DNA of 64,000 nt from Gammaproteobacteria bacterium (GTDB lineage Bacteria; Pseudomonadota; Gammaproteobacteria; Pseudomonadales; Balneatricaceae), in the NCBI GenBank assembly GCA_030748435.1, contig JASMLZ010000058.1:1-64000 (forward strand). The letters are read 5' to 3'. Numbering within the stretch: position 1 is the first letter of the stretch; every line of letters starts with the position of its first letter. Below the pieces are notes generated by a model that saw nothing but the letters and a program-made list of their open reading frames with translations, was not told the origin of the DNA and ran no database searches. This document shows positions 1-64,000 of the stretch, one piece after another. The position numbers and the translations under genes were made by a program.

Positions 1-69
1 ATCAGCTTTTTTCGGCTGGCAAGAATTTATAACTCGAATACCAACACGATATTTGGAAAGGACATTATT

Positions 70-1197
70 ATGGCGAACAAAAAACTATCTGGAGCTGGCC
101 TGCGTGGCCAGTCTGCGGGCGAGACAGCCCTTTGTACAGTGGGTAAGACCGGTACTGGCCTGACTTACCGTGGTTATGATATGAGCGAACTGGCGGCCAA
201 GGCCAAGTTTGAAGAGGTGGCTTATCTGCTGTTAAAAGGCCACTTGCCCACGCAGACCGAATTAACTGCCTATATTGACAAGCTGGCAGGCTTGCGTAAG
301 TTGCCAGAGGCCTTAAAAACCGTACTGGAACAAATTCCGGCTGACGCACATCCCATGGATGTCATGCGTACGGGTTGCTCTGTGCTAGGCAATTTGGAGA
401 CTGAGCAGAGTTTTTCTGAGCAGCAGGATGTCACTGATCGCTTGTTATCCTTATTGCCCGCGATTATCTGTTATTGGTATCGCTTTAGTCATGATGGTGT
501 GCGTATTGAGACGGAGCTGGATGATAACTCTATTGGCTCTTACTTTCTACATATGCTGCATGGAAAAAAGCCCAGTGAATTACATGCTAAAGTCATGAAT
601 GTATCGTTGATTTTATATGCCGAACATGAGTTTAATGCCTCAACCTTTAGCGCTCGGGTCTGTGCTTCCACCTTGTCTGATATGCACTCTTGCATTACGG
701 GTGCTATTGGTACGTTGAGGGGGCCTTTGCACGGTGGTGCGAATGAAGCCGCTATGGATATGATTGATCAGTGGCAAACAGCTGACGAAGCTGAGCAGGC
801 GATTATGGGCATGTTGGCGCGCAAGGACAAGATTATGGGATTTGGGCATGCCATTTATCGCACCTCTGACCCACGCAATACTATTATCAAGGCATGGTCT
901 GAAAAGCTTGCGGAGGCTGCTGGTGATACTCGTTTATATCCTGTATCGGTACGCTGTGAAGAGGTTATGTGGCGCGAGAAAAAGTTATTCTGTAACGCTG
1001 ACTTCTTCCATGCCTCTGCCTATAATTTTATGGGTATTCCAACCAAACTGTTTACTCCTATTTTTGTTATGTCGCGTTTGACTGGCTGGGCTGCTCACGT
1101 GATGGAACAACGCGCTAACAATCGTATTATCCGTCCATCTGCCGATTATATCGGCCCCGAACAAGCACACTGGGTTGCTATAGAAGAGCGTGACTAA
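70..1197 (+). CDS. prpC: 2-methylcitrate synthase PrpC
   Basis: Condenses propionyl-CoA with oxaloacetate to 2-methylcitrate, the first committed step of the cytoplasmic methylcitrate cycle. The 375-residue protein has the citrate-synthase fold signatures: a GPLHGGANE segment with His221, an FGHAIY segment with His260 and an NADFFHA segment with Asp311, which correspond to the catalytic His-His-Asp triad. Length fits short-type PrpC rather than the longer housekeeping GltA. An AAAGGA ribosome-binding site lies just before the ATG. acnD and prpF follow directly on the same strand, which settles PrpC over plain citrate synthase. prpB is expected just upstream, outside the window. Confidence 0.95.
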   Translation: MANKKLSGAGLRGQSAGETALCTVGKTGTGLTYRGYDMSELAAKAKFEEVAYLLLKGHLPTQTELTAYIDKLAGLRKLPEALKTVLEQIPADAHPMDVMRTGCSVLGNLETEQSFSEQQDVTDRLLSLLPAIICYWYRFSHDGVRIETELDDNSIGSYFLHMLHGKKPSELHAKVMNVSLILYAEHEFNASTFSARVCASTLSDMHSCITGAIGTLRGPLHGGANEAAMDMIDQWQTADEAEQAIMGMLARKDKIMGFGHAIYRTSDPRNTIIKAWSEKLAEAAGDTRLYPVSVRCEEVMWREKKLFCNADFFHASAYNFMGIPTKLFTPIFVMSRLTGWAAHVMEQRANNRIIRPSADYIGPEQAHWVAIEERD

Positions 1198-1213
1198 TCT
1201 ATCCGGATATTTT

Positions 1214-3817
1214 ATGAATACTGAATTTCGTACTGCCCTAAAGGGTCATAAGCTAGACTTTTTTGATACTGCGGCGGCGGTCAATGCTATACAAACCGAT
1301 GCTTATGCCAAGCTGCCATATACCTCCAAGGTGTTGGCTGAACAATTGGTTCGGCGCTGTGCCCCAGAAGCCTTGCATGATTCACTTGCTCAGCTGGTAG
1401 AGCGCAAACGTGATCTGGACTTTCCCTGGTATCCAGCACGTGTTGTTTGCCATGATATTTTGGGACAGACGGCCTTGGTTGATTTGGCTGGTCTAAGGGA
1501 CGCGATTGCCGAACAGGGTGGGGATCCAGCCAAGGTTAACCCGGTGGTGCCTACCCAATTGATTGTTGACCACTCACTGGCGGTAGAACATGGTGGTTAT
1601 GATGCTCAGGCTTTTGCCAAGAACCGAGCTATTGAAGATCGTCGTAATGAAGATCGTTTTCATTTTATTGAATGGACCAAAACAGCCTTTGAAAATGTAG
1701 ATGTTATTCCCGCCGGTAACGGTATTATGCATCAAATCAATCTGGAAAAGATGTCGCCGGTCGTTCAGGTAGCTGATGGCATTGCTTATCCTGATACTTG
1801 TGTAGGCACTGATTCCCATACCCCTCATGTTGATGCCTTGGGGGTCATTGCCATTGGGGTTGGCGGCTTGGAGGCCGAAAATGTCATGTTAGGCAGGGCC
1901 TCCATGATGCGTTTGCCCGATATAGTCGGGGTGAAGTTGACCGGTAAGCGTCAACCCGGTATTACCGCTACGGATATTGTCTTGGCAATAACTGAATTCT
2001 TACGCCAAGAGCGTGTGGTGTCGGCTTATCTGGAATTTTTTGGTGAGGGTGCCAAGCATCTTACTATAGGTGATCGGGCCACCATCTCCAATATGACACC
2101 GGAATTTGGTGCTTCTGCCGGTTTATTCTATATTGATGAGCAAACCATCGACTATTTGCAACTCACCGGTCGCGATGCAGAGCAGGTAAAGCTAGTAGAA
2201 GATTATGCCAAGCAGCAAGGACTCTGGGCTGATGATATGGTAGCAGCTGAGTATGAGCGAGAACTGGTATTTGACCTGTCGAGCGTTGAGCGCAATATGG
2301 CCGGGCCTTCTAATCCGCACCGCCGTTTGCCGACCGCTGCCTTGGCCGAGCGTGGTATTGCTGTTGATTTGCCTAAGGCACTGGCCGAAGAAGCCCAGGG
2401 TAAAATGCCTGATAGCGCTGTAATTATTGCTGCTATTACCTCTTGTACCAATACCAGCAACCCACGCAATCTGGTAGCGGCCGGTTTGCTGGCCAAGCGT
2501 GCTAACGAACTGGGTTTGGTGCGCAAACCATGGGTCAAATCGTCTTTTGCACCTGGTTCCAAAGTAGCCAAGCTGTATCTTGAAGAAGCAGGCTTATTGG
2601 CTGAATTGGAAAATCTGGGTTTTGGTATTGTTGCCTATGCCTGTACCACCTGTAATGGTATGAGCGGTGCCTTAGATCCCGTGATTCAACAGGAAATTAT
2701 TGACCGCGATCTGCATACAACAGCCGTATTGTCAGGTAATCGTAACTTTGATGGTCGTATTCATCCCTATGCCAAGCAGGCATTTTTGGCTTCACCACCC
2801 TTGGTCATTGCCTATGCTATAGCGGGCACTATGCGTTTTGATATAGAACAGGATATTTTGGGGTATGATACTGCTGGCAAAGCCATTCGCCTAGCTGATA
2901 TTTGGCCTAGTGACGAAGCTATTGATGCACTTGTTGAGCGTTGCGTAAAGCCTGAGCAATTTAAGCAGATATATATTCCCATGTTTGATTTGGGGCAGGC
3001 CGAGCAAGCTGCAAGCCCCCTCTATGACTGGCGCGAGATGAGTACCTATATTCGTCGTCCCCCTTATTGGGAAGGCGCCCTGGCCGGAGAGCGGACCATG
3101 CGTGGTATGCGCCCGTTGGCGGTATTGGGAGATAATATCACTACCGACCATCTGTCACCTTCGAATGCCATTCTGGCGTCCAGTGCGGCGGGGGAATATC
3201 TGGCCAAGATGGGGTTGCCCGAAGAAGACTTTAACTCTTATGCTACTCATCGTGGTGACCATTTGACCGCCCAGAGGGCAACCTTTGCCAATCCCAAATT
3301 GGTTAATGAAATGTGCCGTGATGCTGCGGGGAATATACGGCAAGGCTCTTTGGCCAGAATTGAGCCAGACGGCCAACAAACTCGCATGTGGGAAGCGATT
3401 GAAACCTATATGCAGCGTCAACAACCGTTGATTATTGTGGCTGGTGCTGACTATGGGCAGGGCTCGTCACGTGATTGGGCTGCCAAAGGAGTGCGTTTGG
3501 CAGGCGTGGAAGTGATTGTGGCCGAAGGTTTCGAGCGTATACACCGTACTAATCTGGTCGGTATGGGCGTTTTACCTTTGCAGTTTAGAGCAGGAGATAA
3601 TCGCCATACCTACGCTATTGATGGCACAGAAACTTATGATGTAGAGGGTCAGTTAAAGCCATGTGCTGACTTAACCTTGATTATTAAGCGCCGTAATGGC
3701 GAGTCTGTTGAGGTGCCTGTAACCTGTCGTCTGGATACTGCGGAAGAAGTATCTGTATATCAGGCAGGTGGCGTGCTACAGCGTTTTGCTCAGGATTTCT
3801 TAGCAGAAAATGCATAA
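1214..3817 (+). CDS. acnD: 2-methylcitrate dehydratase AcnD (Fe/S-dependent, AcnA-like)
   Basis: Dehydrates 2-methylcitrate to 2-methylaconitate with a 4Fe-4S cluster; it works together with PrpF and replaces PrpD. The 867-residue protein is a full-length aconitase: cluster ligands are Cys411 in SCTNTSNP and Cys477/Cys480 in CTTCNG, and the C-terminal swivel domain carries GADYGQGSSRDWAAKG. The frame is open back to a GTG at 1190 inside prpC, but I chose the ATG at 1214: it gives the N-terminus MNTEFRTALKGHKLDFFDT typical of the family and is preceded by GGAT. Together with prpC and prpF this is the AcnD/PrpF form of the pathway. Confidence 0.95.
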   Translation: MNTEFRTALKGHKLDFFDTAAAVNAIQTDAYAKLPYTSKVLAEQLVRRCAPEALHDSLAQLVERKRDLDFPWYPARVVCHDILGQTALVDLAGLRDAIAEQGGDPAKVNPVVPTQLIVDHSLAVEHGGYDAQAFAKNRAIEDRRNEDRFHFIEWTKTAFENVDVIPAGNGIMHQINLEKMSPVVQVADGIAYPDTCVGTDSHTPHVDALGVIAIGVGGLEAENVMLGRASMMRLPDIVGVKLTGKRQPGITATDIVLAITEFLRQERVVSAYLEFFGEGAKHLTIGDRATISNMTPEFGASAGLFYIDEQTIDYLQLTGRDAEQVKLVEDYAKQQGLWADDMVAAEYERELVFDLSSVERNMAGPSNPHRRLPTAALAERGIAVDLPKALAEEAQGKMPDSAVIIAAITSCTNTSNPRNLVAAGLLAKRANELGLVRKPWVKSSFAPGSKVAKLYLEEAGLLAELENLGFGIVAYACTTCNGMSGALDPVIQQEIIDRDLHTTAVLSGNRNFDGRIHPYAKQAFLASPPLVIAYAIAGTMRFDIEQDILGYDTAGKAIRLADIWPSDEAIDALVERCVKPEQFKQIYIPMFDLGQAEQAASPLYDWREMSTYIRRPPYWEGALAGERTMRGMRPLAVLGDNITTDHLSPSNAILASSAAGEYLAKMGLPEEDFNSYATHRGDHLTAQRATFANPKLVNEMCRDAAGNIRQGSLARIEPDGQQTRMWEAIETYMQRQQPLIIVAGADYGQGSSRDWAAKGVRLAGVEVIVAEGFERIHRTNLVGMGVLPLQFRAGDNRHTYAIDGTETYDVEGQLKPCADLTLIIKRRNGESVEVPVTCRLDTAEEVSVYQAGGVLQRFAQDFLAENA

Positions 3818-3832
3818 GTTTAAGGTGATATT

Positions 3833-5011
3833 ATGAACTTTGTACCGCAAGTAAAAGTGCCTGCTACCTATATGCGGGGTGGCACTAGCAAAGGTGTATT
3901 TTTTAATTTAACTGATCTGCCATCGTCCTGTCAGGTGCCCGGCAAGCCACGCGATGATCTGTTAATGCGCGTTATAGGTAGCCCAGACCCTTACGGCAAA
4001 CAGACTGACGGTATGGGTGCTGCTACTTCTAGTACTAGCAAAACGGTAATCGTCTCAGCTTCCAGTAGGCCAGATCATGATGTCGATTACCTATTTGGTC
4101 AGGTAGCTATTGAGCGAGCTTTTGTTGATTGGAGTGGTAATTGCGGCAATCTAACGGCAGCAGTAGGGGCATTTGCTATTGCTAATGGCTTAGTGGAGGC
4201 AAGCCGTGTGCCCAGCAATGGCCTGGCTAAGGTGCGTATCTGGCAGGCTAATATTGGTAAAACTATTGTTACCCATGTGCCTATCAGCAATGGTGAAGTA
4301 CAGGAAACAGGTGATTTTGAGTTGGATGGGGTGACCTTTGCGGCGGCTGAAGTGCAGGTAGAGTTTTATGACCCAGCCGCTGGCGAAGGCTCTATGTTTC
4401 CTACTGGTAGTTTGGTGGATGAGCTGACTATTCCCGGGGTAGGCAAGTTGCAAGCGACTATGATCAATGCCGGTATTCCAACGATCTTTTTAAATGCGGA
4501 GCAACTTGGTTATACGGGCACAGAACTGCAAACAGAGATAAACAGTGATCCTGCTGCGCTGGCACTATTTGAAAATATTCGCGCCCATGGTGCCATAAAA
4601 ATGGGCTTAATACAGGCATTAGGTGAAGCAGAAGCTCGGCAACATACGCCAAAAGTCGCCTTTGTGGCGCCAGCTAAAGCCTATACTGCCTCCAGTGGTA
4701 AGCAGGTGGCAGCAGATGATATTGACCTTTGTGTGCGAGCTTTATCTATGGGTAAGTTGCATCACGCCATGATGGGTACGGCGGCAGTTGCTATCGCTAC
4801 AGCCGCTGCTATACCCGGCACTTTGGTTAATCTGGCAGCCGGTGGGAGAGAACGCACCAGTGTCTGTTTTGGGCATCCTTCTGGCACCCTTAGTGTAGGT
4901 GCAGAGGCGACTGTTATTGATGGTGAATGGTTGGCAAAGAAGGCGGTAATGAGTCGCAGTGCCCGAGTTTTGATGGAGGGTTGGGTCAGAATTCCAGGTG
5001 ACAGTTTTTAG
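3833..5011 (+). CDS. prpF: 2-methylaconitate cis-trans isomerase PrpF
   Basis: Isomerises the 2-methylaconitate made by AcnD so that a standard aconitase can hydrate it to 2-methylisocitrate. The 392-residue protein has the family N-terminus with MRGGTSKGVFF (about residues 14-24) and the diaminopimelate-epimerase-like double fold with GNCGNLTAAVGAFA near residue 104. It begins 15 bases after the acnD stop and is clearly co-transcribed. No terminator is obvious before the pseudouridine synthase gene that follows. Family assignment is firm; the operon context removes the ambiguity with other PrpF-fold isomerases. Confidence 0.95.
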   Translation: MNFVPQVKVPATYMRGGTSKGVFFNLTDLPSSCQVPGKPRDDLLMRVIGSPDPYGKQTDGMGAATSSTSKTVIVSASSRPDHDVDYLFGQVAIERAFVDWSGNCGNLTAAVGAFAIANGLVEASRVPSNGLAKVRIWQANIGKTIVTHVPISNGEVQETGDFELDGVTFAAAEVQVEFYDPAAGEGSMFPTGSLVDELTIPGVGKLQATMINAGIPTIFLNAEQLGYTGTELQTEINSDPAALALFENIRAHGAIKMGLIQALGEAEARQHTPKVAFVAPAKAYTASSGKQVAADDIDLCVRALSMGKLHHAMMGTAAVAIATAAAIPGTLVNLAAGGRERTSVCFGHPSGTLSVGAEATVIDGEWLAKKAVMSRSARVLMEGWVRIPGDSF

Positions 5012-5057
5012 GGACTAGTGCTAGTCCATACTGACGACTATCAGGCTACAAGGTATA

Positions 5058-5885
5058 ATGACTGGTATGAATGCCCCCCAAACATTTTCTGTTGTTATCG
5101 ACTGCCCGCAAACGGCAGTTGCCGCCTTAACCAGCGTTTCCGGGTTGCCGCGCTCGGTGCTTAAGGAGGCGATGCAAAAGGGCGCAGTTTGGCTCCAGCG
5201 AGGTAAAAAAACACAGCGCATAAGGCGTCAGGATCGCTTGTTAAAAGCTCAGGATACGCTGTTTCTGTATTATCACCGGACGGTGCTGGATCAGGTATGT
5301 CCAGCCGCTACGCTGCTAGCCGATGAGGGTGAGTTTAGTGTTTGGTATAAGCCGACCGGTATGCTCAGTCAAGGTTCGCGCTGGAGTGATCATTGCACCA
5401 TTAATCGCTGGGTCGAAGGGCATATCACACCAGCCAGAACAGCGGTTATTGTTAATCGTCTGGATCGTGCCGCACAAGGCTTGATGTTGATTGCTCATAG
5501 CAAAGCCATGGCGCGACAATTAAGTGGTTTATTTGCCCAGCATAAAATTCATAAAGCCTATTTGGCCAAGGTAGAAGGCCAATTAATAAAACCCACCACC
5601 TGTACTGCTGAGGTGGATAACAAGCCGGCTTTAAGCCATATTCAACCTCTGCAATCTGGTCCTGATAGAAGTTTAGTCAAGGTGATTATCGAAACTGGTC
5701 GTAAGCATCAGATACGCCAGCATCTGGCCGGTTTGGGGCATCCCATTGTTGGCGATCGGCTTAACCATCCGGGTCCTTATGGTGAAGATTTGGCTCTGGT
5801 GTGCAGTGAACTGGCCTGGATAGATAACCGGACTCAAGCCTGGCGCTTTGTATTACCAGAACATTTCTATTCTGCTCTGACCTAG
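5058..5885 (+). CDS. RluA-family RNA pseudouridine synthase
   Basis: Converts a specific uridine in rRNA or tRNA to pseudouridine in the cytoplasm. The 275-residue protein has a short N-terminal S4-like part and the RluA catalytic segment VNRLDRAAQGLML near residue 133, whose Asp is the nucleophile. The later ETGRKHQIRQHLAGLGHPIVGD motif is the usual RluA active-site partner. An AAGG precedes the ATG by about five bases. The central motif is NRLDRAAQG rather than the canonical HRLDxxTSG, so the target site (RluA, RluC, RluD or TruC-like) cannot be named. It follows prpF by 46 bases, perhaps by chance. Confidence 0.85.
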   Translation: MTGMNAPQTFSVVIDCPQTAVAALTSVSGLPRSVLKEAMQKGAVWLQRGKKTQRIRRQDRLLKAQDTLFLYYHRTVLDQVCPAATLLADEGEFSVWYKPTGMLSQGSRWSDHCTINRWVEGHITPARTAVIVNRLDRAAQGLMLIAHSKAMARQLSGLFAQHKIHKAYLAKVEGQLIKPTTCTAEVDNKPALSHIQPLQSGPDRSLVKVIIETGRKHQIRQHLAGLGHPIVGDRLNHPGPYGEDLALVCSELAWIDNRTQAWRFVLPEHFYSALT

Positions 5886-6177
5886 TCCGTTCTTGGTGGG
5901 TCTAAGACAGTGCTCTTGTTATGATATTGGGCATACCGTCTGGCGTTTATAATAGCCATCAATAATGGTCATAATCAAGCAGTGCTAGCATACCCATTGT
6001 CTGGTATTTTAAACTGTTAAGTGGTAGTTATATAGCCAAGGCATCTCTGGCTTATCTACAAAGTTGTTATGGCGAGCTAAGCTAGGCAATCCTGTGGGAA
6101 TATAATCAATTGTCTACAGAGGCTAGGCTGCCGGTAATGACGAATGTGGCATAGGTGCTCCAACAAAAAGGATGAAT
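5886..6177. other. Intergenic region before rraA
   Basis: About 290 bases with no credible coding frame. I see no strong terminator hairpin with a T-run, no riboswitch and no copy of the two repeat families found elsewhere in the window. The rraA promoter must lie here or upstream; no convincing pair of -35 and -10 boxes stands out. Confidence 0.5.
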
Positions 6178-6666
6178 ATGCAAGACTTATTACCTGAACT
6201 CTGTGACCAGTATCCGCATAAAGTACGGGTGCTGGAACCGATGTTTATAAATTTTGGTGGCAAAGAGCGCTTTTATGGTGAGGTGGTGACTATAAAGTGC
6301 TTTGAAGATAATTCCATGGTACGTGAGCAGGTTGCTAAAAATGGCAATGGTAAGGTGCTGGTAGTCGATGGTGGTGGTTCCTTTAGATGCGCTCTGTTAG
6401 GTGATATGCTGGCAGAAAAGGCGGCTCAAAATGGCTGGCAGGGCATTATAGTATATGGCTGTATCCGGGATGTGAATGCCATAGGGGAAACAGACCTTGG
6501 CGTGCAAGCGCTGGCTACACACCCGGTAAAAACGGATAAACGGGGGCTTGGTGATGTCAATGTAACCATCACTTTTGCCGGGGTTACTATACAGGCAGGT
6601 GAATATTTGTATGCTGACAATAATGGCATACTGGTATCAGATAGCAAATTGAACTGGTCAGAATAA
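6178..6666 (+). CDS. rraA: Ribonuclease activity regulator RraA
   Basis: RraA is a trimeric protein that in Escherichia coli binds RNase E and the degradosome and damps mRNA decay. The family also overlaps aldolase-like proteins, so other activities are possible. The 162-residue protein shows conserved [37 protein letters not shown] and IVYGCIRD segments. The frame is open from an ATG at 6172, but the AAGGA at 6168-6172 overlaps that codon; it sits five bases before the ATG at 6178, which I take as the start. It converges with roxA across a palindromic repeat. Confidence 0.92.
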
Positions 6667-6670
6667 CAAT

Positions 6671-6744
6671 CCTAGCTTCCGCAGTTGAGCCTGCATTCGT
6701 TAGTACCCTTCGCCAGTTGGGTGAAGCACTATGCGGAATCTAGG
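6671..6744. repeat. Palindromic intergenic repeat, family 1, short copy
   Basis: A 74-base element bounded by CCTAGCTTCCGCA and TGCGGAATCTAGG, a 13-base inverted repeat with one mismatch. Inside is a hairpin, CTTCGCC-AGTT-GGGTGAAG. The same ends and inner hairpin recur at 24289-24390 and, in reverse orientation, at 37233-37340; this copy lacks about 35 bases of the middle. It lies between the convergent ends of rraA and roxA, where it could also act as a transcription terminator. Confidence 0.8.
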
Positions 6745-6755
6745 ATAATGCCGCC

Positions 6756-7919
6756 TTATTCGTCGTCGAAATAAATCCAGCCCTGGTTATGCAGTACCAA
6801 TAACAAGGCCTGACTGGCCTCAGTGGTTATCAAACAGGCTAGGTCGGTGACTTCGATTACCAATTGATTGGCTAAGGCCATGGCAAGATCTGTGGCCTCC
6901 GGCGGGCAAGCAATGGCTTCACCTTGTGCGAACAAGGTCATGCCACCATCACCTTGCCAGGTATAGGCCAGTCGAACGCCTTCAGCGACCCTTATTACGC
7001 CATAAGCGTCTTGCATAATGGTCGCTAATTCAGCCTTATCCATTGCCTCTTCTGAGTAATCCAGACTTGAGTTTTTTGGTTCTGTGGTCATACAACCAAA
7101 CCACTGAGCCAGATTTTCGTCGTTTAGTTGCTGGTTGATTACCGCGCGCAAATTAGCAAGGTCATTGGCAGAAATTTCTCCCGCTGGCTGGGGCTGCAGA
7201 CTATTGCATAAGCGCAAGTCAGGACTAAGCTGTTGACCAATAAAGTCAGCGAAACCACCCATTACTTCGCTATGGGAGGGGGCACGAAAGCCTACGGAGT
7301 AGGTCATACAGTTATCAGATAGCGCTACCCCTTGGTGGGCGACCAGTGGTGGGATATAGAGTAGATCACCGGGGTGCAGATCAAATGTTTGCTCAGTGAC
7401 AAAGTCTTGCAGCAAACATAGGTCCTTATGTGCCGCCAATTTTGACTCACTATTGCACACTTGTCCGGTTTGCCAACGCCGTTGGCCTTCGCCTTGAATT
7501 AAAAATACATCATAACGATCATAATGGGCACCGACACCAGCTCCCTTGGTAGCATAACTAATCATTACATCGTCAAAGCGCCAAGCAGGAATAAAACGAA
7601 ATTTGGCAACCAGATCAAAAGCGGCAGGTACAAAATGGTCTACCCCTTGTACCAGTAGCGTCCAGGGGTAATCCCGCTGTTTGGCAAAGTCATGTTCTTG
7701 CATAGGACCATGGTGTAAACGCCAGTCTAAAATATCGCCCTCATTTTCCACCAGACGAGATTCGACCTCTGGTTCCAAACTTAAACCTGCTAGCTCGTCA
7801 GCTGCAATAAGTGGTTCCATATTGGCAAAAGCATTGCGTATGCAAACGGGCTTTTGTTGCCAGTAATCGCGTAAGAATTCTTCGATTGGCAGGTCGCCAA
7901 GGTGAGTTAGAGGTAGCAT
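6756..7919 (-). CDS. roxA: JmjC-type ribosomal oxygenase RoxA (YcfD; 50S protein L16 arginine hydroxylase)
   Basis: An Fe(II)/2-oxoglutarate dioxygenase that in E. coli hydroxylates an arginine of ribosomal protein L16. The 387-residue protein has the double-stranded beta-helix with the iron triad visible: GAHYDRYDVF gives His132 and Asp134, and LYIPPLVAHQG gives His195, at the spacing of YcfD. The C-terminal part (about 240-387) matches the family's dimerisation and winged-helix regions in length. It is last in a minus-strand run mnmA-hflD-purB-roxA, 154 bases after purB, and converges on rraA. Confidence 0.92.
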   Translation of the reverse strand: MLPLTHLGDLPIEEFLRDYWQQKPVCIRNAFANMEPLIAADELAGLSLEPEVESRLVENEGDILDWRLHHGPMQEHDFAKQRDYPWTLLVQGVDHFVPAAFDLVAKFRFIPAWRFDDVMISYATKGAGVGAHYDRYDVFLIQGEGQRRWQTGQVCNSESKLAAHKDLCLLQDFVTEQTFDLHPGDLLYIPPLVAHQGVALSDNCMTYSVGFRAPSHSEVMGGFADFIGQQLSPDLRLCNSLQPQPAGEISANDLANLRAVINQQLNDENLAQWFGCMTTEPKNSSLDYSEEAMDKAELATIMQDAYGVIRVAEGVRLAYTWQGDGGMTLFAQGEAIACPPEATDLAMALANQLVIEVTDLACLITTEASQALLLVLHNQGWIYFDDE

Positions 7920-8073
7920 GATCCGTTAATCTCTTTGCGATTTTGCACCAGGGTTATGGTGTCCTGCAACAGCGAAAATACCATTGTAAGTGGTGATTTA
8001 TCATACCTAAATCCCTTTATACATGGTTTTTTATGCCACAGGACAAGAACCCAAACTTGAGCAAAGCCTTGGT

Positions 8074-10112
<2,039 letters not shown>

Positions 10113-10120
<8 letters not shown>

Positions 10121-11198
10121 TGATACCGCCTCCAAGACAGATGTCACCGGCATAAAATACAATCGACTGCCCTGGCGTGACGGCGCGCTGGGGATCGGTA
10201 AAGTTTACTTGGTAGGTGTTGTTGCCAAGTGCCGTGACCTGACAAGCCTGATCGGCTTGCCGATAACGTATTTTGGCCATCAATTGCGCTGGCATAGCCG
10301 GGCCACAACCATCAATCCAATGGACTTGTTGACAAGTTAATACAGACTTGAACAGGCGGGGGTGCTGTTTACCTTGTACAACCAGTAAGCGATTGTTAGC
10401 CAAGTCTTTATGGGCCACATACCAGGGTGACTCGCCATAATCCGCCAAACCCCCAATACCTAAACCCTGACGTTGGCCAATGGTATGGTACATAAGCCCC
10501 TGATGTTGTCCAATTACCTGTCCATCCTCGGTGACTATCGCTCCGGGTTGAGCCGGCAAATACTGCTGCAGGAAGTCTTTAAAGCGGCGCTCACCGATAA
10601 AGCAAATACCGGTGCTATCCTTTTTGCTATAGGTGACAAGGTCATGTTGTTCGGCCAAGGCACGTACTTGCGGTTTTTCCAAACCACCAACAGGAAATAG
10701 CGTCATGCCCAACTCTTGGGCGCCAACAGCATGCAGAAAGTAACTTTGATCTTTATTGGCATCCAGTCCCTTTGCCAGTTGGGCTTGTGCTTGAGTGCCA
10801 TAACGCTGTACATAATGCCCAGTAGCGATATAATCCGCACCTAAGGTGATAGCATATTGTAAAAAGGCTTTAAATTTGATTTCCCGATTACATAGTATAT
10901 CGGGGTTGGGGGTGCGCCCAGCTTGATATTCAGCTAAAAAATGCTCAAAAACGTTGTCCCAGTACTCTGCGGCAAAATTGGCAGCATGTAGTTTGATAGC
11001 CAATTTATCACATACGGCTTGGGCATCGGCTAGATCCTGTTTGGCTGTACAGTACTCAGTACCATCATCTTCGTCCCAGTTCTTCATGAACAGGCCTTCA
11101 ACGTGGTATCCTTGCTGTAATAGCAGCAGTGCTGCGACAGATGAGTCAACCCCGCCGGACATGCCGACGATTACCCGAGTAGAAGCATTTTGGTTCAT
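10113..11198 (-). CDS. mnmA: tRNA-specific 2-thiouridylase MnmA
   Basis: Adds sulfur to U34 of Lys, Glu and Gln tRNAs, using sulfur relayed by the TusBCDE proteins, which are encoded at 27761-29105. The 361-residue protein has the PP-loop ATP-binding motif GMSGGVDSS (12-20), the first catalytic cysteine Cys103 in LCNREIKF and the second, Cys199, in STGICFIGE. The C-terminal beta-barrel includes [18 protein letters not shown]. It heads the mnmA-hflD-purB run and is divergent from moaE, 141 bases away. Confidence 0.97.
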
Positions 11199-11339
11199 GG
11201 TAACGGATCGTAATTGGTTCTGTTCTAAGAACGGGAAGCAAGTGATTTCAAGGGGTATATTTTACCCTAAAACGGGCATTTTTAGCCAGTCCCAAGGCGG
11301 TTGCCGAAGCGATTAGATAAAGGAATAGTTTATATTAGT

Positions 11340-11807
11340 ATGATAAACAACAATGATTTTATTGCGGTACAGGAATTTGACTTTGATCTGAGCCAGCATT
11401 ATGCCCAATTAACGGCTTTGGATCCTGCCCAGACCGGTGCTGTAGTGATGTTTAGTGGGCTGGTACGAGATTTGGACGATAGTGCTGTTAAAGCTATGGA
11501 ATTAGAACACTATCCCGGCATGACAGAGGTATGCTTACAACAGATTGTGCACAAAGCTCGAGCCCGCTGGCCCCTGTTAGGGGTGCATTTGGTGCATCGG
11601 GTTGGGGTTTTGCAGCGTCATGATCAAATTGTTCTGGTTGGTGTGGCCTCAAGGCACCGCAAAGATGCTTTTGCAGCCAGTGAATTTATTATGGACTATC
11701 TGAAACAGGATGCGCCGTTTTGGAAAGCTGAAATCACGGCCAACGGCAAGCATTGGGTGGACGCCAAACAGTCAGACCAGCAAGCCGACAAGCGCTGGAA
11801 TTTATAG
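11340..11807 (+). CDS. moaE: Molybdopterin synthase catalytic subunit MoaE
   Basis: Large subunit of molybdopterin synthase, which with thiocarboxylated MoaD inserts sulfur into precursor Z. The 155-residue protein has GAVVMFSGLVRDLD, LEHYPGMTEV, VHRVGVL and the C-terminal FIMDYLKQDAPFWKAE with the active-site lysines. The frame is open back to a TTG at 11301, but the ATG at 11340 gives the normal length (E. coli 150) and N-terminus. The nearest AAGGA is about 15 bases upstream, so initiation may be weak. It stands alone here: moaA, moaC and moaD are not in the window. Confidence 0.93.
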   Translation: MINNNDFIAVQEFDFDLSQHYAQLTALDPAQTGAVVMFSGLVRDLDDSAVKAMELEHYPGMTEVCLQQIVHKARARWPLLGVHLVHRVGVLQRHDQIVLVGVASRHRKDAFAASEFIMDYLKQDAPFWKAEITANGKHWVDAKQSDQQADKRWNL

Positions 11808-11812
11808 GCATT

Positions 11813-12499
11813 TTAGCGGCGCCTTTTTGGCGCTGATGGGTATGACTTTTTACTGCGTGCGGCCGGATTGCAGTGGCTGGGCAGGTTAAGCTGATCCTGA
11901 CGCATTTGGCCAGGACTCAGGTTATCAAGTCGCCAGTGTCCAATGGCTACGCGCACCAAACGTAAAGTTGGCAGGCCAACAGCGGCAGTCATACGTCTTA
12001 CTTGCCGATTACGGCCTTCACTAATGGTTACGGATAACCAGCTAGTCGGAATATTAAGGCGCTGCCTAATAGGTGGTATGCGGGGCCACAGAGTTGCCGC
12101 AACTTGTGTTTCGTTAAGTTGGCTGACTTTGGCAGGTTTGGTCCATCCGTCTTTTAATTCAACCCCGTTGCGCAGTGCTTGTAATTGTTGGTGTACAGGA
12201 ACTCCCTCCACCTGAACCCAATAGGTTTTTGGCATCTTGTAACGAGGGTTGGCAATATGCTGTTGTACCTGACCATCATTGGTTAGTAACAATAAACCTT
12301 CAGAGTCATAGTCTAAACGCCCGGCTGGATAATAGCCCTTGTCGCCGATATAGTCAGCCAGAGTGGCGCGTTGTTGTTGATCAGTAAATTGCGATAGAAC
12401 CCGAAAGGGTTTGTTGAAGACCAGTATATTGGGCACGATGAGACTCTGGTGCGGGGCAGGAAAGACCTCTATTATGCCTAAGTTAAGAAAATCCTGCAA
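11813..12499 (-). CDS. rluE: 23S rRNA pseudouridine(2457) synthase RluE
   Basis: Makes pseudouridine at position 2457 of 23S rRNA by homology with E. coli RluE. The 228-residue protein has the RsuA-family catalytic motif AGRLDYDSEGLLLLTNDG with the nucleophilic Asp. RluE-type segments also appear: LVFNKPFRVLSQFTD, LWPRIPPIRQRLNIPTSWL and EGRNRQVRRMTAAVGLPTLRLVR. There is no N-terminal S4 domain, as expected for RluE. A basic tail ends in KRRR. The gene converges with moaE, with five bases between the two stops. Confidence 0.93.
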   Translation of the reverse strand: MQDFLNLGIIEVFPAPHQSLIVPNILVFNKPFRVLSQFTDQQQRATLADYIGDKGYYPAGRLDYDSEGLLLLTNDGQVQQHIANPRYKMPKTYWVQVEGVPVHQQLQALRNGVELKDGWTKPAKVSQLNETQVAATLWPRIPPIRQRLNIPTSWLSVTISEGRNRQVRRMTAAVGLPTLRLVRVAIGHWRLDNLSPGQMRQDQLNLPSHCNPAARSKKSYPSAPKRRR

Positions 12500-12758
12500 A
12501 ATATACCCATCCGTCAGGGCAAAAAGAGCCGCAATCTATGACCAGTAAAATGCACAAATTGTAGCTTGCTTGGTCAACTTTTCTAGCAGACCCAATCACT
12601 TTTATAATTGCCTTTGCTCTGGTGTTTTCAACGCCATCCAAACCAGATATATAATACGCTTGAGGTTTAATAGGTTGATAATTTTTTTATCTTACGCTGG
12701 AAAATCAATGCCATAACCCCAATAAATTGTGGTATAAATTGCTAACAATGATTTCGAT

Positions 12759-13109
12759 ATGAGTGACCTAATGCGCAATAGCCACGATCAGGATGTAGCC
12801 GATGATAATCTTGGTGTACAGGTACTGGAACACAGTGAACAACAACTGCAACCGCCGTCCATGTATAAAGTGGTGTTATTAAACGATGATTACACGCCAA
12901 TGGAGTTTGTTATTGATGTGTTAATTCGGTTTTTTCGACATAACGAAGAACAGGCGACACAAATCATGTTGGCTGTACATACTCAGGGCAAGGGAGTATG
13001 TGGCATCTTCACCAAAGATGTAGCCGAAACCAAGTCGGCTCAGGTGAACCAGTTTTCACGTCAGCACAAGCACCCTTTACTTTGCGAAGTTGAACCGGTG
13101 GAGGATTAA
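12759..13109 (+). CDS. clpS: ATP-dependent Clp protease adaptor ClpS
   Basis: N-recognin that binds N-terminal Leu, Phe, Tyr or Trp and hands the substrate to ClpA-ClpP. The 116-residue protein has a flexible N-terminal extension (1-35) followed by the folded domain with [20 protein letters not shown], which contains the Asp-Asp-x-Thr residues of the binding pocket. The later [23 protein letters not shown] segment holds the pocket histidine. It ends two bases before clpA, so the two are translated together. An in-frame ATG at 12771 is a possible alternative start. Confidence 0.95.
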
Positions 13110-13111
13110 AC

Positions 13112-15373
13112 ATGTTAGATCGCGAGCTAGAACAAAGCCTGTCGCAGGCGTTTAATCAAGCCAGTCATAACCGGCACGAGTTTATCACTGTAGAACATCT
13201 GTTGCTGGTACTATTAGAAAATAGTGCTGCCCTTGAAGTACTGACATCCTGTGACACAGATATCGCCAATCTGCGGCTGCAATTGGAAATGTTTATCGCC
13301 GAAACTACGCCCTTACTACCGGCCGATGTGACAGAGGTGGATGTGCAACCAACACTGGGTTTTCAGCGGGTTTTGCAACGAGCCGTATTCCATGTGCAGT
13401 CTTCGGGGCGTATGGAGGTCACTGGGGCCAACGTATTAGTTGCCATTTTTAGTGAAACAGAAAGTCAGGCTGTATATATACTCAATAGTGCTGATATCGA
13501 GCGTGTTGACGTAGTCAATTACCTTTCTCATGGTGTGACTAAAGACGAAGGCTTGGCTTTGGAAAATGATGCTGTAGAGGGAGAGACCAATGCCGGTGGT
13601 TTGCTAAAATACACTACTCACCTCAATGCTGAAGTGCAGGCTAATCGTATTGATCCACTGATTGGTCGGCAACAGGAATTGGAACGCCTTATTCAAGTGC
13701 TGTGTCGGCGGCGCAAAAACAATCCGTTACTGGTTGGTGATGCGGGGGTTGGTAAAACTGCCATAGCAGAAGGTTTGGCGTATCAGATTGAGCAAGGTAA
13801 AGTGCCGGCGGTAATGGCTAATGCTCAGGTATATTCGTTGGATATGGGAACCTTGTTGGCAGGTACGAAATATCGGGGTGATTTTGAAAAGCGATTAAAA
13901 GAATTGTTAAAAGATATCGAACAACAACCCCATGCCATATTATTTATTGATGAGATCCATACTATTATCGGGGCAGGTTCCACCTCTGGTGGATCCATGG
14001 ATGCTTCCAATTTGCTTAAACCGATGCTTAGTTCTGGCAAATTACGTTGTATTGGTTCCACTACGTTTACCGAGTTTCGAGGTATTTTTGAAAAAGACCA
14101 TGCCTTGGCCCGTCGCTTTCAAAAAATTGATGTTGAAGAACCTAACGTTAGCGATACGCAGGCGATTTTACATGGGTTGATATCACGTTTTGAGAGCCAC
14201 CATCGAGTGAGCTATGACAATGCCGCAGTTGATGCTGCTGCCGAACTGGCTGAGCGTTATATCACTGATAAAAAAATGCCAGACAAGGCCATTGATGTAA
14301 TAGACGAAGCTGGCGCCTATCAGCAACTTCTAGCAGAAGAGCAGCGGGCCAAAAGCATCGGGGTAAGGGAAGTAGAATCGGTAGTGGCCAAAATTGCCCG
14401 CATTCCAGCCAAAAGTGTGTCTGCCAGTGACAGAGAACAGCTAGCTAATCTGGAAACCAATTTAAAACGGGTGGTATTTGGTCAGGATACAGCTATTGCC
14501 ACACTGGCGAACGCAATCAAACTATCCAGAGCCGGGCTTGCCACAGCGCATAAGCCAGTGGGCAGTTTTTTGTTTTCAGGACCGACCGGCGTTGGCAAAA
14601 CAGAAGTGTCTCTGCAGTTAGCACGTATTATGGGTATGGAGTTGGTTCGCTTCGATATGTCGGAATATATGGAGCGGCATACTGTTTCACGCCTGATTGG
14701 TGCACCCCCAGGTTATGTTGGTTTTGATCAGGGTGGTTTGTTAACCGAGGCCGTAACCCAAAACCCTCATTGTGTATTGTTATTGGATGAGATAGAAAAG
14801 GCGCATCCGGAGGTATTTAATATTCTCTTGCAGGTCATGGATAATGGGACTTTAACGGATAATAATGGGCGTGCTACGGATTTTCGCAATGTGGTTCTGA
14901 TCATGACTACCAACGTGGGTGCTGAGGCCATGAGCCGTAACTCTATCGGCTTTACCAAGCAGGATCACACTAGCGATGGTATGGAGGCGCTAAAGAAGCT
15001 ATTTAGCCCTGAATTCCGTAACCGTCTGGATGACATTATTCAATTTGGCAAATTACCTGAAGCCGTGATTCTGGGTGTGGTGGACAAGTTTCTGGAAGAG
15101 TTGCAGGTGCAGTTGGATGATAAACAAGTCCATATGCAGGTCAGTCTTGCCGCCAGAGAATGGTTTGCCAAGCATGGCTATGATGGTGATATGGGTGCGC
15201 GTCCTATGGCTCGTTTAATACAACAAAAACTGAAAAAGCCCATGGCTGAAATCCTGCTGTTTGGGGAATTAGCTGAGACTGGCGGTGTGCTTAAGGTTGA
15301 TGTGGACGATGGTGCTATTAAACTACAGGCAGAGCCCACCAAACGGCAGGTGAAGTTACTCGATCCAGCTTAA
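13112..15373 (+). CDS. clpA: ATP-dependent Clp protease ATP-binding subunit ClpA
   Basis: AAA+ unfoldase that feeds proteins into ClpP (encoded at 53400-54032). The 753-residue protein has the N-terminal Clp repeat domain (1-145, the ClpS docking site) and two AAA+ modules. Their Walker A motifs are GDAGVGKT near residue 209 and GPTGVGKT near 490; Walker B motifs include LLLDEIEKAHPE. An SIGF loop near residue 611 matches the ClpP-binding tripeptide loop. Length equals E. coli ClpA (758). It is coupled to clpS and converges with infA across a terminator. Confidence 0.97.
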   Translation: MLDRELEQSLSQAFNQASHNRHEFITVEHLLLVLLENSAALEVLTSCDTDIANLRLQLEMFIAETTPLLPADVTEVDVQPTLGFQRVLQRAVFHVQSSGRMEVTGANVLVAIFSETESQAVYILNSADIERVDVVNYLSHGVTKDEGLALENDAVEGETNAGGLLKYTTHLNAEVQANRIDPLIGRQQELERLIQVLCRRRKNNPLLVGDAGVGKTAIAEGLAYQIEQGKVPAVMANAQVYSLDMGTLLAGTKYRGDFEKRLKELLKDIEQQPHAILFIDEIHTIIGAGSTSGGSMDASNLLKPMLSSGKLRCIGSTTFTEFRGIFEKDHALARRFQKIDVEEPNVSDTQAILHGLISRFESHHRVSYDNAAVDAAAELAERYITDKKMPDKAIDVIDEAGAYQQLLAEEQRAKSIGVREVESVVAKIARIPAKSVSASDREQLANLETNLKRVVFGQDTAIATLANAIKLSRAGLATAHKPVGSFLFSGPTGVGKTEVSLQLARIMGMELVRFDMSEYMERHTVSRLIGAPPGYVGFDQGGLLTEAVTQNPHCVLLLDEIEKAHPEVFNILLQVMDNGTLTDNNGRATDFRNVVLIMTTNVGAEAMSRNSIGFTKQDHTSDGMEALKKLFSPEFRNRLDDIIQFGKLPEAVILGVVDKFLEELQVQLDDKQVHMQVSLAAREWFAKHGYDGDMGARPMARLIQQKLKKPMAEILLFGELAETGGVLKVDVDDGAIKLQAEPTKRQVKLLDPA

Positions 15374-15399
15374 CCCCGTATATAGCAGGCATTAAAAAG

Positions 15400-15422
15400 C
15401 AGGGTTAACTTAGTTAACCCTG
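15400..15422. terminator. Bidirectional terminator between clpA and infA
   Basis: A perfect ten-base inverted repeat CAGGGTTAAC / GTTAACCCTG around a three-base loop. On the minus strand it is followed by CTTTTTAAT, so it fits best as the infA terminator; on the plus strand the tail is only GTATTTTG. Confidence 0.75.
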
Positions 15423-15495
15423 GTATTTTGAAGCCCTTTAATAATAACCTGAGCACAGGTCAAACAAGGAAGATTTTAGCTTTGTTGCTTGGGTC

Positions 15496-15714
15496 TTAGC
15501 GAGCGCGGTATGTAATGCGGCCCTTGGTAAGGTCGTAAGGTGTCATTTCCACCTTTACCTTGTCGCCTGTCAAAATGCGAATATAATGCTTGCGCATTTT
15601 GCCAGAGATATGAGCGGTAACAATATGTCCGTTTTCTAACTCAACGCGGAACATGGTATTGGGAAGGGTTTCAACAATAGTGCCTTCCATTTCAATTTGG
15701 TCTTCTTTAGCCAT
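15496..15714 (-). CDS. infA: Translation initiation factor IF-1
   Basis: Binds the ribosomal A site during initiation. The 72-residue single OB-fold protein starts [19 protein letters not shown] and contains [21 protein letters not shown], essentially the universal bacterial sequence. It follows aat and bpt on the minus strand, an arrangement shared with pseudomonads, and ends at the hairpin shared with clpA. Confidence 0.98.
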
Positions 15715-15809
15715 TAAAGCCTCAAAAAGTGATATTAAGATCGTTTAGAGCGCGCTAGTTTGCCCGAAAATGCGACAAATTGCAAAAACTCAATGCAATT
15801 ATTGGACAT

Positions 15810-16535
15810 TTAATCCGGCTCCATGGGCAACCACTGCAGGCCATTAAAATACTCCATGGGCTGATAGTTTGACTTATAGCTCATTTTCTGACAATCACTA
15901 ATCCAGTAACCAAGGTAAACGTGTTGCAAAAGCTGTGTTCGGGCCCAGTTGATAAGCCATAATATGGACAATTTGCCCAAACTGCGAGACTCCTCCGTAG
16001 GGTCATAAAAGGTATAAATTGCCGAGGCAGCATCTGGAAGCAGGTCGACAACCGCCACGGCAAGTAGTCTTTGGCCCTGTTTGAAGCACAGAAAATGACT
16101 GGTTACTGTATTTGGTGGTTGACACAAAAAGCTATCGAATTGTTGCTCAGATGGAGGATACATATCACCATCAGCATGGCGTTGCTCGATATACCTTTGG
16201 TACAGATCATAGTAATCGGCAGTATTTTCAGCCTGACACCATTCAACAGTCAGATCATGATTACGCTTAAGTACCCGGCGTTGATTTCGGCTTAGCTTGA
16301 ATGCGCTTGCCTTAACCCTTACGGCTTGACAGGCCTGACAGTGGTCGCACCAGGGACGATACAAGTGGGCGCCACTGCGGCGAAAACCAAGCTGGTTCAA
16401 TTGGGTGTAAAGATTGTTATCAATAGACTGCTCAGGATGCAGAAAGATGGATCTGGAATCACGTTCAGTTAAGTAGCTGCAGGGCGACTCTGGAGTAGGG
16501 AAAAACACTAATTGGTTCAGTAATTTGGCATCCAT
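15810..16535 (-). CDS. bpt: Aspartate/glutamate leucyltransferase Bpt (Ate1-like)
   Basis: Transfers leucine from Leu-tRNA to N-terminal Asp or Glu, creating a degron for ClpS. The 241-residue protein has the cysteine-rich YRPWCDHCQACQAVRV segment and the C-terminal GYWISDCQKMSYKSNYQPMEY typical of the Ate/Bpt family. It begins two bases after aat ends, so the two transferases are in one operon upstream of infA. Confidence 0.93.
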   Translation of the reverse strand: MDAKLLNQLVFFPTPESPCSYLTERDSRSIFLHPEQSIDNNLYTQLNQLGFRRSGAHLYRPWCDHCQACQAVRVKASAFKLSRNQRRVLKRNHDLTVEWCQAENTADYYDLYQRYIEQRHADGDMYPPSEQQFDSFLCQPPNTVTSHFLCFKQGQRLLAVAVVDLLPDAASAIYTFYDPTEESRSLGKLSILWLINWARTQLLQHVYLGYWISDCQKMSYKSNYQPMEYFNGLQWLPMEPD

Positions 16536-16537
16536 AA

Positions 16538-17242
16538 CTATACACCCTGATTATTCCAGTGACTGCCCAATTCATACTGGGCATTGCTCTGCAGGTATTC
16601 CTCAAAAGTTGATCTATCTATTTCATAGGCACCTAAACTGGCTAGATGAGGCGTAGGGAGTTGGCAGTCAATCAAATCAAATTGCCATTCGCTGAGCCAT
16701 TGCGCCAAGGCGACAAAGGCGAGCTTTGAGGCGTTGCTGCGATGACTAAACATGGATTCACCACAAAACATCTTGCCAATGGCGACACCATATAGACCAC
16801 CAACCAAGGTAGCCTGATCCCATATTTCAATGCTATGAGCATGGCCAGCTGCAAATAATCTCTTATAGGCTATCTGGATAGCTGGCACAATCCAAGTGGC
16901 CTGTTTATCTGACTGGCCATTTCTTGGTGTTTGTGCGCACTGTTTTACCACCCGTTCAAAGGCATGATCAAAGGTAATCTGATAGCGTTGTTGGCGCATT
17001 AACTTGGCCATGCTGCGAGATACTTTCACTTTATCAGGCCTGAGGACCATGCGTGGTGTAGGCGCCCACCAAAGAATCGGGTCTCCTTCACCAAACCATG
17101 GAAAGATACCACTTTGATAAGCATTTAATAAGCGTTTAACAGACAAATCACCACCGATTGCCAATAAACCGGCAGGGTCCTCCAGAGCCTCACTTAGTGG
17201 GGGAAAGACGATATTATCGGTCTGTAATTGATAAAGAGGCAT
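16538..17242 (-). CDS. aat: Leucyl/phenylalanyl-tRNA--protein transferase Aat
   Basis: Adds Leu or Phe from charged tRNA to proteins with N-terminal Lys or Arg, marking them for ClpS-ClpAP. The 234-residue protein has the family pattern GLLAIGGDLS, YQSGIFPWFGEGDPILWWAPTPRMVL and the acyl-transfer core GGLYGVAIGKMFCGESMFS. It is first in the aat-bpt-infA operon and divergent from ftsK. Its position next to clpS-clpA places both tagging enzymes and the adaptor in one 4.5-kb block. Confidence 0.95.
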   Translation of the reverse strand: MPLYQLQTDNIVFPPLSEALEDPAGLLAIGGDLSVKRLLNAYQSGIFPWFGEGDPILWWAPTPRMVLRPDKVKVSRSMAKLMRQQRYQITFDHAFERVVKQCAQTPRNGQSDKQATWIVPAIQIAYKRLFAAGHAHSIEIWDQATLVGGLYGVAIGKMFCGESMFSHRSNASKLAFVALAQWLSEWQFDLIDCQLPTPHLASLGAYEIDRSTFEEYLQSNAQYELGSHWNNQGV

Positions 17243-17505
17243 GGTTTACAAAATTGGGTTAACACAGGTAACAGTATATCCTGATTGATTGGTTTATACT
17301 CATTTACCCCGTAAATTTTATTTTCTGCTGCCAGAAAGCAAAAAAACTTGGCTTTTTTAGGGTTTTTTCCGTTAAATTAGGCATCTATCAAATTGGGTGT
17401 GTATAATTTCTACTGTTATTTCACGCCATTGAATGGTCGCTGGCAACCTTGGCAAGGTTATCTGAAGCACACCAACCAAAGACAAAATAAATAAAGGAAA
17501 TATTA

Positions 17506-20088
17506 GTGGCAAAGGTGAAAACCCCATTCAATCTCGAAGCACTTTATCAGAGATACAGCTGGTATGGTTTCCGTCTATTAGGCTTGGCTATTGGTGTGTA
17601 TTTATTACTCGTGCTAAGTAGCTATGATCCACTGGACCCAAGCTTTGCCAAAGCTAGTGATACGCCTGATGTTAATAACTTGGGTGGCTATATTGGCTCT
17701 GGACTGGCCAGTCTTTTATTGTTGTTATTCGGTCTGGTAGCTTTTGTTATACCCTTGGTTTTGATTGCCCGTAATCTGCTGCAAGTAATAGGTATAAGCG
17801 GTGAGCAGAGGCATGATACTCTGTATAAATTGATTGCCTTGATATTTACTCTGCTTGGTGCCAGCACACTGATTGCTATTCATATTGATAATAGCAACTT
17901 GTCTTATCCTAATGGCAGTGGTGGTGTGGTCGGGACCAATTTCGCCCAACCACTCGTGCAGGCATTGGGTATTGTGGGCGCTAATCTGCTCTTGCTGACC
18001 GTTAGTTTTCTCGCCTTGAGCCATCTGTTGGGAATAAATTGGGCCCATATAACCGAGCGCACAGGCCACTGGGTAGAGCGCGCCATTATTATGGCCTGGC
18101 GGGGCTTATTTGATGACCAGGAAGGGGGGCTTAAAACCCAGCCTCCACGACCATCGCCAAACCAGGCGGACAAAAAATCACAATCAGGTTTAATATCTCG
18201 TGTGGGGCGCTCAGTAAGCCAAAGCTGGGAACGTTTGTGGCGTCGCAAGGCAAGCAATGCAGCTTTTATGCAGAACATACAGGTTGGTCGCACAGCAGAA
18301 TTGTTTGGTCAGTCTGAAGATGTGCAAATCAGTGATGATGACGTGATTTCAGCCTTGCAAAAAAAACCCAAAGGAGCAACTAAGAAAACCAAACAACAGT
18401 CGCCACCAGTAGCTAAAAAGCAGCCCAATACACCTGCTAATGCTGCTACTACTGCACAAGGTAAAGCAAAAAATATTGCTGATTCCAGTAAACGCGATGT
18501 CAAAATTGTGCCCTTGGAGGAAACCCATAAACAGGATACGGGGGATTCATCAGCGACTCAGGGTGGCAAGTTGGTTAAACCTGCACAGTGTCCGTCTGTG
18601 AGTTTATTGGATCCTCCTGAAGCCAACCTTAGTCCTGGTGTTAGCAAGCAGGAATTAGAACATCTGAGCGAACTGCTAGAAGCAAAACTGATGGATTTTG
18701 GTGTTATAGCAGAAGTAGTCGAGGTTAACCCAGGCCCCGTAATTACGCGCTTTGAGATACAGCCTGCACCAGGCACAAAAGTGAGCAAAATAAGCAATTT
18801 AGCCAAGGATTTGGCGCGCTCAATGGCGGTGTTGAGTGTACGCGTGGTCGAGGTTATTGCCGGCAAGTCGGTTATTGGTATTGAAATTCCCAATCAAAAT
18901 CGCGAGATGGTGCGTATCAGTGAAGTCATAGGCAGTAAAACCTATCAGACTTCCAGCAGTCCACTGACCATGGGGCTTGGTAATGATATTGCCGGCAAAC
19001 CAGTAGTGGTCGACTTGGCGAAAATGCCTCATTTGCTGGTTGCGGGTACAACCGGTTCTGGTAAATCTGTGGGCGTAAACGCTATGTTGATTAGCCTATT
19101 GCTCAAATCAACTCCGGAACAGGTGCGCTTACTATTGGTTGACCCGAAGATGCTTGAATTGTCAATTTATGACGGTATTCCCCATCTACTTGCTCCGGTC
19201 ATTACTGACATGAAAGAAGCGGCGGGTGGCTTGCGTTGGTGTGTGGCGGAAATGGAACGCCGCTATAAGATCATGGCCTCCCAGGGTGTCCGTAATATCG
19301 CCGGTTATAATACCAAGGTTAATAATGCCCGTAAGCAGGGCGCGTACATACCTGATCCTACCTGGCGGCCAGATGAGCTGGCCGGAGAAAGCCTTGAGGA
19401 CCGTCCTTGTCTAGAAGAGTTTCCCTATATTGTTGTCGTGGTAGATGAATTTGCTGACATGATGATGATCGTGGGTAAAAAAGTTGAAGAACTTATTGCC
19501 CGTATCGCGCAAAAAGCACGGGCCGCGGGTATCCATCTTATTTTGGCCACTCAGCGCCCCTCAGTAGATGTGATAACTGGTTTAATTAAAGCTAATGTGC
19601 CTACGCGCATTGCTTTTCAAGTTAGCTCCAAAATTGATTCTCGGACTATACTTGATCAGGGTGGTGCAGAGAGTTTGCTGGGCCATGGTGATATGCTTTA
19701 TTTACCGGCTGGCAAAAGCGTCCCGGAACGGGTACATGGTGCGTTTGTCAGTGACGATGAAGTGCATCGTGTGGTTGAGGACTGGAAATGCCGTGGCACA
19801 CCGAATTTTGTTGATGCCATCATTGAGGGAGTTTTTGACCAAGAAGGTGGAGCCAGTGCGTCTGGCAATGGTGAATATGAAGAAGAGATGGACCAGCTAT
19901 ATGATGAGGCCGTGGCTTTTGTAACGGAAACAAGGCGGGCGTCCATTTCCTCGGTACAGCGCAAGTTTAAGATTGGTTATAATCGTGCAGCACGTATTAT
20001 TGAAGCCATGGAAGCAGCAGGTGTGATCACCAGTCAGGCCCATAATGGCAGTCGTGAAGTGATCGCCCCGCCCCCCGTAAGAGATTAG
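17506..20088 (+). CDS. ftsK: DNA translocase FtsK
   Basis: Septal motor that pumps chromosome ends and activates XerCD at dif during division. The 860-residue protein has an N-terminal membrane domain with about four helices (roughly 22-190), a low-complexity Pro/Lys/Gln linker (about 205-360) and the motor domain. The Walker A motif GTTGSGKS is near residue 514 and a Walker [12 protein letters not shown] follows. A winged-helix gamma domain (about 795-855, [19 protein letters not shown]) reads KOPS sequences. Start is GTG with AAGGAA seven bases upstream. The linker is short compared with E. coli FtsK. lolA follows after 12 bases. Confidence 0.96.
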
Positions 20089-20100
20089 GTATAAATCAGT

Positions 20101-20733
20101 ATGATAAAGCGCACCAAAATTTATATTTGCGGTATCTTGGGGTTACTGTTTTCGGTCAGTGTCTTGGGCGATTCTGCCGCTCAGCAGCTAACGCAGCAGT
20201 TGGGTCGTTATCAGAGTCTGCAAGCAGATTTTGTGCAATATTTGCTGGATGCCAGTGGCAGCCGATTACAGGAAACGCGTGGTCAAATGCAATTGTTGCA
20301 GCCTAATAAGTTCTATTGGAAAACCGAAGATCCCTTTGCCCAAACCATTGTTAGTAATGGTCAAGAGGTATGGATTTATGATCCTGATCTGGAGCAGGTC
20401 ACTTGGCAAAAGCTGGATACCCGCGTAACCGCAACGCCTGCCTTGTTGCTAAGTGGTGATCAACAAATGATTGCGCAACAATTTAAGGTGCGCTTGGCTA
20501 TTGGCACTGATGGTATGCAGCAGTTTGACTTGTTACCCAAAGATCCGGAAAGCCTGTATCAAAGTATGCGCTTGTTTATTTTAGACGGCAAATTAAAACA
20601 GATGCAGGTGGTGGATACCCTGCAGCAAAAAACCGCCATGCACTTTCATAATCTGGTACTGGGTGCTGATTTACCCGATGAGCATTTTCAGTTTCAGATA
20701 CCCACTGGCACTGATGTTATCGATATGCGCTAG
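20101..20733 (+). CDS. lolA: Outer-membrane lipoprotein carrier protein LolA
   Basis: Periplasmic chaperone that accepts lipoproteins from LolCDE and passes them to LolB. The 210-residue protein has a signal peptide (about 1-23, cleavage after a Leu-Gly or similar small residue). The mature part has the open-barrel pattern with LQADFVQYLLDASG, FYWKTEDPFAQTIVSNGQEVWIYDPDLEQVTW and a TPALLLSGD loop. Its place between ftsK and rarA is the conserved one. A second, distant LolA-like protein is encoded at 42170-42970. Confidence 0.95.
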   Translation: MIKRTKIYICGILGLLFSVSVLGDSAAQQLTQQLGRYQSLQADFVQYLLDASGSRLQETRGQMQLLQPNKFYWKTEDPFAQTIVSNGQEVWIYDPDLEQVTWQKLDTRVTATPALLLSGDQQMIAQQFKVRLAIGTDGMQQFDLLPKDPESLYQSMRLFILDGKLKQMQVVDTLQQKTAMHFHNLVLGADLPDEHFQFQIPTGTDVIDMR

Positions 20734-20928
20734 ACCCACACCATTATCCTGAAAACCTCAGTTGAACACAGGATTTGCGCTGAGAGACAGGGCCACAAAA
20801 CAAGGCGCCGTTCGCAGGCAATGGCCGTGGCCCTTGGTAAGAGCAGCAACCATGGTTTATCGCTGGCCATATTAATTGTATTTCAATATGTTACGCAAGA
20901 TAAGCGATCAACTGAGGTTTTTAGGATT

Positions 20929-22266
20929 ATGCAAGACTTATTCGCCAGCCAGCAAACATCAGGTTATCAGCCACTGGCTGCACGTATGCGACCTAGAGAT
21001 CTAACTGAATATGTTGGCCAACAACATCTTTTAGGTGCTGGCAAAAGTTTGTCTCAGGTAGCTGATCGTGGGGCTTTGCATTCCATGATTTTATGGGGCC
21101 CGCCGGGAGTAGGAAAAACCACCTTGGCGCGCCTGCTGAGTCAGGCTACTGATGCCAATTTTATTAACCTGTCCGCGGTTATGTCTGGCGTAAAGGATAT
21201 TCGAGCAGCGGTCGAACAGGCGCGTCAGGTTAAGCTACAGTCTGGCAGAAACAGTTTGTTGTTTGTCGATGAGGTGCACCGTTTTAACAAGTCACAGCAA
21301 GATGCATTTTTGCCTTATGTCGAAGATGGTACCTTTATCTTTATTGGTGCCACCACCGAAAATCCGGCCTTTGAACTTAATAATGCACTTATGTCCAGAG
21401 CCAGAGTTTATGTACTAAAGAGCTTGCAAGAGGATGACTTGTTGGCGCTATTGCAGCGTACCTTGACTGATGCTGAACGCGGGCTTGGTCATTTACATCT
21501 GCAAATAGCTGATGAGGTGGCTAAACTTTTGGTCAAAGCCGCTGATGGTGATGCTCGACGCCTGTTAAATATTCTCGAAATAGCCAGCGACCTGGCTCAG
21601 GATCAGGATGGCCATTTGTCGTTAACGCTAGTAGCAGAGGTACTGCAAACCAGTCCTAAACGTTATGATAAAGGCGGTGATATCTTTTATGATCAGATAT
21701 CAGCCTTCCATAAATCGGTAAGGGGGTCGGATCCCAATGCCAGCCTATACTGGTTGGCACGCATGCTGGACAGTGGCTGTGACCCTTTGTATATAGCTCG
21801 TCGTATACTTGCCATTGCTTCAGAAGACATTGGTAATGCTGACCCCAGAGCTTTGCAAGTAGCAACCAATGCCTGGTTAGCTTTTGAACGTTTGGGTCCG
21901 GCTGAGGGTAATCGAGCTATTGCCCATGCTGCCGTGTACTGTGCCTGTGCCCCGAAAAGTAACGCTGTTCATTTGGCCTTTAAAGCCGCCATGGAATTAG
22001 TGCAAAATGAACCAGACTATGAGGTGCCAGATCATCTGCGTAATGCACCAACCAAATTGGCCAAAACCATGGGCCATGGTGCTGAATATCGCTACGCCCA
22101 TAATGAAGACCAGGCCTTTGCTGCGGGCGAGTGCTATTTACCCCCTGAGTTGGCTGATATTGAACTCTATCAGCCTAGTAATAGAGGCTTGGAAGGCAAA
22201 ATTGCCGATAAGCTGTGTACTTTGCGGCAATTAAATAAAGATAGCTCGGTAAAGCGTTATAAATAA
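20929..22266 (+). CDS. rarA: Replication-associated recombination protein RarA (MgsA)
   Basis: AAA+ clamp-loader-like ATPase acting at stalled replication forks. From the ATG at 20929 it is 445 residues, close to E. coli RarA (447), and starts MQDLFASQQTSGYQPLAARM. The Walker A motif is [10 protein letters not shown], the Walker B region LFVDEVHRFNKSQQD, sensor 1 FIGATTENP, and the C-terminal tetramerisation region contains MLDSGCDPLYIARR and EDIGNADPRAL. The frame is open 36 codons further upstream (20821), but that extension has no family counterpart. It lies in the conserved lolA-rarA-crcB-serS order. Confidence 0.95.
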   Translation: MQDLFASQQTSGYQPLAARMRPRDLTEYVGQQHLLGAGKSLSQVADRGALHSMILWGPPGVGKTTLARLLSQATDANFINLSAVMSGVKDIRAAVEQARQVKLQSGRNSLLFVDEVHRFNKSQQDAFLPYVEDGTFIFIGATTENPAFELNNALMSRARVYVLKSLQEDDLLALLQRTLTDAERGLGHLHLQIADEVAKLLVKAADGDARRLLNILEIASDLAQDQDGHLSLTLVAEVLQTSPKRYDKGGDIFYDQISAFHKSVRGSDPNASLYWLARMLDSGCDPLYIARRILAIASEDIGNADPRALQVATNAWLAFERLGPAEGNRAIAHAAVYCACAPKSNAVHLAFKAAMELVQNEPDYEVPDHLRNAPTKLAKTMGHGAEYRYAHNEDQAFAAGECYLPPELADIELYQPSNRGLEGKIADKLCTLRQLNKDSSVKRYK

Positions 22267-22328
22267 TCATCAACTAGGCTATAATTCTGTCCATATCATA
22301 GATACAAAATGACAATGGTAGTTAGCCT

Positions 22329-22706
22329 GTGAATGCTTTGATTTTTATTGCTTGTGGCGGGGCTATAGGAGCGTTATTACGTTACTCTTTACAAGCCGCT
22401 ATACCTGCCGGCGCAGGCAAGTTTCCTGTGGCGATCTTATTAGCCAATGTTATCGGATCATTGCTTATGGGCGTTTTGTTTGTGCTATTGCAAGAAAAAT
22501 CCCTGTTAGCAGAATGGCTGCGGCCTTTACTAATGATCGGTTTACTGGGTGCCTTTACCACCTTTTCGACTTTTTCTTTGGATACGATCCGTTTGCTTGA
22601 AGCAGGACAGCCAGTTACCGCACTTGCAAATGTGTTGTTGAGTGTAGTCTTATCTGTTGGTGCTGCCTATACGGGCATCATCGTGACACGTTTACTAGGT
22701 CAATAA
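22329..22706 (+). CDS. crcB: Fluoride efflux channel CrcB/Fluc
   Basis: Small inner-membrane fluoride channel that works as an antiparallel dimer. The 125-residue protein has four hydrophobic helices, the GGAIGALLRYSLQ start, a conserved ANVIGSLLMGVLF helix with the pore Asn, and the GLLGAFTTFSTFSLDT motif with the phenylalanines and Na+-site residues. The start is GTG at 22329. The 62 bases upstream are too short and show no fluoride-riboswitch pattern. Confidence 0.95.
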   Translation: MNALIFIACGGAIGALLRYSLQAAIPAGAGKFPVAILLANVIGSLLMGVLFVLLQEKSLLAEWLRPLLMIGLLGAFTTFSTFSLDTIRLLEAGQPVTALANVLLSVVLSVGAAYTGIIVTRLLGQ

Positions 22707-22884
22707 ATGCTGGGGTCTTAGCATGATGAGTATGATGGTTATATTGTCCTGTGACGATGTTAAAAAGTTATTTATTATACAAAAATTATCTCTTTGCGCA
22801 GATGCTTGCCTTGGCGCAGGACAACACCCCGATGCGGGCAAAGAGTTCAATATTAAACATAAGCATACTAGGAATTAGGAATAA

Positions 22885-24168
<1,284 letters not shown>

Positions 24169-24185
24169 CCAAGAATCCACCAAGC

Positions 24186-24262
24186 CGTCATTACTTGCAA
24201 AGCAATCTCTACTCAACTAAATCAATAGGTTAGAGATTGCTAGATCGCTCTTGGCTATGCTA
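24186..24262. repeat. REP-like inverted repeat, family 2
   Basis: GCAATCTCTA (24202-24211) and its exact reverse complement TAGAGATTGC (24231-24240) flank a 19-base loop. The flanks CGTCATT and CTTGCAAA resemble the widespread CATTGCGAG...GAAGCAATCTC type of extragenic palindrome. A second clear copy is at 46836-46874 and a degenerate one near 61259-61344. It may terminate serS transcription. Confidence 0.65.
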
Positions 24263-24288
24263 AGTGAGTAAAGGTTCCTTTACTTAAA

Positions 24289-24390
24289 CCTAGATCTCGC
24301 AGTTAACCGTGCATTCGCCTTTTAACGTGTTGAATATATACAGTATTTATACTTCACCAGTTAGGTGCTGTACTATTCTGCTTCAAGTAG
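24289..24390. repeat. Palindromic intergenic repeat, family 1, degenerate copy
   Basis: The left end CCTAGATCTCGCAGTTAACC and the following GTGCATTCGCCTTTTAAC closely match the copy at 37233-37340 read on the opposite strand. The inner CTTCACCAGTTAGGTG hairpin half is kept. The right terminal repeat has decayed, so the outer edge is approximate. Confidence 0.65.
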
Positions 24391-24713
24391 AATAACTACT
24401 GGTCTTCTTACTTTAGCTAACCCAAGTACTCATCTGCGTGTTTATATTTATCCACTGAAGGCTTTATATCACGCCCATCTATTGCCACCCGGTTATATTT
24501 TTACCACCAGTGCTTTAATGCGAATCATAAAAGAGGCCTGTTTTCTTTAAGTGGACTTTCTTCCCGATTCTTTAATTATATAATTTGCATATAAAATAAT
24601 AAAAACAGCAATTCTAAAAAAAGATACTAGACTCTTATCTGAAGTTAATGGGGCTGTCTTTGCAAACCATATTGCAATGAGGCCAAAGATCATAACAGAT
24701 AAGGATAGGGCAG

Positions 24714-27305
24714 ATGAATGTACATATATCAAAAGCAATGCTGACCGGCAGTCTATGCTGCCTACTAGCTGCCTGTGGAGGTTCCAGCAACACTAAACCA
24801 TCCCTATCACCCACACCATCTACAGCATTTTTTGCAGAAACGGCCAGTGTTGTTGCTGAGTCCAAGCATGATCAAAGCGAAACTTCAAAGCAATCGCTAC
24901 AAAAAACACAGTTTCAAAATGTGGATCGATCTTGCAAAAATAATGACGATTGTACCAACGCATATGAATTGCTAAATATCCATAAAGCTCACGGTTATGG
25001 GCTCTCAGGAAAGGGCCAGAGCATTGCTATTATGGATAATGATTTTAATGTTAATGCCGCTACAGGTGGAGTTCATAACGAATTTGACAGTGTTAATAAA
25101 ATAACAACATTTGGAGATCTGGAGCAAGCCAACTCTTCCAACTACCATGGTAACTTTGTGTCCAGCATTGCTGCCGGTAACTATAATAAGGATCATGAGG
25201 GGGAGACCCTTAATATGATGGGGGTGGCTTATAATGCTAATCTTTATATTACAGATTATATAGGCCCTAATCGTAGTAATTACCATCTGGATCATTGGGC
25301 GGCCGCTACCAATGCCGCGGCTAAAGCAGAAGCAGTTGTACAAAATAATAGCTGGGGATATGACATTTCAATTAAGGATGCGCAGGCCAAAATGGTTAAG
25401 TCAGGCTATAACTCATATAGTGATTGGGCGGCGCACTATTTCACCACATCAGGCATGACTAATGTAGATGCAAATTCTGTTAATAATTATATCACCGCAT
25501 TGGATAATTTCCAGCAACAGGGGGTTATTGTTTGGGCATTATCCAATAAGAATGACATGGCTGATGCTGATATCAGCGCTGGCTTGCCGGTATTTTTTCC
25601 TCAACTAGAAGAAGCTTGGCTAGCGGTGGGTAATATTGATTATTTGGGTAGTCAGTCTATTGCTGATAGTAGTGTGGGGGATGGTGACGACTATGCCACC
25701 AACTTCAGCTATGATGATAATACAAAAACCTATAGCTCTTCCCATGCTGATAATATTTACCACCAGTCTGCGCCTTGTGGACAAACAGCAGCCTATTGTC
25801 TGGTTGCCGATGGTACAAAATTGACAGGGGCTGCTTACCTTGATAATGAAGAAGATTATTATAGACTCCACGGAACCGGCACCTCCTTTGCTGCTCCTCA
25901 GATATCTGCCAGCATCGCTTTACTAGCAGAGGCCTTCCCTAATCATACACCAGAACAATTGGTTGATCGTTTGTTAGCTTCGGCCAACAATACTTTCTTT
26001 AGCACTAAAGATATTGATGGTGAATATGGGATCACAAATTTTGGTAACGGTATAACGCACAAATACAGTTATAAATTTGGCCATGGTATTCCCGATTTGG
26101 CAATGGCATTAAAACCTATTGGGACAGCGGTTGTCAGATTTGGTAGTAGCCTGGATAATAGTCAGGCCTATGCTTTACATAAAACCTTTCTAACCCCGTC
26201 TACAGCTATGGGTGATGCTTTGCAACTGGGCTTGCAAGGTGAAAAGATATCAATCTATGATGGTTTGGACGGCGAGTTTGCCTATGCACTGGAGCAGCAA
26301 ATAAAGCCGCAGTCCAAGGCTCCCCAATTACCTTCTCTGCAACAACAGTTGCAGCACCTTGATGGTTTTGCCCAGGCACACACTGGCTTATCATTGAGCC
26401 AACAATATATGGTACAGCCCACTTATGGTGCCGCACTGCCATTGCAGCGTTTGTTTGAGGGGTATAGCAATATTGATGCGCCGAGTATCTCTTATCTTAA
26501 TCCTGCGGCAACTGGTGCCGGTATTAACGGAGCCGTTAATATTGCCGATGGGCATTTGCTGTATGGTTTTACCCGTCCCTTAAATAATGCTTCCAGCCAA
26601 ACCGGGCAGGATACATCTTTGAGTCTGGCCTATGCTACCAACCCCAACAAACAGACCCGCAGTGCAATTGTGGCAGGCTTGTCCATGGAACAAGGCAGCT
26701 TGCTTAATAGTATTGGGCAGGGTGCTTGGGGGCTAAAACAGAAGGCGGCAAAAACCAGCTATCTGGCCTTTACTGGCGAGCATAAACTTAGTGCCAATAT
26801 GTCGCTTAAGATGATGGCTGCGATGGGTAAAACCCATATGGATAAATCTTCTCAATCTTTGCTTGCCGGTGCCGAAGGCATCGTTACCAACTATGTCGAC
26901 CTGAGGCTGAACAAGAGGCAGGCCTTTAACAAGGATGATCTGCTTTCAATCAACCTTACGCGGCCTTTTCGGGCCCAAGCAGGGCAGATGACTGTACGCA
27001 TACCCCAGCCTGCTGATGCCGCCGGTAATCTAAACTATAAGAACAAAACCATCAACCTTGAACCCTCCGGCCAGCAACTAAATTTGGGAGTGGATTATCG
27101 CACCGAAATCAATCAGCAGCTAACCCTTGGTCTAAGTGGCTTATATAGCAGGCAGCCTAATCATATTAAGGACAATCCTGATCATTATTCCATGACCATG
27201 GCCATCGCCTGGGACAAATTTAAGCTTGGATTACGGGGCGATAAATTCGAGGCGTCAGACACCATTAAGAAGTCTGCACTGTTGAGCTATGGAGGCCAGC
27301 TGTAA
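24714..27305 (+). CDS. Subtilisin-like (S8) serine protease, NalP-type autotransporter lipoprotein
   Basis: Probable surface protease that carries itself across the outer membrane. The 863-residue protein opens with a lipoprotein signal peptide ending in the lipobox LLAAC (lipidated Cys21), then a Gly/Ser/Pro/Thr linker. The S8 domain spans about 85-465, with catalytic Asp108 (IMDND), His145 (NYHGNFV) and Ser391 (GTGTSFAAP). The last 270 or so residues alternate polar and hydrophobic residues, as in a translocator beta-barrel. The architecture recalls Neisseria NalP, which is also a lipidated subtilisin-type autotransporter. The terminal residue is Leu rather than the usual Phe. The natural substrate is unknown. 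A small lipoprotein gene overlaps its stop codon by one base. Confidence 0.85.
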   Translation: MNVHISKAMLTGSLCCLLAACGGSSNTKPSLSPTPSTAFFAETASVVAESKHDQSETSKQSLQKTQFQNVDRSCKNNDDCTNAYELLNIHKAHGYGLSGKGQSIAIMDNDFNVNAATGGVHNEFDSVNKITTFGDLEQANSSNYHGNFVSSIAAGNYNKDHEGETLNMMGVAYNANLYITDYIGPNRSNYHLDHWAAATNAAAKAEAVVQNNSWGYDISIKDAQAKMVKSGYNSYSDWAAHYFTTSGMTNVDANSVNNYITALDNFQQQGVIVWALSNKNDMADADISAGLPVFFPQLEEAWLAVGNIDYLGSQSIADSSVGDGDDYATNFSYDDNTKTYSSSHADNIYHQSAPCGQTAAYCLVADGTKLTGAAYLDNEEDYYRLHGTGTSFAAPQISASIALLAEAFPNHTPEQLVDRLLASANNTFFSTKDIDGEYGITNFGNGITHKYSYKFGHGIPDLAMALKPIGTAVVRFGSSLDNSQAYALHKTFLTPSTAMGDALQLGLQGEKISIYDGLDGEFAYALEQQIKPQSKAPQLPSLQQQLQHLDGFAQAHTGLSLSQQYMVQPTYGAALPLQRLFEGYSNIDAPSISYLNPAATGAGINGAVNIADGHLLYGFTRPLNNASSQTGQDTSLSLAYATNPNKQTRSAIVAGLSMEQGSLLNSIGQGAWGLKQKAAKTSYLAFTGEHKLSANMSLKMMAAMGKTHMDKSSQSLLAGAEGIVTNYVDLRLNKRQAFNKDDLLSINLTRPFRAQAGQMTVRIPQPADAAGNLNYKNKTINLEPSGQQLNLGVDYRTEINQQLTLGLSGLYSRQPNHIKDNPDHYSMTMAIAWDKFKLGLRGDKFEASDTIKKSALLSYGGQL

Positions 27306-27727
27306 TGATTAAACGAGGGTGGTTAACCCTTGCCCTGTGGGCAACCATGCTTCTTGGTTGTCAACTTAATCCCACTGTAGATGCAACTACTGCAGTGGGC
27401 TGCCATAGCAAGCATATCAATTGCCAGCGCTTTGATTACCGTTCATTAACTCAATTTAATGCTAGTTTAATGGCTCATATGGAGCGTTGGAATCTAAATG
27501 TTCCCAGTAGAATGCTAGAGCAAATTCACGCCAAGGAGCTGCCTGTTAGGACGACTAAGCTGGCATCACTGGCAGACTATATAGAGGCTATTAATCAGCG
27601 CCCGGGGGATATCTTCTTGCTGGTAAAACAAGCCAGAGAAAAGGGTTTTAACACTTACGAAACGTTTTTGATGGAGCAGGCATTTTTACGTTCAATAGTT
27701 GACTTGAGTCGCCTTAATAATAGTTGA
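27305..27727 (+). CDS. Small predicted lipoprotein coupled to the autotransporter protease
   Basis: I do not recognise this 140-residue protein. It has a clear lipoprotein signal peptide with lipobox MLLGC (Cys19). The mature part is mostly polar and predicted helical, with two more cysteines early on (VGCHSKHINC) that could form a disulfide. Its ATG shares one base with the protease stop codon (TAATG), so the two are almost certainly translated together. That arrangement suggests an accessory, chaperone or inhibitor role for the protease, but this is inference only. Confidence 0.7.
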   Translation: MIKRGWLTLALWATMLLGCQLNPTVDATTAVGCHSKHINCQRFDYRSLTQFNASLMAHMERWNLNVPSRMLEQIHAKELPVRTTKLASLADYIEAINQRPGDIFLLVKQAREKGFNTYETFLMEQAFLRSIVDLSRLNNS

Positions 27728-27760
27728 TAAAACGGATATTTATGACTTAACTACAGAGAA

Positions 27761-28072
27761 TTATAAACAATTGGTTGGCCGAGGCAGACCGGCAATCTTG
27801 GCAGCTAACTTGGCTGGGCTGTCAGGAAATAGAGTCAGTAGATAGATACTATTACCCTTGTCAGGACCAAGGGCCTGTTTAATTATTTTTACCAATACCC
27901 GCATGGCCGGGGAAATACCCGTATCGGCATAAAATTGGCGTAATAACTGGATTACTTCCCAGTGCTCAGCTGTCATTTCAATATCTAGGGTACTGGCTAA
28001 ATACTCGGCGACCGCAACATTCCAGTCACTTAAGTTGCACAGATAACCATCTTGGTCCAGTTCAAGTTGCAT
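27761..28072 (-). CDS. tusE: Sulfur relay protein TusE (DsrC family)
   Basis: Accepts sulfur from TusBCD and passes it to MnmA for tRNA 2-thiouridine formation. From the ATG at 28072 the protein is 103 residues; it starts MQLELDQDGYLCNLSDW and ends GLPRPTNCL, with the essential penultimate Cys102. The second cysteine of true sulfite-reductase DsrC, ten residues earlier, is absent, so TusE is the right call. The frame extends to a GTG at 28093 inside tusB, but the ATG has a GGTGA seven to eleven bases upstream. The tusB stop is seven bases before it. Confidence 0.93.
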   Translation of the reverse strand: MQLELDQDGYLCNLSDWNVAVAEYLASTLDIEMTAEHWEVIQLLRQFYADTGISPAMRVLVKIIKQALGPDKGNSIYLLTLFPDSPAKLAAKIAGLPRPTNCL

Positions 28073-28079
28073 ATCAGTT

Positions 28080-28340
28080 TCACCAACTAGCACTACTAGT
28101 GTGTTGTGCTGTTAATGTGACCAAGCCTTCCATGTCCAGCTCTACTATTCCTTGAGTTGCCATTAGGCCGCGCATTTGGCGATGGCCCTGTATCACATAA
28201 CCGGGGCAGGGAGCTTGGTGTAGCTGTTCCAGCAGGTAAACCCCATCATCCATAAGCACCAAGGCATCACCAGCTTCAACAGTGGTTAGTAGTTGTTCGA
28301 AGTCTGTTTGGTCGATGGCAGATTGTAATATATGTAACAT
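28080..28340 (-). CDS. tusB: Sulfur relay protein TusB
   Basis: Subunit of the TusBCD complex. From the ATG at 28340 it is 86 residues, starting MLHILQSAIDQTDFEQLL as in the family, with the short GDALVLMDDGVYLL strand region. The frame is open to 28403, but that leader lies wholly inside tusC. The start overlaps the tusC stop (28342-28344) closely, consistent with coupling in tusD-C-B-E. Confidence 0.88.
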   Translation of the reverse strand: MLHILQSAIDQTDFEQLLTTVEAGDALVLMDDGVYLLEQLHQAPCPGYVIQGHRQMRGLMATQGIVELDMEGLVTLTAQHTSSASW

Positions 28341-28341
28341 A

Positions 28342-28701
28342 CTAAAATACCATAATATGCTGATGGTTATGCAGCAGTTTAGCAACCTGCTCAGAATCAA
28401 CAATATGACACTTTACTGGTAAGTTATCCAGCTGTTCAGGCGCAATCTTTTGTGAGGCCATAGAGGCCTGATCAATATAGATATGGGGTATATCATACAT
28501 AGGTAAAGCTTTAAGCATTTTGCCAATGTGTTTAAAAGGTGTGGTATGGCTGGTATCAAGCAGTAGCTGTTGCAGACCTGCTCCTTGATAAAGGAGGCAG
28601 GGCGATTGCTCAAATGCAGCCAGAGTTAAAGCCACATCTAAAGCATCCTTGGCATTGGTGCTACCATAAGGAGCGCTACGCATAACCATCAGTGTACTCA
28701 T
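28342..28701 (-). CDS. tusC: Sulfur relay protein TusC
   Basis: Subunit of the heterohexameric TusBCD sulfur carrier. The 119-residue DsrEF-fold protein has MVMRSAPYGSTNAKDALDVALTLAAFEQSPCLLYQGAGL, close to the TusC/DsrF N-terminus. It overlaps tusD by four bases (ATGA) and precedes tusB, the standard order. Confidence 0.92.
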   Translation of the reverse strand: MSTLMVMRSAPYGSTNAKDALDVALTLAAFEQSPCLLYQGAGLQQLLLDTSHTTPFKHIGKMLKALPMYDIPHIYIDQASMASQKIAPEQLDNLPVKCHIVDSEQVAKLLHNHQHIMVF

Positions 28702-29105
28702 TGTGCTGCCCCAAAAGTAACGACCCTGTCACAGGAAACTGTAGCGCTGGCCAGTTGCCCCAGACCTGCAAGCTGAAAGCCTGAGGCCAAATTATATGCA
28801 CCCAGTTGGTAACGCTGGCTTTCAGTTTTATCAACAATACCGTGTTGTAAGGCAGCAGCAATACACACATCAAGTTCAAGCTGATAATCTATTTGAAGCT
28901 GTTGCCATAGTTTGGTGATATCCAATTCGTCTTGAGCTGGCGTACGCAGGCTGGATGCAGTAAGCACCCCTTGTTGATAAAAAAACACCCGCTCCAGTTT
29001 GTGGCCTTTGTCAAGCAGAGCCCGCGTAAAATCAACGGCTGACAGCGCCTGACTTTGCTGTTCAGGTCCACAGCGAACAATTACACAGTAATTTAATGGA
29101 TTCAT
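28698..29105 (-). CDS. tusD: Sulfurtransferase TusD
   Basis: Carries the persulfide of the TusBCD complex received from TusA. From the ATG at 29105 it is 135 residues; Cys81 in ELDVCIAAALQHGIVD matches the active cysteine of E. coli TusD (Cys78). Other family features are FFYQQGVLTASSL and the C-terminal CDRVVTF. The frame runs to 29135, but that part enters the yccA terminator. First gene of tusDCBE, only 23 bases after the terminator stem ends on this strand. Confidence 0.92.
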   Translation of the reverse strand: MNPLNYCVIVRCGPEQQSQALSAVDFTRALLDKGHKLERVFFYQQGVLTASSLRTPAQDELDITKLWQQLQIDYQLELDVCIAAALQHGIVDKTESQRYQLGAYNLASGFQLAGLGQLASATVSCDRVVTFGAAQ

Positions 29106-29122
29106 ACTTGCCATAAAGTCAT

Positions 29123-29158
29123 AAAAAAGCCCCACTAATAAATTTCCATTAGTGGGGC
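29123..29158 (-). terminator. Rho-independent terminator between yccA and tusD
   Basis: On the minus strand an 11-base perfect stem GCCCCACTAAT / ATTAGTGGGGC with an eight-base loop is followed by six T residues. It ends the yccA transcript and sits immediately ahead of tusD. Confidence 0.9.
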
Positions 29159-29176
29159 CTGAATTAGTTAGCGTAA

Positions 29177-29842
29177 TTAATCGTCAGAGCTAAGTGCCCC
29201 AACAATATGCAGTAAAGAAATGAACAGGTTATAGATATTCAAATACAGGCTTACTGTCATCATCACATAGTTAGTTTCGCCACCATGAATCATGCGGCTG
29301 GTGTCATATAGAATAAAGCCTGACATCAACACCACAATGACCCCCGAAATAGCTAAATGCAAACCGGGGACGTTAAAGAAGAAGCTTGCAATAATGGCGC
29401 CTAAAACTACCCAGATGCCCACGTTCAGCATACCACCAAGCATACTGAAGTTGCGCCGGCTGGCAATAGCGTAGGCAGATAGACCAAGAAAGGTAATACC
29501 CGTCATAGCCATAGCTGTAGCAACGATTTGGCCACCATTAGCCATACCCAGGTACATATTAATAATCGGGCCCAAGCTATAACCCATAAAGCCGGTAAAC
29601 AGGAATACCAAAGGCAGTGACCATACAGAGTTTTGCATACGCCCTAAAATAAATAATAAGGCAAACATACCAATCAGGCCAAGCCAGCCCATAGGTGTTG
29701 CGTTAGTAGCAATTGCCACTACTGCCATAACAGCACTAAAAATAAGGGTCATGGATAGCAGGGCGTAGGTATTACGCATTAATTTGTTGGTTGCTAAAGC
29801 CGATTCACGTGCATTTGATGCATATTGAACTTGGTCTTGCAT
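29177..29842 (-). CDS. yccA: Bax inhibitor-1/YccA family inner-membrane protein
   Basis: A 221-residue protein with seven hydrophobic helices of the BI-1/YccA family. E. coli YccA binds and modulates the FtsH protease. Typical segments are MRNTYALLSMTLIFSAVMA at the first helix and the C-terminal SLYLNIYNLFISLLHIVGALSSDD. It is next to tusDCBE and hspQ, as in enterobacteria where yccA and tusE are neighbours. The gene ends at a strong terminator. Confidence 0.92.
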   Translation of the reverse strand: MQDQVQYASNARESALATNKLMRNTYALLSMTLIFSAVMAVVAIATNATPMGWLGLIGMFALLFILGRMQNSVWSLPLVFLFTGFMGYSLGPIINMYLGMANGGQIVATAMAMTGITFLGLSAYAIASRRNFSMLGGMLNVGIWVVLGAIIASFFFNVPGLHLAISGVIVVLMSGFILYDTSRMIHGGETNYVMMTVSLYLNIYNLFISLLHIVGALSSDD

Positions 29843-30108
29843 GCTGAATAATCCTCGTATATTTCAAAGTGGCACCCAGCCAACTAACCGCGCCGGCCAG
29901 TAGGTCAATCACGGTTAAAAGGTCAGCTGTTTAAGTACACTAGTCTTTATAGTGGTTTGTGATTGTTTTTTCAAGTATTTATATCAGCTTTACAAATTTA
30001 GGACAATTGGATTAAGGCCATATAACAGCTATAATGACACCCTTGCTAGATTATCACTGGCAAGCACTTATACTTAATGTCGTCTTTTATAACAACGGTT
30101 TATTATCG

Positions 30109-30444
30109 ATGCAAATTCCTCGGGCAAAATTCAATATTGGGCAGGTAGTGAAGCACAAGCACTATGGCTTTCATGGGGTGATTTTTGAGGTTGATTTTGA
30201 ATATTCTCTTGATGAAAACTGGTATCACGAAGCCTGTAAAGCTATGCACAGCATAGGCCAACCTCCGATTGACAAAAACCAGCCGTTTTACCATATCTTA
30301 ACCGACGGCAGTGAACATGAATCCTATGTTTCTGAGCAGAATCTGGAACAGGCTGATACCAATTTGCCGGTACAGCATGAGGCCATTGACCAATGGTTTA
30401 CTGTTGGTAGCGGTCAATACAAGCCGCGTTTTAGTATTAACTGA
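30109..30444 (+). CDS. hspQ: Heat shock protein HspQ
   Basis: HspQ is a small YccV-domain protein, heat-induced in E. coli, described as binding hemimethylated DNA and acting on Lon specificity. From the ATG at 30109 it is 111 residues and starts MQIPRAKFNIGQVVKHKHYGFHGVIFEVD, aligning with the family N-terminus. The core has QPFYHILTDGSEHESYVSEQNLE. The frame is open to 30034, but those 25 residues are not part of the family. ahcY follows 79 bases later. Confidence 0.88.
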   Translation: MQIPRAKFNIGQVVKHKHYGFHGVIFEVDFEYSLDENWYHEACKAMHSIGQPPIDKNQPFYHILTDGSEHESYVSEQNLEQADTNLPVQHEAIDQWFTVGSGQYKPRFSIN

Positions 30445-30523
30445 TGGAATAAGATTGTCACTTGAGCTGAACCAACTTTGGGGAAGTTCTGCAAAGTTCT
30501 CTATAATATTTTAAGGATTAACT

Positions 30524-31942
30524 ATGTCTATGGCACCTGAATATCAAGTAGCGGATATTTCTCTGGCTGAATTTGGTCGCAAAGAACTTACTATTGCTGA
30601 ATATGAAATGCCTGGTCTTATGGCCTGTCGGGAAAAATATGGTAACCATAAACCCTTGGCCGGTATTAAAATTATGGGGTCGTTGCATATGACTACCCAG
30701 ACCGCAGTATTAATCGAAACACTGGTGGCACTTGGAGCTGACGTGCGCTGGTGTTCCTGTAATATATTTTCTACCCAAGATCACGCCGCTGCCGCTATTG
30801 CTGCTGCAGGTACGCCAGTCTTTGCCTGGAAAGGGGAAACTCTGGAAGAATATTGGGATTGTACTTATCGTGCCTTAACCTGGCCTGATGGTACTGGCCC
30901 CGAACAGATTGTCGATGATGGCGGCGATGCAACGCTGCTTATTCATTTGGGTGCACAAGCTGAACAAGACGCCAGTGTGGTGGAAGGTAAAGCTTCCAGT
31001 AAGGAAGAGCAGGTTATTTTTGACCTGATTAAGCGGGTCTTAAAAGAGCGTCCAGGACACTGGACTGCCATGGCAAAATTAATTGTTGGTGTGTCGGAAG
31101 AAACCACTACAGGCGTGCATCGTTTAATTCAGATGGCCGAGAAAGGGGAATTAAAGTTTCAGGCCATCAATGTCAATGACTCTGTTACCAAGTCCAAGTT
31201 TGATAACGTTTATGGTTGCCGTCATTCGTTGACCGATGGTATTAAGCGGGCCATGGATGTATTGCTGTCTGGTAAAGTGGCAATGGTTTGCGGTTATGGG
31301 GATGTTGGCAAGGGTTCGGCCGAGGCGCTGGCCAATGAACGAGCGCGGGTTATGGTATCTGAAATAGATCCTATTTGTGCCTTACAAGCATGCATGTCTG
31401 GTTATCAGGTAACGACTATCGAAAAAGCATTGCCTGTGGCCGATCTATTTGTTACCACCACTGGTAATAAAGATATTATTACGGCGCAACAGATGAGCCG
31501 TATGAAGGATCAGGCAATAGTCTGCAATATTGGTCATTTTGATAACGAACTGCAGATGGCAGAACTGGAAGCCATGCCGGGTGTTGTTAAAGAAGAAATC
31601 AAAGACTATCATTGTCCGGTTCACCGTTATACCTTCCCAACTGGCAATAGTATTTATATATTGGCTGAAGGTCGTCTGATTAATCTGGGCTGCGCCACAG
31701 GCCATCCCAGTTTTGTCATGTCAAACAGCTTCACCAACCAGACTATTGCCCAAATTGATATTGCCCAAAACAAGGATCGCGAAGTAGGGGTATACCGTTT
31801 AGCTAAAGAATTGGACGAGGAGGTGGCTCGTTTACACCTGCATAAGCTGGGAGCTGAGTTGACCACATTGTCTCAGGAGCAAGCTGACTATATCGGTGTT
31901 AATGTTGATGGACCATATAAGCCAGAACACTACCGCTACTAA
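30524..31942 (+). CDS. ahcY: S-adenosylhomocysteine hydrolase AhcY
   Basis: Hydrolyses S-adenosylhomocysteine to adenosine and homocysteine, relieving product inhibition of methyltransferases. The 472-residue protein starts with [20 protein letters not shown] and carries the NAD-binding [14 protein letters not shown]. The C-terminal tail ends [11 protein letters not shown] with the Lys-Tyr residues that reach the partner's cofactor. Length fits the long bacterial type with an insertion near residues 150-185. AAGGA lies seven bases before the ATG. No SAH riboswitch is recognisable in the 79-base leader. Confidence 0.97.
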
Positions 31943-32082
31943 GTAATACTTAGCCACGGGTCTGATGGTGTATTTATTTACCAAACAGACCATGTATATG
32001 ATGAATTTAACTGATTTTTGTCAATATTCTTGTTAAACTGAGCAGCGTTTAACAGACAAAATTAATTTCAGGTAGTATTTCT

Positions 32083-32232
32083 ATGTTCGCCATTGACACT
32101 TATACGTTAGCACCTTTATCTGCCAGCCTGGCTGTTGTAGCAGGATGCGTGGTCATCACTTTAGTTGGCATCAAGAAAATAAAGCGTTTTATGGCTGAAG
32201 ATGCCGCTAAAATTAAGGTGACAAGCAAATAA
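32083..32232 (+). CDS. Predicted 49-residue single-span membrane protein
   Basis: A short frame that gene finders could miss. ATG at 32083 has CAGGTAG about eight bases upstream and the stop is followed directly by a strong terminator. The protein starts MFAIDTYTLAPLSASL; residues 12-32 form one hydrophobic helix, followed by a basic KKIKR and a charged tail. I do not recognise a family. The ribosome-binding site, coherent topology and terminator make it a plausible real gene, possibly co-transcribed with ahcY. Confidence 0.55.
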   Translation: MFAIDTYTLAPLSASLAVVAGCVVITLVGIKKIKRFMAEDAAKIKVTSK

Positions 32233-32256
32233 TTCGCCAGCGTTGCGGAATAACGT

Positions 32257-32284
32257 AAAAAGCCAGCTTAACGCTGGCTTTTTT
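32257..32284. terminator. Bidirectional rho-independent terminator
   Basis: An 11-base stem AAAAAGCCAGC / GCTGGCTTTTT around TTAAC, with T-runs on both strands. It serves the ahcY side on the plus strand and the XRE regulator on the minus strand. Confidence 0.9.
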
Positions 32285-32309
32285 GTGCCTGTTGCTACCG
32301 TGTTGGTAG

Positions 32310-32627
32310 TTATTTAAAGTTGATTCGCTGAACCAATTGCTTAATTTGAGTTTGTTGGCTGGTACGCAACTGATGATAATTGAGCTGAAATTCGGCTTCT
32401 GCATCATCAATGCAGTAGAAATAATTGACAGGTACGGTTAAAACTCTTGCTAATGCAACAAGGGTGTCAAAATCAGGCACATGTTTACCACGTTCATATT
32501 GATTCATACGAGCACTGGAAGAGGTCGGATCAATTCCAGCGGCAATACCCAGATTACGTTGTGAGATTCCCATACGCTGGCGGGCCTGTTTAATACGCTG
32601 AGCAACCGGGCAGTTAGACAAAGACAC
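32310..32627 (-). CDS. XRE-family helix-turn-helix transcriptional regulator
   Basis: A 105-residue DNA-binding protein. Residues 8-70 form a Cro/C1-type HTH with IKQARQRMGISQRNLGIAAG as the first helices and NQYERGKHVPDFDTLVALARVL as the recognition and packing helices. The C-terminal 30 residues are polar and may dimerise. It stands alone between a terminator and a 276-base gap. A small inverted repeat upstream (32699-32714) could be its own operator. The target genes are not evident. Confidence 0.85.
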   Translation of the reverse strand: MSLSNCPVAQRIKQARQRMGISQRNLGIAAGIDPTSSSARMNQYERGKHVPDFDTLVALARVLTVPVNYFYCIDDAEAEFQLNYHQLRTSQQTQIKQLVQRINFK

Positions 32628-32698
32628 AAGTTATATTCCTAGCTTAAACAAGGACTAATTATAACGGGGAGGCAATATTTTGGCTATATTTGATTGCG

Positions 32699-32714
32699 CA
32701 TAATGTATATTATG
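32699..32714. promoter_or_regulatory. Inverted repeat, candidate operator upstream of the XRE regulator
   Basis: CATAAT-GTAT-ATTATG, a perfect six-base inverted repeat with a four-base centre, in the AT-rich gap between the regulator and the EamA gene. XRE proteins often bind such sites to repress themselves. The short AT-rich arms could also arise by chance. Confidence 0.3.
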
Positions 32715-32903
32715 TTAAATGCAGTATCAACAATATGCAATTCACTAGATGTTTGACACTGTTTAATTCACTCGTAGCCAATATTATATAAGCCATAGGA
32801 ATAGCCCAGATTACTCCTTATGCTACTTTTACAGCCAATTATTTTGCTAAAAAAAGTGCTTTGTTCCACAATATAGCCACGAATATCTTCTTGTTAAGCT
32901 TCT

Positions 32904-33770
32904 ATGTCATCTATCAGTCTACGCCATTGGTTGTTGTTTGCCAGTTTGACGCTGCTTTGGGGTACCTCATTTCTAAATATCGCCATAAGTTTGCGCTCGT
33001 TTACCCCTGAGCAGATTGTGGCCTGGCGCTTGATATTTGCTGCCTTGGTATTGTTGCTGGTGGTTGCTTATCAGAATAAGCGCTTACCTCTGGCGCTTAA
33101 GGATTGGGCGAAATTCGCCCTCTTTGCCTGCCTCGGTAATCTCCTGCCCTATTGGCTTATTGCCTATGGCCAACAGACGGTAACGTCCGGCATGGCTGGC
33201 TTATTAATGGCTGTAATGCCACTGACCACCATGGTTTTGGCGCACTGGTATATCGCTGGTGAAAGATTAAACAGAAATCGTATTATCGGTTTTTTAATGG
33301 GTATATTGGGAGTTATATTTGTACTCTGGCCTAGCCTGATAAACGGTACTAACAGTTGGTTTGGTGCCGTTATGATTCTACTAGCTGCATGTAGCTATGC
33401 TGTAAATACCATACTTATCAGGTTATATTCGCATCATGATATTAGTGTGGTGAGCGCTGGTGTCATGATTTGTGCAGCTATTATGGGAGTTATTATATGG
33501 CCCCAAATGTGGGATGTACAATGGCATAATGTGGGCACAGATAGTTTGCTCAGTTTGGTGTGGTTGGGATTGGTGCCGACCGGTATTGCATCAGTAATAT
33601 ACTTCACTCTGGTGCAACAGGCAGGCCCACACTTTGTATCTAATAATAACTATATTATCCCGGTTATTGCATATTTATCAGGGGCTTTAATTCTGGGTGA
33701 ACCCGTTGCGTGGGTGGATTTTTTTGCTTTAGCTGTTATTTTGACCGGTATCGGTATCAGTCGTCGATAA
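32904..33770 (+). CDS. EamA/DMT-superfamily transporter
   Basis: A 288-residue inner-membrane protein with about ten helices made of two EamA repeats. The first helix region is LFASLTLLWGTSFLNIAISL and the second repeat starts near NSWFGAVMILLAACSYAVNTILI. Family members export metabolites or amino acids; the substrate cannot be told from sequence. It is convergent with gacA and the two coding ends overlap by 14 bases. Confidence 0.88.
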   Translation: MSSISLRHWLLFASLTLLWGTSFLNIAISLRSFTPEQIVAWRLIFAALVLLLVVAYQNKRLPLALKDWAKFALFACLGNLLPYWLIAYGQQTVTSGMAGLLMAVMPLTTMVLAHWYIAGERLNRNRIIGFLMGILGVIFVLWPSLINGTNSWFGAVMILLAACSYAVNTILIRLYSHHDISVVSAGVMICAAIMGVIIWPQMWDVQWHNVGTDSLLSLVWLGLVPTGIASVIYFTLVQQAGPHFVSNNNYIIPVIAYLSGALILGEPVAWVDFFALAVILTGIGISRR

Positions 33771-34398
33771 GATTATGTTGACGAGCAAATTGTATAATAC
33801 CCAAATGTGTTTCCAGATCCAGTTTCTTTTGAATATTGGCCTTGTGTGTATAAATGGTCTTATGACTAAGATGCATCGACTTGCCAACATCTACAGCACT
33901 TTTACCTTGTGCCATAAGGTTGAATACCTGAAATTCCCGGTTGGATAATTTGGCTAGCGGATTTGTTTGATCCAGCTTCGCTTTAGCCATTTCTGCGCGC
34001 ACACCTTCGCTGATATAAGAGCCACCTGCATAAGTCTCTCTGACTGCCTGAACCAATTCTTGTGGGGCACAGCGTTTACTTAGATAGGCTTGGGCACCCG
34101 CTTCCATAACACGAGTTGGAAAAGGCTCAGATTCATGCACTGTCAAAGCAATTATACGAGCTTGTGGCAGGCGCGCATTAATACGCGTAATGGCTTCAAT
34201 ACCACCTATACCTGGCATATTAATGTCCATGACAACTACATTGGGCTGATGGCGTATAGATAATTCGATAGCCTCTTCTCCAGTGCTGGCTTCCGCTATA
34301 ACCTTAATATCATCTGCGGTTCCTAACAATTGTTTAAAGCCAGCTCGAACAATTTCATGATCATCAACAATTAAAACACTGATATTGTGCATACTCAT
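33757..34398 (-). CDS. gacA: GacA/UvrY-type response regulator
   Basis: LuxR-type two-component regulator, partner of the BarA/GacS kinase in related bacteria, where it switches on the small RNAs that titrate CsrA/RsmA. The 213-residue protein has a receiver domain with the acidic pocket VDDHE, phospho-acceptor Asp58 (VVMDINMPGIGG) and a Lys near 108. A C-terminal LuxR HTH (about 148-205) follows, with LSNREFQVFNLMAQGKSAVDVGKSM. It overlaps pgsA by four bases and lies in the uvrC-pgsA cluster, the usual GacA neighbourhood, although here gacA is last. The cognate kinase is not in the window. Confidence 0.9.
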   Translation of the reverse strand: MSMHNISVLIVDDHEIVRAGFKQLLGTADDIKVIAEASTGEEAIELSIRHQPNVVVMDINMPGIGGIEAITRINARLPQARIIALTVHESEPFPTRVMEAGAQAYLSKRCAPQELVQAVRETYAGGSYISEGVRAEMAKAKLDQTNPLAKLSNREFQVFNLMAQGKSAVDVGKSMHLSHKTIYTHKANIQKKLDLETHLGIIQFARQHNLIDD

Positions 34399-34967
34399 TC
34401 AGCATCTCCAAATGATTTCTGCACATTGTTTAAGCTAAGCCATGCAGCCTGCAGGTATACAAACATAGACCATAAAGTTAACAAGGCAGCAATATACAGC
34501 AGGGTTAGACCAGTCCACATATACTCATGGTTTGGCAAAAAAGCCAGTAGTAAAGCGATGGCTGTCATTTGTGCCGCAGTCTTAATTTTACCCACATAGG
34601 ATACGGCCACATTAGCCCGTCGGCCTGCTTCAGCCATCCACTCTCGCAGAGCCGAAATGACGATTTCACGCCCGATAATGACAATAGCTGGCAAGGTTAG
34701 CCACCAAACGGCATGAACTTCTACCAGCATGGTCAAGGCTACAGCAACGGTTATCTTATCGGCAACAGGATCCAGAAACGCACCAAATGGTGTAGTTTGA
34801 TTGAGTTTACGTGCCAAGTATCCATCTAGCCAGTCGGTCAAGGCCGCTAAGGCAAATAGAGTACAGGCAATCAGGTTGGCATGTTCAATAGGGGCATAAA
34901 ATACACCAACAATAACAGGTATAAGTAAAATACGGAGGAAAGTTAAGATATTTGGTATAGTCAACAT
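34395..34967 (-). CDS. pgsA: CDP-diacylglycerol--glycerol-3-phosphate 3-phosphatidyltransferase PgsA
   Basis: Makes phosphatidylglycerophosphate, the committed step to phosphatidylglycerol and cardiolipin, in the inner membrane. The 190-residue protein has the complete CDP-alcohol phosphotransferase motif: Asp48, Gly49, Ala52, Arg53, Gly62, Asp66 and Asp70. There are about five hydrophobic helices. It sits 62 bases after uvrC and overlaps gacA. Confidence 0.95.
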   Translation of the reverse strand: MLTIPNILTFLRILLIPVIVGVFYAPIEHANLIACTLFALAALTDWLDGYLARKLNQTTPFGAFLDPVADKITVAVALTMLVEVHAVWWLTLPAIVIIGREIVISALREWMAEAGRRANVAVSYVGKIKTAAQMTAIALLLAFLPNHEYMWTGLTLLYIAALLTLWSMFVYLQAAWLSLNNVQKSFGDAE

Positions 34968-35029
34968 AGTGTCGCTTGTATAAATACTAGATGGTATCAG
35001 TTGTAGATTGAATCATACCCGAATACTCA

Positions 35030-36871
35030 CTAGTGTTCACCCCGTAAAGACCGGTAAATTGTATCCGCCAGAGCTTGGTTAACGCCTTTGACTTTGCTTA
35101 TTTCCGCCACACTTGCTTTTGACAGTGCTTGCAAGGAGCCAAACTGACGCAATAGGGATTGGCGCCTTTTCGGCCCGATTCCCGCAATCTCTTGTAAGGC
35201 TGATTTACCACGTTTTTTGCCCCTTTGAGCACGGTGACCATTAATAGCAAAGCGATGACTTTCATCCCTTATATGCTGGAGCAAATGCAAGGCCGCCGAT
35301 TCAGATGAAAGTGCTATCTCTGCCCCGCTCCACCCCTCTATAAGTTTTTCCAAGCCAGCCTTACGGGTTTCGCCTTTGGCTACACCCAGCAAATAAACAT
35401 CTTGCAATTGCAACTCCGACAACACCTCTTTAGCCTGCGTGAGTTGACCTTGGCCACCGTCAATAATGAGTATATCAGGGATGACACCATTATTCTCTTT
35501 TAAACGTGTATAACGACGGGTCAGAGCTTGGGACATGGCAGCATAATCATCACCGGGAGTGATGTCAGTAATATTAAATAGGCGGTAATCTGATTTTTTC
35601 GGGCCACTTTGATCAAACACCACACAGGATGCCACAGTGGCTTCGCCACTGGCATGGCTAATATCGAAACATTCGAGGCGCTCAGGTAGCTGATCCAGAT
35701 GCAGAGCCTCTTGCAGACTTTGCATACGCATCAATTGTGTTTGCTTATTAGCCACATAGCTAAGTAAGGCTTGGTCAGCATTGGTCTGAGCCAATTTTAA
35801 CCACTTTGCCCGCTGGCCCCTGACTTTGTTAGTTAAACGGTATGAGCGGTCCGTTTGGCTGGCGATGGCCTCGGCCAATGCATCACTCCTATCAAGATCA
35901 CTGACGAGACTTTCATCCGGAATATCGCGGCGCCGGCCAGTTAAGTAGAACTGGCCTAGAAAAGCATTCATCAGGTCGGCCTTGTCGGCAACAATGGTCC
36001 ATTTGGGGTAGTAATTTTTACTGCCAGTGACCTGACCATTACGTACCATTAGGTGATGCACACATTGGCCCGCCGAGGACATGGCCACAGCAAACACATC
36101 AAGATTGCCGCGTTCGGAGACCACATGCTGTTGTTCCTGTAAATGACGCAAGTCAGATAACTGGTCGCGCAATACAGCAGCGCGCTCAAACTCCAACGAC
36201 TGAGCTGCAGTGGTCATTTGACTAGCGATCGCATTTAATAGAGTCTGATTTTTTCCCTCTAAATATAGAATAGCGCTATTAACGTCGGCAGCGTACGCAC
36301 TACTGCTTATTTCACCGGTACATGGGCCAGAACAACGCCGTATCTGAAACTGCAGACATGGCCGTTGACGGTTATGAAAAAAACTGTCTTCACATTGACG
36401 CAAACGGAATATTTTTTGCATCAGGTTAAGGCTTTCGCGTACGGCAGCAGCACTGGTAAAGGGACCAAAATAACGCCCTTTTCGATGTCTGGTGCCTCTT
36501 ACATACTGCAAAGCCGGGAATGGGTGTTGCTCAGACACTAATACATAGGGATACGATTTATCATCTCGTAAGGAGATATTATAGGTTGGCTTGAGCTGCT
36601 TGATCAGCGTATTTTCCAGTAGTAAAGCCTCAGCTTCACTATGAGTAATGGTGACTTCGATGGACACCACTTTGCCAACCATAATCTGGGTTTTATTATT
36701 ATGGCTGCGACCACGAAAGTAACTGGTTACTCGATTCTTTAGATTGACAGCTTTGCCAACATAAATGACCACCTGATTTACATCAAGCATACGATAAACA
36801 CCAGGTCGTGCCGGTAACTGCTGTAAAAAAGCATCAATATCAAAGGTCGAGATAGTTGCTATATTGGACAC
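35030..36871 (-). CDS. uvrC: Excinuclease ABC subunit C (UvrC)
   Basis: Makes both incisions in nucleotide-excision repair. The 613-residue protein has an N-terminal GIY-YIG nuclease domain (about 15-95, GVYRMLDVNQVVIYVGKAVNLKNRV), a cysteine-containing stretch, a UVR motif near 205-240 and the RNase H-like domain with FDISHASGEATVASCVV. The C-terminal tandem HhH has LQEIAGIGPKRRQSLLRQFGSL. Length equals E. coli UvrC (610). It is upstream of pgsA and gacA. Confidence 0.97.
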   Translation of the reverse strand: MSNIATISTFDIDAFLQQLPARPGVYRMLDVNQVVIYVGKAVNLKNRVTSYFRGRSHNNKTQIMVGKVVSIEVTITHSEAEALLLENTLIKQLKPTYNISLRDDKSYPYVLVSEQHPFPALQYVRGTRHRKGRYFGPFTSAAAVRESLNLMQKIFRLRQCEDSFFHNRQRPCLQFQIRRCSGPCTGEISSSAYAADVNSAILYLEGKNQTLLNAIASQMTTAAQSLEFERAAVLRDQLSDLRHLQEQQHVVSERGNLDVFAVAMSSAGQCVHHLMVRNGQVTGSKNYYPKWTIVADKADLMNAFLGQFYLTGRRRDIPDESLVSDLDRSDALAEAIASQTDRSYRLTNKVRGQRAKWLKLAQTNADQALLSYVANKQTQLMRMQSLQEALHLDQLPERLECFDISHASGEATVASCVVFDQSGPKKSDYRLFNITDITPGDDYAAMSQALTRRYTRLKENNGVIPDILIIDGGQGQLTQAKEVLSELQLQDVYLLGVAKGETRKAGLEKLIEGWSGAEIALSSESAALHLLQHIRDESHRFAINGHRAQRGKKRGKSALQEIAGIGPKRRQSLLRQFGSLQALSKASVAEISKVKGVNQALADTIYRSLRGEH

Positions 36872-36880
36872 CAGTCGGAC

Positions 36881-37123
36881 CTAATTGACCATTCTTGAGC
36901 GCTTGTTTTGCCCCATATGAAAACGCGTCGCTTGATGGTAGATAGTTTTTATTTGCTCATGGGTATCAGCTGTAATACCGGCACCATGGGATAGCGATAC
37001 TTCCAGATACACCCCTATTTCAGCATAGTAGTATAATCGCGCATTAAACGATTGGGCCCGTTTAAGCTTACTAAAAGCTATTTGAGCGCCATTTACCAAA
37101 ATATGATTAATATCCGTATTCAT
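36881..37123 (-). CDS. Hypothetical 80-residue protein
   Basis: I do not recognise this protein. From ATG at 37123 it is 80 residues, starting MNTDINHILVNGAQIAFSK. It is mixed alpha/beta in character with FNARLYYYAEIGVYLEVSLSHGAG and a basic end QNKRSRMVN. It has no signal peptide or membrane segment. There is no convincing ribosome-binding site; a TTG at 37135 is an alternative start. It lies nine bases before uvrC on the same strand, which argues that it is a real co-transcribed gene. Confidence 0.55.
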   Translation of the reverse strand: MNTDINHILVNGAQIAFSKLKRAQSFNARLYYYAEIGVYLEVSLSHGAGITADTHEQIKTIYHQATRFHMGQNKRSRMVN

Positions 37124-37232
37124 AACAATGAGCAAGCATGCAGGGGAAAAGTTCCCCTATTCTACCCTATTCGAAGCATGGGCCAAAGTCACTGCAAGCA
37201 GTTGTTTGGGCCGATCTGCCAAATTTGTTTAA

Positions 37233-37340
37233 CCTAGATTCCGTATAGTGCTTCACCTAACTGGTGAAGGGCACTCTTGTCAGATACTTTTCATATCTAA
37301 TAGGTTAAAAGACGAATACACGGTCAACTGCGGAATCTAG
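37233..37340. repeat. Palindromic intergenic repeat, family 1, fullest copy (reverse orientation)
   Basis: About 108 bases bounded by CCTAGATTCCGTA and TGCGGAATCTAG, a near-perfect 12-13 base inverted repeat. An inner hairpin CTTCACC-TAACT-GGTGAAG lies close to the left end. It abuts the prpE-like stop codon at 37343-37345 with two bases between. Copies at 6671-6744 and 24289-24390 share ends and hairpin. Confidence 0.8.
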
Positions 37341-37342
37341 AC

Positions 37343-39223
37343 TTACGTGTTTGGCCCTATCAATTCAGCAATCTCGTCCAAGCTGGCAGAATCATCAATA
37401 GTTGAGGGTACAATATAATCTTCACCATTGGCTATATTGCGAATTACTTTGCGTAAGATCTTGCCAGAACGGGTTTTTGGCAAACGCTCAACTATATGAG
37501 CTTGTTTCATCACTGCAATAGGGCCTATTTGGGTGCGTAACATGCTTGCCAAATCTTTGCTTAGGGCTGCATCCGTTGTTTCAGCCCCAGCCTTTAGTAA
37601 TACCAATGCCAAAGGCATCTGTCCCTTCACCTCATCATGAATACCTACCACCGCACATTCCGCTACCAATGGATGACCACCCACTACCTCTTCCATTTCA
37701 CCGGTTGACAGACGATGGCCAGCTATATTAATGACGTCATCAGTGCGGCCCATAATATACACATAACCATCTTCATCCCGATAGCCTCCATCACCAGAAG
37801 TATAATAGCCGGCAAAATCAGCCAAATAGGAATTGTGTAAACGTTCAGAATCGCCCCAAATACCTAATAGAAAGCCCGGTGGCATAGGCAACTTAAGGGC
37901 AATATTGCCCTTTTCATTGGCTGGTAAAGGTTGCCCATCATTATCGAGAATATATAAATCATAGCCAGGCACAGGTACTGTTGCAGAGCCTGATTTAGCG
38001 GGCAGATTATCCAACCCAACTGGGTTGGCACATATGGACCATCCCGTTTCGGTTTGCCACCAGTGGTCGACTATGGGCCTGCCAATGATATCTTTAGCCC
38101 ATTGATAAGTGGGTGGATCAAGACGTTCTCCGGCCATAAATACGGTTTCCAGGCTGGAAAGGTCGTATTTTTTTAGTAATTTACCTTCAGGGTCTTCTTT
38201 TTTGATAGCACGAAAGGCCGTTGGCGCAGAGAAAATGGCTTTGACCTTATATTCCTCAATAACGCGCCAAAAAGCGCCGGCATCAGGCGTCATAACCGGC
38301 TTGCCTTCATATAGAATACTAGTACAGCCCGCTATAAGGGGCGCATAAACAATATAGGAATGCCCTACCACCCAGCCAACATCCGAAGCGGCCCAGAACA
38401 CATCACCTGGCTGCGCTCCATAAATGGCTCCCATACTGTAATGCAAGGCAACGGCATGGCCACCATTGTCGCGCATCACACCTTTGGGCTTGCCTGTTGT
38501 GCCAGAGGTATAAAGTATATAAAGAGGATCGCTGGACTTAACAGGCACAGCTTCAGCAGGCGCAGCTTTGGCCACTATATCATCCCAATCCAAATCCCGG
38601 CCTGATTGCATATCTGCAATCTGTTGTGGGCGCTGTAACAGCACTATAGTATCTACTTTATGCATAGCTAGATCGAGGGCTGTATCTAATAATGGTTTGT
38701 AAGGGATAATTTTGGTTACTTCAATACCACATGAGGCGGTTAGCACGGCTTTCGGTTTGGCATCGTCAATACGGGTGGCTAATTCAGCGGCCGCAAAACC
38801 ACCAAATACCACTGAATGTATAGCGCCTAGTCGAGCACAGGCCAACATAGCAACCGCCGCTTCCATGATCATAGGCATATAGATTACGACTCGATCACCC
38901 TGCCCGACACCTTGCGCGCGCAGAGCACCAGCAAATAGCGCCACTTTTTCCAGTAATTGAGCGTAAGTCAGGCTGGATTTGCTATGGGTTACCGGAGAAT
39001 CATAATAGATGGCCACTTGGTCGGCACGGCCATTGGCAACATGATGATCAAGGGCCATATAGCATGTATTCATTTCACCATCACTAAACCAACGACCCGT
39101 TGGGTATGCTGAAGTGTCTACCACCGTTGTGGGTTTTTTAAACCAATGCAGCTGCTCGGCCTGTTGTTGCCAAAAGGCTTCCGGATGCCAAATAGCATGG
39201 TTATAAGCTTTCTGATAAGACAT
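37343..39223 (-). CDS. prpE: Propionyl-CoA synthetase (PrpE-like, acetyl-CoA synthetase family)
   Basis: Activates propionate (and probably acetate) through an acyl-adenylate to the CoA thioester. The 626-residue protein has the adenylation motif YTSGTTGKPKGV (A3), GRTDDVINIAGHRLSTGEMEE (A8) and the C-terminal KTRSGKILRK whose lysine is the catalytic, acetylation-controlled residue. Overall sequence and length are closer to PrpE (628) than to Acs (652). Its product would feed PrpC, encoded 36 kb away at 70-1197. An acetyl- or broader short-chain acyl-CoA synthetase role cannot be excluded. Confidence 0.88.
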   Translation of the reverse strand: MSYQKAYNHAIWHPEAFWQQQAEQLHWFKKPTTVVDTSAYPTGRWFSDGEMNTCYMALDHHVANGRADQVAIYYDSPVTHSKSSLTYAQLLEKVALFAGALRAQGVGQGDRVVIYMPMIMEAAVAMLACARLGAIHSVVFGGFAAAELATRIDDAKPKAVLTASCGIEVTKIIPYKPLLDTALDLAMHKVDTIVLLQRPQQIADMQSGRDLDWDDIVAKAAPAEAVPVKSSDPLYILYTSGTTGKPKGVMRDNGGHAVALHYSMGAIYGAQPGDVFWAASDVGWVVGHSYIVYAPLIAGCTSILYEGKPVMTPDAGAFWRVIEEYKVKAIFSAPTAFRAIKKEDPEGKLLKKYDLSSLETVFMAGERLDPPTYQWAKDIIGRPIVDHWWQTETGWSICANPVGLDNLPAKSGSATVPVPGYDLYILDNDGQPLPANEKGNIALKLPMPPGFLLGIWGDSERLHNSYLADFAGYYTSGDGGYRDEDGYVYIMGRTDDVINIAGHRLSTGEMEEVVGGHPLVAECAVVGIHDEVKGQMPLALVLLKAGAETTDAALSKDLASMLRTQIGPIAVMKQAHIVERLPKTRSGKILRKVIRNIANGEDYIVPSTIDDSASLDEIAELIGPNT

Positions 39224-39572
39224 GGGGCTGATACCGATTATGTGTCAATTTGTTAATGTGCCAACAATATTACCCCAAGGAAGACAAAAAAGAACTAAGA
39301 CCAATGTGTTAGATTCTAATGCTCTGCATTGCGGCATGGTTAAATAAACAATTCTTTATTTGATGGTTGTAAATATAGCACCCTAGTCAGACCAATATTC
39401 CCTGTCATCTTTTGTTTGCACTTTATGGTTACCCGAGCGACAAAACTTATTTTATAAAAGCCTATTGATTAGTATTTAAGCACCACTTACGCCTCTATTT
39501 TACCGTTGGTCACATAACCCGGCATAGCTGATTTAAGCGGCTAGACTCAATAAACATTTGCTGGAGGAAATT
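39224..39572. promoter_or_regulatory. Divergent promoter region between prpE-like gene and envelope operon
   Basis: 349 bases with no gene. It must hold promoters for both neighbours. It contains AGACCAAT twice (39298 and 39389 regions) and CCGTTGGTC at 39503-39511, which share a GACCAA/TTGGTC core. GGAGG at 39563-39567 is the ribosome-binding site of the first operon gene. Confidence 0.5.
39503..39511 (+). promoter_or_regulatory. Candidate LytTR/AlgR-type binding site
   Basis: CCGTTGGTC differs at one position from the Pseudomonas AlgR recognition core CCGTTCGTC. It lies 62 bases upstream of an operon whose last gene is a LytTR regulator, so autoregulation is a reasonable guess. A nine-base match is weak evidence on its own. 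Confidence 0.25.
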
Positions 39573-40229
39573 ATGATGATCATTGTTAGGGGCCATTATT
39601 TGTTATTGGCAGGTTTATTAATTATTTTTTGCCCAATGGCCAAGGCTGATATACCGATGGCATTGATAGCACAATATCAACAGGCAGCTAGTGGGGATAA
39701 GCAATTAGTCGAGCCTGTATATAAACAATTTAAGCAGTTGCTGGAACAACAGAATAATAAACCACTGATGTGGGTGTATTTTGGTAGTACGGGTACCTTG
39801 AGAGGTCGGGATGCCTGGATGCCATGGAATAGGTTTAGCTATACCGAACAGGGTCTTGATAATATCCAACGTGGTATAAACAAACTACATGAGCAACCTT
39901 TGTCTGTGACTCAGCAGAAGCTTATACAGGGTATCCCCGAATATTATTTGGCCAAGGCTTTAGCGGCGACAACCTTTACCTCGGTGCCTAAATTTTTTAA
40001 CCGTTTTGAGCGCGGTTACGACCTGTTTATTGATTTGCTAAGTAATACGGAATTTCTGGCTTTGGAGTTTAATGCCAGTGCCTGGATTTATGAGCGCGCG
40101 GTAGTCGCTGCCTTAAAGGCTGACTCTGTGCCACAAGCCAGATTGTGGCTGGCCATTATGTTGAAGCGCCAAGTTGATCATCCGCTCACCCAAGCTGCTT
40201 TGGCACTGGTGCGACAGGCAGAGGCATAG
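39573..40229 (+). CDS. Secreted protein of unknown function, first gene of the envelope operon
   Basis: I do not recognise the family. From the ATG at 39573, five bases after GGAGG, the protein is 218 residues with a signal peptide (about 1-25, cleavage after MAKA). The mature part is mostly helical, with a WVYFGSTGTLRGRDAWMPW segment and helical pairs that could be a TPR-like or solenoid fold. There is no lipobox. An ABC ATPase gene begins five bases after its stop, so it is likely a periplasmic partner of that transporter. Confidence 0.75.
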   Translation: MMIIVRGHYLLLAGLLIIFCPMAKADIPMALIAQYQQAASGDKQLVEPVYKQFKQLLEQQNNKPLMWVYFGSTGTLRGRDAWMPWNRFSYTEQGLDNIQRGINKLHEQPLSVTQQKLIQGIPEYYLAKALAATTFTSVPKFFNRFERGYDLFIDLLSNTEFLALEFNASAWIYERAVVAALKADSVPQARLWLAIMLKRQVDHPLTQAALALVRQAEA

Positions 40230-40234
40230 CGGCC

Positions 40235-40909
40235 ATGATTCACTTCGAACAGCTACATAAAACCTATTCTCTTGGGCAACAAGGGGTAGCTGCCCTACGA
40301 AATGTTAGCGACACCATCAAGCCGGCCGAAATGGTCGCCTTATGCGGCCCTTCTGGCTCGGGTAAGACTAGCTTGCTGAATATTCTAGGGTTGCTTGATA
40401 TGGATTATCAGGGTCAAGTGTATATGCATAATGAGCGCTTTCCACGAGACCCTTGGTCGGCTGCAGAAATCCGTCGTCAGAAGTTTGGTTTTGTTTTTCA
40501 ACGCTTTAATTTGATAGCGGTTATGACGGCACTGGAAAATGTTGCCTACCCCTTGCAGTTAAATGGCTATAATCGTCAGCAGCAACGACAGTTGGCTACA
40601 GCCATGCTGGAGCAAGTTGGGTTGGCCAAATTTGCAAGTCACAGGCCTGATAACCTGTCGGGTGGACAACAACAAAGAGTGGCCATTGCACGAGCGCTGG
40701 TACACCAACCCAAACTGGTGATTGCTGACGAACCGACCGCAAGTCTGGACAGCACTAGCGCTGATGAAATTGTGCAGATTATGAAAACCATGGGACAGGA
40801 TTTGGGTACGACATTTATTGTCGCTACCCATGACCCGCGCATGGCTGGGCATTGTGAGCGCAGCCTGATATTGACCGATGGGCAGTTACAGGAGGCAAAC
40901 CAAATATGA
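40235..40909 (+). CDS. ABC transporter ATP-binding protein, LolD/MacB family
   Basis: ATPase that drives the adjacent FtsX-type permease. The 224-residue protein has Walker A GPSGSGKTS (38-46), the Q-loop FVFQRFNLIAVMTALENV typical of the LolD/MacB/FtsE class, signature LSGGQQQRVAIARAL and Walker B LVIADEPTASLDS. Proteins of this class power mechanotransmission or lipoprotein extraction rather than classical import. The stop overlaps the permease start by four bases. It is not the housekeeping LolD, because lolC and lolE are not beside it. Confidence 0.92.
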   Translation: MIHFEQLHKTYSLGQQGVAALRNVSDTIKPAEMVALCGPSGSGKTSLLNILGLLDMDYQGQVYMHNERFPRDPWSAAEIRRQKFGFVFQRFNLIAVMTALENVAYPLQLNGYNRQQQRQLATAMLEQVGLAKFASHRPDNLSGGQQQRVAIARALVHQPKLVIADEPTASLDSTSADEIVQIMKTMGQDLGTTFIVATHDPRMAGHCERSLILTDGQLQEANQI

Positions 40910-42177
40910 ATACTAGTTTTGGTTGGTTAACACCTGTATCTATCCGTTTAGCAGCATTAAATCTATTGCGTAACAAACGTCGCAGTAGCTTGTCGGTGCT
41001 TATTATTGGCATTGCCGTATTGGCTCTGGTTAGTGCAGGCGGATTTGGGTTATTTACCTATGATTCTCTAACAGAGTCGACATCCCGGGATGTTGGCCAT
41101 CTGATTATGACTCAACCCGGTTACTTTACAGCACAGGAGGCCACGCCTCTGGCCAATGGTCTAAATATATCGCCAGCGCAAATAGAACAACTTAAACAGC
41201 ACACAGAGATACGAGGCAGTTTTGCACGGGTGTACTTCTCTGGTCTGCTTGCCAATGGCGCCAAATCCACAATTTTTACCGGCATGGGTGTGGAAGCACG
41301 GGAGTTCGACATAAAAGGCCCGTTTTTGAATGTGCTACAAGGCCATACTTTAAGCGACGAACAATCAAGTCGCTATAATCCTGATGAGCCCCAGGTGATG
41401 TTAGCGCGTGATCTGGCTGCCAATATGCAGGTTGCCGTGGGAGATTGGATTACCCTGCTGGCAACAACCAGCGAGGGCACCTTAAATGCCTATGATTTTA
41501 AAGTCGTAGGAATTTACGCAACCGGTGTACCAGAACTGGATAAGCGACAGCTATATGTACACCTTGCCAATGGGCAGGAGCTACTGATGTCATCCAAGGT
41601 TAGCAGTGTCACCTTGTTTCTATATGATACCGAGACAACTGATGCAGTAAAGACCAAATTGGAGCAACAGCTAACATCACTTGATTGGGCCCAGCCGGTT
41701 AGCTTAACCCCCTGGTATAAAAGAGCGTTTTTCTACGCCAAGGTAAAAAGCCTTTATGATCGAATTTTTATCATTATGGGCACAATAATGGCCCTAGTGG
41801 TATTTGTGGCTTTGTTTAATACCATGACCATGTCGGTCACTGAACGAACGCGTGAAACTGGTACCCTGCTGGCGCTGGGCAATTATCCCGGCGAAATTGT
41901 CGCCATGTTTATGCGGGAAGCCGGGTTATTGGCGCTGGTTGGTAGCTTTATTGGGGCTTTGGGTGCTGGCCTGTTAAGCCTGACCCTGTTTCTGGTGGAT
42001 GTGCAGATGCCCCCTCCTCCCGGACGCACAGAAGGGTATCCACTACATATTTACTTTTCCTTTGAATTATCGGCATACGTCTGTTTGGTGATCTTACTGG
42101 TGTGCTTGCTGGTGGCATATCTGGCGGCTAAAAAAGGCGTTAAGAAACCCATTATTGAGTCCTTGGCTTATGTTTGA
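40906..42177 (+). CDS. FtsX-fold ABC transporter permease (MacB/LolE type)
   Basis: The 423-residue membrane protein has the MacB topology: one N-terminal helix (about 26-48), a large periplasmic domain (about 50-285) and three C-terminal helices (about 288-310, 340-368 and 385-412). The cytoplasmic MTMSVTERTRETGTLLALGNYPGEI coupling helix is characteristic of the FtsX family. As only one permease is present, it should form a homodimer as in MacB. Such systems move lipoproteins, peptides or lipids between inner membrane and periplasm. It overlaps both neighbouring genes. Confidence 0.9.
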   Translation: MNTSFGWLTPVSIRLAALNLLRNKRRSSLSVLIIGIAVLALVSAGGFGLFTYDSLTESTSRDVGHLIMTQPGYFTAQEATPLANGLNISPAQIEQLKQHTEIRGSFARVYFSGLLANGAKSTIFTGMGVEAREFDIKGPFLNVLQGHTLSDEQSSRYNPDEPQVMLARDLAANMQVAVGDWITLLATTSEGTLNAYDFKVVGIYATGVPELDKRQLYVHLANGQELLMSSKVSSVTLFLYDTETTDAVKTKLEQQLTSLDWAQPVSLTPWYKRAFFYAKVKSLYDRIFIIMGTIMALVVFVALFNTMTMSVTERTRETGTLLALGNYPGEIVAMFMREAGLLALVGSFIGALGAGLLSLTLFLVDVQMPPPPGRTEGYPLHIYFSFELSAYVCLVILLVCLLVAYLAAKKGVKKPIIESLAYV

Positions 42178-42970
42178 TCTATACCTGAGTAGCAAATGGA
42201 TGCTTACCATAATATGGCTATTGTTGTTACCGACCCTTATTCAAGCTCAGGCGCCAATACAAGGTCAACCATCAAATAAGGATATTGCGCGTATGTTACA
42301 ACGCGCTGACAGCTATCGAGTGCCCTATCAAGCCAGCCGATCTGTGTCTGTGGTGCAGGTGTTTGTACAAGGGGTATTACAAAAAACGCGTCAATACCAT
42401 GTCTACAGTCGTGGCAACGGTGATGTTCTGGTGATCTTCAAGTCCAAGGCTGAAGCGGGCCAAAAAATGTTGATGGTGGATCATCACTATTGGTTGATGA
42501 TGCCCAAAAGTCGGCGCCCTATCCGTATTACCCCCATGCAAAAGTTATTAGGCGATGCTTCGGTTGGTGACCTCTCCACCATTGTTTGGGAACAATCTTA
42601 CCAAGCCCAATGGCAAGCCACCGAGCAGTTGCAAAATCTTGACGGAGTGATGGTTAATACTGAAAAACTACAGCTTCGTGCCAAGCATAAAAATGTAAGC
42701 TACGCCAATATCACTCTATGGCTGGACGCCACTAGCCACTTCCCGGTAAAAGCTGACTTGTATCTGACTTCTGGCAAGCTGGCCAAGCAGGTCTGGTATC
42801 AGGCCAGTCAAGACAATAGTCAATTAAGAGTGGCATCTATGGGGTTCTCCGACTTGCTGCAATCGGGTAAACATACCATTATAAACTATCAGCAGGTGAC
42901 ACCAATAAAGTTGCAAGATAAATATTATAATCCGGCCTTTTTGTCACGCAATGCTTTATCGGGCCTGTAA
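42170..42970 (+). CDS. LolA-like periplasmic protein (outer-membrane lipoprotein-sorting protein family)
   Basis: A 266-residue protein with a signal peptide (about 1-28, ending IQAQA) and the LolA-like half-barrel pattern: YRVPYQASRSVSVVQVFVQG, QYHVYSRGNGDVLVIFKS, YWLMMPKSRRPIRI and a GDASVGDLSTI loop. The ATG at 42170 overlaps the permease stop by eight bases; the frame is open to a TTG at 42155. Family members sit beside MacB-type transporters and are thought to shuttle lipidated or hydrophobic cargo. It is distinct from the housekeeping LolA at 20101-20733. Confidence 0.85.
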   Translation: MFDLYLSSKWMLTIIWLLLLPTLIQAQAPIQGQPSNKDIARMLQRADSYRVPYQASRSVSVVQVFVQGVLQKTRQYHVYSRGNGDVLVIFKSKAEAGQKMLMVDHHYWLMMPKSRRPIRITPMQKLLGDASVGDLSTIVWEQSYQAQWQATEQLQNLDGVMVNTEKLQLRAKHKNVSYANITLWLDATSHFPVKADLYLTSGKLAKQVWYQASQDNSQLRVASMGFSDLLQSGKHTIINYQQVTPIKLQDKYYNPAFLSRNALSGL

Positions 42971-42971
42971 C

Positions 42972-44243
42972 ATGCGTATTTGGCTACAGTGTATAGCTGT
43001 ATGTAGCTGGCTGGTATCTGTGGCAGTAACAGCTGAGAATGCCTGTTTGCCTGTCGCAAGTAACCACAACTGGCTGTTGGCTGCCGAACATACCCAATAC
43101 CGCTCTAATGCCATATTCACAGATACAGCAACAACCCAGCAAAATCTCGACGCCATTTTGGATGTACAGTTAGCCTACTGTGAGTGGAGTGCCAATTTGG
43201 CCTATCATCAAAGCTGGTATGAGGCAGCGCCAGCCAAGCATAAGATGGAACTCAAGGAGTTGGTTTGGCAATCCAGTCTCAATACAGATTTGCCTCTGGA
43301 TATCACGCTTGGCAAGGCGCGAATTGATTGGGGATTGGGTTATATCTACCAGCCACTGGATATCTTTAGACCTTATCAAGGCCAGAGCCTAAACTCCCTG
43401 GCAGAGCAAGGCACAGGGATTATTGCCCTGTCTGCTTTTGATGCTGTGGGAGAGTGGAGTTTAGTGTTCAGTGATCCATCCTGGGCCACCAATAAAGACC
43501 CCGCTGCCATACAAACAGGCAGCCGACCCACACTGGGTTTGCGCCACTATCGTCTACAGGGCGATGACGAATATATCGGTCAACTGTCCTATGATAAGGA
43601 TAGACATATAACTTTAGGTGCCGGCTGGACGCGTGGTGTAGGAGACTCACTACACTTGTATAGCAGCGCCTTATGGCAACAAAATCATCGGGCTTATATG
43701 CTACCCACTGGATTGCTGGCGCCTGTTACGGCCCACAAGCAAGCCGCAGGTCGTCAGTTTATGCTGGGCCTAAACTGGGCTGATGCTGTAGGCCAGACTG
43801 TAATTTTGGAATTTGCCTATGACTCGCGAGCCTGGAGCCATCAACAATGGGCTAATGCCTTTAAGCGCTTAGATCATTTGTCCAGTCTGCCTGGCACTGA
43901 ACCATTACGGCAATCCTATGCTCTGGGATTTAAGCACCAACATATTGTGCGCCAAAATCTTACTTTGCATTGGTCTTTCGCCGCCCTAGCCTGGTCTAAC
44001 TGGCATTGGAGCCAGAATCAGGTTTGGCTAAGGCAATTAAGTCCTTCTCTGGATATCGTATATGCACCACAAGATCGAGGTTATATAGCGACCCCGGGGT
44101 TAAGTTGGCAGTGGCACCAAAGCGATAAACAGGAATTGAAACTGAACTGGTCTGTGCGTTATTTTGCCGGTCCCAGCCATGCCAGCTATGCTAATATGGC
44201 ACAGCAACGGCAGATGTTGATTAACTTGACGGGGCACTTTTAA
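42972..44243 (+). CDS. Predicted outer-membrane beta-barrel protein
   Basis: A 423-residue protein with a signal peptide (about 1-28). The mature part consists of alternating hydrophobic and polar residues with many aromatic girdle residues (for example LGLRHYRLQGDDEYIGQLSYD). It ends NLTGHF, where the C-terminal Phe is the usual BAM recognition residue. This fits a medium-sized barrel of 14-18 strands; I cannot name the family. ATG follows the LolA-like stop by one base. It is likely the outer-membrane end of the transport route encoded by the operon. Confidence 0.78.
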   Translation: MRIWLQCIAVCSWLVSVAVTAENACLPVASNHNWLLAAEHTQYRSNAIFTDTATTQQNLDAILDVQLAYCEWSANLAYHQSWYEAAPAKHKMELKELVWQSSLNTDLPLDITLGKARIDWGLGYIYQPLDIFRPYQGQSLNSLAEQGTGIIALSAFDAVGEWSLVFSDPSWATNKDPAAIQTGSRPTLGLRHYRLQGDDEYIGQLSYDKDRHITLGAGWTRGVGDSLHLYSSALWQQNHRAYMLPTGLLAPVTAHKQAAGRQFMLGLNWADAVGQTVILEFAYDSRAWSHQQWANAFKRLDHLSSLPGTEPLRQSYALGFKHQHIVRQNLTLHWSFAALAWSNWHWSQNQVWLRQLSPSLDIVYAPQDRGYIATPGLSWQWHQSDKQELKLNWSVRYFAGPSHASYANMAQQRQMLINLTGHF

Positions 44244-45304
44244 TGAACCAAAAACGGCTTGAGTTGCGGGACTGGCTGGTTGGCTTGGCCAAGACAATTT
44301 TGCTTTGTAGTCTGGTTGCCTTGGTGACAAAGATTCTGTGGTCTGGCCCTTATCTTATGCACCTGAGTATTAGCCTGGTTTATGGTGGCAGCACAGTGGT
44401 TGCGATATATTTGGTAGCCAAATTCTGGCCCCGCTTATCGGTCCTGCAAGCTAGTTTGATTGGTTCAGCCATAGCATTGATTTTGGGTTCATTGAATCTG
44501 ATTAATACCCTAAAAAATCAGTACCCGAATGGAGAAATATTGACTCAGTTGAATATTATTTTGGGGATAAGTATATTAATTAATGTATTAGTCTTTCTAT
44601 TTTTCTATATTAACCATTACCGTTTGCGTGCTGAACGTTCCTTACAGCAAGCCAAGGTGACGCAGGCAGAAATGGAAAGAAACCTGATGTTAAGCCAACT
44701 GCAGCAATTACAGAGTCAAATGGAACCTCATTTTCTCTTTAACACCCTTGCTAATATTGATGCTTTGATTGATTCCAACCCGAGTTTAGCGCGTCACTTG
44801 TTGTTACAACTTAATGACCTGTTACGTGCCACTTTAAAGAACAATAGTCAGGCTTTAATAAGCCTGACAGATGAAGTTGCGCTGCTAAATGCATATCTGC
44901 AAATTCAGCAAGTGCGCTTGGGTGATCGTTTTCATTATCACATAGAGTGCAACCTGGATAGTTTACAGCAGTCGACCATAATGCTACCGCCGTTTTTAAT
45001 CCAGCCGGTGGTTGAAAATGCCATAATTCATGGCATCGAGCCGAAAAATAATCAAGGCGAGGTTAGCATCGGTTTTTCGGTCAAAGGTGATTGTCTTCTA
45101 GTGTCTGTACAGGATAATGGCGTTGGTCTGAGATCGGATATGGTCAACTCAGGACATGGCATAGGTCTGGCTAATGTAAGGCAACGTCTAGAGGTTTTAA
45201 TGCCTAATGCAGCAGAGTTTACGCTTTATCAAACTACAGCCAATAAAACCGTTGCCGAACTGAGCATGCCCCTCGATAAACTCAATGCTCAACATGGAGT
45301 TTAA
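44243..45304 (+). CDS. LytS/AlgZ-type sensor histidine kinase
   Basis: A 353-residue membrane kinase. Four hydrophobic helices (about 12-32, 38-61, 67-90 and 99-126) lead through a short coiled coil (127-160) to a His_kinase domain with the phospho-acceptor His163 in SQMEPHFLFNTLANI. The ATPase part has QPVVENAIIHGIEP (N box), DNGVGL and GHGIGLANVRQRLE. It has no recognisable extracytoplasmic sensor domain, so it probably senses the membrane itself or the transporter. The start codon shares one base with the barrel gene stop (TAATG). Confidence 0.9.
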   Translation: MNQKRLELRDWLVGLAKTILLCSLVALVTKILWSGPYLMHLSISLVYGGSTVVAIYLVAKFWPRLSVLQASLIGSAIALILGSLNLINTLKNQYPNGEILTQLNIILGISILINVLVFLFFYINHYRLRAERSLQQAKVTQAEMERNLMLSQLQQLQSQMEPHFLFNTLANIDALIDSNPSLARHLLLQLNDLLRATLKNNSQALISLTDEVALLNAYLQIQQVRLGDRFHYHIECNLDSLQQSTIMLPPFLIQPVVENAIIHGIEPKNNQGEVSIGFSVKGDCLLVSVQDNGVGLRSDMVNSGHGIGLANVRQRLEVLMPNAAEFTLYQTTANKTVAELSMPLDKLNAQHGV

Positions 45305-45305
45305 G

Positions 45306-46118
45306 GTGATAAGTAAACACCTACACGCGACGGCAGTTATCGCCGATGACGAGCCTGCCTTGCGCCATCACCTGCATCAGGCTTTGACCGAAATTTGGCC
45401 TGAGTTGGAGGTGGTAGCCAAGGTTGAGGATGGCCGGCAAGCCCTTGCAGCCATACAGCAATGGCAACCAGAAGTTATTTTTCTGGATATTCGTATGCCC
45501 GAGTTGGATGGCTTGCAGGTGGCACAGCAACTGTCAGCTATGGATAAGATACCATGGTTGGTATTTATCACTGCCTATGATCAATATGCTGTTACCGCTT
45601 TTGAACGCAATGCAGTGGATTATCTCTTAAAACCCGTTAACAGCAAACGTCTGGCTGCAACCTGTACGAAACTGCAACAGCGCTTGTGTAGTCAATCCCA
45701 TGACCCTGTACAAGAGTTGCCTGATGTAAAATTGTTATTACGACAGATGCAACAACTGTCGAAGCATGCAATACCCGACTATTTGAACTGGATTAAAGCC
45801 CATAGAGGTAAAGAAATTCATGTACTGGCAACGGCTGATATTCTGTATTTAAAAGTGGAAGATAAATATATTTCCGTGTATATCAAAAATACCGAGGAGC
45901 AATTGGAGGAGTACCTTTTACGCTCGTCACTCAAAGACTTACTGCAGCAATTGGATCCACAGCAGTTTTGGCAAATTCATCGCTCAATTGTGGTTAATGT
46001 GGCAGCCATTGATAAGGTTACTAAAGAACTAACGGGGGCAATGTTGGTACATATAGGAACGGTGAAACTACCAGTGAGCCGAACCTTACAAAGACAGTTT
46101 AAAACATTAAAAACCTAA
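45306..46118 (+). CDS. LytTR-family response regulator (AlgR/LytR type)
   Basis: A 270-residue regulator with a receiver domain (about 8-125; acidic pair DDE, phospho-acceptor Asp61 in VIFLDIRMPELDG, conserved Lys in YLLKPVN) and a C-terminal LytTR DNA-binding domain (about 165-270). I chose GTG at 45306: TGGAG ends six bases upstream and it starts right after the kinase stop. ATG codons at 45285 and 45294 are in frame but lack a ribosome-binding site. With the kinase it forms a complete two-component system transcribed with the transporter. Confidence 0.88.
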   Translation: MISKHLHATAVIADDEPALRHHLHQALTEIWPELEVVAKVEDGRQALAAIQQWQPEVIFLDIRMPELDGLQVAQQLSAMDKIPWLVFITAYDQYAVTAFERNAVDYLLKPVNSKRLAATCTKLQQRLCSQSHDPVQELPDVKLLLRQMQQLSKHAIPDYLNWIKAHRGKEIHVLATADILYLKVEDKYISVYIKNTEEQLEEYLLRSSLKDLLQQLDPQQFWQIHRSIVVNVAAIDKVTKELTGAMLVHIGTVKLPVSRTLQRQFKTLKT

Positions 46119-46273
46119 CTATAAGCTGAGCTAAATGGCTAAGATTTAGCTGGCAGAGACAAATAATGAGCGCTACCAGAGGCGTATGTTGATGAACATT
46201 CAAATGCTACTGGTTTGGGGTTTACTGGGCGAGTATAATGCATCTCTTTTTAGCGCAGTCTATGGAGTCTTGA

Positions 46274-46825
46274 ATGACCATTACCTACGAGCAAGCAATA
46301 ACTGTTCACGAACAGGCAGATCAGTTAATTACCGGTGAGCAAATTGCCGCTGGCATCGATACCATGGCGCGTCAGATTACTGATGCTATGGCTGAAGATA
46401 TGCCCTTGGTATTATGCGTATTGAATGGTGGCCTAATCCCCATGGCACAGCTATTACTCAAACTTCAATTTCCATTGGAGACGGATTATTTACATGCCAC
46501 GCGTTATGGTAAGAAAACAGTCGGCACCAATTTGTCCTGGTTAGCACGCCCCAGTGTAGACTTTAAAGATCGCACGGTTTTGGTAGTAGATGATATTTTT
46601 GATGAAGGCCACACTTTGGCTGCCATTTGTGAATATTTACAAGAAGCAGGGGCAAAACAAGTTTATGCTGCGGCCCTGCTTAATAAAGTTCATGACCGTA
46701 AAGTGGAATACCGTCCTGATTTTATTGGTTTGGACGTTGAAGATCGTTTTGTTTATGGGTTTGGCATGGATTACCATGGCTACTTCCGCAATGTTGAGGG
46801 TATTTACGCGGTTAAGGGTATGTAA
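46274..46825 (+). CDS. hpt: Hypoxanthine (guanine) phosphoribosyltransferase
   Basis: Purine salvage enzyme converting hypoxanthine or guanine with PRPP to IMP or GMP. The 183-residue protein has the PRPP-binding motif VLVVDDIFDEGHTLAAI and the flexible-loop region YLHATRYGKKTVG. The C-terminal region is DFIGLDVEDRFVYGFGMDYHGYFRN. The length and this end match the pseudomonad Hpt group. It converges with ppiD across a REP-like palindrome. Confidence 0.94.
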   Translation: MTITYEQAITVHEQADQLITGEQIAAGIDTMARQITDAMAEDMPLVLCVLNGGLIPMAQLLLKLQFPLETDYLHATRYGKKTVGTNLSWLARPSVDFKDRTVLVVDDIFDEGHTLAAICEYLQEAGAKQVYAAALLNKVHDRKVEYRPDFIGLDVEDRFVYGFGMDYHGYFRNVEGIYAVKGM

Positions 46826-46835
46826 AGAAACCCTG

Positions 46836-46874
46836 GCAATCTCTAACCCGTTGGTTTTAATGGTTAGAGATTGC
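46836..46874. repeat. REP-like inverted repeat, family 2, perfect copy
   Basis: GCAATCTCTAACC and its exact reverse complement GGTTAGAGATTGC flank a 13-base loop, with TTTGCTTTT after it on the plus strand. The core matches the copy at 24202-24240. Between convergent hpt and ppiD it could serve as a terminator for hpt. Confidence 0.75.
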
Positions 46875-46929
46875 TTTGCTTTTCGATCCCAATAAGGGAT
46901 GGATATATTTTTCAGGTATTCCTTAATCT

Positions 46930-48816
46930 TTAGAATCGCTCTATTTCGGCTTTATTATTTAGCTCAGCCTCAAAAGCAATAATGTCAGCTTGACCTTGTA
47001 TATTGGCAAGGGCGTTGTTTAGTGACTCGCGCTGTTCTTTATTTAGAGTGTCCGTATTGCCATCTGTAACCTGGTGCAAACGAATAACTGACACATCACC
47101 GGTGAAGTCAGTGCTACTGCCAAATACGTCGCTCTGTTGCGGTCGTGGCAGTTTAAAGGCCGACTGACTAAGCATAGGACTAACACTGTTACTTAGGCGC
47201 GGCAAGTCGTCAAAGTTTTGCCATTGTGATTGGGCTTTATTGGCGATGGTTGCCATGTCAGCACCTGCTTCAAGCTCTTTTACATAACTGTCTGCTAATG
47301 TTTGCAGATCCTGCAAAGCCTGCTGCTGGCCTAGCTGTTCGCTAATACGCTCACTAACGTCTGCCAATGCCAGTTCAGCAGCTGGTTTATGTTGCTTTAA
47401 GTGCAATACAAGCAATTGATCAGATGTTAATTCAATGACTTCTGAGTTATTGTTCTGGACCAGAACATCCTCTGCAAAAGCCATCTTGGCTACCCTTTGT
47501 GCTTGTTCACCAAACTCGCTGGCACCCATTCGATCAAACCACGCTGATTGTTGGATATCCAATTCAAATTCTGCACTCAATTCTTGTAAATCAGGGGATG
47601 AAAAAGCTAAATCAGACATGGTTTCGCTTGCTGCTACAAATAGGGCCTCAGCACCTTGTGACTGTAGATTTTCCTGAAGACTGTCCTTTTTCTCCGCAAA
47701 ACTTGGATAGCTATTATCAGTCAAGCCTTGCAGCTTGATAATTTGCACTCCAAACTGAGTCACCACAGGCTTGGAATACTCACCGGCCTGTAAAGCAAAC
47801 AAGGTATCATCAAATGCGCCACCAAAATCATCCGCCAATACCACACCTAAAGAACCCCCATCATTGGCGGTGCCAGAATCCTGAGAGTATTTGGCAGCAA
47901 CTAAAGCAAAGTCTGCCCCACCCTGCAACTCGGTGTGTGCCTGTTCAGCTAACGCCAAAGCGTCGGCCTCAGTCTGCTTGTCGTTAACATTAAACAGTAT
48001 GTGAGCAGCTTCTCTCTCTGCTTCAGCGTCGTGTTGCTGTTGGGCTTCTGCATAGGCTGCCTGCAGTTGTTCATCTGTTACAACAACCTGATCTTTAAAT
48101 TGGTCTTTGCTAAGTATCAGATAGTCAACTTGAACCTGTTCGGGCGACGTATACTGATCTTTATTAGCCGCAAAGTGGGTGGCAATTTGCTGGGTAGAAA
48201 TAGTGGTCGCTTCAAGTTGCTTGGCAAAAGGCAGCACCAATATGTCAAATGAGCGAGTTTGACCATCAAGGGCGGCAACCAGATTGGCCTGCTCTGGTAA
48301 TGTAAATGCCGATGCAGTAATGCCTTGATGCATTTGATTTACCAAATTATTTTCAATCAACTGCTGTTTATATGCGCTAGCGGTCAGACCAACATTGGCA
48401 ATAAGAGATTGAAAACGCTCCAGATCAAATTTGCCATCTATCTGAAAATCAGTTGACTCTACAATCATTTGATCAACAGCATTGTTACCAATGGCCATGC
48501 CGGACTTTTCAGCCTGCTGCAAGAAGATGCTTTGTTTAATCAGCTGTTCCAGAGTGCTTGCCTGAATTGCTTGCACATCCAATGTCACCGGATCCAACTC
48601 CGGATTACTAAACAGCACCTGCCGGCGGTTTAGCTCGGTCGCTTGGGCAAGCTTTTGCAAGCTTATCTCTGTACCATTTACCGCCGCGGGTGCGCTGCTG
48701 CCGGTGGAAAAAGAAAACAGGGACTCAGCGCCCCAGATAACGAAGGTAAAAGCGATCAGGCTTACCAGAATTTTGGATACAATGCCCTGGGCATTGTTAC
48801 GAATACTTTGCAGCAT
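46930..48816 (-). CDS. ppiD: Peptidyl-prolyl isomerase / periplasmic chaperone PpiD
   Basis: Inner-membrane-anchored chaperone that meets proteins leaving the Sec translocon. From ATG at 48816 it is 628 residues, starting MLQSIRNNAQGIVSKILVSLIAFTFVIWG with the single membrane helix (about 12-33). A SurA-like N-terminal domain follows (about 45-200), then a parvulin domain (about 255-355, AAHILFNV and GGSLGVVLADDFGGAFDDTLFAL). The frame is open to 48891, but that part overlaps the hupB terminator region. It lies downstream of hupB, as in E. coli and pseudomonads. Confidence 0.93.
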   Translation of the reverse strand: MLQSIRNNAQGIVSKILVSLIAFTFVIWGAESLFSFSTGSSAPAAVNGTEISLQKLAQATELNRRQVLFSNPELDPVTLDVQAIQASTLEQLIKQSIFLQQAEKSGMAIGNNAVDQMIVESTDFQIDGKFDLERFQSLIANVGLTASAYKQQLIENNLVNQMHQGITASAFTLPEQANLVAALDGQTRSFDILVLPFAKQLEATTISTQQIATHFAANKDQYTSPEQVQVDYLILSKDQFKDQVVVTDEQLQAAYAEAQQQHDAEAEREAAHILFNVNDKQTEADALALAEQAHTELQGGADFALVAAKYSQDSGTANDGGSLGVVLADDFGGAFDDTLFALQAGEYSKPVVTQFGVQIIKLQGLTDNSYPSFAEKKDSLQENLQSQGAEALFVAASETMSDLAFSSPDLQELSAEFELDIQQSAWFDRMGASEFGEQAQRVAKMAFAEDVLVQNNNSEVIELTSDQLLVLHLKQHKPAAELALADVSERISEQLGQQQALQDLQTLADSYVKELEAGADMATIANKAQSQWQNFDDLPRLSNSVSPMLSQSAFKLPRPQQSDVFGSSTDFTGDVSVIRLHQVTDGNTDTLNKEQRESLNNALANIQGQADIIAFEAELNNKAEIERF

Positions 48817-48896
48817 GAAATTGGTATCCAGACACCTGTAAAAGGTGTGTATCAGTACTGACTTGCTGTTCGTCAGTTTTTGGTGATTCAAACAAA

Positions 48897-48922
48897 AAAC
48901 GCATTCCTGAGAATGCGTTTTG
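48897..48922 (-). terminator. Rho-independent terminator after hupB
   Basis: A nine-base stem AACGCATTC / GAATGCGTT with a four-base loop; on the minus strand T residues follow. It separates hupB from ppiD. Confidence 0.75.
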
Positions 48923-48985
48923 TCTTATGCTCCAATTCTAATATGGTGCTTTTAGGAGCACATTCTGTTCGTACAGAAACTCGGC

Positions 48986-49258
48986 TTAGTTTACAGCGTC
49001 TTTTAACGCCTTACCAGCCTTAAAACTAGGAATATTAGCGGCTGCAATTTGTATGGTTGCGCCGGTTTGTGGGTTACGGCCAGCGCGGGCAGCGCGAGCT
49101 TTCACAGCGAAGGTGCCAAAACCGACCAAAGATACGGATTCACCGTCTTTTAGCGCCCCAGTTACGGCGTTGATTACGGCATCCAGTGCACGGCCTGCGG
49201 CGGCCTTGGACAGATCAGCATCTTGAGTGATGGCGTCGATTAGTTCAGATTTGTTCAC
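48986..49258 (-). CDS. hupB: DNA-binding protein HU-beta
   Basis: Nucleoid protein that bends DNA without strong sequence preference. The 90-residue protein has the HU/IHF pattern [22 protein letters not shown] and the DNA-binding arm region [28 protein letters not shown]. It is the only gene between lon and ppiD, as in related genomes. Confidence 0.96.
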
Positions 49259-49410
49259 ATTAATCCCCTTTAATGATGTAGTTGTGTGCCTTGCGTTAAA
49301 TTCTAGACAAGTCAGTGATATCTTGCTTATTGTTGTTATTTGTACAACGGGAACAATTTATACCAACTTGTCTAAAGCCTTGTCAAGCAAGGGTTTCAAA
49401 TAATTTAACC

Positions 49411-51810
49411 CTAGTGTGTATTCATAGGTTCGCTATCGTCTTCCCCGGCAGCCGTTTTACTTTTGTTTGACGGCTCGATTGCTTGGGGTTGAGGTGCGAA
49501 TTGTAACGCTAAATCAATGACTTCGTCGATCCATTTTACAGGTTTTATTAATAAATCTTCTTTGATGTTGTCAGGAATCTCTTTTAAATCACGTTTATTT
49601 TCATCTGGAATGATAACAGTCTTGATTCCACCTCGATGAGCTGCCAATAGTTTTTCTTTTAAGCCACCAATAGGCAAGACTTGACCGCGCAGGGTGATTT
49701 CCCCGGTCATGGCAACATCAGCCCTAACTGGAATTCCGGTGAGTACCGAAATTAAAGCCGTGCACATGCCTATACCGGCAGATGGTCCGTCTTTTGGTGT
49801 AGCTCCCTCTGGAACATGGATATGAATGTCCATTTTCTCGTGGAAGCTTGGTGTCACACCAATAGCTTCAGCTCTGCCTCTTACTACGGTCATGGCTGCT
49901 TGAATAGACTCCTGCATCACATCACCCAGGGAACCGGTTTTAATTAACCGCCCTTTGCCTGGCACAGCAGCGGCCTCAATAGTAAGAATATCACCCCCCA
50001 CCTGCGTCCAGGCCAAGCCATTGACATGACCAATTCGATCTTCTGTTTCTGCTTCTCCGTAGCTAAATTTACGGATGCCGGAATATTGCTCCAGGCTTTG
50101 TGCAGTCACTACTTCTGTGCTCTCGCTGGCCGCTTTCTGTAACAGTATAGATTTCACTACCTTACGACAAACCTTGGCAATTTCACGTTCCAGATTACGC
50201 ACCCCTGCTTCACGAGTGTAATAGCGCACAAGATCACGTACAGCGCTGGTGTCAATATTCAACTCTGAAGGCGTCAAACCATTTAAGGTCAACTGTTTGG
50301 GAATCAAATAACGGGCAGCAATGCTAATTTTCTCATCCTCTGTATAACCCGGTATGCGAATGACTTCCATACGATCAAGCAGCGGGCCAGGGATATTCAT
50401 GGAATTGGACGTACAAACAAACATCACATCTGAAAGGTCATAATCAACCTCCAGATAATGATCGTTAAAGCTGTTATTTTGTTCGGGATCCAGTACCTCT
50501 AACAATGCAGAAGCAGGATCACCACGATGGTCCATGCCCATCTTATCTATTTCATCCAAAAGGAAAAGCGGGTTTTTGATGCCGACTTTGGACATCTTTT
50601 GTACCAATTTGCCGGGCATGGAACCTATATAAGTGCGTCGATGACCACGAATCTCAGCTTCATCTCTCACCCCACCCAGAGCCATACGCACATACTTACG
50701 CCCCGTTGCTCGAGCAATAGATTTACCCAAAGATGTTTTACCAACGCCGGGAGGACCAACCAGACATAATATGGAACCACGTACCTTTTTTACCCGCTGC
50801 TGAACTGCCAAATATTCGAGGATACGCTCTTTTACTTCGGTCAAACCGTAATGATCAGCTTCAAGAACCTTGCTAGCAGCGTCCAGATCATGCTTTAGAC
50901 GGCTTTTCTTTTTCCAGGGTACTCCTACCATCCAGTCAATATAACCACGCACTACGTTGGCTTCTGCGGACATAGGCGACATCATCTTCAGTTTACCCAG
51001 TTCGCTCATCACCTTGTCTTTCGCTTCAGTGGGCATGTTGGCAGCATCAATTTTTTGCAGTAATTCATCCAAATCACTACTGGCTCCATTTTCATCAATA
51101 TCCCCCAGTTCCTTTTGAATGGCTTTCATTTGCTCATTCAAATAATACTCACGCTGGCTCTTTTCCATTTGCTTTTTGACGCGGCCACGAATACGTTTCT
51201 CGACCTTGACCAGATCAATTTCACCTTCCATCTGCCCCATTAAGTGCTCCAGACGGTCTTTGATTGAGGGCATTGCCAATAATTTTTGCTTTTCTTCGAG
51301 CTTCAAATCCATTTGCGCAGCAATGGTATCAGCCAAACGCACGGGGTCTTCGATATTATTGACTGAAGACATAACTTCAGATGGCACTTTTTTACTTAAT
51401 TTAACGAATTGCTCAAACTGAGCGATTAGCGTGTGCGATAAAGCTTTTTGCTGATTTTCACTGAGTTCGTCCTGGGCGAAAGGTGTCACCTCAACTGTAT
51501 AGAATTCTTGGCTTGTATGGACCCTGTCGATTTTGACACGTTGGTCACCTTCCACCAGCACTTTAACAGTGCCATCTGGCAGCTTTAGCAGTTGCAGAAT
51601 ACGTGCAGAGGTGCCAATTTCGTATAAATCTTTGATATCCGGGTTGTCATCATCGGCATTGCGTTGGGCTACTACTACCACTACTTCATCATCCTTCATA
51701 GCCTGTTCCAGGGCCGCTATGGATTTTTGACGACCGACAAACAGAGGAATGACCATATGTGGATATACAACAACATCGCGCAGGGGAATTAAAGGCAGTT
51801 GGTTACTCAT
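49411..51810 (-). CDS. lon: ATP-dependent protease Lon
   Basis: AAA+ serine protease degrading misfolded and regulatory proteins. The 799-residue protein has the LAN substrate-binding domain (about 5-200), the AAA+ module with Walker [12 protein letters not shown] near residue 358 and Walker [12 protein letters not shown]. The protease domain has the catalytic Ser in [11 protein letters not shown] and Lys in [15 protein letters not shown] short acidic C-terminal tail is added compared with E. coli (784). It lies between clpX and hupB. Confidence 0.97.
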
Positions 51811-51958
51811 AATATTATTTCTCTGGCTGATATAAGTATGGACGATGGATTGCCCATTAAAATAGATAATGTAATTAATGCGGACTTGGATTGAAATTGC
51901 AAGTGCGTTGGTTTATCTGACCACAAAAAGACCCTGAGCAGTGCCATTTTGAGGCCAT

Positions 51959-51997
51959 AAAAAAGGCCCAAAGTAGCAGATTACTTTGGGCCCTTAG
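51959..51997 (-). terminator. Rho-independent terminator after clpX
   Basis: An 11-base perfect stem GGCCCAAAGTA / TACTTTGGGCC with a six-base loop, followed on the minus strand by TTTTTT. It ends the clpP-clpX transcript ahead of lon. Confidence 0.9.
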
Positions 51998-52027
51998 CAT
52001 GCCTATACGCTTTGTTAAGCGCTGGCG

Positions 52028-53311
52028 TTACTCGTCACTGGCGGCTTGTGCCAGACCTTGATCATGTTTACCGTGGATTAACAAAGGTTCGGAGCTGCCA
52101 TTGATCGCATTTTCATCAACCACTACCTTTTCAACATTGGCCATATCAGGCAACTCATACATAGTGGGTAATAATACCGATTCCATAATTGAGCGTAGAC
52201 CACGTGCCCCTGTCTTGCGTTCCATAGCTTTGCAGGCTACGGCACGTAAGGCTTCTTCACGAAAATCTATCTCTACTCCTTCCATTTCAAACAGCTTATC
52301 ATACTGTTTGGTTAAGGAATTCTTAGGCTCAGTAAGAATTTGTACTAAAGCCTCTTCATCAAGCTCTTCCAAGGTGGCAATCATGGGCAGACGGCCAACA
52401 AATTCCGGTATTAAACCGAACCTCACCAAGTCCTCGGCTTCCACTGAATGCAGTAGCGTACCAATATCCGTGTCATCTTTACTATTAACGGAGGCGGAGA
52501 AGCCAATGCTGCTCTTGTCAGTGCGGTCACGAATGACCTGATCCAAGCCCGCAAAAGCCCCACCACATATAAATAACACATCACTGGTGTCTACTTGTAG
52601 GAATTCCTGCTGTGGATGTTTACGGCCGCCCTGTGGCGGTACTGAAGCTACTGTACCTTCAATCAACTTCAACAGGGCTTGCTGAACACCTTCACCTGAT
52701 ACATCACGGGTGATAGACGGGTTATCTGACTTGCGAGAAATTTTATCGATTTCATCAATATATACTATACCCTTTTGGGCTTTCTCAACATCATAATCAC
52801 ATTTTTGCAAAAGCTTCTGAATGATATTTTCAACATCTTCACCAACATAACCAGCTTCTGTCAAAGTTGTTGCATCAGCAATAGTAAAGGGTACATTGAG
52901 CAACCGTGCCAAGGTTTCAGCTAGTAATGTCTTACCACTGCCTGTTGGGCCGATTAGCAAAATATTACTTTTGCCTAATTCTACCTCTTCTTTAGAACCT
53001 TCATAGCGCAACCGCTTGTAGTGGTTATAAACAGCAACCGCGAGAACCATTTTGGCCTTCTGCTGACCAATAACATATTCTTCTAAAGCCGCACGAATCT
53101 CTTTAGGGGTCGGCAGGCGGTCTTCATTTGGGGTGTCTGCTTGCTCCAGTATTTCTTCCCGAATAATGTCGTTACACAGGTCAACACATTCGTCACAGAT
53201 AAATACCGAAGGGCCGGCAATCAGTTTGCGTACGTCATTTTGGCTTTTACCGCAAAACGAACAATAGAGCAACTTTCCTTTTTCACCGCTTCCATCATTG
53301 CTGGTAGTCAT
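52028..53311 (-). CDS. clpX: ATP-dependent Clp protease ATP-binding subunit ClpX
   Basis: Unfoldase partner of ClpP. The 427-residue protein has the N-terminal zinc-binding domain with Cys17, Cys20, Cys39 and Cys42. The AAA+ domain has Walker [13 protein letters not shown], Walker [11 protein letters not shown] and sensor 2 [11 protein letters not shown]. The IGF ClpP-binding loop is present in [10 protein letters not shown]. It follows clpP by 88 bases. Confidence 0.97.
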
Positions 53312-53399
53312 TTTGTTATACCATTTATTAAGGCAGTATTAATGCCTTGTTTTTTGCTTATCGACAAAAATTTTCAAATATTAATCATGCTGTGTAAAT

Positions 53400-54032
53400 T
53401 TACACTGGGCGCTTATCTAACACGCTATCGATTAATCCGTAAGCTTGGGCCTGATCTGCCGTCATAAAATTATCACGGTCAGTATCCTGCTCAATTTTTT
53501 CATAGGCCTGACCTGTATGCTGCGCCATAATATTATTTAACTTTTCACGGATACTTAATATCTCGCGTGTATGTATCTCAATATCTGTCGCCTGACCTTG
53601 ATAACCACCCAGAGGCTGGTGAATCATCATCCGGGAGTTAGGCAAACAATGACGTTTACCAGCTGCCCCACCAGTCAGTAGTAATGCTCCCATACTGGCT
53701 GCTTGGCCTATACACATAGTGCTCACATCAGGTTTAATAAACTGCATGGTATCATAAATTGACATACCTGCTGTAACTGAACCGCCTGGCGAGTTGATAT
53801 ACAAGTGGATATCTTTATCCGGGTTTTCAGCTTCTAAAAACAATAGTTGCGCCACAACCAGATTGGCCATATGGTCTTCTACTTGGCCTACTAAAAATAT
53901 TACCCGCTCTTTTAACAGACGAGAGTAGATATCATAAGATCGCTCCCCACGCGACGTTTGTTCGATGACCATGGGAATAAGGGCGTTAAGTTCGGGGCTT
54001 AGAGCCGAGTTATAAGGCACATTAAGACTCAT
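53400..54032 (-). CDS. clpP: ATP-dependent Clp protease proteolytic subunit ClpP
   Basis: Tetradecameric serine peptidase used by ClpX and ClpA. The 210-residue protein shows the catalytic Ser113 ([11 protein letters not shown]) and His138 ([10 protein letters not shown]), with the Asp in [10 protein letters not shown] near residue 187. The N-terminal propeptide is about 14 residues. It follows tig by 178 bases. Confidence 0.97.
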
Positions 54033-54145
54033 TAAAGTGATTGCTCCGTGATAGGTATAACTTTTTATCTATGGTGTACTAACGATACACTTCCTTTATA
54101 GTATCGACAAGTCGCAAAACCAAGAGTTCGAGACAAAATATCATA

Positions 54146-54182
54146 AAAAAACGGCAAGGCCTCATACAGACACCTTACCGTT
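54146..54182 (-). terminator. Terminator after tig
   Basis: Stem AACGGcAAGG / CCTTaCCGTT with one mismatch and a 13-base loop; seven T residues follow on the minus strand. Confidence 0.8.
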
Positions 54183-54210
54183 ATTTTAACTGCCGAGCTG
54201 GCGGTTAGTG

Positions 54211-55527
54211 TTAGCTGTCAGCCTGTTCTTTTGGCTTAACAGCTGTCTCGTAGTCAACCTCAAGGTCGGTTACGTTGCCAGCGGCTAACAGATGCTCAAC
54301 CACCATGTCTTCTAACACTACGCCTTCCAATTGGGAACGCTGTTCAGCATTATTCAAATAGTAGTCAACAAACTCCTGAGGATCTTCATAGCCCTGCGCC
54401 ATATCTTCAATCAGAGCCTTGACTTTATCTTCGTCAGCAGACATCTCATTGGACTTGATTACTTCACCAGCCAAGAGTCCAACTTTAACGCGCTTATCAG
54501 CCTGATCCTGGAACATTTCATCAGGCAGGATGCTAGGATCGAGGTTTTGATTGCCGCCACCAAACTGCTGAATAGCTTGTTGCTTAAGACGGCCCAGCTC
54601 TTCTTTTACCAGTGCTTTGGGAACGTCAAATTCGTTTAACTCAACATAGGCGTCCAGAACTGTGTTTTTTAGCTTGGTTTTCAAAGCCTGAGTCATTTCG
54701 CGTTCCATGTTAGAGCGAATTTCGGCTTTGAAACCTGCTTCACCCTCAGCTTTAGGACTAAACTTGGCAAAGAACTCGTCATTCAATTCTGGCAATACAG
54801 CTTCACTAACCTTGTGTGCAGTAATTTTGAATATGGCTTCTTTTCCAGCCAGATGTTCAGCCTGATAATCTTCCGGGAAGTTGACAGTAATGTCTTTCTC
54901 TTCTCCAGCTGACATACCAGTAATGCCATCTTCAAAGCCAGGAATCATGCTGCCAGATCCCAGTACCAGGTCATGCCCTTTGGCTTCGCCACCGTCAAAC
55001 GCTTCGCCATCGACAAAGCCTTCAAAATCAATATTTACCTGATCGCCATCAGCTGCCGCACGCTCAACCTCAGTCCAGTCAGACTGCTGTTTACGCAACA
55101 TTTCAATCATATTGTCCACATCAGCATCAGTAATAGTACCGGCTTGACGTTCAATATTCAGGGCACTGGCATCAGCTAGGCTGATCTCCGGGTACACCTC
55201 AACTACGGCAATATAGCTGAAATCTCCTTCACCGGCGTCTTCTTTCGGCTCGATTTCAGGCATGCCAGCTGGATTGATTTTTGCTTCCTGCAAGGCTTCA
55301 AAATAACTAGTCTGGATAACGTCACCAAGCACTTCCTGACGAATGCTGGCGCCATAACGCTTTTTGACCACTTTGGCTGGCACTTTGCCCTTGCGAAAGC
55401 CGTCCAAACGAATGGTCTTGGCTGTTTCCTGTACCTTCTTATCTACCGCACTGTCGATCTGCTCAGCAGGAACAGTTACGGTTACACGGCGCTCCAAGCT
55501 AGTAGAAGCTTCAACTGAAACTTGCAT
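54211..55527 (-). CDS. tig: Trigger factor
   Basis: Ribosome-bound chaperone and prolyl isomerase. The 438-residue protein has the ribosome-binding domain with FRKGKVPAKVVKKRYG (signature G-F-R-x-G-x-x-P). The FKBP-type PPIase domain (about 150-245) contains GDQVNIDFEGFVDGEAFDGG, and the remainder is the helical chaperone domain. It is first in tig-clpP-clpX. Confidence 0.97.
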   Translation of the reverse strand: MQVSVEASTSLERRVTVTVPAEQIDSAVDKKVQETAKTIRLDGFRKGKVPAKVVKKRYGASIRQEVLGDVIQTSYFEALQEAKINPAGMPEIEPKEDAGEGDFSYIAVVEVYPEISLADASALNIERQAGTITDADVDNMIEMLRKQQSDWTEVERAAADGDQVNIDFEGFVDGEAFDGGEAKGHDLVLGSGSMIPGFEDGITGMSAGEEKDITVNFPEDYQAEHLAGKEAIFKITAHKVSEAVLPELNDEFFAKFSPKAEGEAGFKAEIRSNMEREMTQALKTKLKNTVLDAYVELNEFDVPKALVKEELGRLKQQAIQQFGGGNQNLDPSILPDEMFQDQADKRVKVGLLAGEVIKSNEMSADEDKVKALIEDMAQGYEDPQEFVDYYLNNAEQRSQLEGVVLEDMVVEHLLAAGNVTDLEVDYETAVKPKEQADS

Positions 55528-56016
55528 TTAAATGCCTCATCAAATTACGAAATTACAGACCTTGATTGGCCTCAATAAATTAACCACCCGTATCACTAGA
55601 ATAAACATATCCAGATACAGGCGAAAATAGCAGACGGAATTTTCCGGTAAAGCCCGCCCTGAGTCAAGTAAAAGCGTTAGAAAACGCTGATAATCCAACG
55701 AAAAGCGCCTAGTTGTGTTCTAAGTCAGCTGCTTTTTTACATAGAGAGTTGATCAAGTGAAAAAATAACTATCTCTCACTCTGGACTTCCCCTAGAAATC
55801 TAGACACTCCTACGCTTTAATTGGACTTGAAGTACGTGAGCTGACCCTTTTAGAAATGCTTATACGCAGTGACGAAGGTACAGACTATTGTTCAATGATA
55901 CAATTGCTATTGACCGGGGGCGGCAGCTTTTTTGAATAACCATTATGGTTGCAGCAAATAGCTTTAATCTATTAAAGCTTCAAGCTCGATTTTAAGTACT
56001 GAAGATAACACAAGAA
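55528..56016. other. Intergenic region between tig and the tRNA cluster
   Basis: 489 bases without a credible gene on either strand. A perfect palindrome AGCTTTAAT-CT-ATTAAAGCT at 55960-55979 lies just downstream of tRNA-Leu on the minus strand and may help end the tRNA transcript, though only three T residues follow. The tig promoter must be in the tig-proximal part. No repeat-family copy and no transposase fragment was recognised. Confidence 0.5.
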
Positions 56017-56101
56017 TGGTGCGGACGGAGAGACTCGAACTCTCACACCTTGCGGCACTGGAACCTAAATCCAGCGTGTCTACCAATTTCACCACGTCCG
56101 C
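56017..56101 (-). tRNA. tRNA-Leu (anticodon TAG)
   Basis: 85 bases on the minus strand with encoded CCA. Acceptor GCGGACG pairs with CGTCCGC, the anticodon arm is CTGGA-TTTAGGT-TCCAG, and the variable arm is long as in type II tRNAs (GTGCCGCAAGGTGT region). The T arm has GTTCGAGTC. Confidence 0.95.
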
Positions 56102-56132
56102 TGACTGCGAGCTTATCGCATATATGTTGCAA

Positions 56133-56209
56133 TGGGGTGGGCGATGGGGCTCGAACCCACGACCACCGGAATCACAATCCGGGGCTCTACCAACTGAGCT
56201 ACGCCCACC
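56133..56209 (-). tRNA. tRNA-His (anticodon GTG)
   Basis: Minus strand, encoded CCA. Anticodon arm CCGGA-TTGTGAT-TCCGG. The extra 5' G (position -1, at 56209) typical of His tRNA is encoded and can pair with discriminator C73. The T arm contains GGTTCGAGCCC. Confidence 0.95.
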
Positions 56210-56242
56210 ACTGCAAATTGACTCTTTTTCAAGCTTGGACGT

Positions 56243-56319
56243 TGGCACGCCCTGCAGGATTCGAACCTGCGACCTACGGCTTAGAAGGCCGTTGCTCTAT
56301 CCAACTGAGCTAAGGGCGC
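56243..56319 (-). tRNA. tRNA-Arg (anticodon TCT)
   Basis: 77 bases, minus strand, encoded CCA. Anticodon arm ACGGC-CTTCTAA-GCCGT. Acceptor GCGCCCT pairs with AGGGCGT, with one G-U. It reads AGA and AGG codons. The sequence is very close to the enterobacterial gene. Confidence 0.95.
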
Positions 56320-56355
56320 ACGATACACTTGTTAAACAAGAATCCCTTGAAAAAG

Positions 56356-56432
56356 TGGTCGGGGTAGAGAGATTCGAACTCCCGACATCCTGCTCCCAAA
56401 GCAGGCGCGCTACCAGACTGCGCTATACCCCG
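56356..56432 (-). tRNA. tRNA-Pro (anticodon TGG)
   Basis: 77 bases, minus strand, encoded CCA. Anticodon arm CCTGC-TTTGGGA-GCAGG; acceptor CGGGGTA pairs with TACCCCG. First of the Pro-Arg-His-Leu cluster in transcription order. Confidence 0.95.
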
Positions 56433-56632
56433 ATTTTTCCCTCCGCAAACAGCTGTTTGGCTGTGCTGCTGAAGTGGTGCGCATATTACCGATATGCTGA
56501 TATTTCGTCAAGCAATTTGTTAATCTTTTTTTCAATAAAATTAAGCTCTTAACTTGATACCACAAATACCCACCAGGTGAGTCGCACAAGGCCTGCAAAC
56601 AAGCTCAATAAGGCTGTTTAAAAAAGCGTGCA

Positions 56633-58018
56633 TTATAATTCTCGGCGCCAACGTGTACCGGAACGGGAATCTTCTAATACCACCCCTGCGGCCTTTAATT
56701 GCTCACGAACCTGATCAGCTAGAGCAAAATCCCTGTCTGTTTTTGCCTGCTGTCGCTGGGCCACCAACGCCTCAATTTGTGCTTCGCTTAAATCGCCCTC
56801 ACCTGCCTTGCCACGCAAGAAATCACTTGGATCCTGTTGTAACAAACCCAGTATAGCAGCCAAATTTTTTAATTGTGCAGCCAAGGTCGCTGCCGCGTTG
56901 GTATCTTCGCGCTTTCTGCGGTTAATCTCTCGTGCCATTTCAAATAGCACAGCCAAGGCTTCACGGGTATTAAAGTCATCATCCATGGCAAGATTAAAAC
57001 GTTCCACATACTCACCCTGCAAAGCAGCTGTCGCCAGTGGCACTTCTAATAAACATGTGTATAGACGTTCCAAACCATTTTGTGCTTCAACTAGACTATC
57101 TTCAGAATAGTCTATCTGACTACGATAATGACTGGCCGTCAGTAGGTAGCGAATAACTTCTGCCGGGTACTTTGCCAAGACTTCGCGAATAGTAAAGAAG
57201 TTACCCAAAGACTTGGACATTTTTTCTTTATTTACTCGCACAGCGCCTGCATGCATCCAGTAATTGACAAATCTAGTGCCATTGGCCGCTTCAGATTGGG
57301 CTATTTCATTTTCGTGGTGGGGGAACGGCAAATCTGGCCCACCGCCATGAATATCAAAATGATCGCCTAAACAACACTTGGTCATCGCTGAACACTCAAT
57401 ATGCCAGCCAGGCCGACCTTCACCCCAGGGAGAAGTCCAAGCGATCTCCCCTGCTTTGGCTGCCTTCCAAAGTACAAAATCAAGAGGGTTTTCTTTACTT
57501 TCATCCACCTCAATACGCGCTCCAGCGCGCATTTCATCGAGTTTGCGGTTGGTTAGTGCACCATAATTATCAAACTTTTCAACCCGATAATAAACATCAC
57601 CATTACTGGCCGCATAAGCAAAGCCCTTGTCAATCAGGGTTTGTACCATATCGATAATGGCTTGCATATGAGCTGTTGCTCTGGGCTCTTGACTCGGTGG
57701 CAGCACATTTAAAGCCCGTTCATCTTCGTGCATGGCTTTGATAAAGCGCTCTGTTAGTTGCTCAGGACTTTCGTCATTATCTGCCGCACGCTTAATAATC
57801 TTGTCATCTACATCCGTGATATTGCGCACATACTCGACAGTAAAACCCCGGTGGCGCAGGTAACGAGTTATAACGTCAAATGACACCATAACGCGGGCAT
57901 GCCCGATATGACAATAATCATAAACGGTCATGCCGCAAACATATATACCAATTTTGCCCGCTTTAATGGGCACGAATTCCTGTTTTTGGTTGGTCAGTGT
58001 ATTGTGTATTTGCAGCAT
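56633..58018 (-). CDS. cysS: Cysteinyl-tRNA synthetase
   Basis: Class I synthetase. From the ATG at 58018 it is 461 residues, the same as E. coli CysRS, starting [18 protein letters not shown]. The zinc Cys in YVCGMTVYD, the HIGH motif [10 protein letters not shown] and [10 protein letters not shown] are all present, and the C-terminal part ends in [17 protein letters not shown] at 58024 shares a base with the glnS stop and would add two residues. It follows glnS directly, and the tRNA-Pro gene starts about 200 bases further on. Confidence 0.96.
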
Positions 58019-58023
58019 AGTCA

Positions 58024-59742
58024 TTATCCGTTTTGCTTGCCCCAAGAATCGCGCAGTGTCACTGTGCGGTTAAATACCAGTTTCTGGGCACTGGAATCCG
58101 GATCCAGACAAAAATACCCTTCACGCTCGAACTGGAATTGCTGGCCAATGGTACTTGTCTGCAGGCTTGGTTCAGCAAAAGCTGTATTGATAACCCGTAA
58201 GGAGTCGGGGTTTAAGCAGTCGGTAAAATCACGATCTTTATTGCCATCCGGATTCTCGTCACTAAACAAACGGTCGTAAACGCGCACCTCAACAGGCAAG
58301 TTGTGGCTGGCACTAACCCAATGCACCACGCCGTTGACCTTATATCCCTCAGGCTTTTTACCGAGGGAGTTTTCATCATAACTACACAACAATTCCAGCA
58401 CCTTGCCGTCGGTATCAGTAACAACGTCATTGCAAGTTACTACGTAGCCACCGCGCAGACGGGCGGATTGCTGCGGTGCCAACCGCTTCCACTTACGCGG
58501 TGCCTGCATGGCAAAATCAGCTCGGTCTATATATACCTCGCGACTCCAGATCAACTCCCGAGTCCCCATCGTCTCGTCTTTGGGATGAGCAGGAACGGTT
58601 AAAACTTGCGTTTCGTCAACTGGCCAATTGGTGATGGTTACCTTAATCGGATCCAATACACACATGGCACGTGGGGCACGAGTATCCAAATCATCACGCA
58701 CAGCTGACTCAAGGCGCCCGACGTCGGTAATGCCTTTACTGCGAGCCACTGGTGTAGCTGCACAGAAGTTGCGTAAAGCGGCTGGCGTAAAGCCCCGGCG
58801 ACGCATACCAGAAATAGTGGGCATACGTGGATCATCCCAACCAGAAACCGCCTGTGTATCGACCAGTTGTTTTAGTTTACGCTTACTGGTAACTGTATAG
58901 TTGAGTTCCAGACGAGCAAATTCATACTGTTTGGGCGTACTGGGGGCACTAACGTTGGCAATAAACCAGTCATAAAGAGGCCGATGATCTTCAAATTCCA
59001 AAGTACATATAGAGTGGGTTATACCTTCAATAGCATCTGATAACCCATGCGTGAAGTCATACATGGGATAGACACACCATTTATCACCGGTCTGGTGATG
59101 GTGTATATGACGAATACGATAAATAATGGGATCGCGCAAATTCATATTAGGCGCAGCCATATCAATTTTGACTCGCAATACTTTTTCACCATCAGCATAT
59201 TCACCAGCCGTCATGCGTGCAAACAGGTCAAGGTTGGTGGCTATATCCCGTTCACGGTATGGACTATTGGTACCGGCGCTAGTCAGGGTGCCACGGTATT
59301 CACGCGCTTGCTCCGGGGTAAGATCACACACATAAGCCAAGCCCTTGGTAATCAGTTCAACCGCAAAACTATGTAACTGGTCAAAATAGTTGGAGGCATA
59401 ACGTGCCTCACCATGCCAGTTAAAGCCCAACCATTCGACATCTCGCTGAATGGCTTGAATATATTCATCACTTTCTTTTTCTGGATTGGTATCATCAAAA
59501 CGCAAATTGCAGGTGCCCGAGAATTCTTCAGCCAGACCAAAATTAAGACAAATGGAAGTAGCGTGCCCTATATGCAAATAACCATTGGGTTCCGGTGGAA
59601 AGCGTGTTGCCACCAAGCCACTATGCAGGCCTTTATTAACCTCTTCCTGAATGATATTGCGTACAAAATTGGAAGCTTGTACAACGGTTTTTTCAGCCAC
59701 TTTGGCTCTCTCCTGAATTGCTTGTAGGGTCATAATGCCCAT
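58024..59742 (-). CDS. glnS: Glutaminyl-tRNA synthetase
   Basis: Class I synthetase for Gln, so this organism can charge tRNA-Gln directly. The 572-residue protein has [16 protein letters not shown] with the HIGH motif and the two C-terminal anticodon-binding beta-barrels. The second active-site motif reads VTSKRKL where E. coli has VMSKRKL; the Met-to-Thr change is next to the Ser-Lys pair that contacts ATP. A second ATG at 59733 is possible. cysS overlaps its stop or begins six bases later. Confidence 0.96.
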
Positions 59743-59960
59743 GCCATTCCAAAGCTGCCCAAGGAATTAAAGCTGCGGCATACAAAACCGCCAATTATAG
59801 CCCCTTGCTCCCCCTGCTTACCAGCTATCTAAACAACAATTTGATATTGATTACCGTTGCAAGTAACGGCTGTCGGCCTCATAATTAGATTGCGCAACGC
59901 CAGACTCCGGCAGGAGTCTAATACAATTAATCTATATGACTTGGATAACAGGAAAGCAAT

Positions 59961-60464
59961 ATGTCTAAAGTACTGATGACAACCAACTTTGGCAATATCA
60001 CCATCGAACTGGATCATGACAAGGCGCCAATTACAGCGGCTAATTTCGCCCAATATGTAAAAGATGGCTTTTACGATGGGGTTATTTTCCACCGTGTGAT
60101 TGACGGGTTTATGATTCAAGGTGGTGGTTTTGATGCCGACATGAAGCAAAAGCCGACGCGTGACAATATTGAAAATGAAGCCGATAACGGCTTGAGTAAT
60201 GACACGGGCACATTGGCCATGGCCCGCACCATGGATCCTCATTCCGCCTCGGCCCAATTTTTTATCAATGTTAATGATAATGGCTTCCTTAATCATACCG
60301 GTAAAGACCCCCAAGGCTGGGGTTACGCGGTATTTGCCAAGGTAACTGAAGGTATGGACGTCGTTAATCAGATTAAAGGGGTAACTACGACCATGCGCGC
60401 CGGGCATCAAGATGTACCCGCCGAGAATGTGGTTATCGAATCTGCCAGCATGCTAGACGATTAA
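59961..60464 (+). CDS. ppiB: Cyclophilin-type peptidyl-prolyl isomerase PpiB
   Basis: Cytoplasmic prolyl isomerase. The 167-residue protein has the short bacterial cyclophilin pattern [33 protein letters not shown] and [17 protein letters not shown]. There is no signal peptide. It is divergent from glnS and 12 bases ahead of lpxH, a conserved neighbourhood. Confidence 0.95.
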
Positions 60465-60476
60465 GTCCTGCTACCC

Positions 60477-61190
60477 ATGCGTCATCTATTTATATCAGAC
60501 CTGCACCTTGATCCCGGGCGCCCGCACCATATTCAGGCGTTGCGTGATTTTTGTGCCTGTAAACTACAGCCAGAAGGTCGCCTTTATATTTTGGGAGATC
60601 TGTTTGAGGCCTGGCTAGGTGACGACATGGGTTTGGTTGCTTATGCCGATGTGATTAGTCTATTAAAGCAACAGACTGAGCAGGGAATAGAGCTGTTTAT
60701 CCAGCATGGTAATCGTGATTTTTTGCTGGGCAAGGCGTTTGCCGAAGCCACCGGTGCTACATTTATAGCTGAAGAAGAAGTTATAGAAATCAACCATACG
60801 CGCGTCTTGCTAATGCATGGTGACAGTTTATGTACAGATGATATTGACTATCAGGCCTTTAAACAACAGGTGCGTAGTAAATCATGGCAACAAGATTTTC
60901 TGGCCTTACCTGCTGCCGAACGTTTGCAAATTGCCCAACACTTTCGCCAGCAGAGTGGCCTAATGACAGCCAATAAACATGCTGATATTATGGATGTGAA
61001 TACGTCAGCGGTGGCTGAAGTGATGCAAAAGCATCAGGTTAGCACTCTGATCCATGGTCATACACATCGCCCTATGGTGCATCAGGATCAGGGCCAAACC
61101 CGCATTGTTCTAGGCGATTGGCAGGGCCACTTTGATTACCTTGATTGGGCCGAAAATGATACTTGGCATTTTCTGCGCCAGCCGATTTAA
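60477..61190 (+). CDS. lpxH: UDP-2,3-diacylglucosamine pyrophosphohydrolase LpxH
   Basis: Fourth step of lipid A synthesis, at the inner face of the inner membrane: it releases UMP to give lipid X. The 237-residue calcineurin-like phosphoesterase has LFISDLHLD (Asp8, His10), GDLFEAWLGDD, GNRDFLLG, LMHGDSL and HGHTHRP metal-binding motifs. Its presence confirms an LPS-bearing outer membrane. Confidence 0.95.
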   Translation: MRHLFISDLHLDPGRPHHIQALRDFCACKLQPEGRLYILGDLFEAWLGDDMGLVAYADVISLLKQQTEQGIELFIQHGNRDFLLGKAFAEATGATFIAEEEVIEINHTRVLLMHGDSLCTDDIDYQAFKQQVRSKSWQQDFLALPAAERLQIAQHFRQQSGLMTANKHADIMDVNTSAVAEVMQKHQVSTLIHGHTHRPMVHQDQGQTRIVLGDWQGHFDYLDWAENDTWHFLRQPI

Positions 61191-61258
61191 ACCAACATTT
61201 TGCGTTTTGCCGCTATACCCGCTTCACTGCCACACCCACCCTAATATTCCTCGAGTAG

Positions 61259-61344
61259 CATCATTGCGAGTGTAGCGAAGTGATCTGTTTCTTTAAGTGC
61301 GTGCTGCAATAGATTGCCAAGGACCTATGATCTTCGTAATGACC
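61259..61344. repeat. Degenerate REP-like element, family 2
   Basis: TCATTGCGAGTGTAGCGAAG followed by TGATCT, later AGATTGC and a terminal CGTAATGAC resemble the CATTGCGAG...GAAGCAATCT...AGATTGC...CAATGAC extragenic palindrome. The arms have decayed, so this is a weak copy. Confidence 0.45.
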
Positions 61345-61356
61345 ATGCACTAGGGT

Positions 61357-61388
61357 AAAAAAAACGCCACAATATGTCATTGCGGCGC
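61357..61388 (-). terminator. Terminator after the ABC permease gene
   Basis: On the minus strand stem CGCCGCAAT / ATTGTGGCG (one G-U) with a five-base loop is followed by eight T residues. It ends the importer operon. Confidence 0.85.
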
Positions 61389-61420
61389 TTTCTAATGCGG
61401 GTTTCAGCTTACATAGATTA

Positions 61421-62764
61421 TTAGCCCTTGCCTTTCCAAGGTACCAGATATTTTTCCAGTAATCGAATGCCAACGTCGATGGCAAAGCCAATCACACCTA
61501 TTAATACGATACCCATTATAACCACATCTGTGTTCTGGAATTTAGAGGCAGCTACAATCATCTTACCCAGGCCTTTTTCAGCTGCTACCAACTCGGCAGC
61601 CACCACAGTCCCCCAACAAACACCCATAGCAACTCTTGCTCCGGTAAATATTTCCGGCAACGAATTAGGAATAATAACCCTTAACAAAATCTGAAACTTA
61701 CTCGCGCCAAGACTGTAGGCTGCATGAATTTTAGTAATTCTTACCCCAGAAACACCAGAACGCGCAGCTATTGCCATAATCCACAAGGCGGCCAGAAACA
61801 GCAGCACGACCTTACCTTCTTCACCAATACCGGCCCAAATAATAACCAACGGAATCAAAGCCAATGGGGGTACTGGGCGCATAAATTCAACAATTGGATC
61901 AAACCAACCACGGAACCAATTGGATAACCCCATGGCATAGCCCAGTGGAATACCTACCAGGGCACCAATCAAGAAACCAATAATCACACGCCACAGGCTA
62001 AAACCAAGATGCTGCCCCAAGGTGACGTTCTGATATCCTTGATTGGCAATATTTACCAAACGGGTCCATACCTGTTCTGGCGCTGGTAGATAAATATGTT
62101 CCATCTGAATGCCTTTGTGAGGCACTACATTAAGGGTTCCTTTATCAGTCAAGGAAACCCTGGCAAAACCAACATCAACAGGATTGTTCTTGCTAATAGG
62201 CTGATCGTTAACCTTAACGATTTTGCCGCCCCACTTACGTTTAACCTGATCATTCAAGTCCCAAGCCAAGAGTTTAGAACGATAGGCCTGAATAACCATG
62301 ACATCATTTACAGCTATGCCATCACCAGCTTTGATAGTTGGTTTGCTGGCTTTTTCGCCAGCCACATGCACAACTAAACTTACTGTAGCACTATCTTCTT
62401 CTCCAACATCATTTTGCGCTGTGTAGGTAAACTCATTGCTACCAACATAAGGCCCGGGCATATGTAAAAAACCGGGTAATAACTTAGAGCCGGTGAAGGA
62501 TCCCCACAACAAAAAAATCAATAATACAGAGACTATGGAAGCGGACTTATTGGAAACAACAGTACTCTCATCTCCAAAGGTAACAGTTTTTAAAGAATTA
62601 TAATTTTTGCCCAAGCTTACTCCACGACGCACAGTGCGCCAAATAAATAAGCTGGCCAAAATAATGACGATATAACCAAATAAATAAGGCAATATCGAAC
62701 TAATTGAAATAATGATATTTAAGGTTTCATTAGCCAAGTCAGAAAATACGCTGGATTCGTGCAT
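61421..62764 (-). CDS. ABC importer permease, TauC/SsuC family, with large periplasmic insertion
   Basis: Inner-membrane channel of a sulfonate/taurine/nitrate-type importer. The C-terminal 225 residues are a normal TauC/SsuC permease: LPAPEQVWTRL, GFSLWRVIIGFLIGALVGIPLGYAMG and the EAA loop AAYSLGASKFQILLRVIIPNSLPEI. At 447 residues it is about 180 longer than usual. The extra parts are an N-terminal helix (about 17-43) and a domain of about 125 residues (100-226) between the first core helix (76-90) and LPAPEQVW. Within it NEFTYTAQNDVGEEDSATVS resembles an Ig/cadherin-like strand pair. The start overlaps the ATPase stop. Confidence 0.88.
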   Translation of the reverse strand: MHESSVFSDLANETLNIIISISSILPYLFGYIVIILASLFIWRTVRRGVSLGKNYNSLKTVTFGDESTVVSNKSASIVSVLLIFLLWGSFTGSKLLPGFLHMPGPYVGSNEFTYTAQNDVGEEDSATVSLVVHVAGEKASKPTIKAGDGIAVNDVMVIQAYRSKLLAWDLNDQVKRKWGGKIVKVNDQPISKNNPVDVGFARVSLTDKGTLNVVPHKGIQMEHIYLPAPEQVWTRLVNIANQGYQNVTLGQHLGFSLWRVIIGFLIGALVGIPLGYAMGLSNWFRGWFDPIVEFMRPVPPLALIPLVIIWAGIGEEGKVVLLFLAALWIMAIAARSGVSGVRITKIHAAYSLGASKFQILLRVIIPNSLPEIFTGARVAMGVCWGTVVAAELVAAEKGLGKMIVAASKFQNTDVVIMGIVLIGVIGFAIDVGIRLLEKYLVPWKGKG

Positions 62765-63570
62765 TAGTTGGCCCCCTCTGTTCTACCCATAATTTCTTCT
62801 TCCATTTCCCAGATCATAGCTAATATCTCTTCGCGCTTGGCTGTGTAATCCGGGTGTTTTTTTACTTCCCGCAAATCAGCACCAACACCAAGGTCTGCAA
62901 ACGGCAGATAATATTCCTTGTGCACCCTACCAGGACGTGGTGCCATAACCAATAAACGCTCTCCAAGCAGCAATGCTTCTTCCACAGAGTGGGTAATCAA
63001 GATGATGGTTTTGCCCGTTTCTTTCCATAGATCCAACACCAAAGACTGCATTTTTTCTCGCGTCAAGGCATCCAGAGCACCCAGAGGTTCATCCATCAAA
63101 ATGACGTCAGGATCATTGGCCAAACAACGCGCCAAAGCAACCCTTTGTTGCATGCCGCCAGAAAGCTCATATACGGCCTTATCCTTAAAATCCTGCAGAC
63201 CAACTAACTCCAACAAGCGATCAACTTCCGGGGCACTCTTTGCCTTGGCCACACCTTTCATATCAGGCCCAAAGGATACATTCTTACGGACACTCATCCA
63301 CTCGAACAAGGCGCCTTGCTGAAAGACCATACCGCGTTCCGGGCCTGGGCCATTAATCAACTCGCCCTCAAGATGGATATCTCCGTCTGTAGGTGCCAGA
63401 AAACCAGCGATAATATTCAACAAAGTGGTTTTACCACAGCCAGATGGACCTAATACACTCAGCAATTGACCGGATTTGATGTCCAGGTTTATGTTTTTTA
63501 AGGCTTGGACAGACCCGCCGCCTGGCAAATCAAAACGCATAGATACATTTTCTATATGCAAATCAGACAC
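62764..63570 (-). CDS. ABC importer ATP-binding protein, TauB/SsuB family
   Basis: ATPase energising the adjacent permease. The 268-residue protein has Walker A GPSGCGKTTLLN, signature LSGGMQQRVALARCL and Walker B VILMDEPLGALDALTR, with the NitT/TauT-type D-loop and switch HSVEEALLLGERLLVM. It overlaps the permease by one base. The gene before it encodes the binding protein. The substrate (taurine, other sulfonate, or nitrate) cannot be decided from the ATPase. Confidence 0.92.
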   Translation of the reverse strand: MSDLHIENVSMRFDLPGGGSVQALKNINLDIKSGQLLSVLGPSGCGKTTLLNIIAGFLAPTDGDIHLEGELINGPGPERGMVFQQGALFEWMSVRKNVSFGPDMKGVAKAKSAPEVDRLLELVGLQDFKDKAVYELSGGMQQRVALARCLANDPDVILMDEPLGALDALTREKMQSLVLDLWKETGKTIILITHSVEEALLLGERLLVMAPRPGRVHKEYYLPFADLGVGADLREVKKHPDYTAKREEILAMIWEMEEEIMGRTEGAN

Positions 63571-63736
63571 ACTTATTCCTTCTAACTTTATTATTGATTA
63601 TAAAAGATATCGTAACTTGGTTATGAACCCAGCGGTTAAAACATGGAAACAGAAAGGGGGGCTCATTTATACTATGAGAAAACAGGAGTTTGGCAGCTAG
63701 CAGCCACCAAACTCTGTTTTAAACTGGTCACTCAGC

Positions 63737-64000
63737 TTACATGCCACCAACTGCGGCTAAAGGTCCAGTTTCTACGTTGCCATCATAGCTGGCATTGGCT
63801 GATGGAATAGAGCCAGCATCTACAAACACTTGTGCCACTCCTTTCATAAAGCTTTGAGCACCACCGTCCAACCATTTGGCGGACAACTGTTCGTCAACAC
63901 TTGGGAAAACAAAAGTTGACAAAGAGCTGGCTGCATCTGCATTGCTCATACCGGCATCTTTAGCGATCATAGATAGCATAAAGTCAGGCTGGCTAGCATT
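63737..64000 (-). CDS. ABC importer substrate-binding protein, TauA-like (partial, cut by window end)
   Basis: Only the last 87 residues are in the window; the gene continues past 64000. The visible part resembles the C-terminal lobe of TauA/SsuA-type periplasmic proteins: QPDFMLSMIAKDAGMSNADA, TFVFPSVDEQLSAKWLDGG and FVDAGSIPSANASYDGNVETG. Its position before the ATPase and permease completes a binding protein-ATPase-permease importer. Confidence 0.75.
   Translation of the reverse strand, partial: NASQPDFMLSMIAKDAGMSNADAASSLSTFVFPSVDEQLSAKWLDGGAQSFMKGVAQVFVDAGSIPSANASYDGNVETGPLAAVGGM

Follow-up and report, generated by a model that had tools for sequence, protein, structure and literature searches.

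Organization and conservation of the operon

The window, i.e., the whole 64,000-nucleotide stretch of gammaproteobacterial DNA analyzed here, contains seven open reading frames on the plus strand between positions 39573 and 46118, in which neighbors overlap or lie no more than 5 bases apart, and which are preceded by a putative regulatory site:

39483..39514, plus strand: predicted operator, an imperfect direct repeat resembling AlgR/LytTR boxes (EM motif)
39573..40229, plus strand: gene 1, secreted helical TPR-like protein, 218 aa (AF2 pLDDT 92.7)
40235..40909, plus strand: gene 2, ABC ATPase, LolD/DevA/MacB-like, 224 aa (Pfam ABC_tran)
40906..42177, plus strand: gene 3, single permease, 423 aa (Pfam MacB_PCD and FtsX)
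42155..42970 (first ATG at 42170), plus strand: gene 4, periplasmic LolA-like carrier (PF17131)
42951..44243 (likely ATG at 42972), plus strand: gene 5, predicted outer-membrane beta-barrel (AF2 model)
44243..45304, plus strand: gene 6, AlgZ/LytS-type histidine kinase with four TM segments (His_kinase and HATPase_c)
45285..46118, plus strand: gene 7, LytTR response regulator (Response_reg 81.6 bits and LytTR 73.6 bits, both above cut-offs)

This arrangement agrees with the initial annotation, made from the sequence alone, which had described seven tightly packed plus-strand genes. The identities proposed there (secreted protein, ATPase, FtsX-fold permease, LolA-like protein, barrel and regulator) are consistent with Pfam for genes 2-4 and 7 and with the AF2 models for genes 1 and 5.

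Relatives were collected with the LolA-like protein as query. Among the best 80 of 251, all seven genes occur in order in 60 and genes 2-5 are contiguous in 77, which rules out a chance clustering, and the earlier caveat that these genes might seldom be found together did not hold. The seven genes form one conserved unit, which has its own sensor pair and is separate from the Lol genes, as had been suggested. In one genome, blocks 1-4 and 5-7 have exchanged places and the seven-gene unit is still kept. The carriers include many marine and sulfur bacteria, with Vibrio and Photobacterium strains among them; 58 of the 80 loci were classed as Vibrionaceae from record titles, and at least five (L059, L084, L115, L127 and L136) are the same contigs as rows behind the search models. 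A barrel-seeded search gave 33 matches, 15 of which were fetched and examined; 12 genomes were strong, including eight from one genus-level group and at least four that are also among the 80 relatives.

Genome context and origin

A comparison with sister genomes placed the operon within a larger segment between uvrC and hpt:

36791..46273, no strand assigned: uvrC-hpt stretch with a prpE-like gene and the operon

In all six sister genomes examined, uvrC and hpt directly adjoin and the operon copy of the window is missing. The distribution of the operon is patchy, and in the permease tree the window copy groups with Vibrionaceae relatives. Based on this grouping and the absence from the six sister genomes, the operon was probably acquired laterally. 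A partnership with prpE was rejected: when the collected loci longer than 3 kb were searched for PrpE, a single match was returned (L138, 25% identity, E 1e-20).

Transporter, carrier and barrel

The ATPase encoded by gene 2 has an intact Walker A, LSGGQ, Walker B and H-loop. A hydropathy analysis gives the gene-3 permease four hydrophobic regions, and in PDB it is matched best by LolF and LolE, which are tied. Gene 4 matches PF17131 (LolA_like) at 114.1 bits, against a Pfam gathering cut-off of 30, has a signal peptide and no lipobox (judged by eye), and has a solved homologue in NE2245 (PDB 3buu, E 7.5e-22). Neither gene 1 nor gene 5 matched any Pfam or NCBIfam family at E 0.1 or any PHROG at E 0.01. 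Homologues of gene 1 are present in 69 of the best 80 (of 251) loci, and a Foldseek comparison with PDB returned mostly TPR proteins as top matches, all weak (best E 3.3e-3).

The AF2 model of gene 5 (pLDDT 92.0, pTM 0.85) has 18 strands by our own count. In VIA, OprD/Occ channels rank at the top (Z up to 23.3) and AlgE reaches Z 21.5, while AlgE comes first in Foldseek (E 8.1e-12); with no Pfam family of either kind at E 0.1, this is a likeness of fold only. No Omp85 entry is found among the VIA and Foldseek matches listed for this protein. The leading position of OprD/Occ would fit uptake or recycling of surface lipids, with the barrel as an uptake porin and the carrier working inward. We regard this as very improbable: the exporter AlgE scores nearly as high and leads in Foldseek, and ABC systems with MacB_PCD/FtsX permeases are exporters or extractors.

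Comparison with known systems

The canonical lolA is located at 20101, as the initial annotation had noted (TIGR00547, 209.7 bits against a cut-off of 112), and LolC/E is encoded elsewhere in the same genome (509.8 bits, curated cut-off 362.45). On the other hand, gene 2 scores 208 bits against the curated NCBIfam LolD model (below 307.75), gene 3 scores 89.8 bits against curated LolC/E (below 362.45), and gene 4 has no TIGR00547 match at E 0.1. A simple Lol duplicate was therefore rejected. The operon resembles LolCDE-LolA-LolB and LolF-LolD in transporter type and carrier fold, and LolF is also a single permease, but LolB is absent and a kinase pair and a barrel are present. A MacAB efflux pump was likewise rejected, because no adaptor or TolC Pfam match was detected among the seven proteins; the curated MacB cut-off of 966 was reached by neither gene 2 (189.8 bits) nor gene 3 (37.2 bits). 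The likeness to MacAB-TolC lies in the FtsX/MacB periplasmic core permease, whereas ATPase and permease are separate genes here (fused in MacB), and a LolA-like carrier is found instead of an adaptor and TolC.

No description of this seven-gene operon was found among the titles and abstracts listed in searches of the open-access literature. The nearest description found is the related seven-gene BBJ23-29 cluster of Borrelia reported in 2026 (PMC13078400). When its seven proteins were searched, the gene-2 and gene-3 models scored 195.1 and 178.4 bits, respectively, and BBJ28 matched the gene-4 model weakly (10.0 bits, E 1.7e-4 among seven proteins). In this sequence comparison, BBJ25 was not matched by the gene-5 model even at E 10, and gene 1 had no sequence match to BBJ23/24, its own TPR-like fold being weakly matched. 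The cluster shares with our operon a homologous transporter, a LolA-like protein, an outer-membrane barrel (predicted here) and possibly TPR-type periplasmic proteins; it differs in having two TPR genes, an extra unknown gene and, apparently, an Omp85 barrel rather than an OprD/AlgE-like one. No kinase pair is reported, and 'two-component' has no occurrence in its main text (PMC13078400). The view of the initial annotation that no system of exactly this composition had been described should thus be narrowed: a related cluster is published, with an apparently different barrel and, in the portion available, no mention of a kinase pair (PMC13078400). Among the aryl-polyene transport genes ApeL/ApeM/ApeN, a LolA-like carrier has likewise been suggested to handle a lipid product destined for the outer membrane, but an RND transporter rather than an ABC transporter drives the process, and a LolB-like protein takes the place of the barrel (PMC8253772).

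Related cores in biosynthetic clusters and the likely cargo

Related cores that lack this kinase were found in biosynthetic clusters. On an E. coli plasmid, the core lies within a small-molecule cluster (KR, ACP, FabA-like, KS, FeeM and enoyl-CoA hydratase); in Burkholderia arboris it is accompanied by AMP-binding, AurF and TauD proteins and a sub-threshold KAS-III match; and in a family relative (G113) by a halogenase-like FAD enzyme, a hydrolase and an acyl-CoA dehydrogenase. The permeases of these three fall outside the clade of the window in the permease tree, and the gene 1 counterpart is not recognized in B. arboris and doubtful in G113. When the genes flanking the operon in distant loci, those with the kinase included, were clustered against each other (not all of these genes were named), families from outside the operon recurred in 3 of 31 at most, and the cargo inference is for this reason transferred from divergent relatives.

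Since the cores lie beside small-molecule and acyl-chain enzymes, the cargo is more likely to be lipid-like than a lipoprotein, and the lipoprotein cargo implied by the initial annotation was not supported by these informative neighbors. An additional Lol-like route, reserved for a small number of client lipoproteins, would agree with the membership of permease, ATPase and carrier in Lol-related families, and for the homologous Borrelia cluster lipoproteins are discussed and named as the candidate (PMC13078400). We consider such a route unlikely, given that the conserved seven include neither LolB nor a lipoprotein family, no lipoprotein family recurs beside the operon in distant loci, the curated Lol cut-offs are not reached, and the related cores keep company with the enzymes listed above. 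The involvement of a LolA-like carrier in the transport of a lipid pigment (aryl polyene) was proposed earlier (PMC8253772). No paper on FeeM together with LolA or an ABC transporter was found in the open-access literature searched.

Kinase, regulator and predicted operator

LytS proper carries a 5TM LytS sensor domain. This domain is not among the Pfam matches of gene 6, which are limited to His_kinase, HATPase_c and a sub-threshold CitMHS match. The H-, N- and G-box motifs are in place, and the four hydrophobic segments, with no extracytoplasmic domain recognized by Pfam, bear out the earlier statement that the kinase lacks such a sensor domain. Its designation as LytS-type is loose, given that the 5TM domain was not detected by Pfam, and the layout resembles AlgZ: AlgZ has four predicted TM helices (PMC4064291), and gene 6, with four TM helices and a His_kinase-type domain, fits an AlgZ/FimS-like kinase. 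In the genome, which is 98.5% complete, no LytTR match other than gene 7 was detected. AlgZ/AlgR also combine a four-TM kinase with a LytTR regulator, and the AlgR box is CCGTTCGTC; the boxes CCGTTCGTC/CCGTTTGTC resemble the half-sites upstream of gene 1 (PMC4064291). The two systems differ in that the pair here lies inside a transport operon and is associated with a regular 20-bp direct repeat. In the available text of a LytS/LytTR survey of gammaproteobacteria, 'ABC transporter' and 'lipoprotein' have no occurrences (PMC5552118).

The conserved AlgR-box-like direct repeat upstream of the operon is new here. It was obtained by EM on 58 non-redundant upstream regions; the control used mononucleotide shuffles with fewer restarts than the real run, and the held-out test is more trustworthy. 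In the window, the half-sites are offset by 20 bp, the repeat starts 90 bp before the gene-1 ATG, and it scores 26.9 bits with a Vibrionaceae-only matrix, compared with 2.1 for the next best site anywhere in the 64 kb. Upstream sites above 13 bits were present in 54 of 58 Vibrionaceae loci, the same loci from which the matrix was built. The held-out test covered 16 loci outside Vibrionaceae that carry the kinase. In 12 of them the locus-wide best site was upstream of the operon (approximately 1.2% each by chance), including three (L072, L102 and L122) that share the permease clade with Vibrionaceae and one (L068) where the top site has only -1.4 bits; the remaining 4 of 16 had no top-ranked upstream site, and three of six loci without a detected kinase still had one. 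A second strong operator-like site besides the upstream one was observed in L095. The conservation of this repeat implies autoregulation, in which the operon would be switched by its own regulator through the predicted site.

The pairing of an FtsX-type permease with a neighboring kinase that has no sensor domain also recalls Bce-like defense, in which permease and kinase would detect and remove external membrane-active peptides or lipids, and carrier and barrel would expel them. The upstream autoregulation motif, the lack of a recurrent biosynthesis gene by kinase-bearing operons in distant loci, and the patchy distribution with probable lateral gain are compatible with this scenario. However, BceB-type permeases have 10 TMs, as in BceAB-BceRS, whereas hydropathy gives four hydrophobic regions for gene 3, gene 6 belongs with the His_kinase/AlgZ kinases, and kinase-less related cores are found in biosynthetic clusters; on balance, a defense role seems improbable.

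Proposed mechanism and significance

The reading that we favor, to which we give about an even chance, is an export route that regulates itself and is dedicated to its cargo, a lipid or an amphiphilic small molecule. By analogy with its family, the gene-3 permease may form a homodimer, join a pair of gene-2 ATPases and pull the cargo out of the inner membrane through mechanotransmission of the LolCDE/MacB type; the gene-4 carrier would shield it across the periplasm, perhaps with the gene-1 protein aiding docking, and the gene-5 barrel would take it at, or release it through, the outer membrane. The membrane-embedded AlgZ-like kinase may sense the cargo, its build-up or a disturbance of the membrane, and the LytTR regulator would bind the computed repeat and activate the operon. 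That the kinase may read the transporter is a suggestion of the initial annotation. An inner-to-outer membrane route parallel to Lol had been put forward in the initial annotation; its separateness from the Lol genes stands, and the route itself is a prediction. The separate canonical LolA and LolC/E, the single LolF/LolE-like permease and the intact catalytic motifs were counted for export, while the uptake porins (OprD/Occ) among the nearest gene-5 folds and the weak TPR matches of gene 1 count against it.

More tentatively, and with a chance that we place below even, the operon may represent an undescribed class of ABC-driven lipid exporters. These would join a permease of the LolF type to a LolA-type relay and an exit barrel resembling porins, and would bring their cargo as far as the outer membrane or across it. 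Such a portable module might have been co-opted on separate occasions by clusters for lipids or natural products and, in Vibrionaceae and sulfur bacteria, by an AlgZR-like switch that reads the membrane and detects the cargo itself.

To our knowledge, the delivery to the outer membrane of lipids other than LPS and lipoproteins is largely an open question. The operon offers a compact set with predicted roles of pump, carrier, possible scaffold, exit barrel, sensor, regulator and operator, the last of which foretells how it may be switched on. Its presence in Vibrio and Photobacterium strains makes the cargo question directly testable. A small version that is genetically tractable, and whose kind of product can be guessed, is available in the plasmid-borne E. 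coli cluster with its FeeM-type enzyme.

Gene content and structural features

All seven ORFs were recovered at the positions given in the initial annotation, and those of its domain assignments that were checked by profile search were borne out by Pfam and NCBIfam.

Genes of the operon (coordinates, strand, product, basis)
39573-40229, +, gene 1, secreted TPR-like protein; ORF
40235-40909, +, gene 2, ATPase; ORF, Pfam/NCBIfam
40906-42177, +, gene 3, permease; ORF, Pfam/NCBIfam
42155-42970 (first ATG 42170), +, gene 4, LolA-like carrier; ORF, Pfam/NCBIfam
42951-44243 (likely ATG 42972), +, gene 5, barrel; ORF
44243-45304, +, gene 6, kinase; ORF, Pfam/NCBIfam
45285-46118, +, gene 7, LytTR regulator; ORF, Pfam/NCBIfam

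Judging from its motifs, the set looks functional, since those of the ATPase (GPSGSGKT, LSGGQ, LVIADEP, TH), the kinase (PHFLFN, NAIIHG, GHGIG) and the regulator (DDE, LDIRMP, LKP) are all present. Apart from this regulator, the genome has no LytTR match. Gene 3 encodes a single permease, which presumably acts as a homodimer and whose top PDB matches, LolF and LolE, are effectively tied.

Genes 1 and 5 were both modeled confidently with AlphaFold2, the two alignments holding 43 and 34 sequences. The barrel, for which a Pfam search matched no family, has 18 strands by our count in its model (pLDDT 92.0, pTM 0.85). At 5-13% identity, its fold resembles OprD/Occ channels (Z about 22-23 in VIA, with an rmsd of 3.1-3.7 over about 310 residues) and AlgE, the alginate exporter (Z up to 21.5; Foldseek E 8.1e-12). 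Gene 1 was modeled as a helical-hairpin protein (pLDDT 92.7), and its best PDB matches were mostly TPR proteins but weak (best Foldseek E 3.3e-3).

Conservation of the gene set

When 84,980 species genomes were scanned with the LolA-like protein alignment, 251 relatives emerged, and the best 80 of these were analyzed: 58 were classed by title as Vibrionaceae, and the remaining 22 included Moritella, Ferrimonas, Agarivorans, Microbulbifer, Thioploca, Thiomargarita, Parabeggiatoa and the betaproteobacteria Massilia, Uliginosibacterium and Rhodocyclaceae. Among these best 80, the ATPase and permease were near the LolA-like gene in all, the barrel in 79, the kinase in 74, the regulator in 73 and gene 1 in 69; genes 2-5 were contiguous in 77. 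The initial annotation had treated the seven genes as one set, and they are by no means rarely together, with all seven in order in 60 of these 80 loci. Of 369 genomes drawn evenly from the class, 42 had a LolA-like match at E 1e-3, mostly a distant one. In a plasmid collection, carrier and barrel were found together, in the same eight records from Vibrio and Plesiomonas.

With the barrel as second seed, 33 matches were found in 398 phylum genomes, 14 of them at E below 1e-50. Two of the 14 were the window itself and a genome (G128) with genes 2-5, in which neither kinase nor regulator was detected. In the other 12, newly fetched (eight from one genus-level group and at least four also among the 80 loci), kinase and regulator were present in all, ATPase, permease and carrier nearby in 11, and gene 1 in 10. 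The genome lacking a nearby transporter has a LolA-like gene about 12 kb off on the same strand, and in another (G593) blocks 1-4 and 5-7 are swapped, still adjacent. Three weaker barrel matches were also fetched: one had genes 2-7, another genes 2-5, and the third only ATPase-like genes with the barrel. It is close to certain that the seven genes form one functional unit.

Relationship to known systems

The initial annotation set the operon apart from the Lol system, and this separation held. The gene at 20101 encodes a canonical LolA (209.7 bits vs cut-off 112), a canonical LolC/E lies elsewhere in the genome (509.8 bits vs cut-off 362.45), and operon proteins score well below curated LolD and LolC/E cut-offs; on these grounds, the operon was rejected as a mere copy of Lol.

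The nearest description found is the Borrelia BBJ23-29 cluster reported in 2026 (PMC13078400), which comprises two TPR proteins, an Omp85 barrel, a MacB-like ABC transporter, a LolA-like protein and one unknown, with a non-polar ligand proposed as cargo. The Borrelia ATPase (195 bits) and permease (178 bits) are homologous to those of the operon, and the LolA-like proteins only weakly so (10 bits). The barrel appears to be of another type, and a kinase pair is not reported for the Borrelia cluster. We therefore regard the operon as a variant of an already described kind.

Upstream repeat and predicted autoregulation

Expectation-maximization over 58 non-redundant upstream regions revealed an imperfect direct repeat (consensus CCATTCACtCC-N9-CCgTTyGTCGCA) with half-sites offset by 20 bp. 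With a matrix built from Vibrionaceae alone, the top score in the 64-kb window was 26.9 bits, at 39483-39514 and 90 bp ahead of the ATG of gene 1; the runner-up scored 2.1 bits. In held-out non-Vibrionaceae, the locus-wide best site lay upstream of the operon in 12 of 16 kinase-bearing loci, where chance would give about 1.2% per locus, and in three of six in which no kinase was detected. The association of site and kinase is therefore strong in one direction but mixed in the other.

According to PMC4064291, LytTR regulators often target imperfect direct repeats with a spacing of about 12 bp; the half-sites resemble the AlgR boxes CCGTTCGTC and CCGTTTGTC given there, and the four hydrophobic segments of the kinase match the AlgZ layout. 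Given the conserved repeat, its AlgR-box likeness and the AlgZ-like kinase, the predicted autoregulation of the operon via this putative operator is well supported. A Vibrio splendidus strain has a further strong site of operator type (L095:3574; 38.7 bits), which lies about 2.6 kb ahead of its operon and adjoins none of the seven genes.

Related cores and possible cargo

Related cores without this kinase offer clues to cargo. An E. coli plasmid carries a five-gene core (two of 5426 genomes, identical), with gene-1 and barrel homologues recognized by HMM (2.1e-14 and 4.1e-13), within a cluster encoding a ketoreductase, acyl carrier protein, FabA-like dehydratase, ketosynthase, FeeM-type N-acyl amino acid synthase and enoyl-CoA hydratase. 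In Burkholderia arboris, where gene 1 was not recognized by HMM, an AMP-binding enzyme lies directly upstream of the core; downstream, three genes without Pfam match are followed by an AurF-type oxygenase and a protein that matches KAS-III below threshold, and a citrate-synthase-like enzyme and a TauD dioxygenase lie farther out. The core of a family relative (G113; gene 1 recognized only doubtfully) neighbors a halogenase-like FAD enzyme, a hydrolase and an acyl-CoA dehydrogenase, and that of another relative (G055) has an OmpR-type regulator and HAMP kinase in place of the LytTR pair.

Related cores have thus become linked on more than one occasion with the synthesis of acyl chains or small molecules, and with two-component systems of different types, as would fit an exporter of lipid-like molecules; a LolA-like protein in proposed aryl-polyene lipid transport provides a precedent (PMC8253772). 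Against this reading, none of the gene families outside the operon is shared by more than three of 31 distant loci, which leaves the operons that carry the kinase with no biosynthetic partner of their own. We give lipid-like export by the operon roughly an even chance.

The unit, folds, motifs, operator and relatives were computed, and we infer the transport and sensing steps as follows: the permease would extract cargo, the carrier shield it, the TPR-like protein serve as scaffold and the barrel receive or release it, while the kinase may sense cargo or membrane state and the regulator induce the operon.

The E. coli plasmid cluster (L038:11878-23074), of FeeM/fatty-acid type with its own export core, is on an IncK2/Z-typed plasmid from healthy human faeces, with transposase remnants close by; a limited literature search found no publication on it.

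Origin and related genes in the genome

In all six examined of 14 sister genomes, uvrC and hpt are directly adjacent, whereas in the window a prpE-like gene and the operon lie between them. A LolA-like match was absent from the 14 other genomes of the genus and present in three of 115 others of the family (one weak). None of these 115 gave a barrel match when a single sequence was used as query; the barrel model, unlike that search, recognizes distant versions in G113 and G055. In the permease tree, the window copy groups with Vibrionaceae, Ferrimonas, Moritella and Microbulbifer (support 0.999). The simplest reading is lateral gain, although the operon may instead have been lost in the sister genomes; its G+C content (0.462) is in line with that of the remaining window (0.457).

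Near the left edge of the extra uvrC-hpt stretch, a roughly 110-bp interspersed repeat (37225-37340), possibly a mobile or REP-like element, has 13 matches in its own genome, itself included. Contig C69 of this genome (L039:1814-7682) holds a related two-permease version, in which the genes for a second PF17131 carrier and a weakly related barrel run divergently to those for an ATPase and two FtsX permeases. Contig C53 (37947-38519) holds a third PF17131 protein (165.7 bits). Among eight two-permease gammaproteobacterial loci, L055 is arranged differently from the other seven (L051, L052, L053, L054, L056, L057, L058), in which the LolA-like gene sits between permeases and ATPase but is encoded on the opposite strand.
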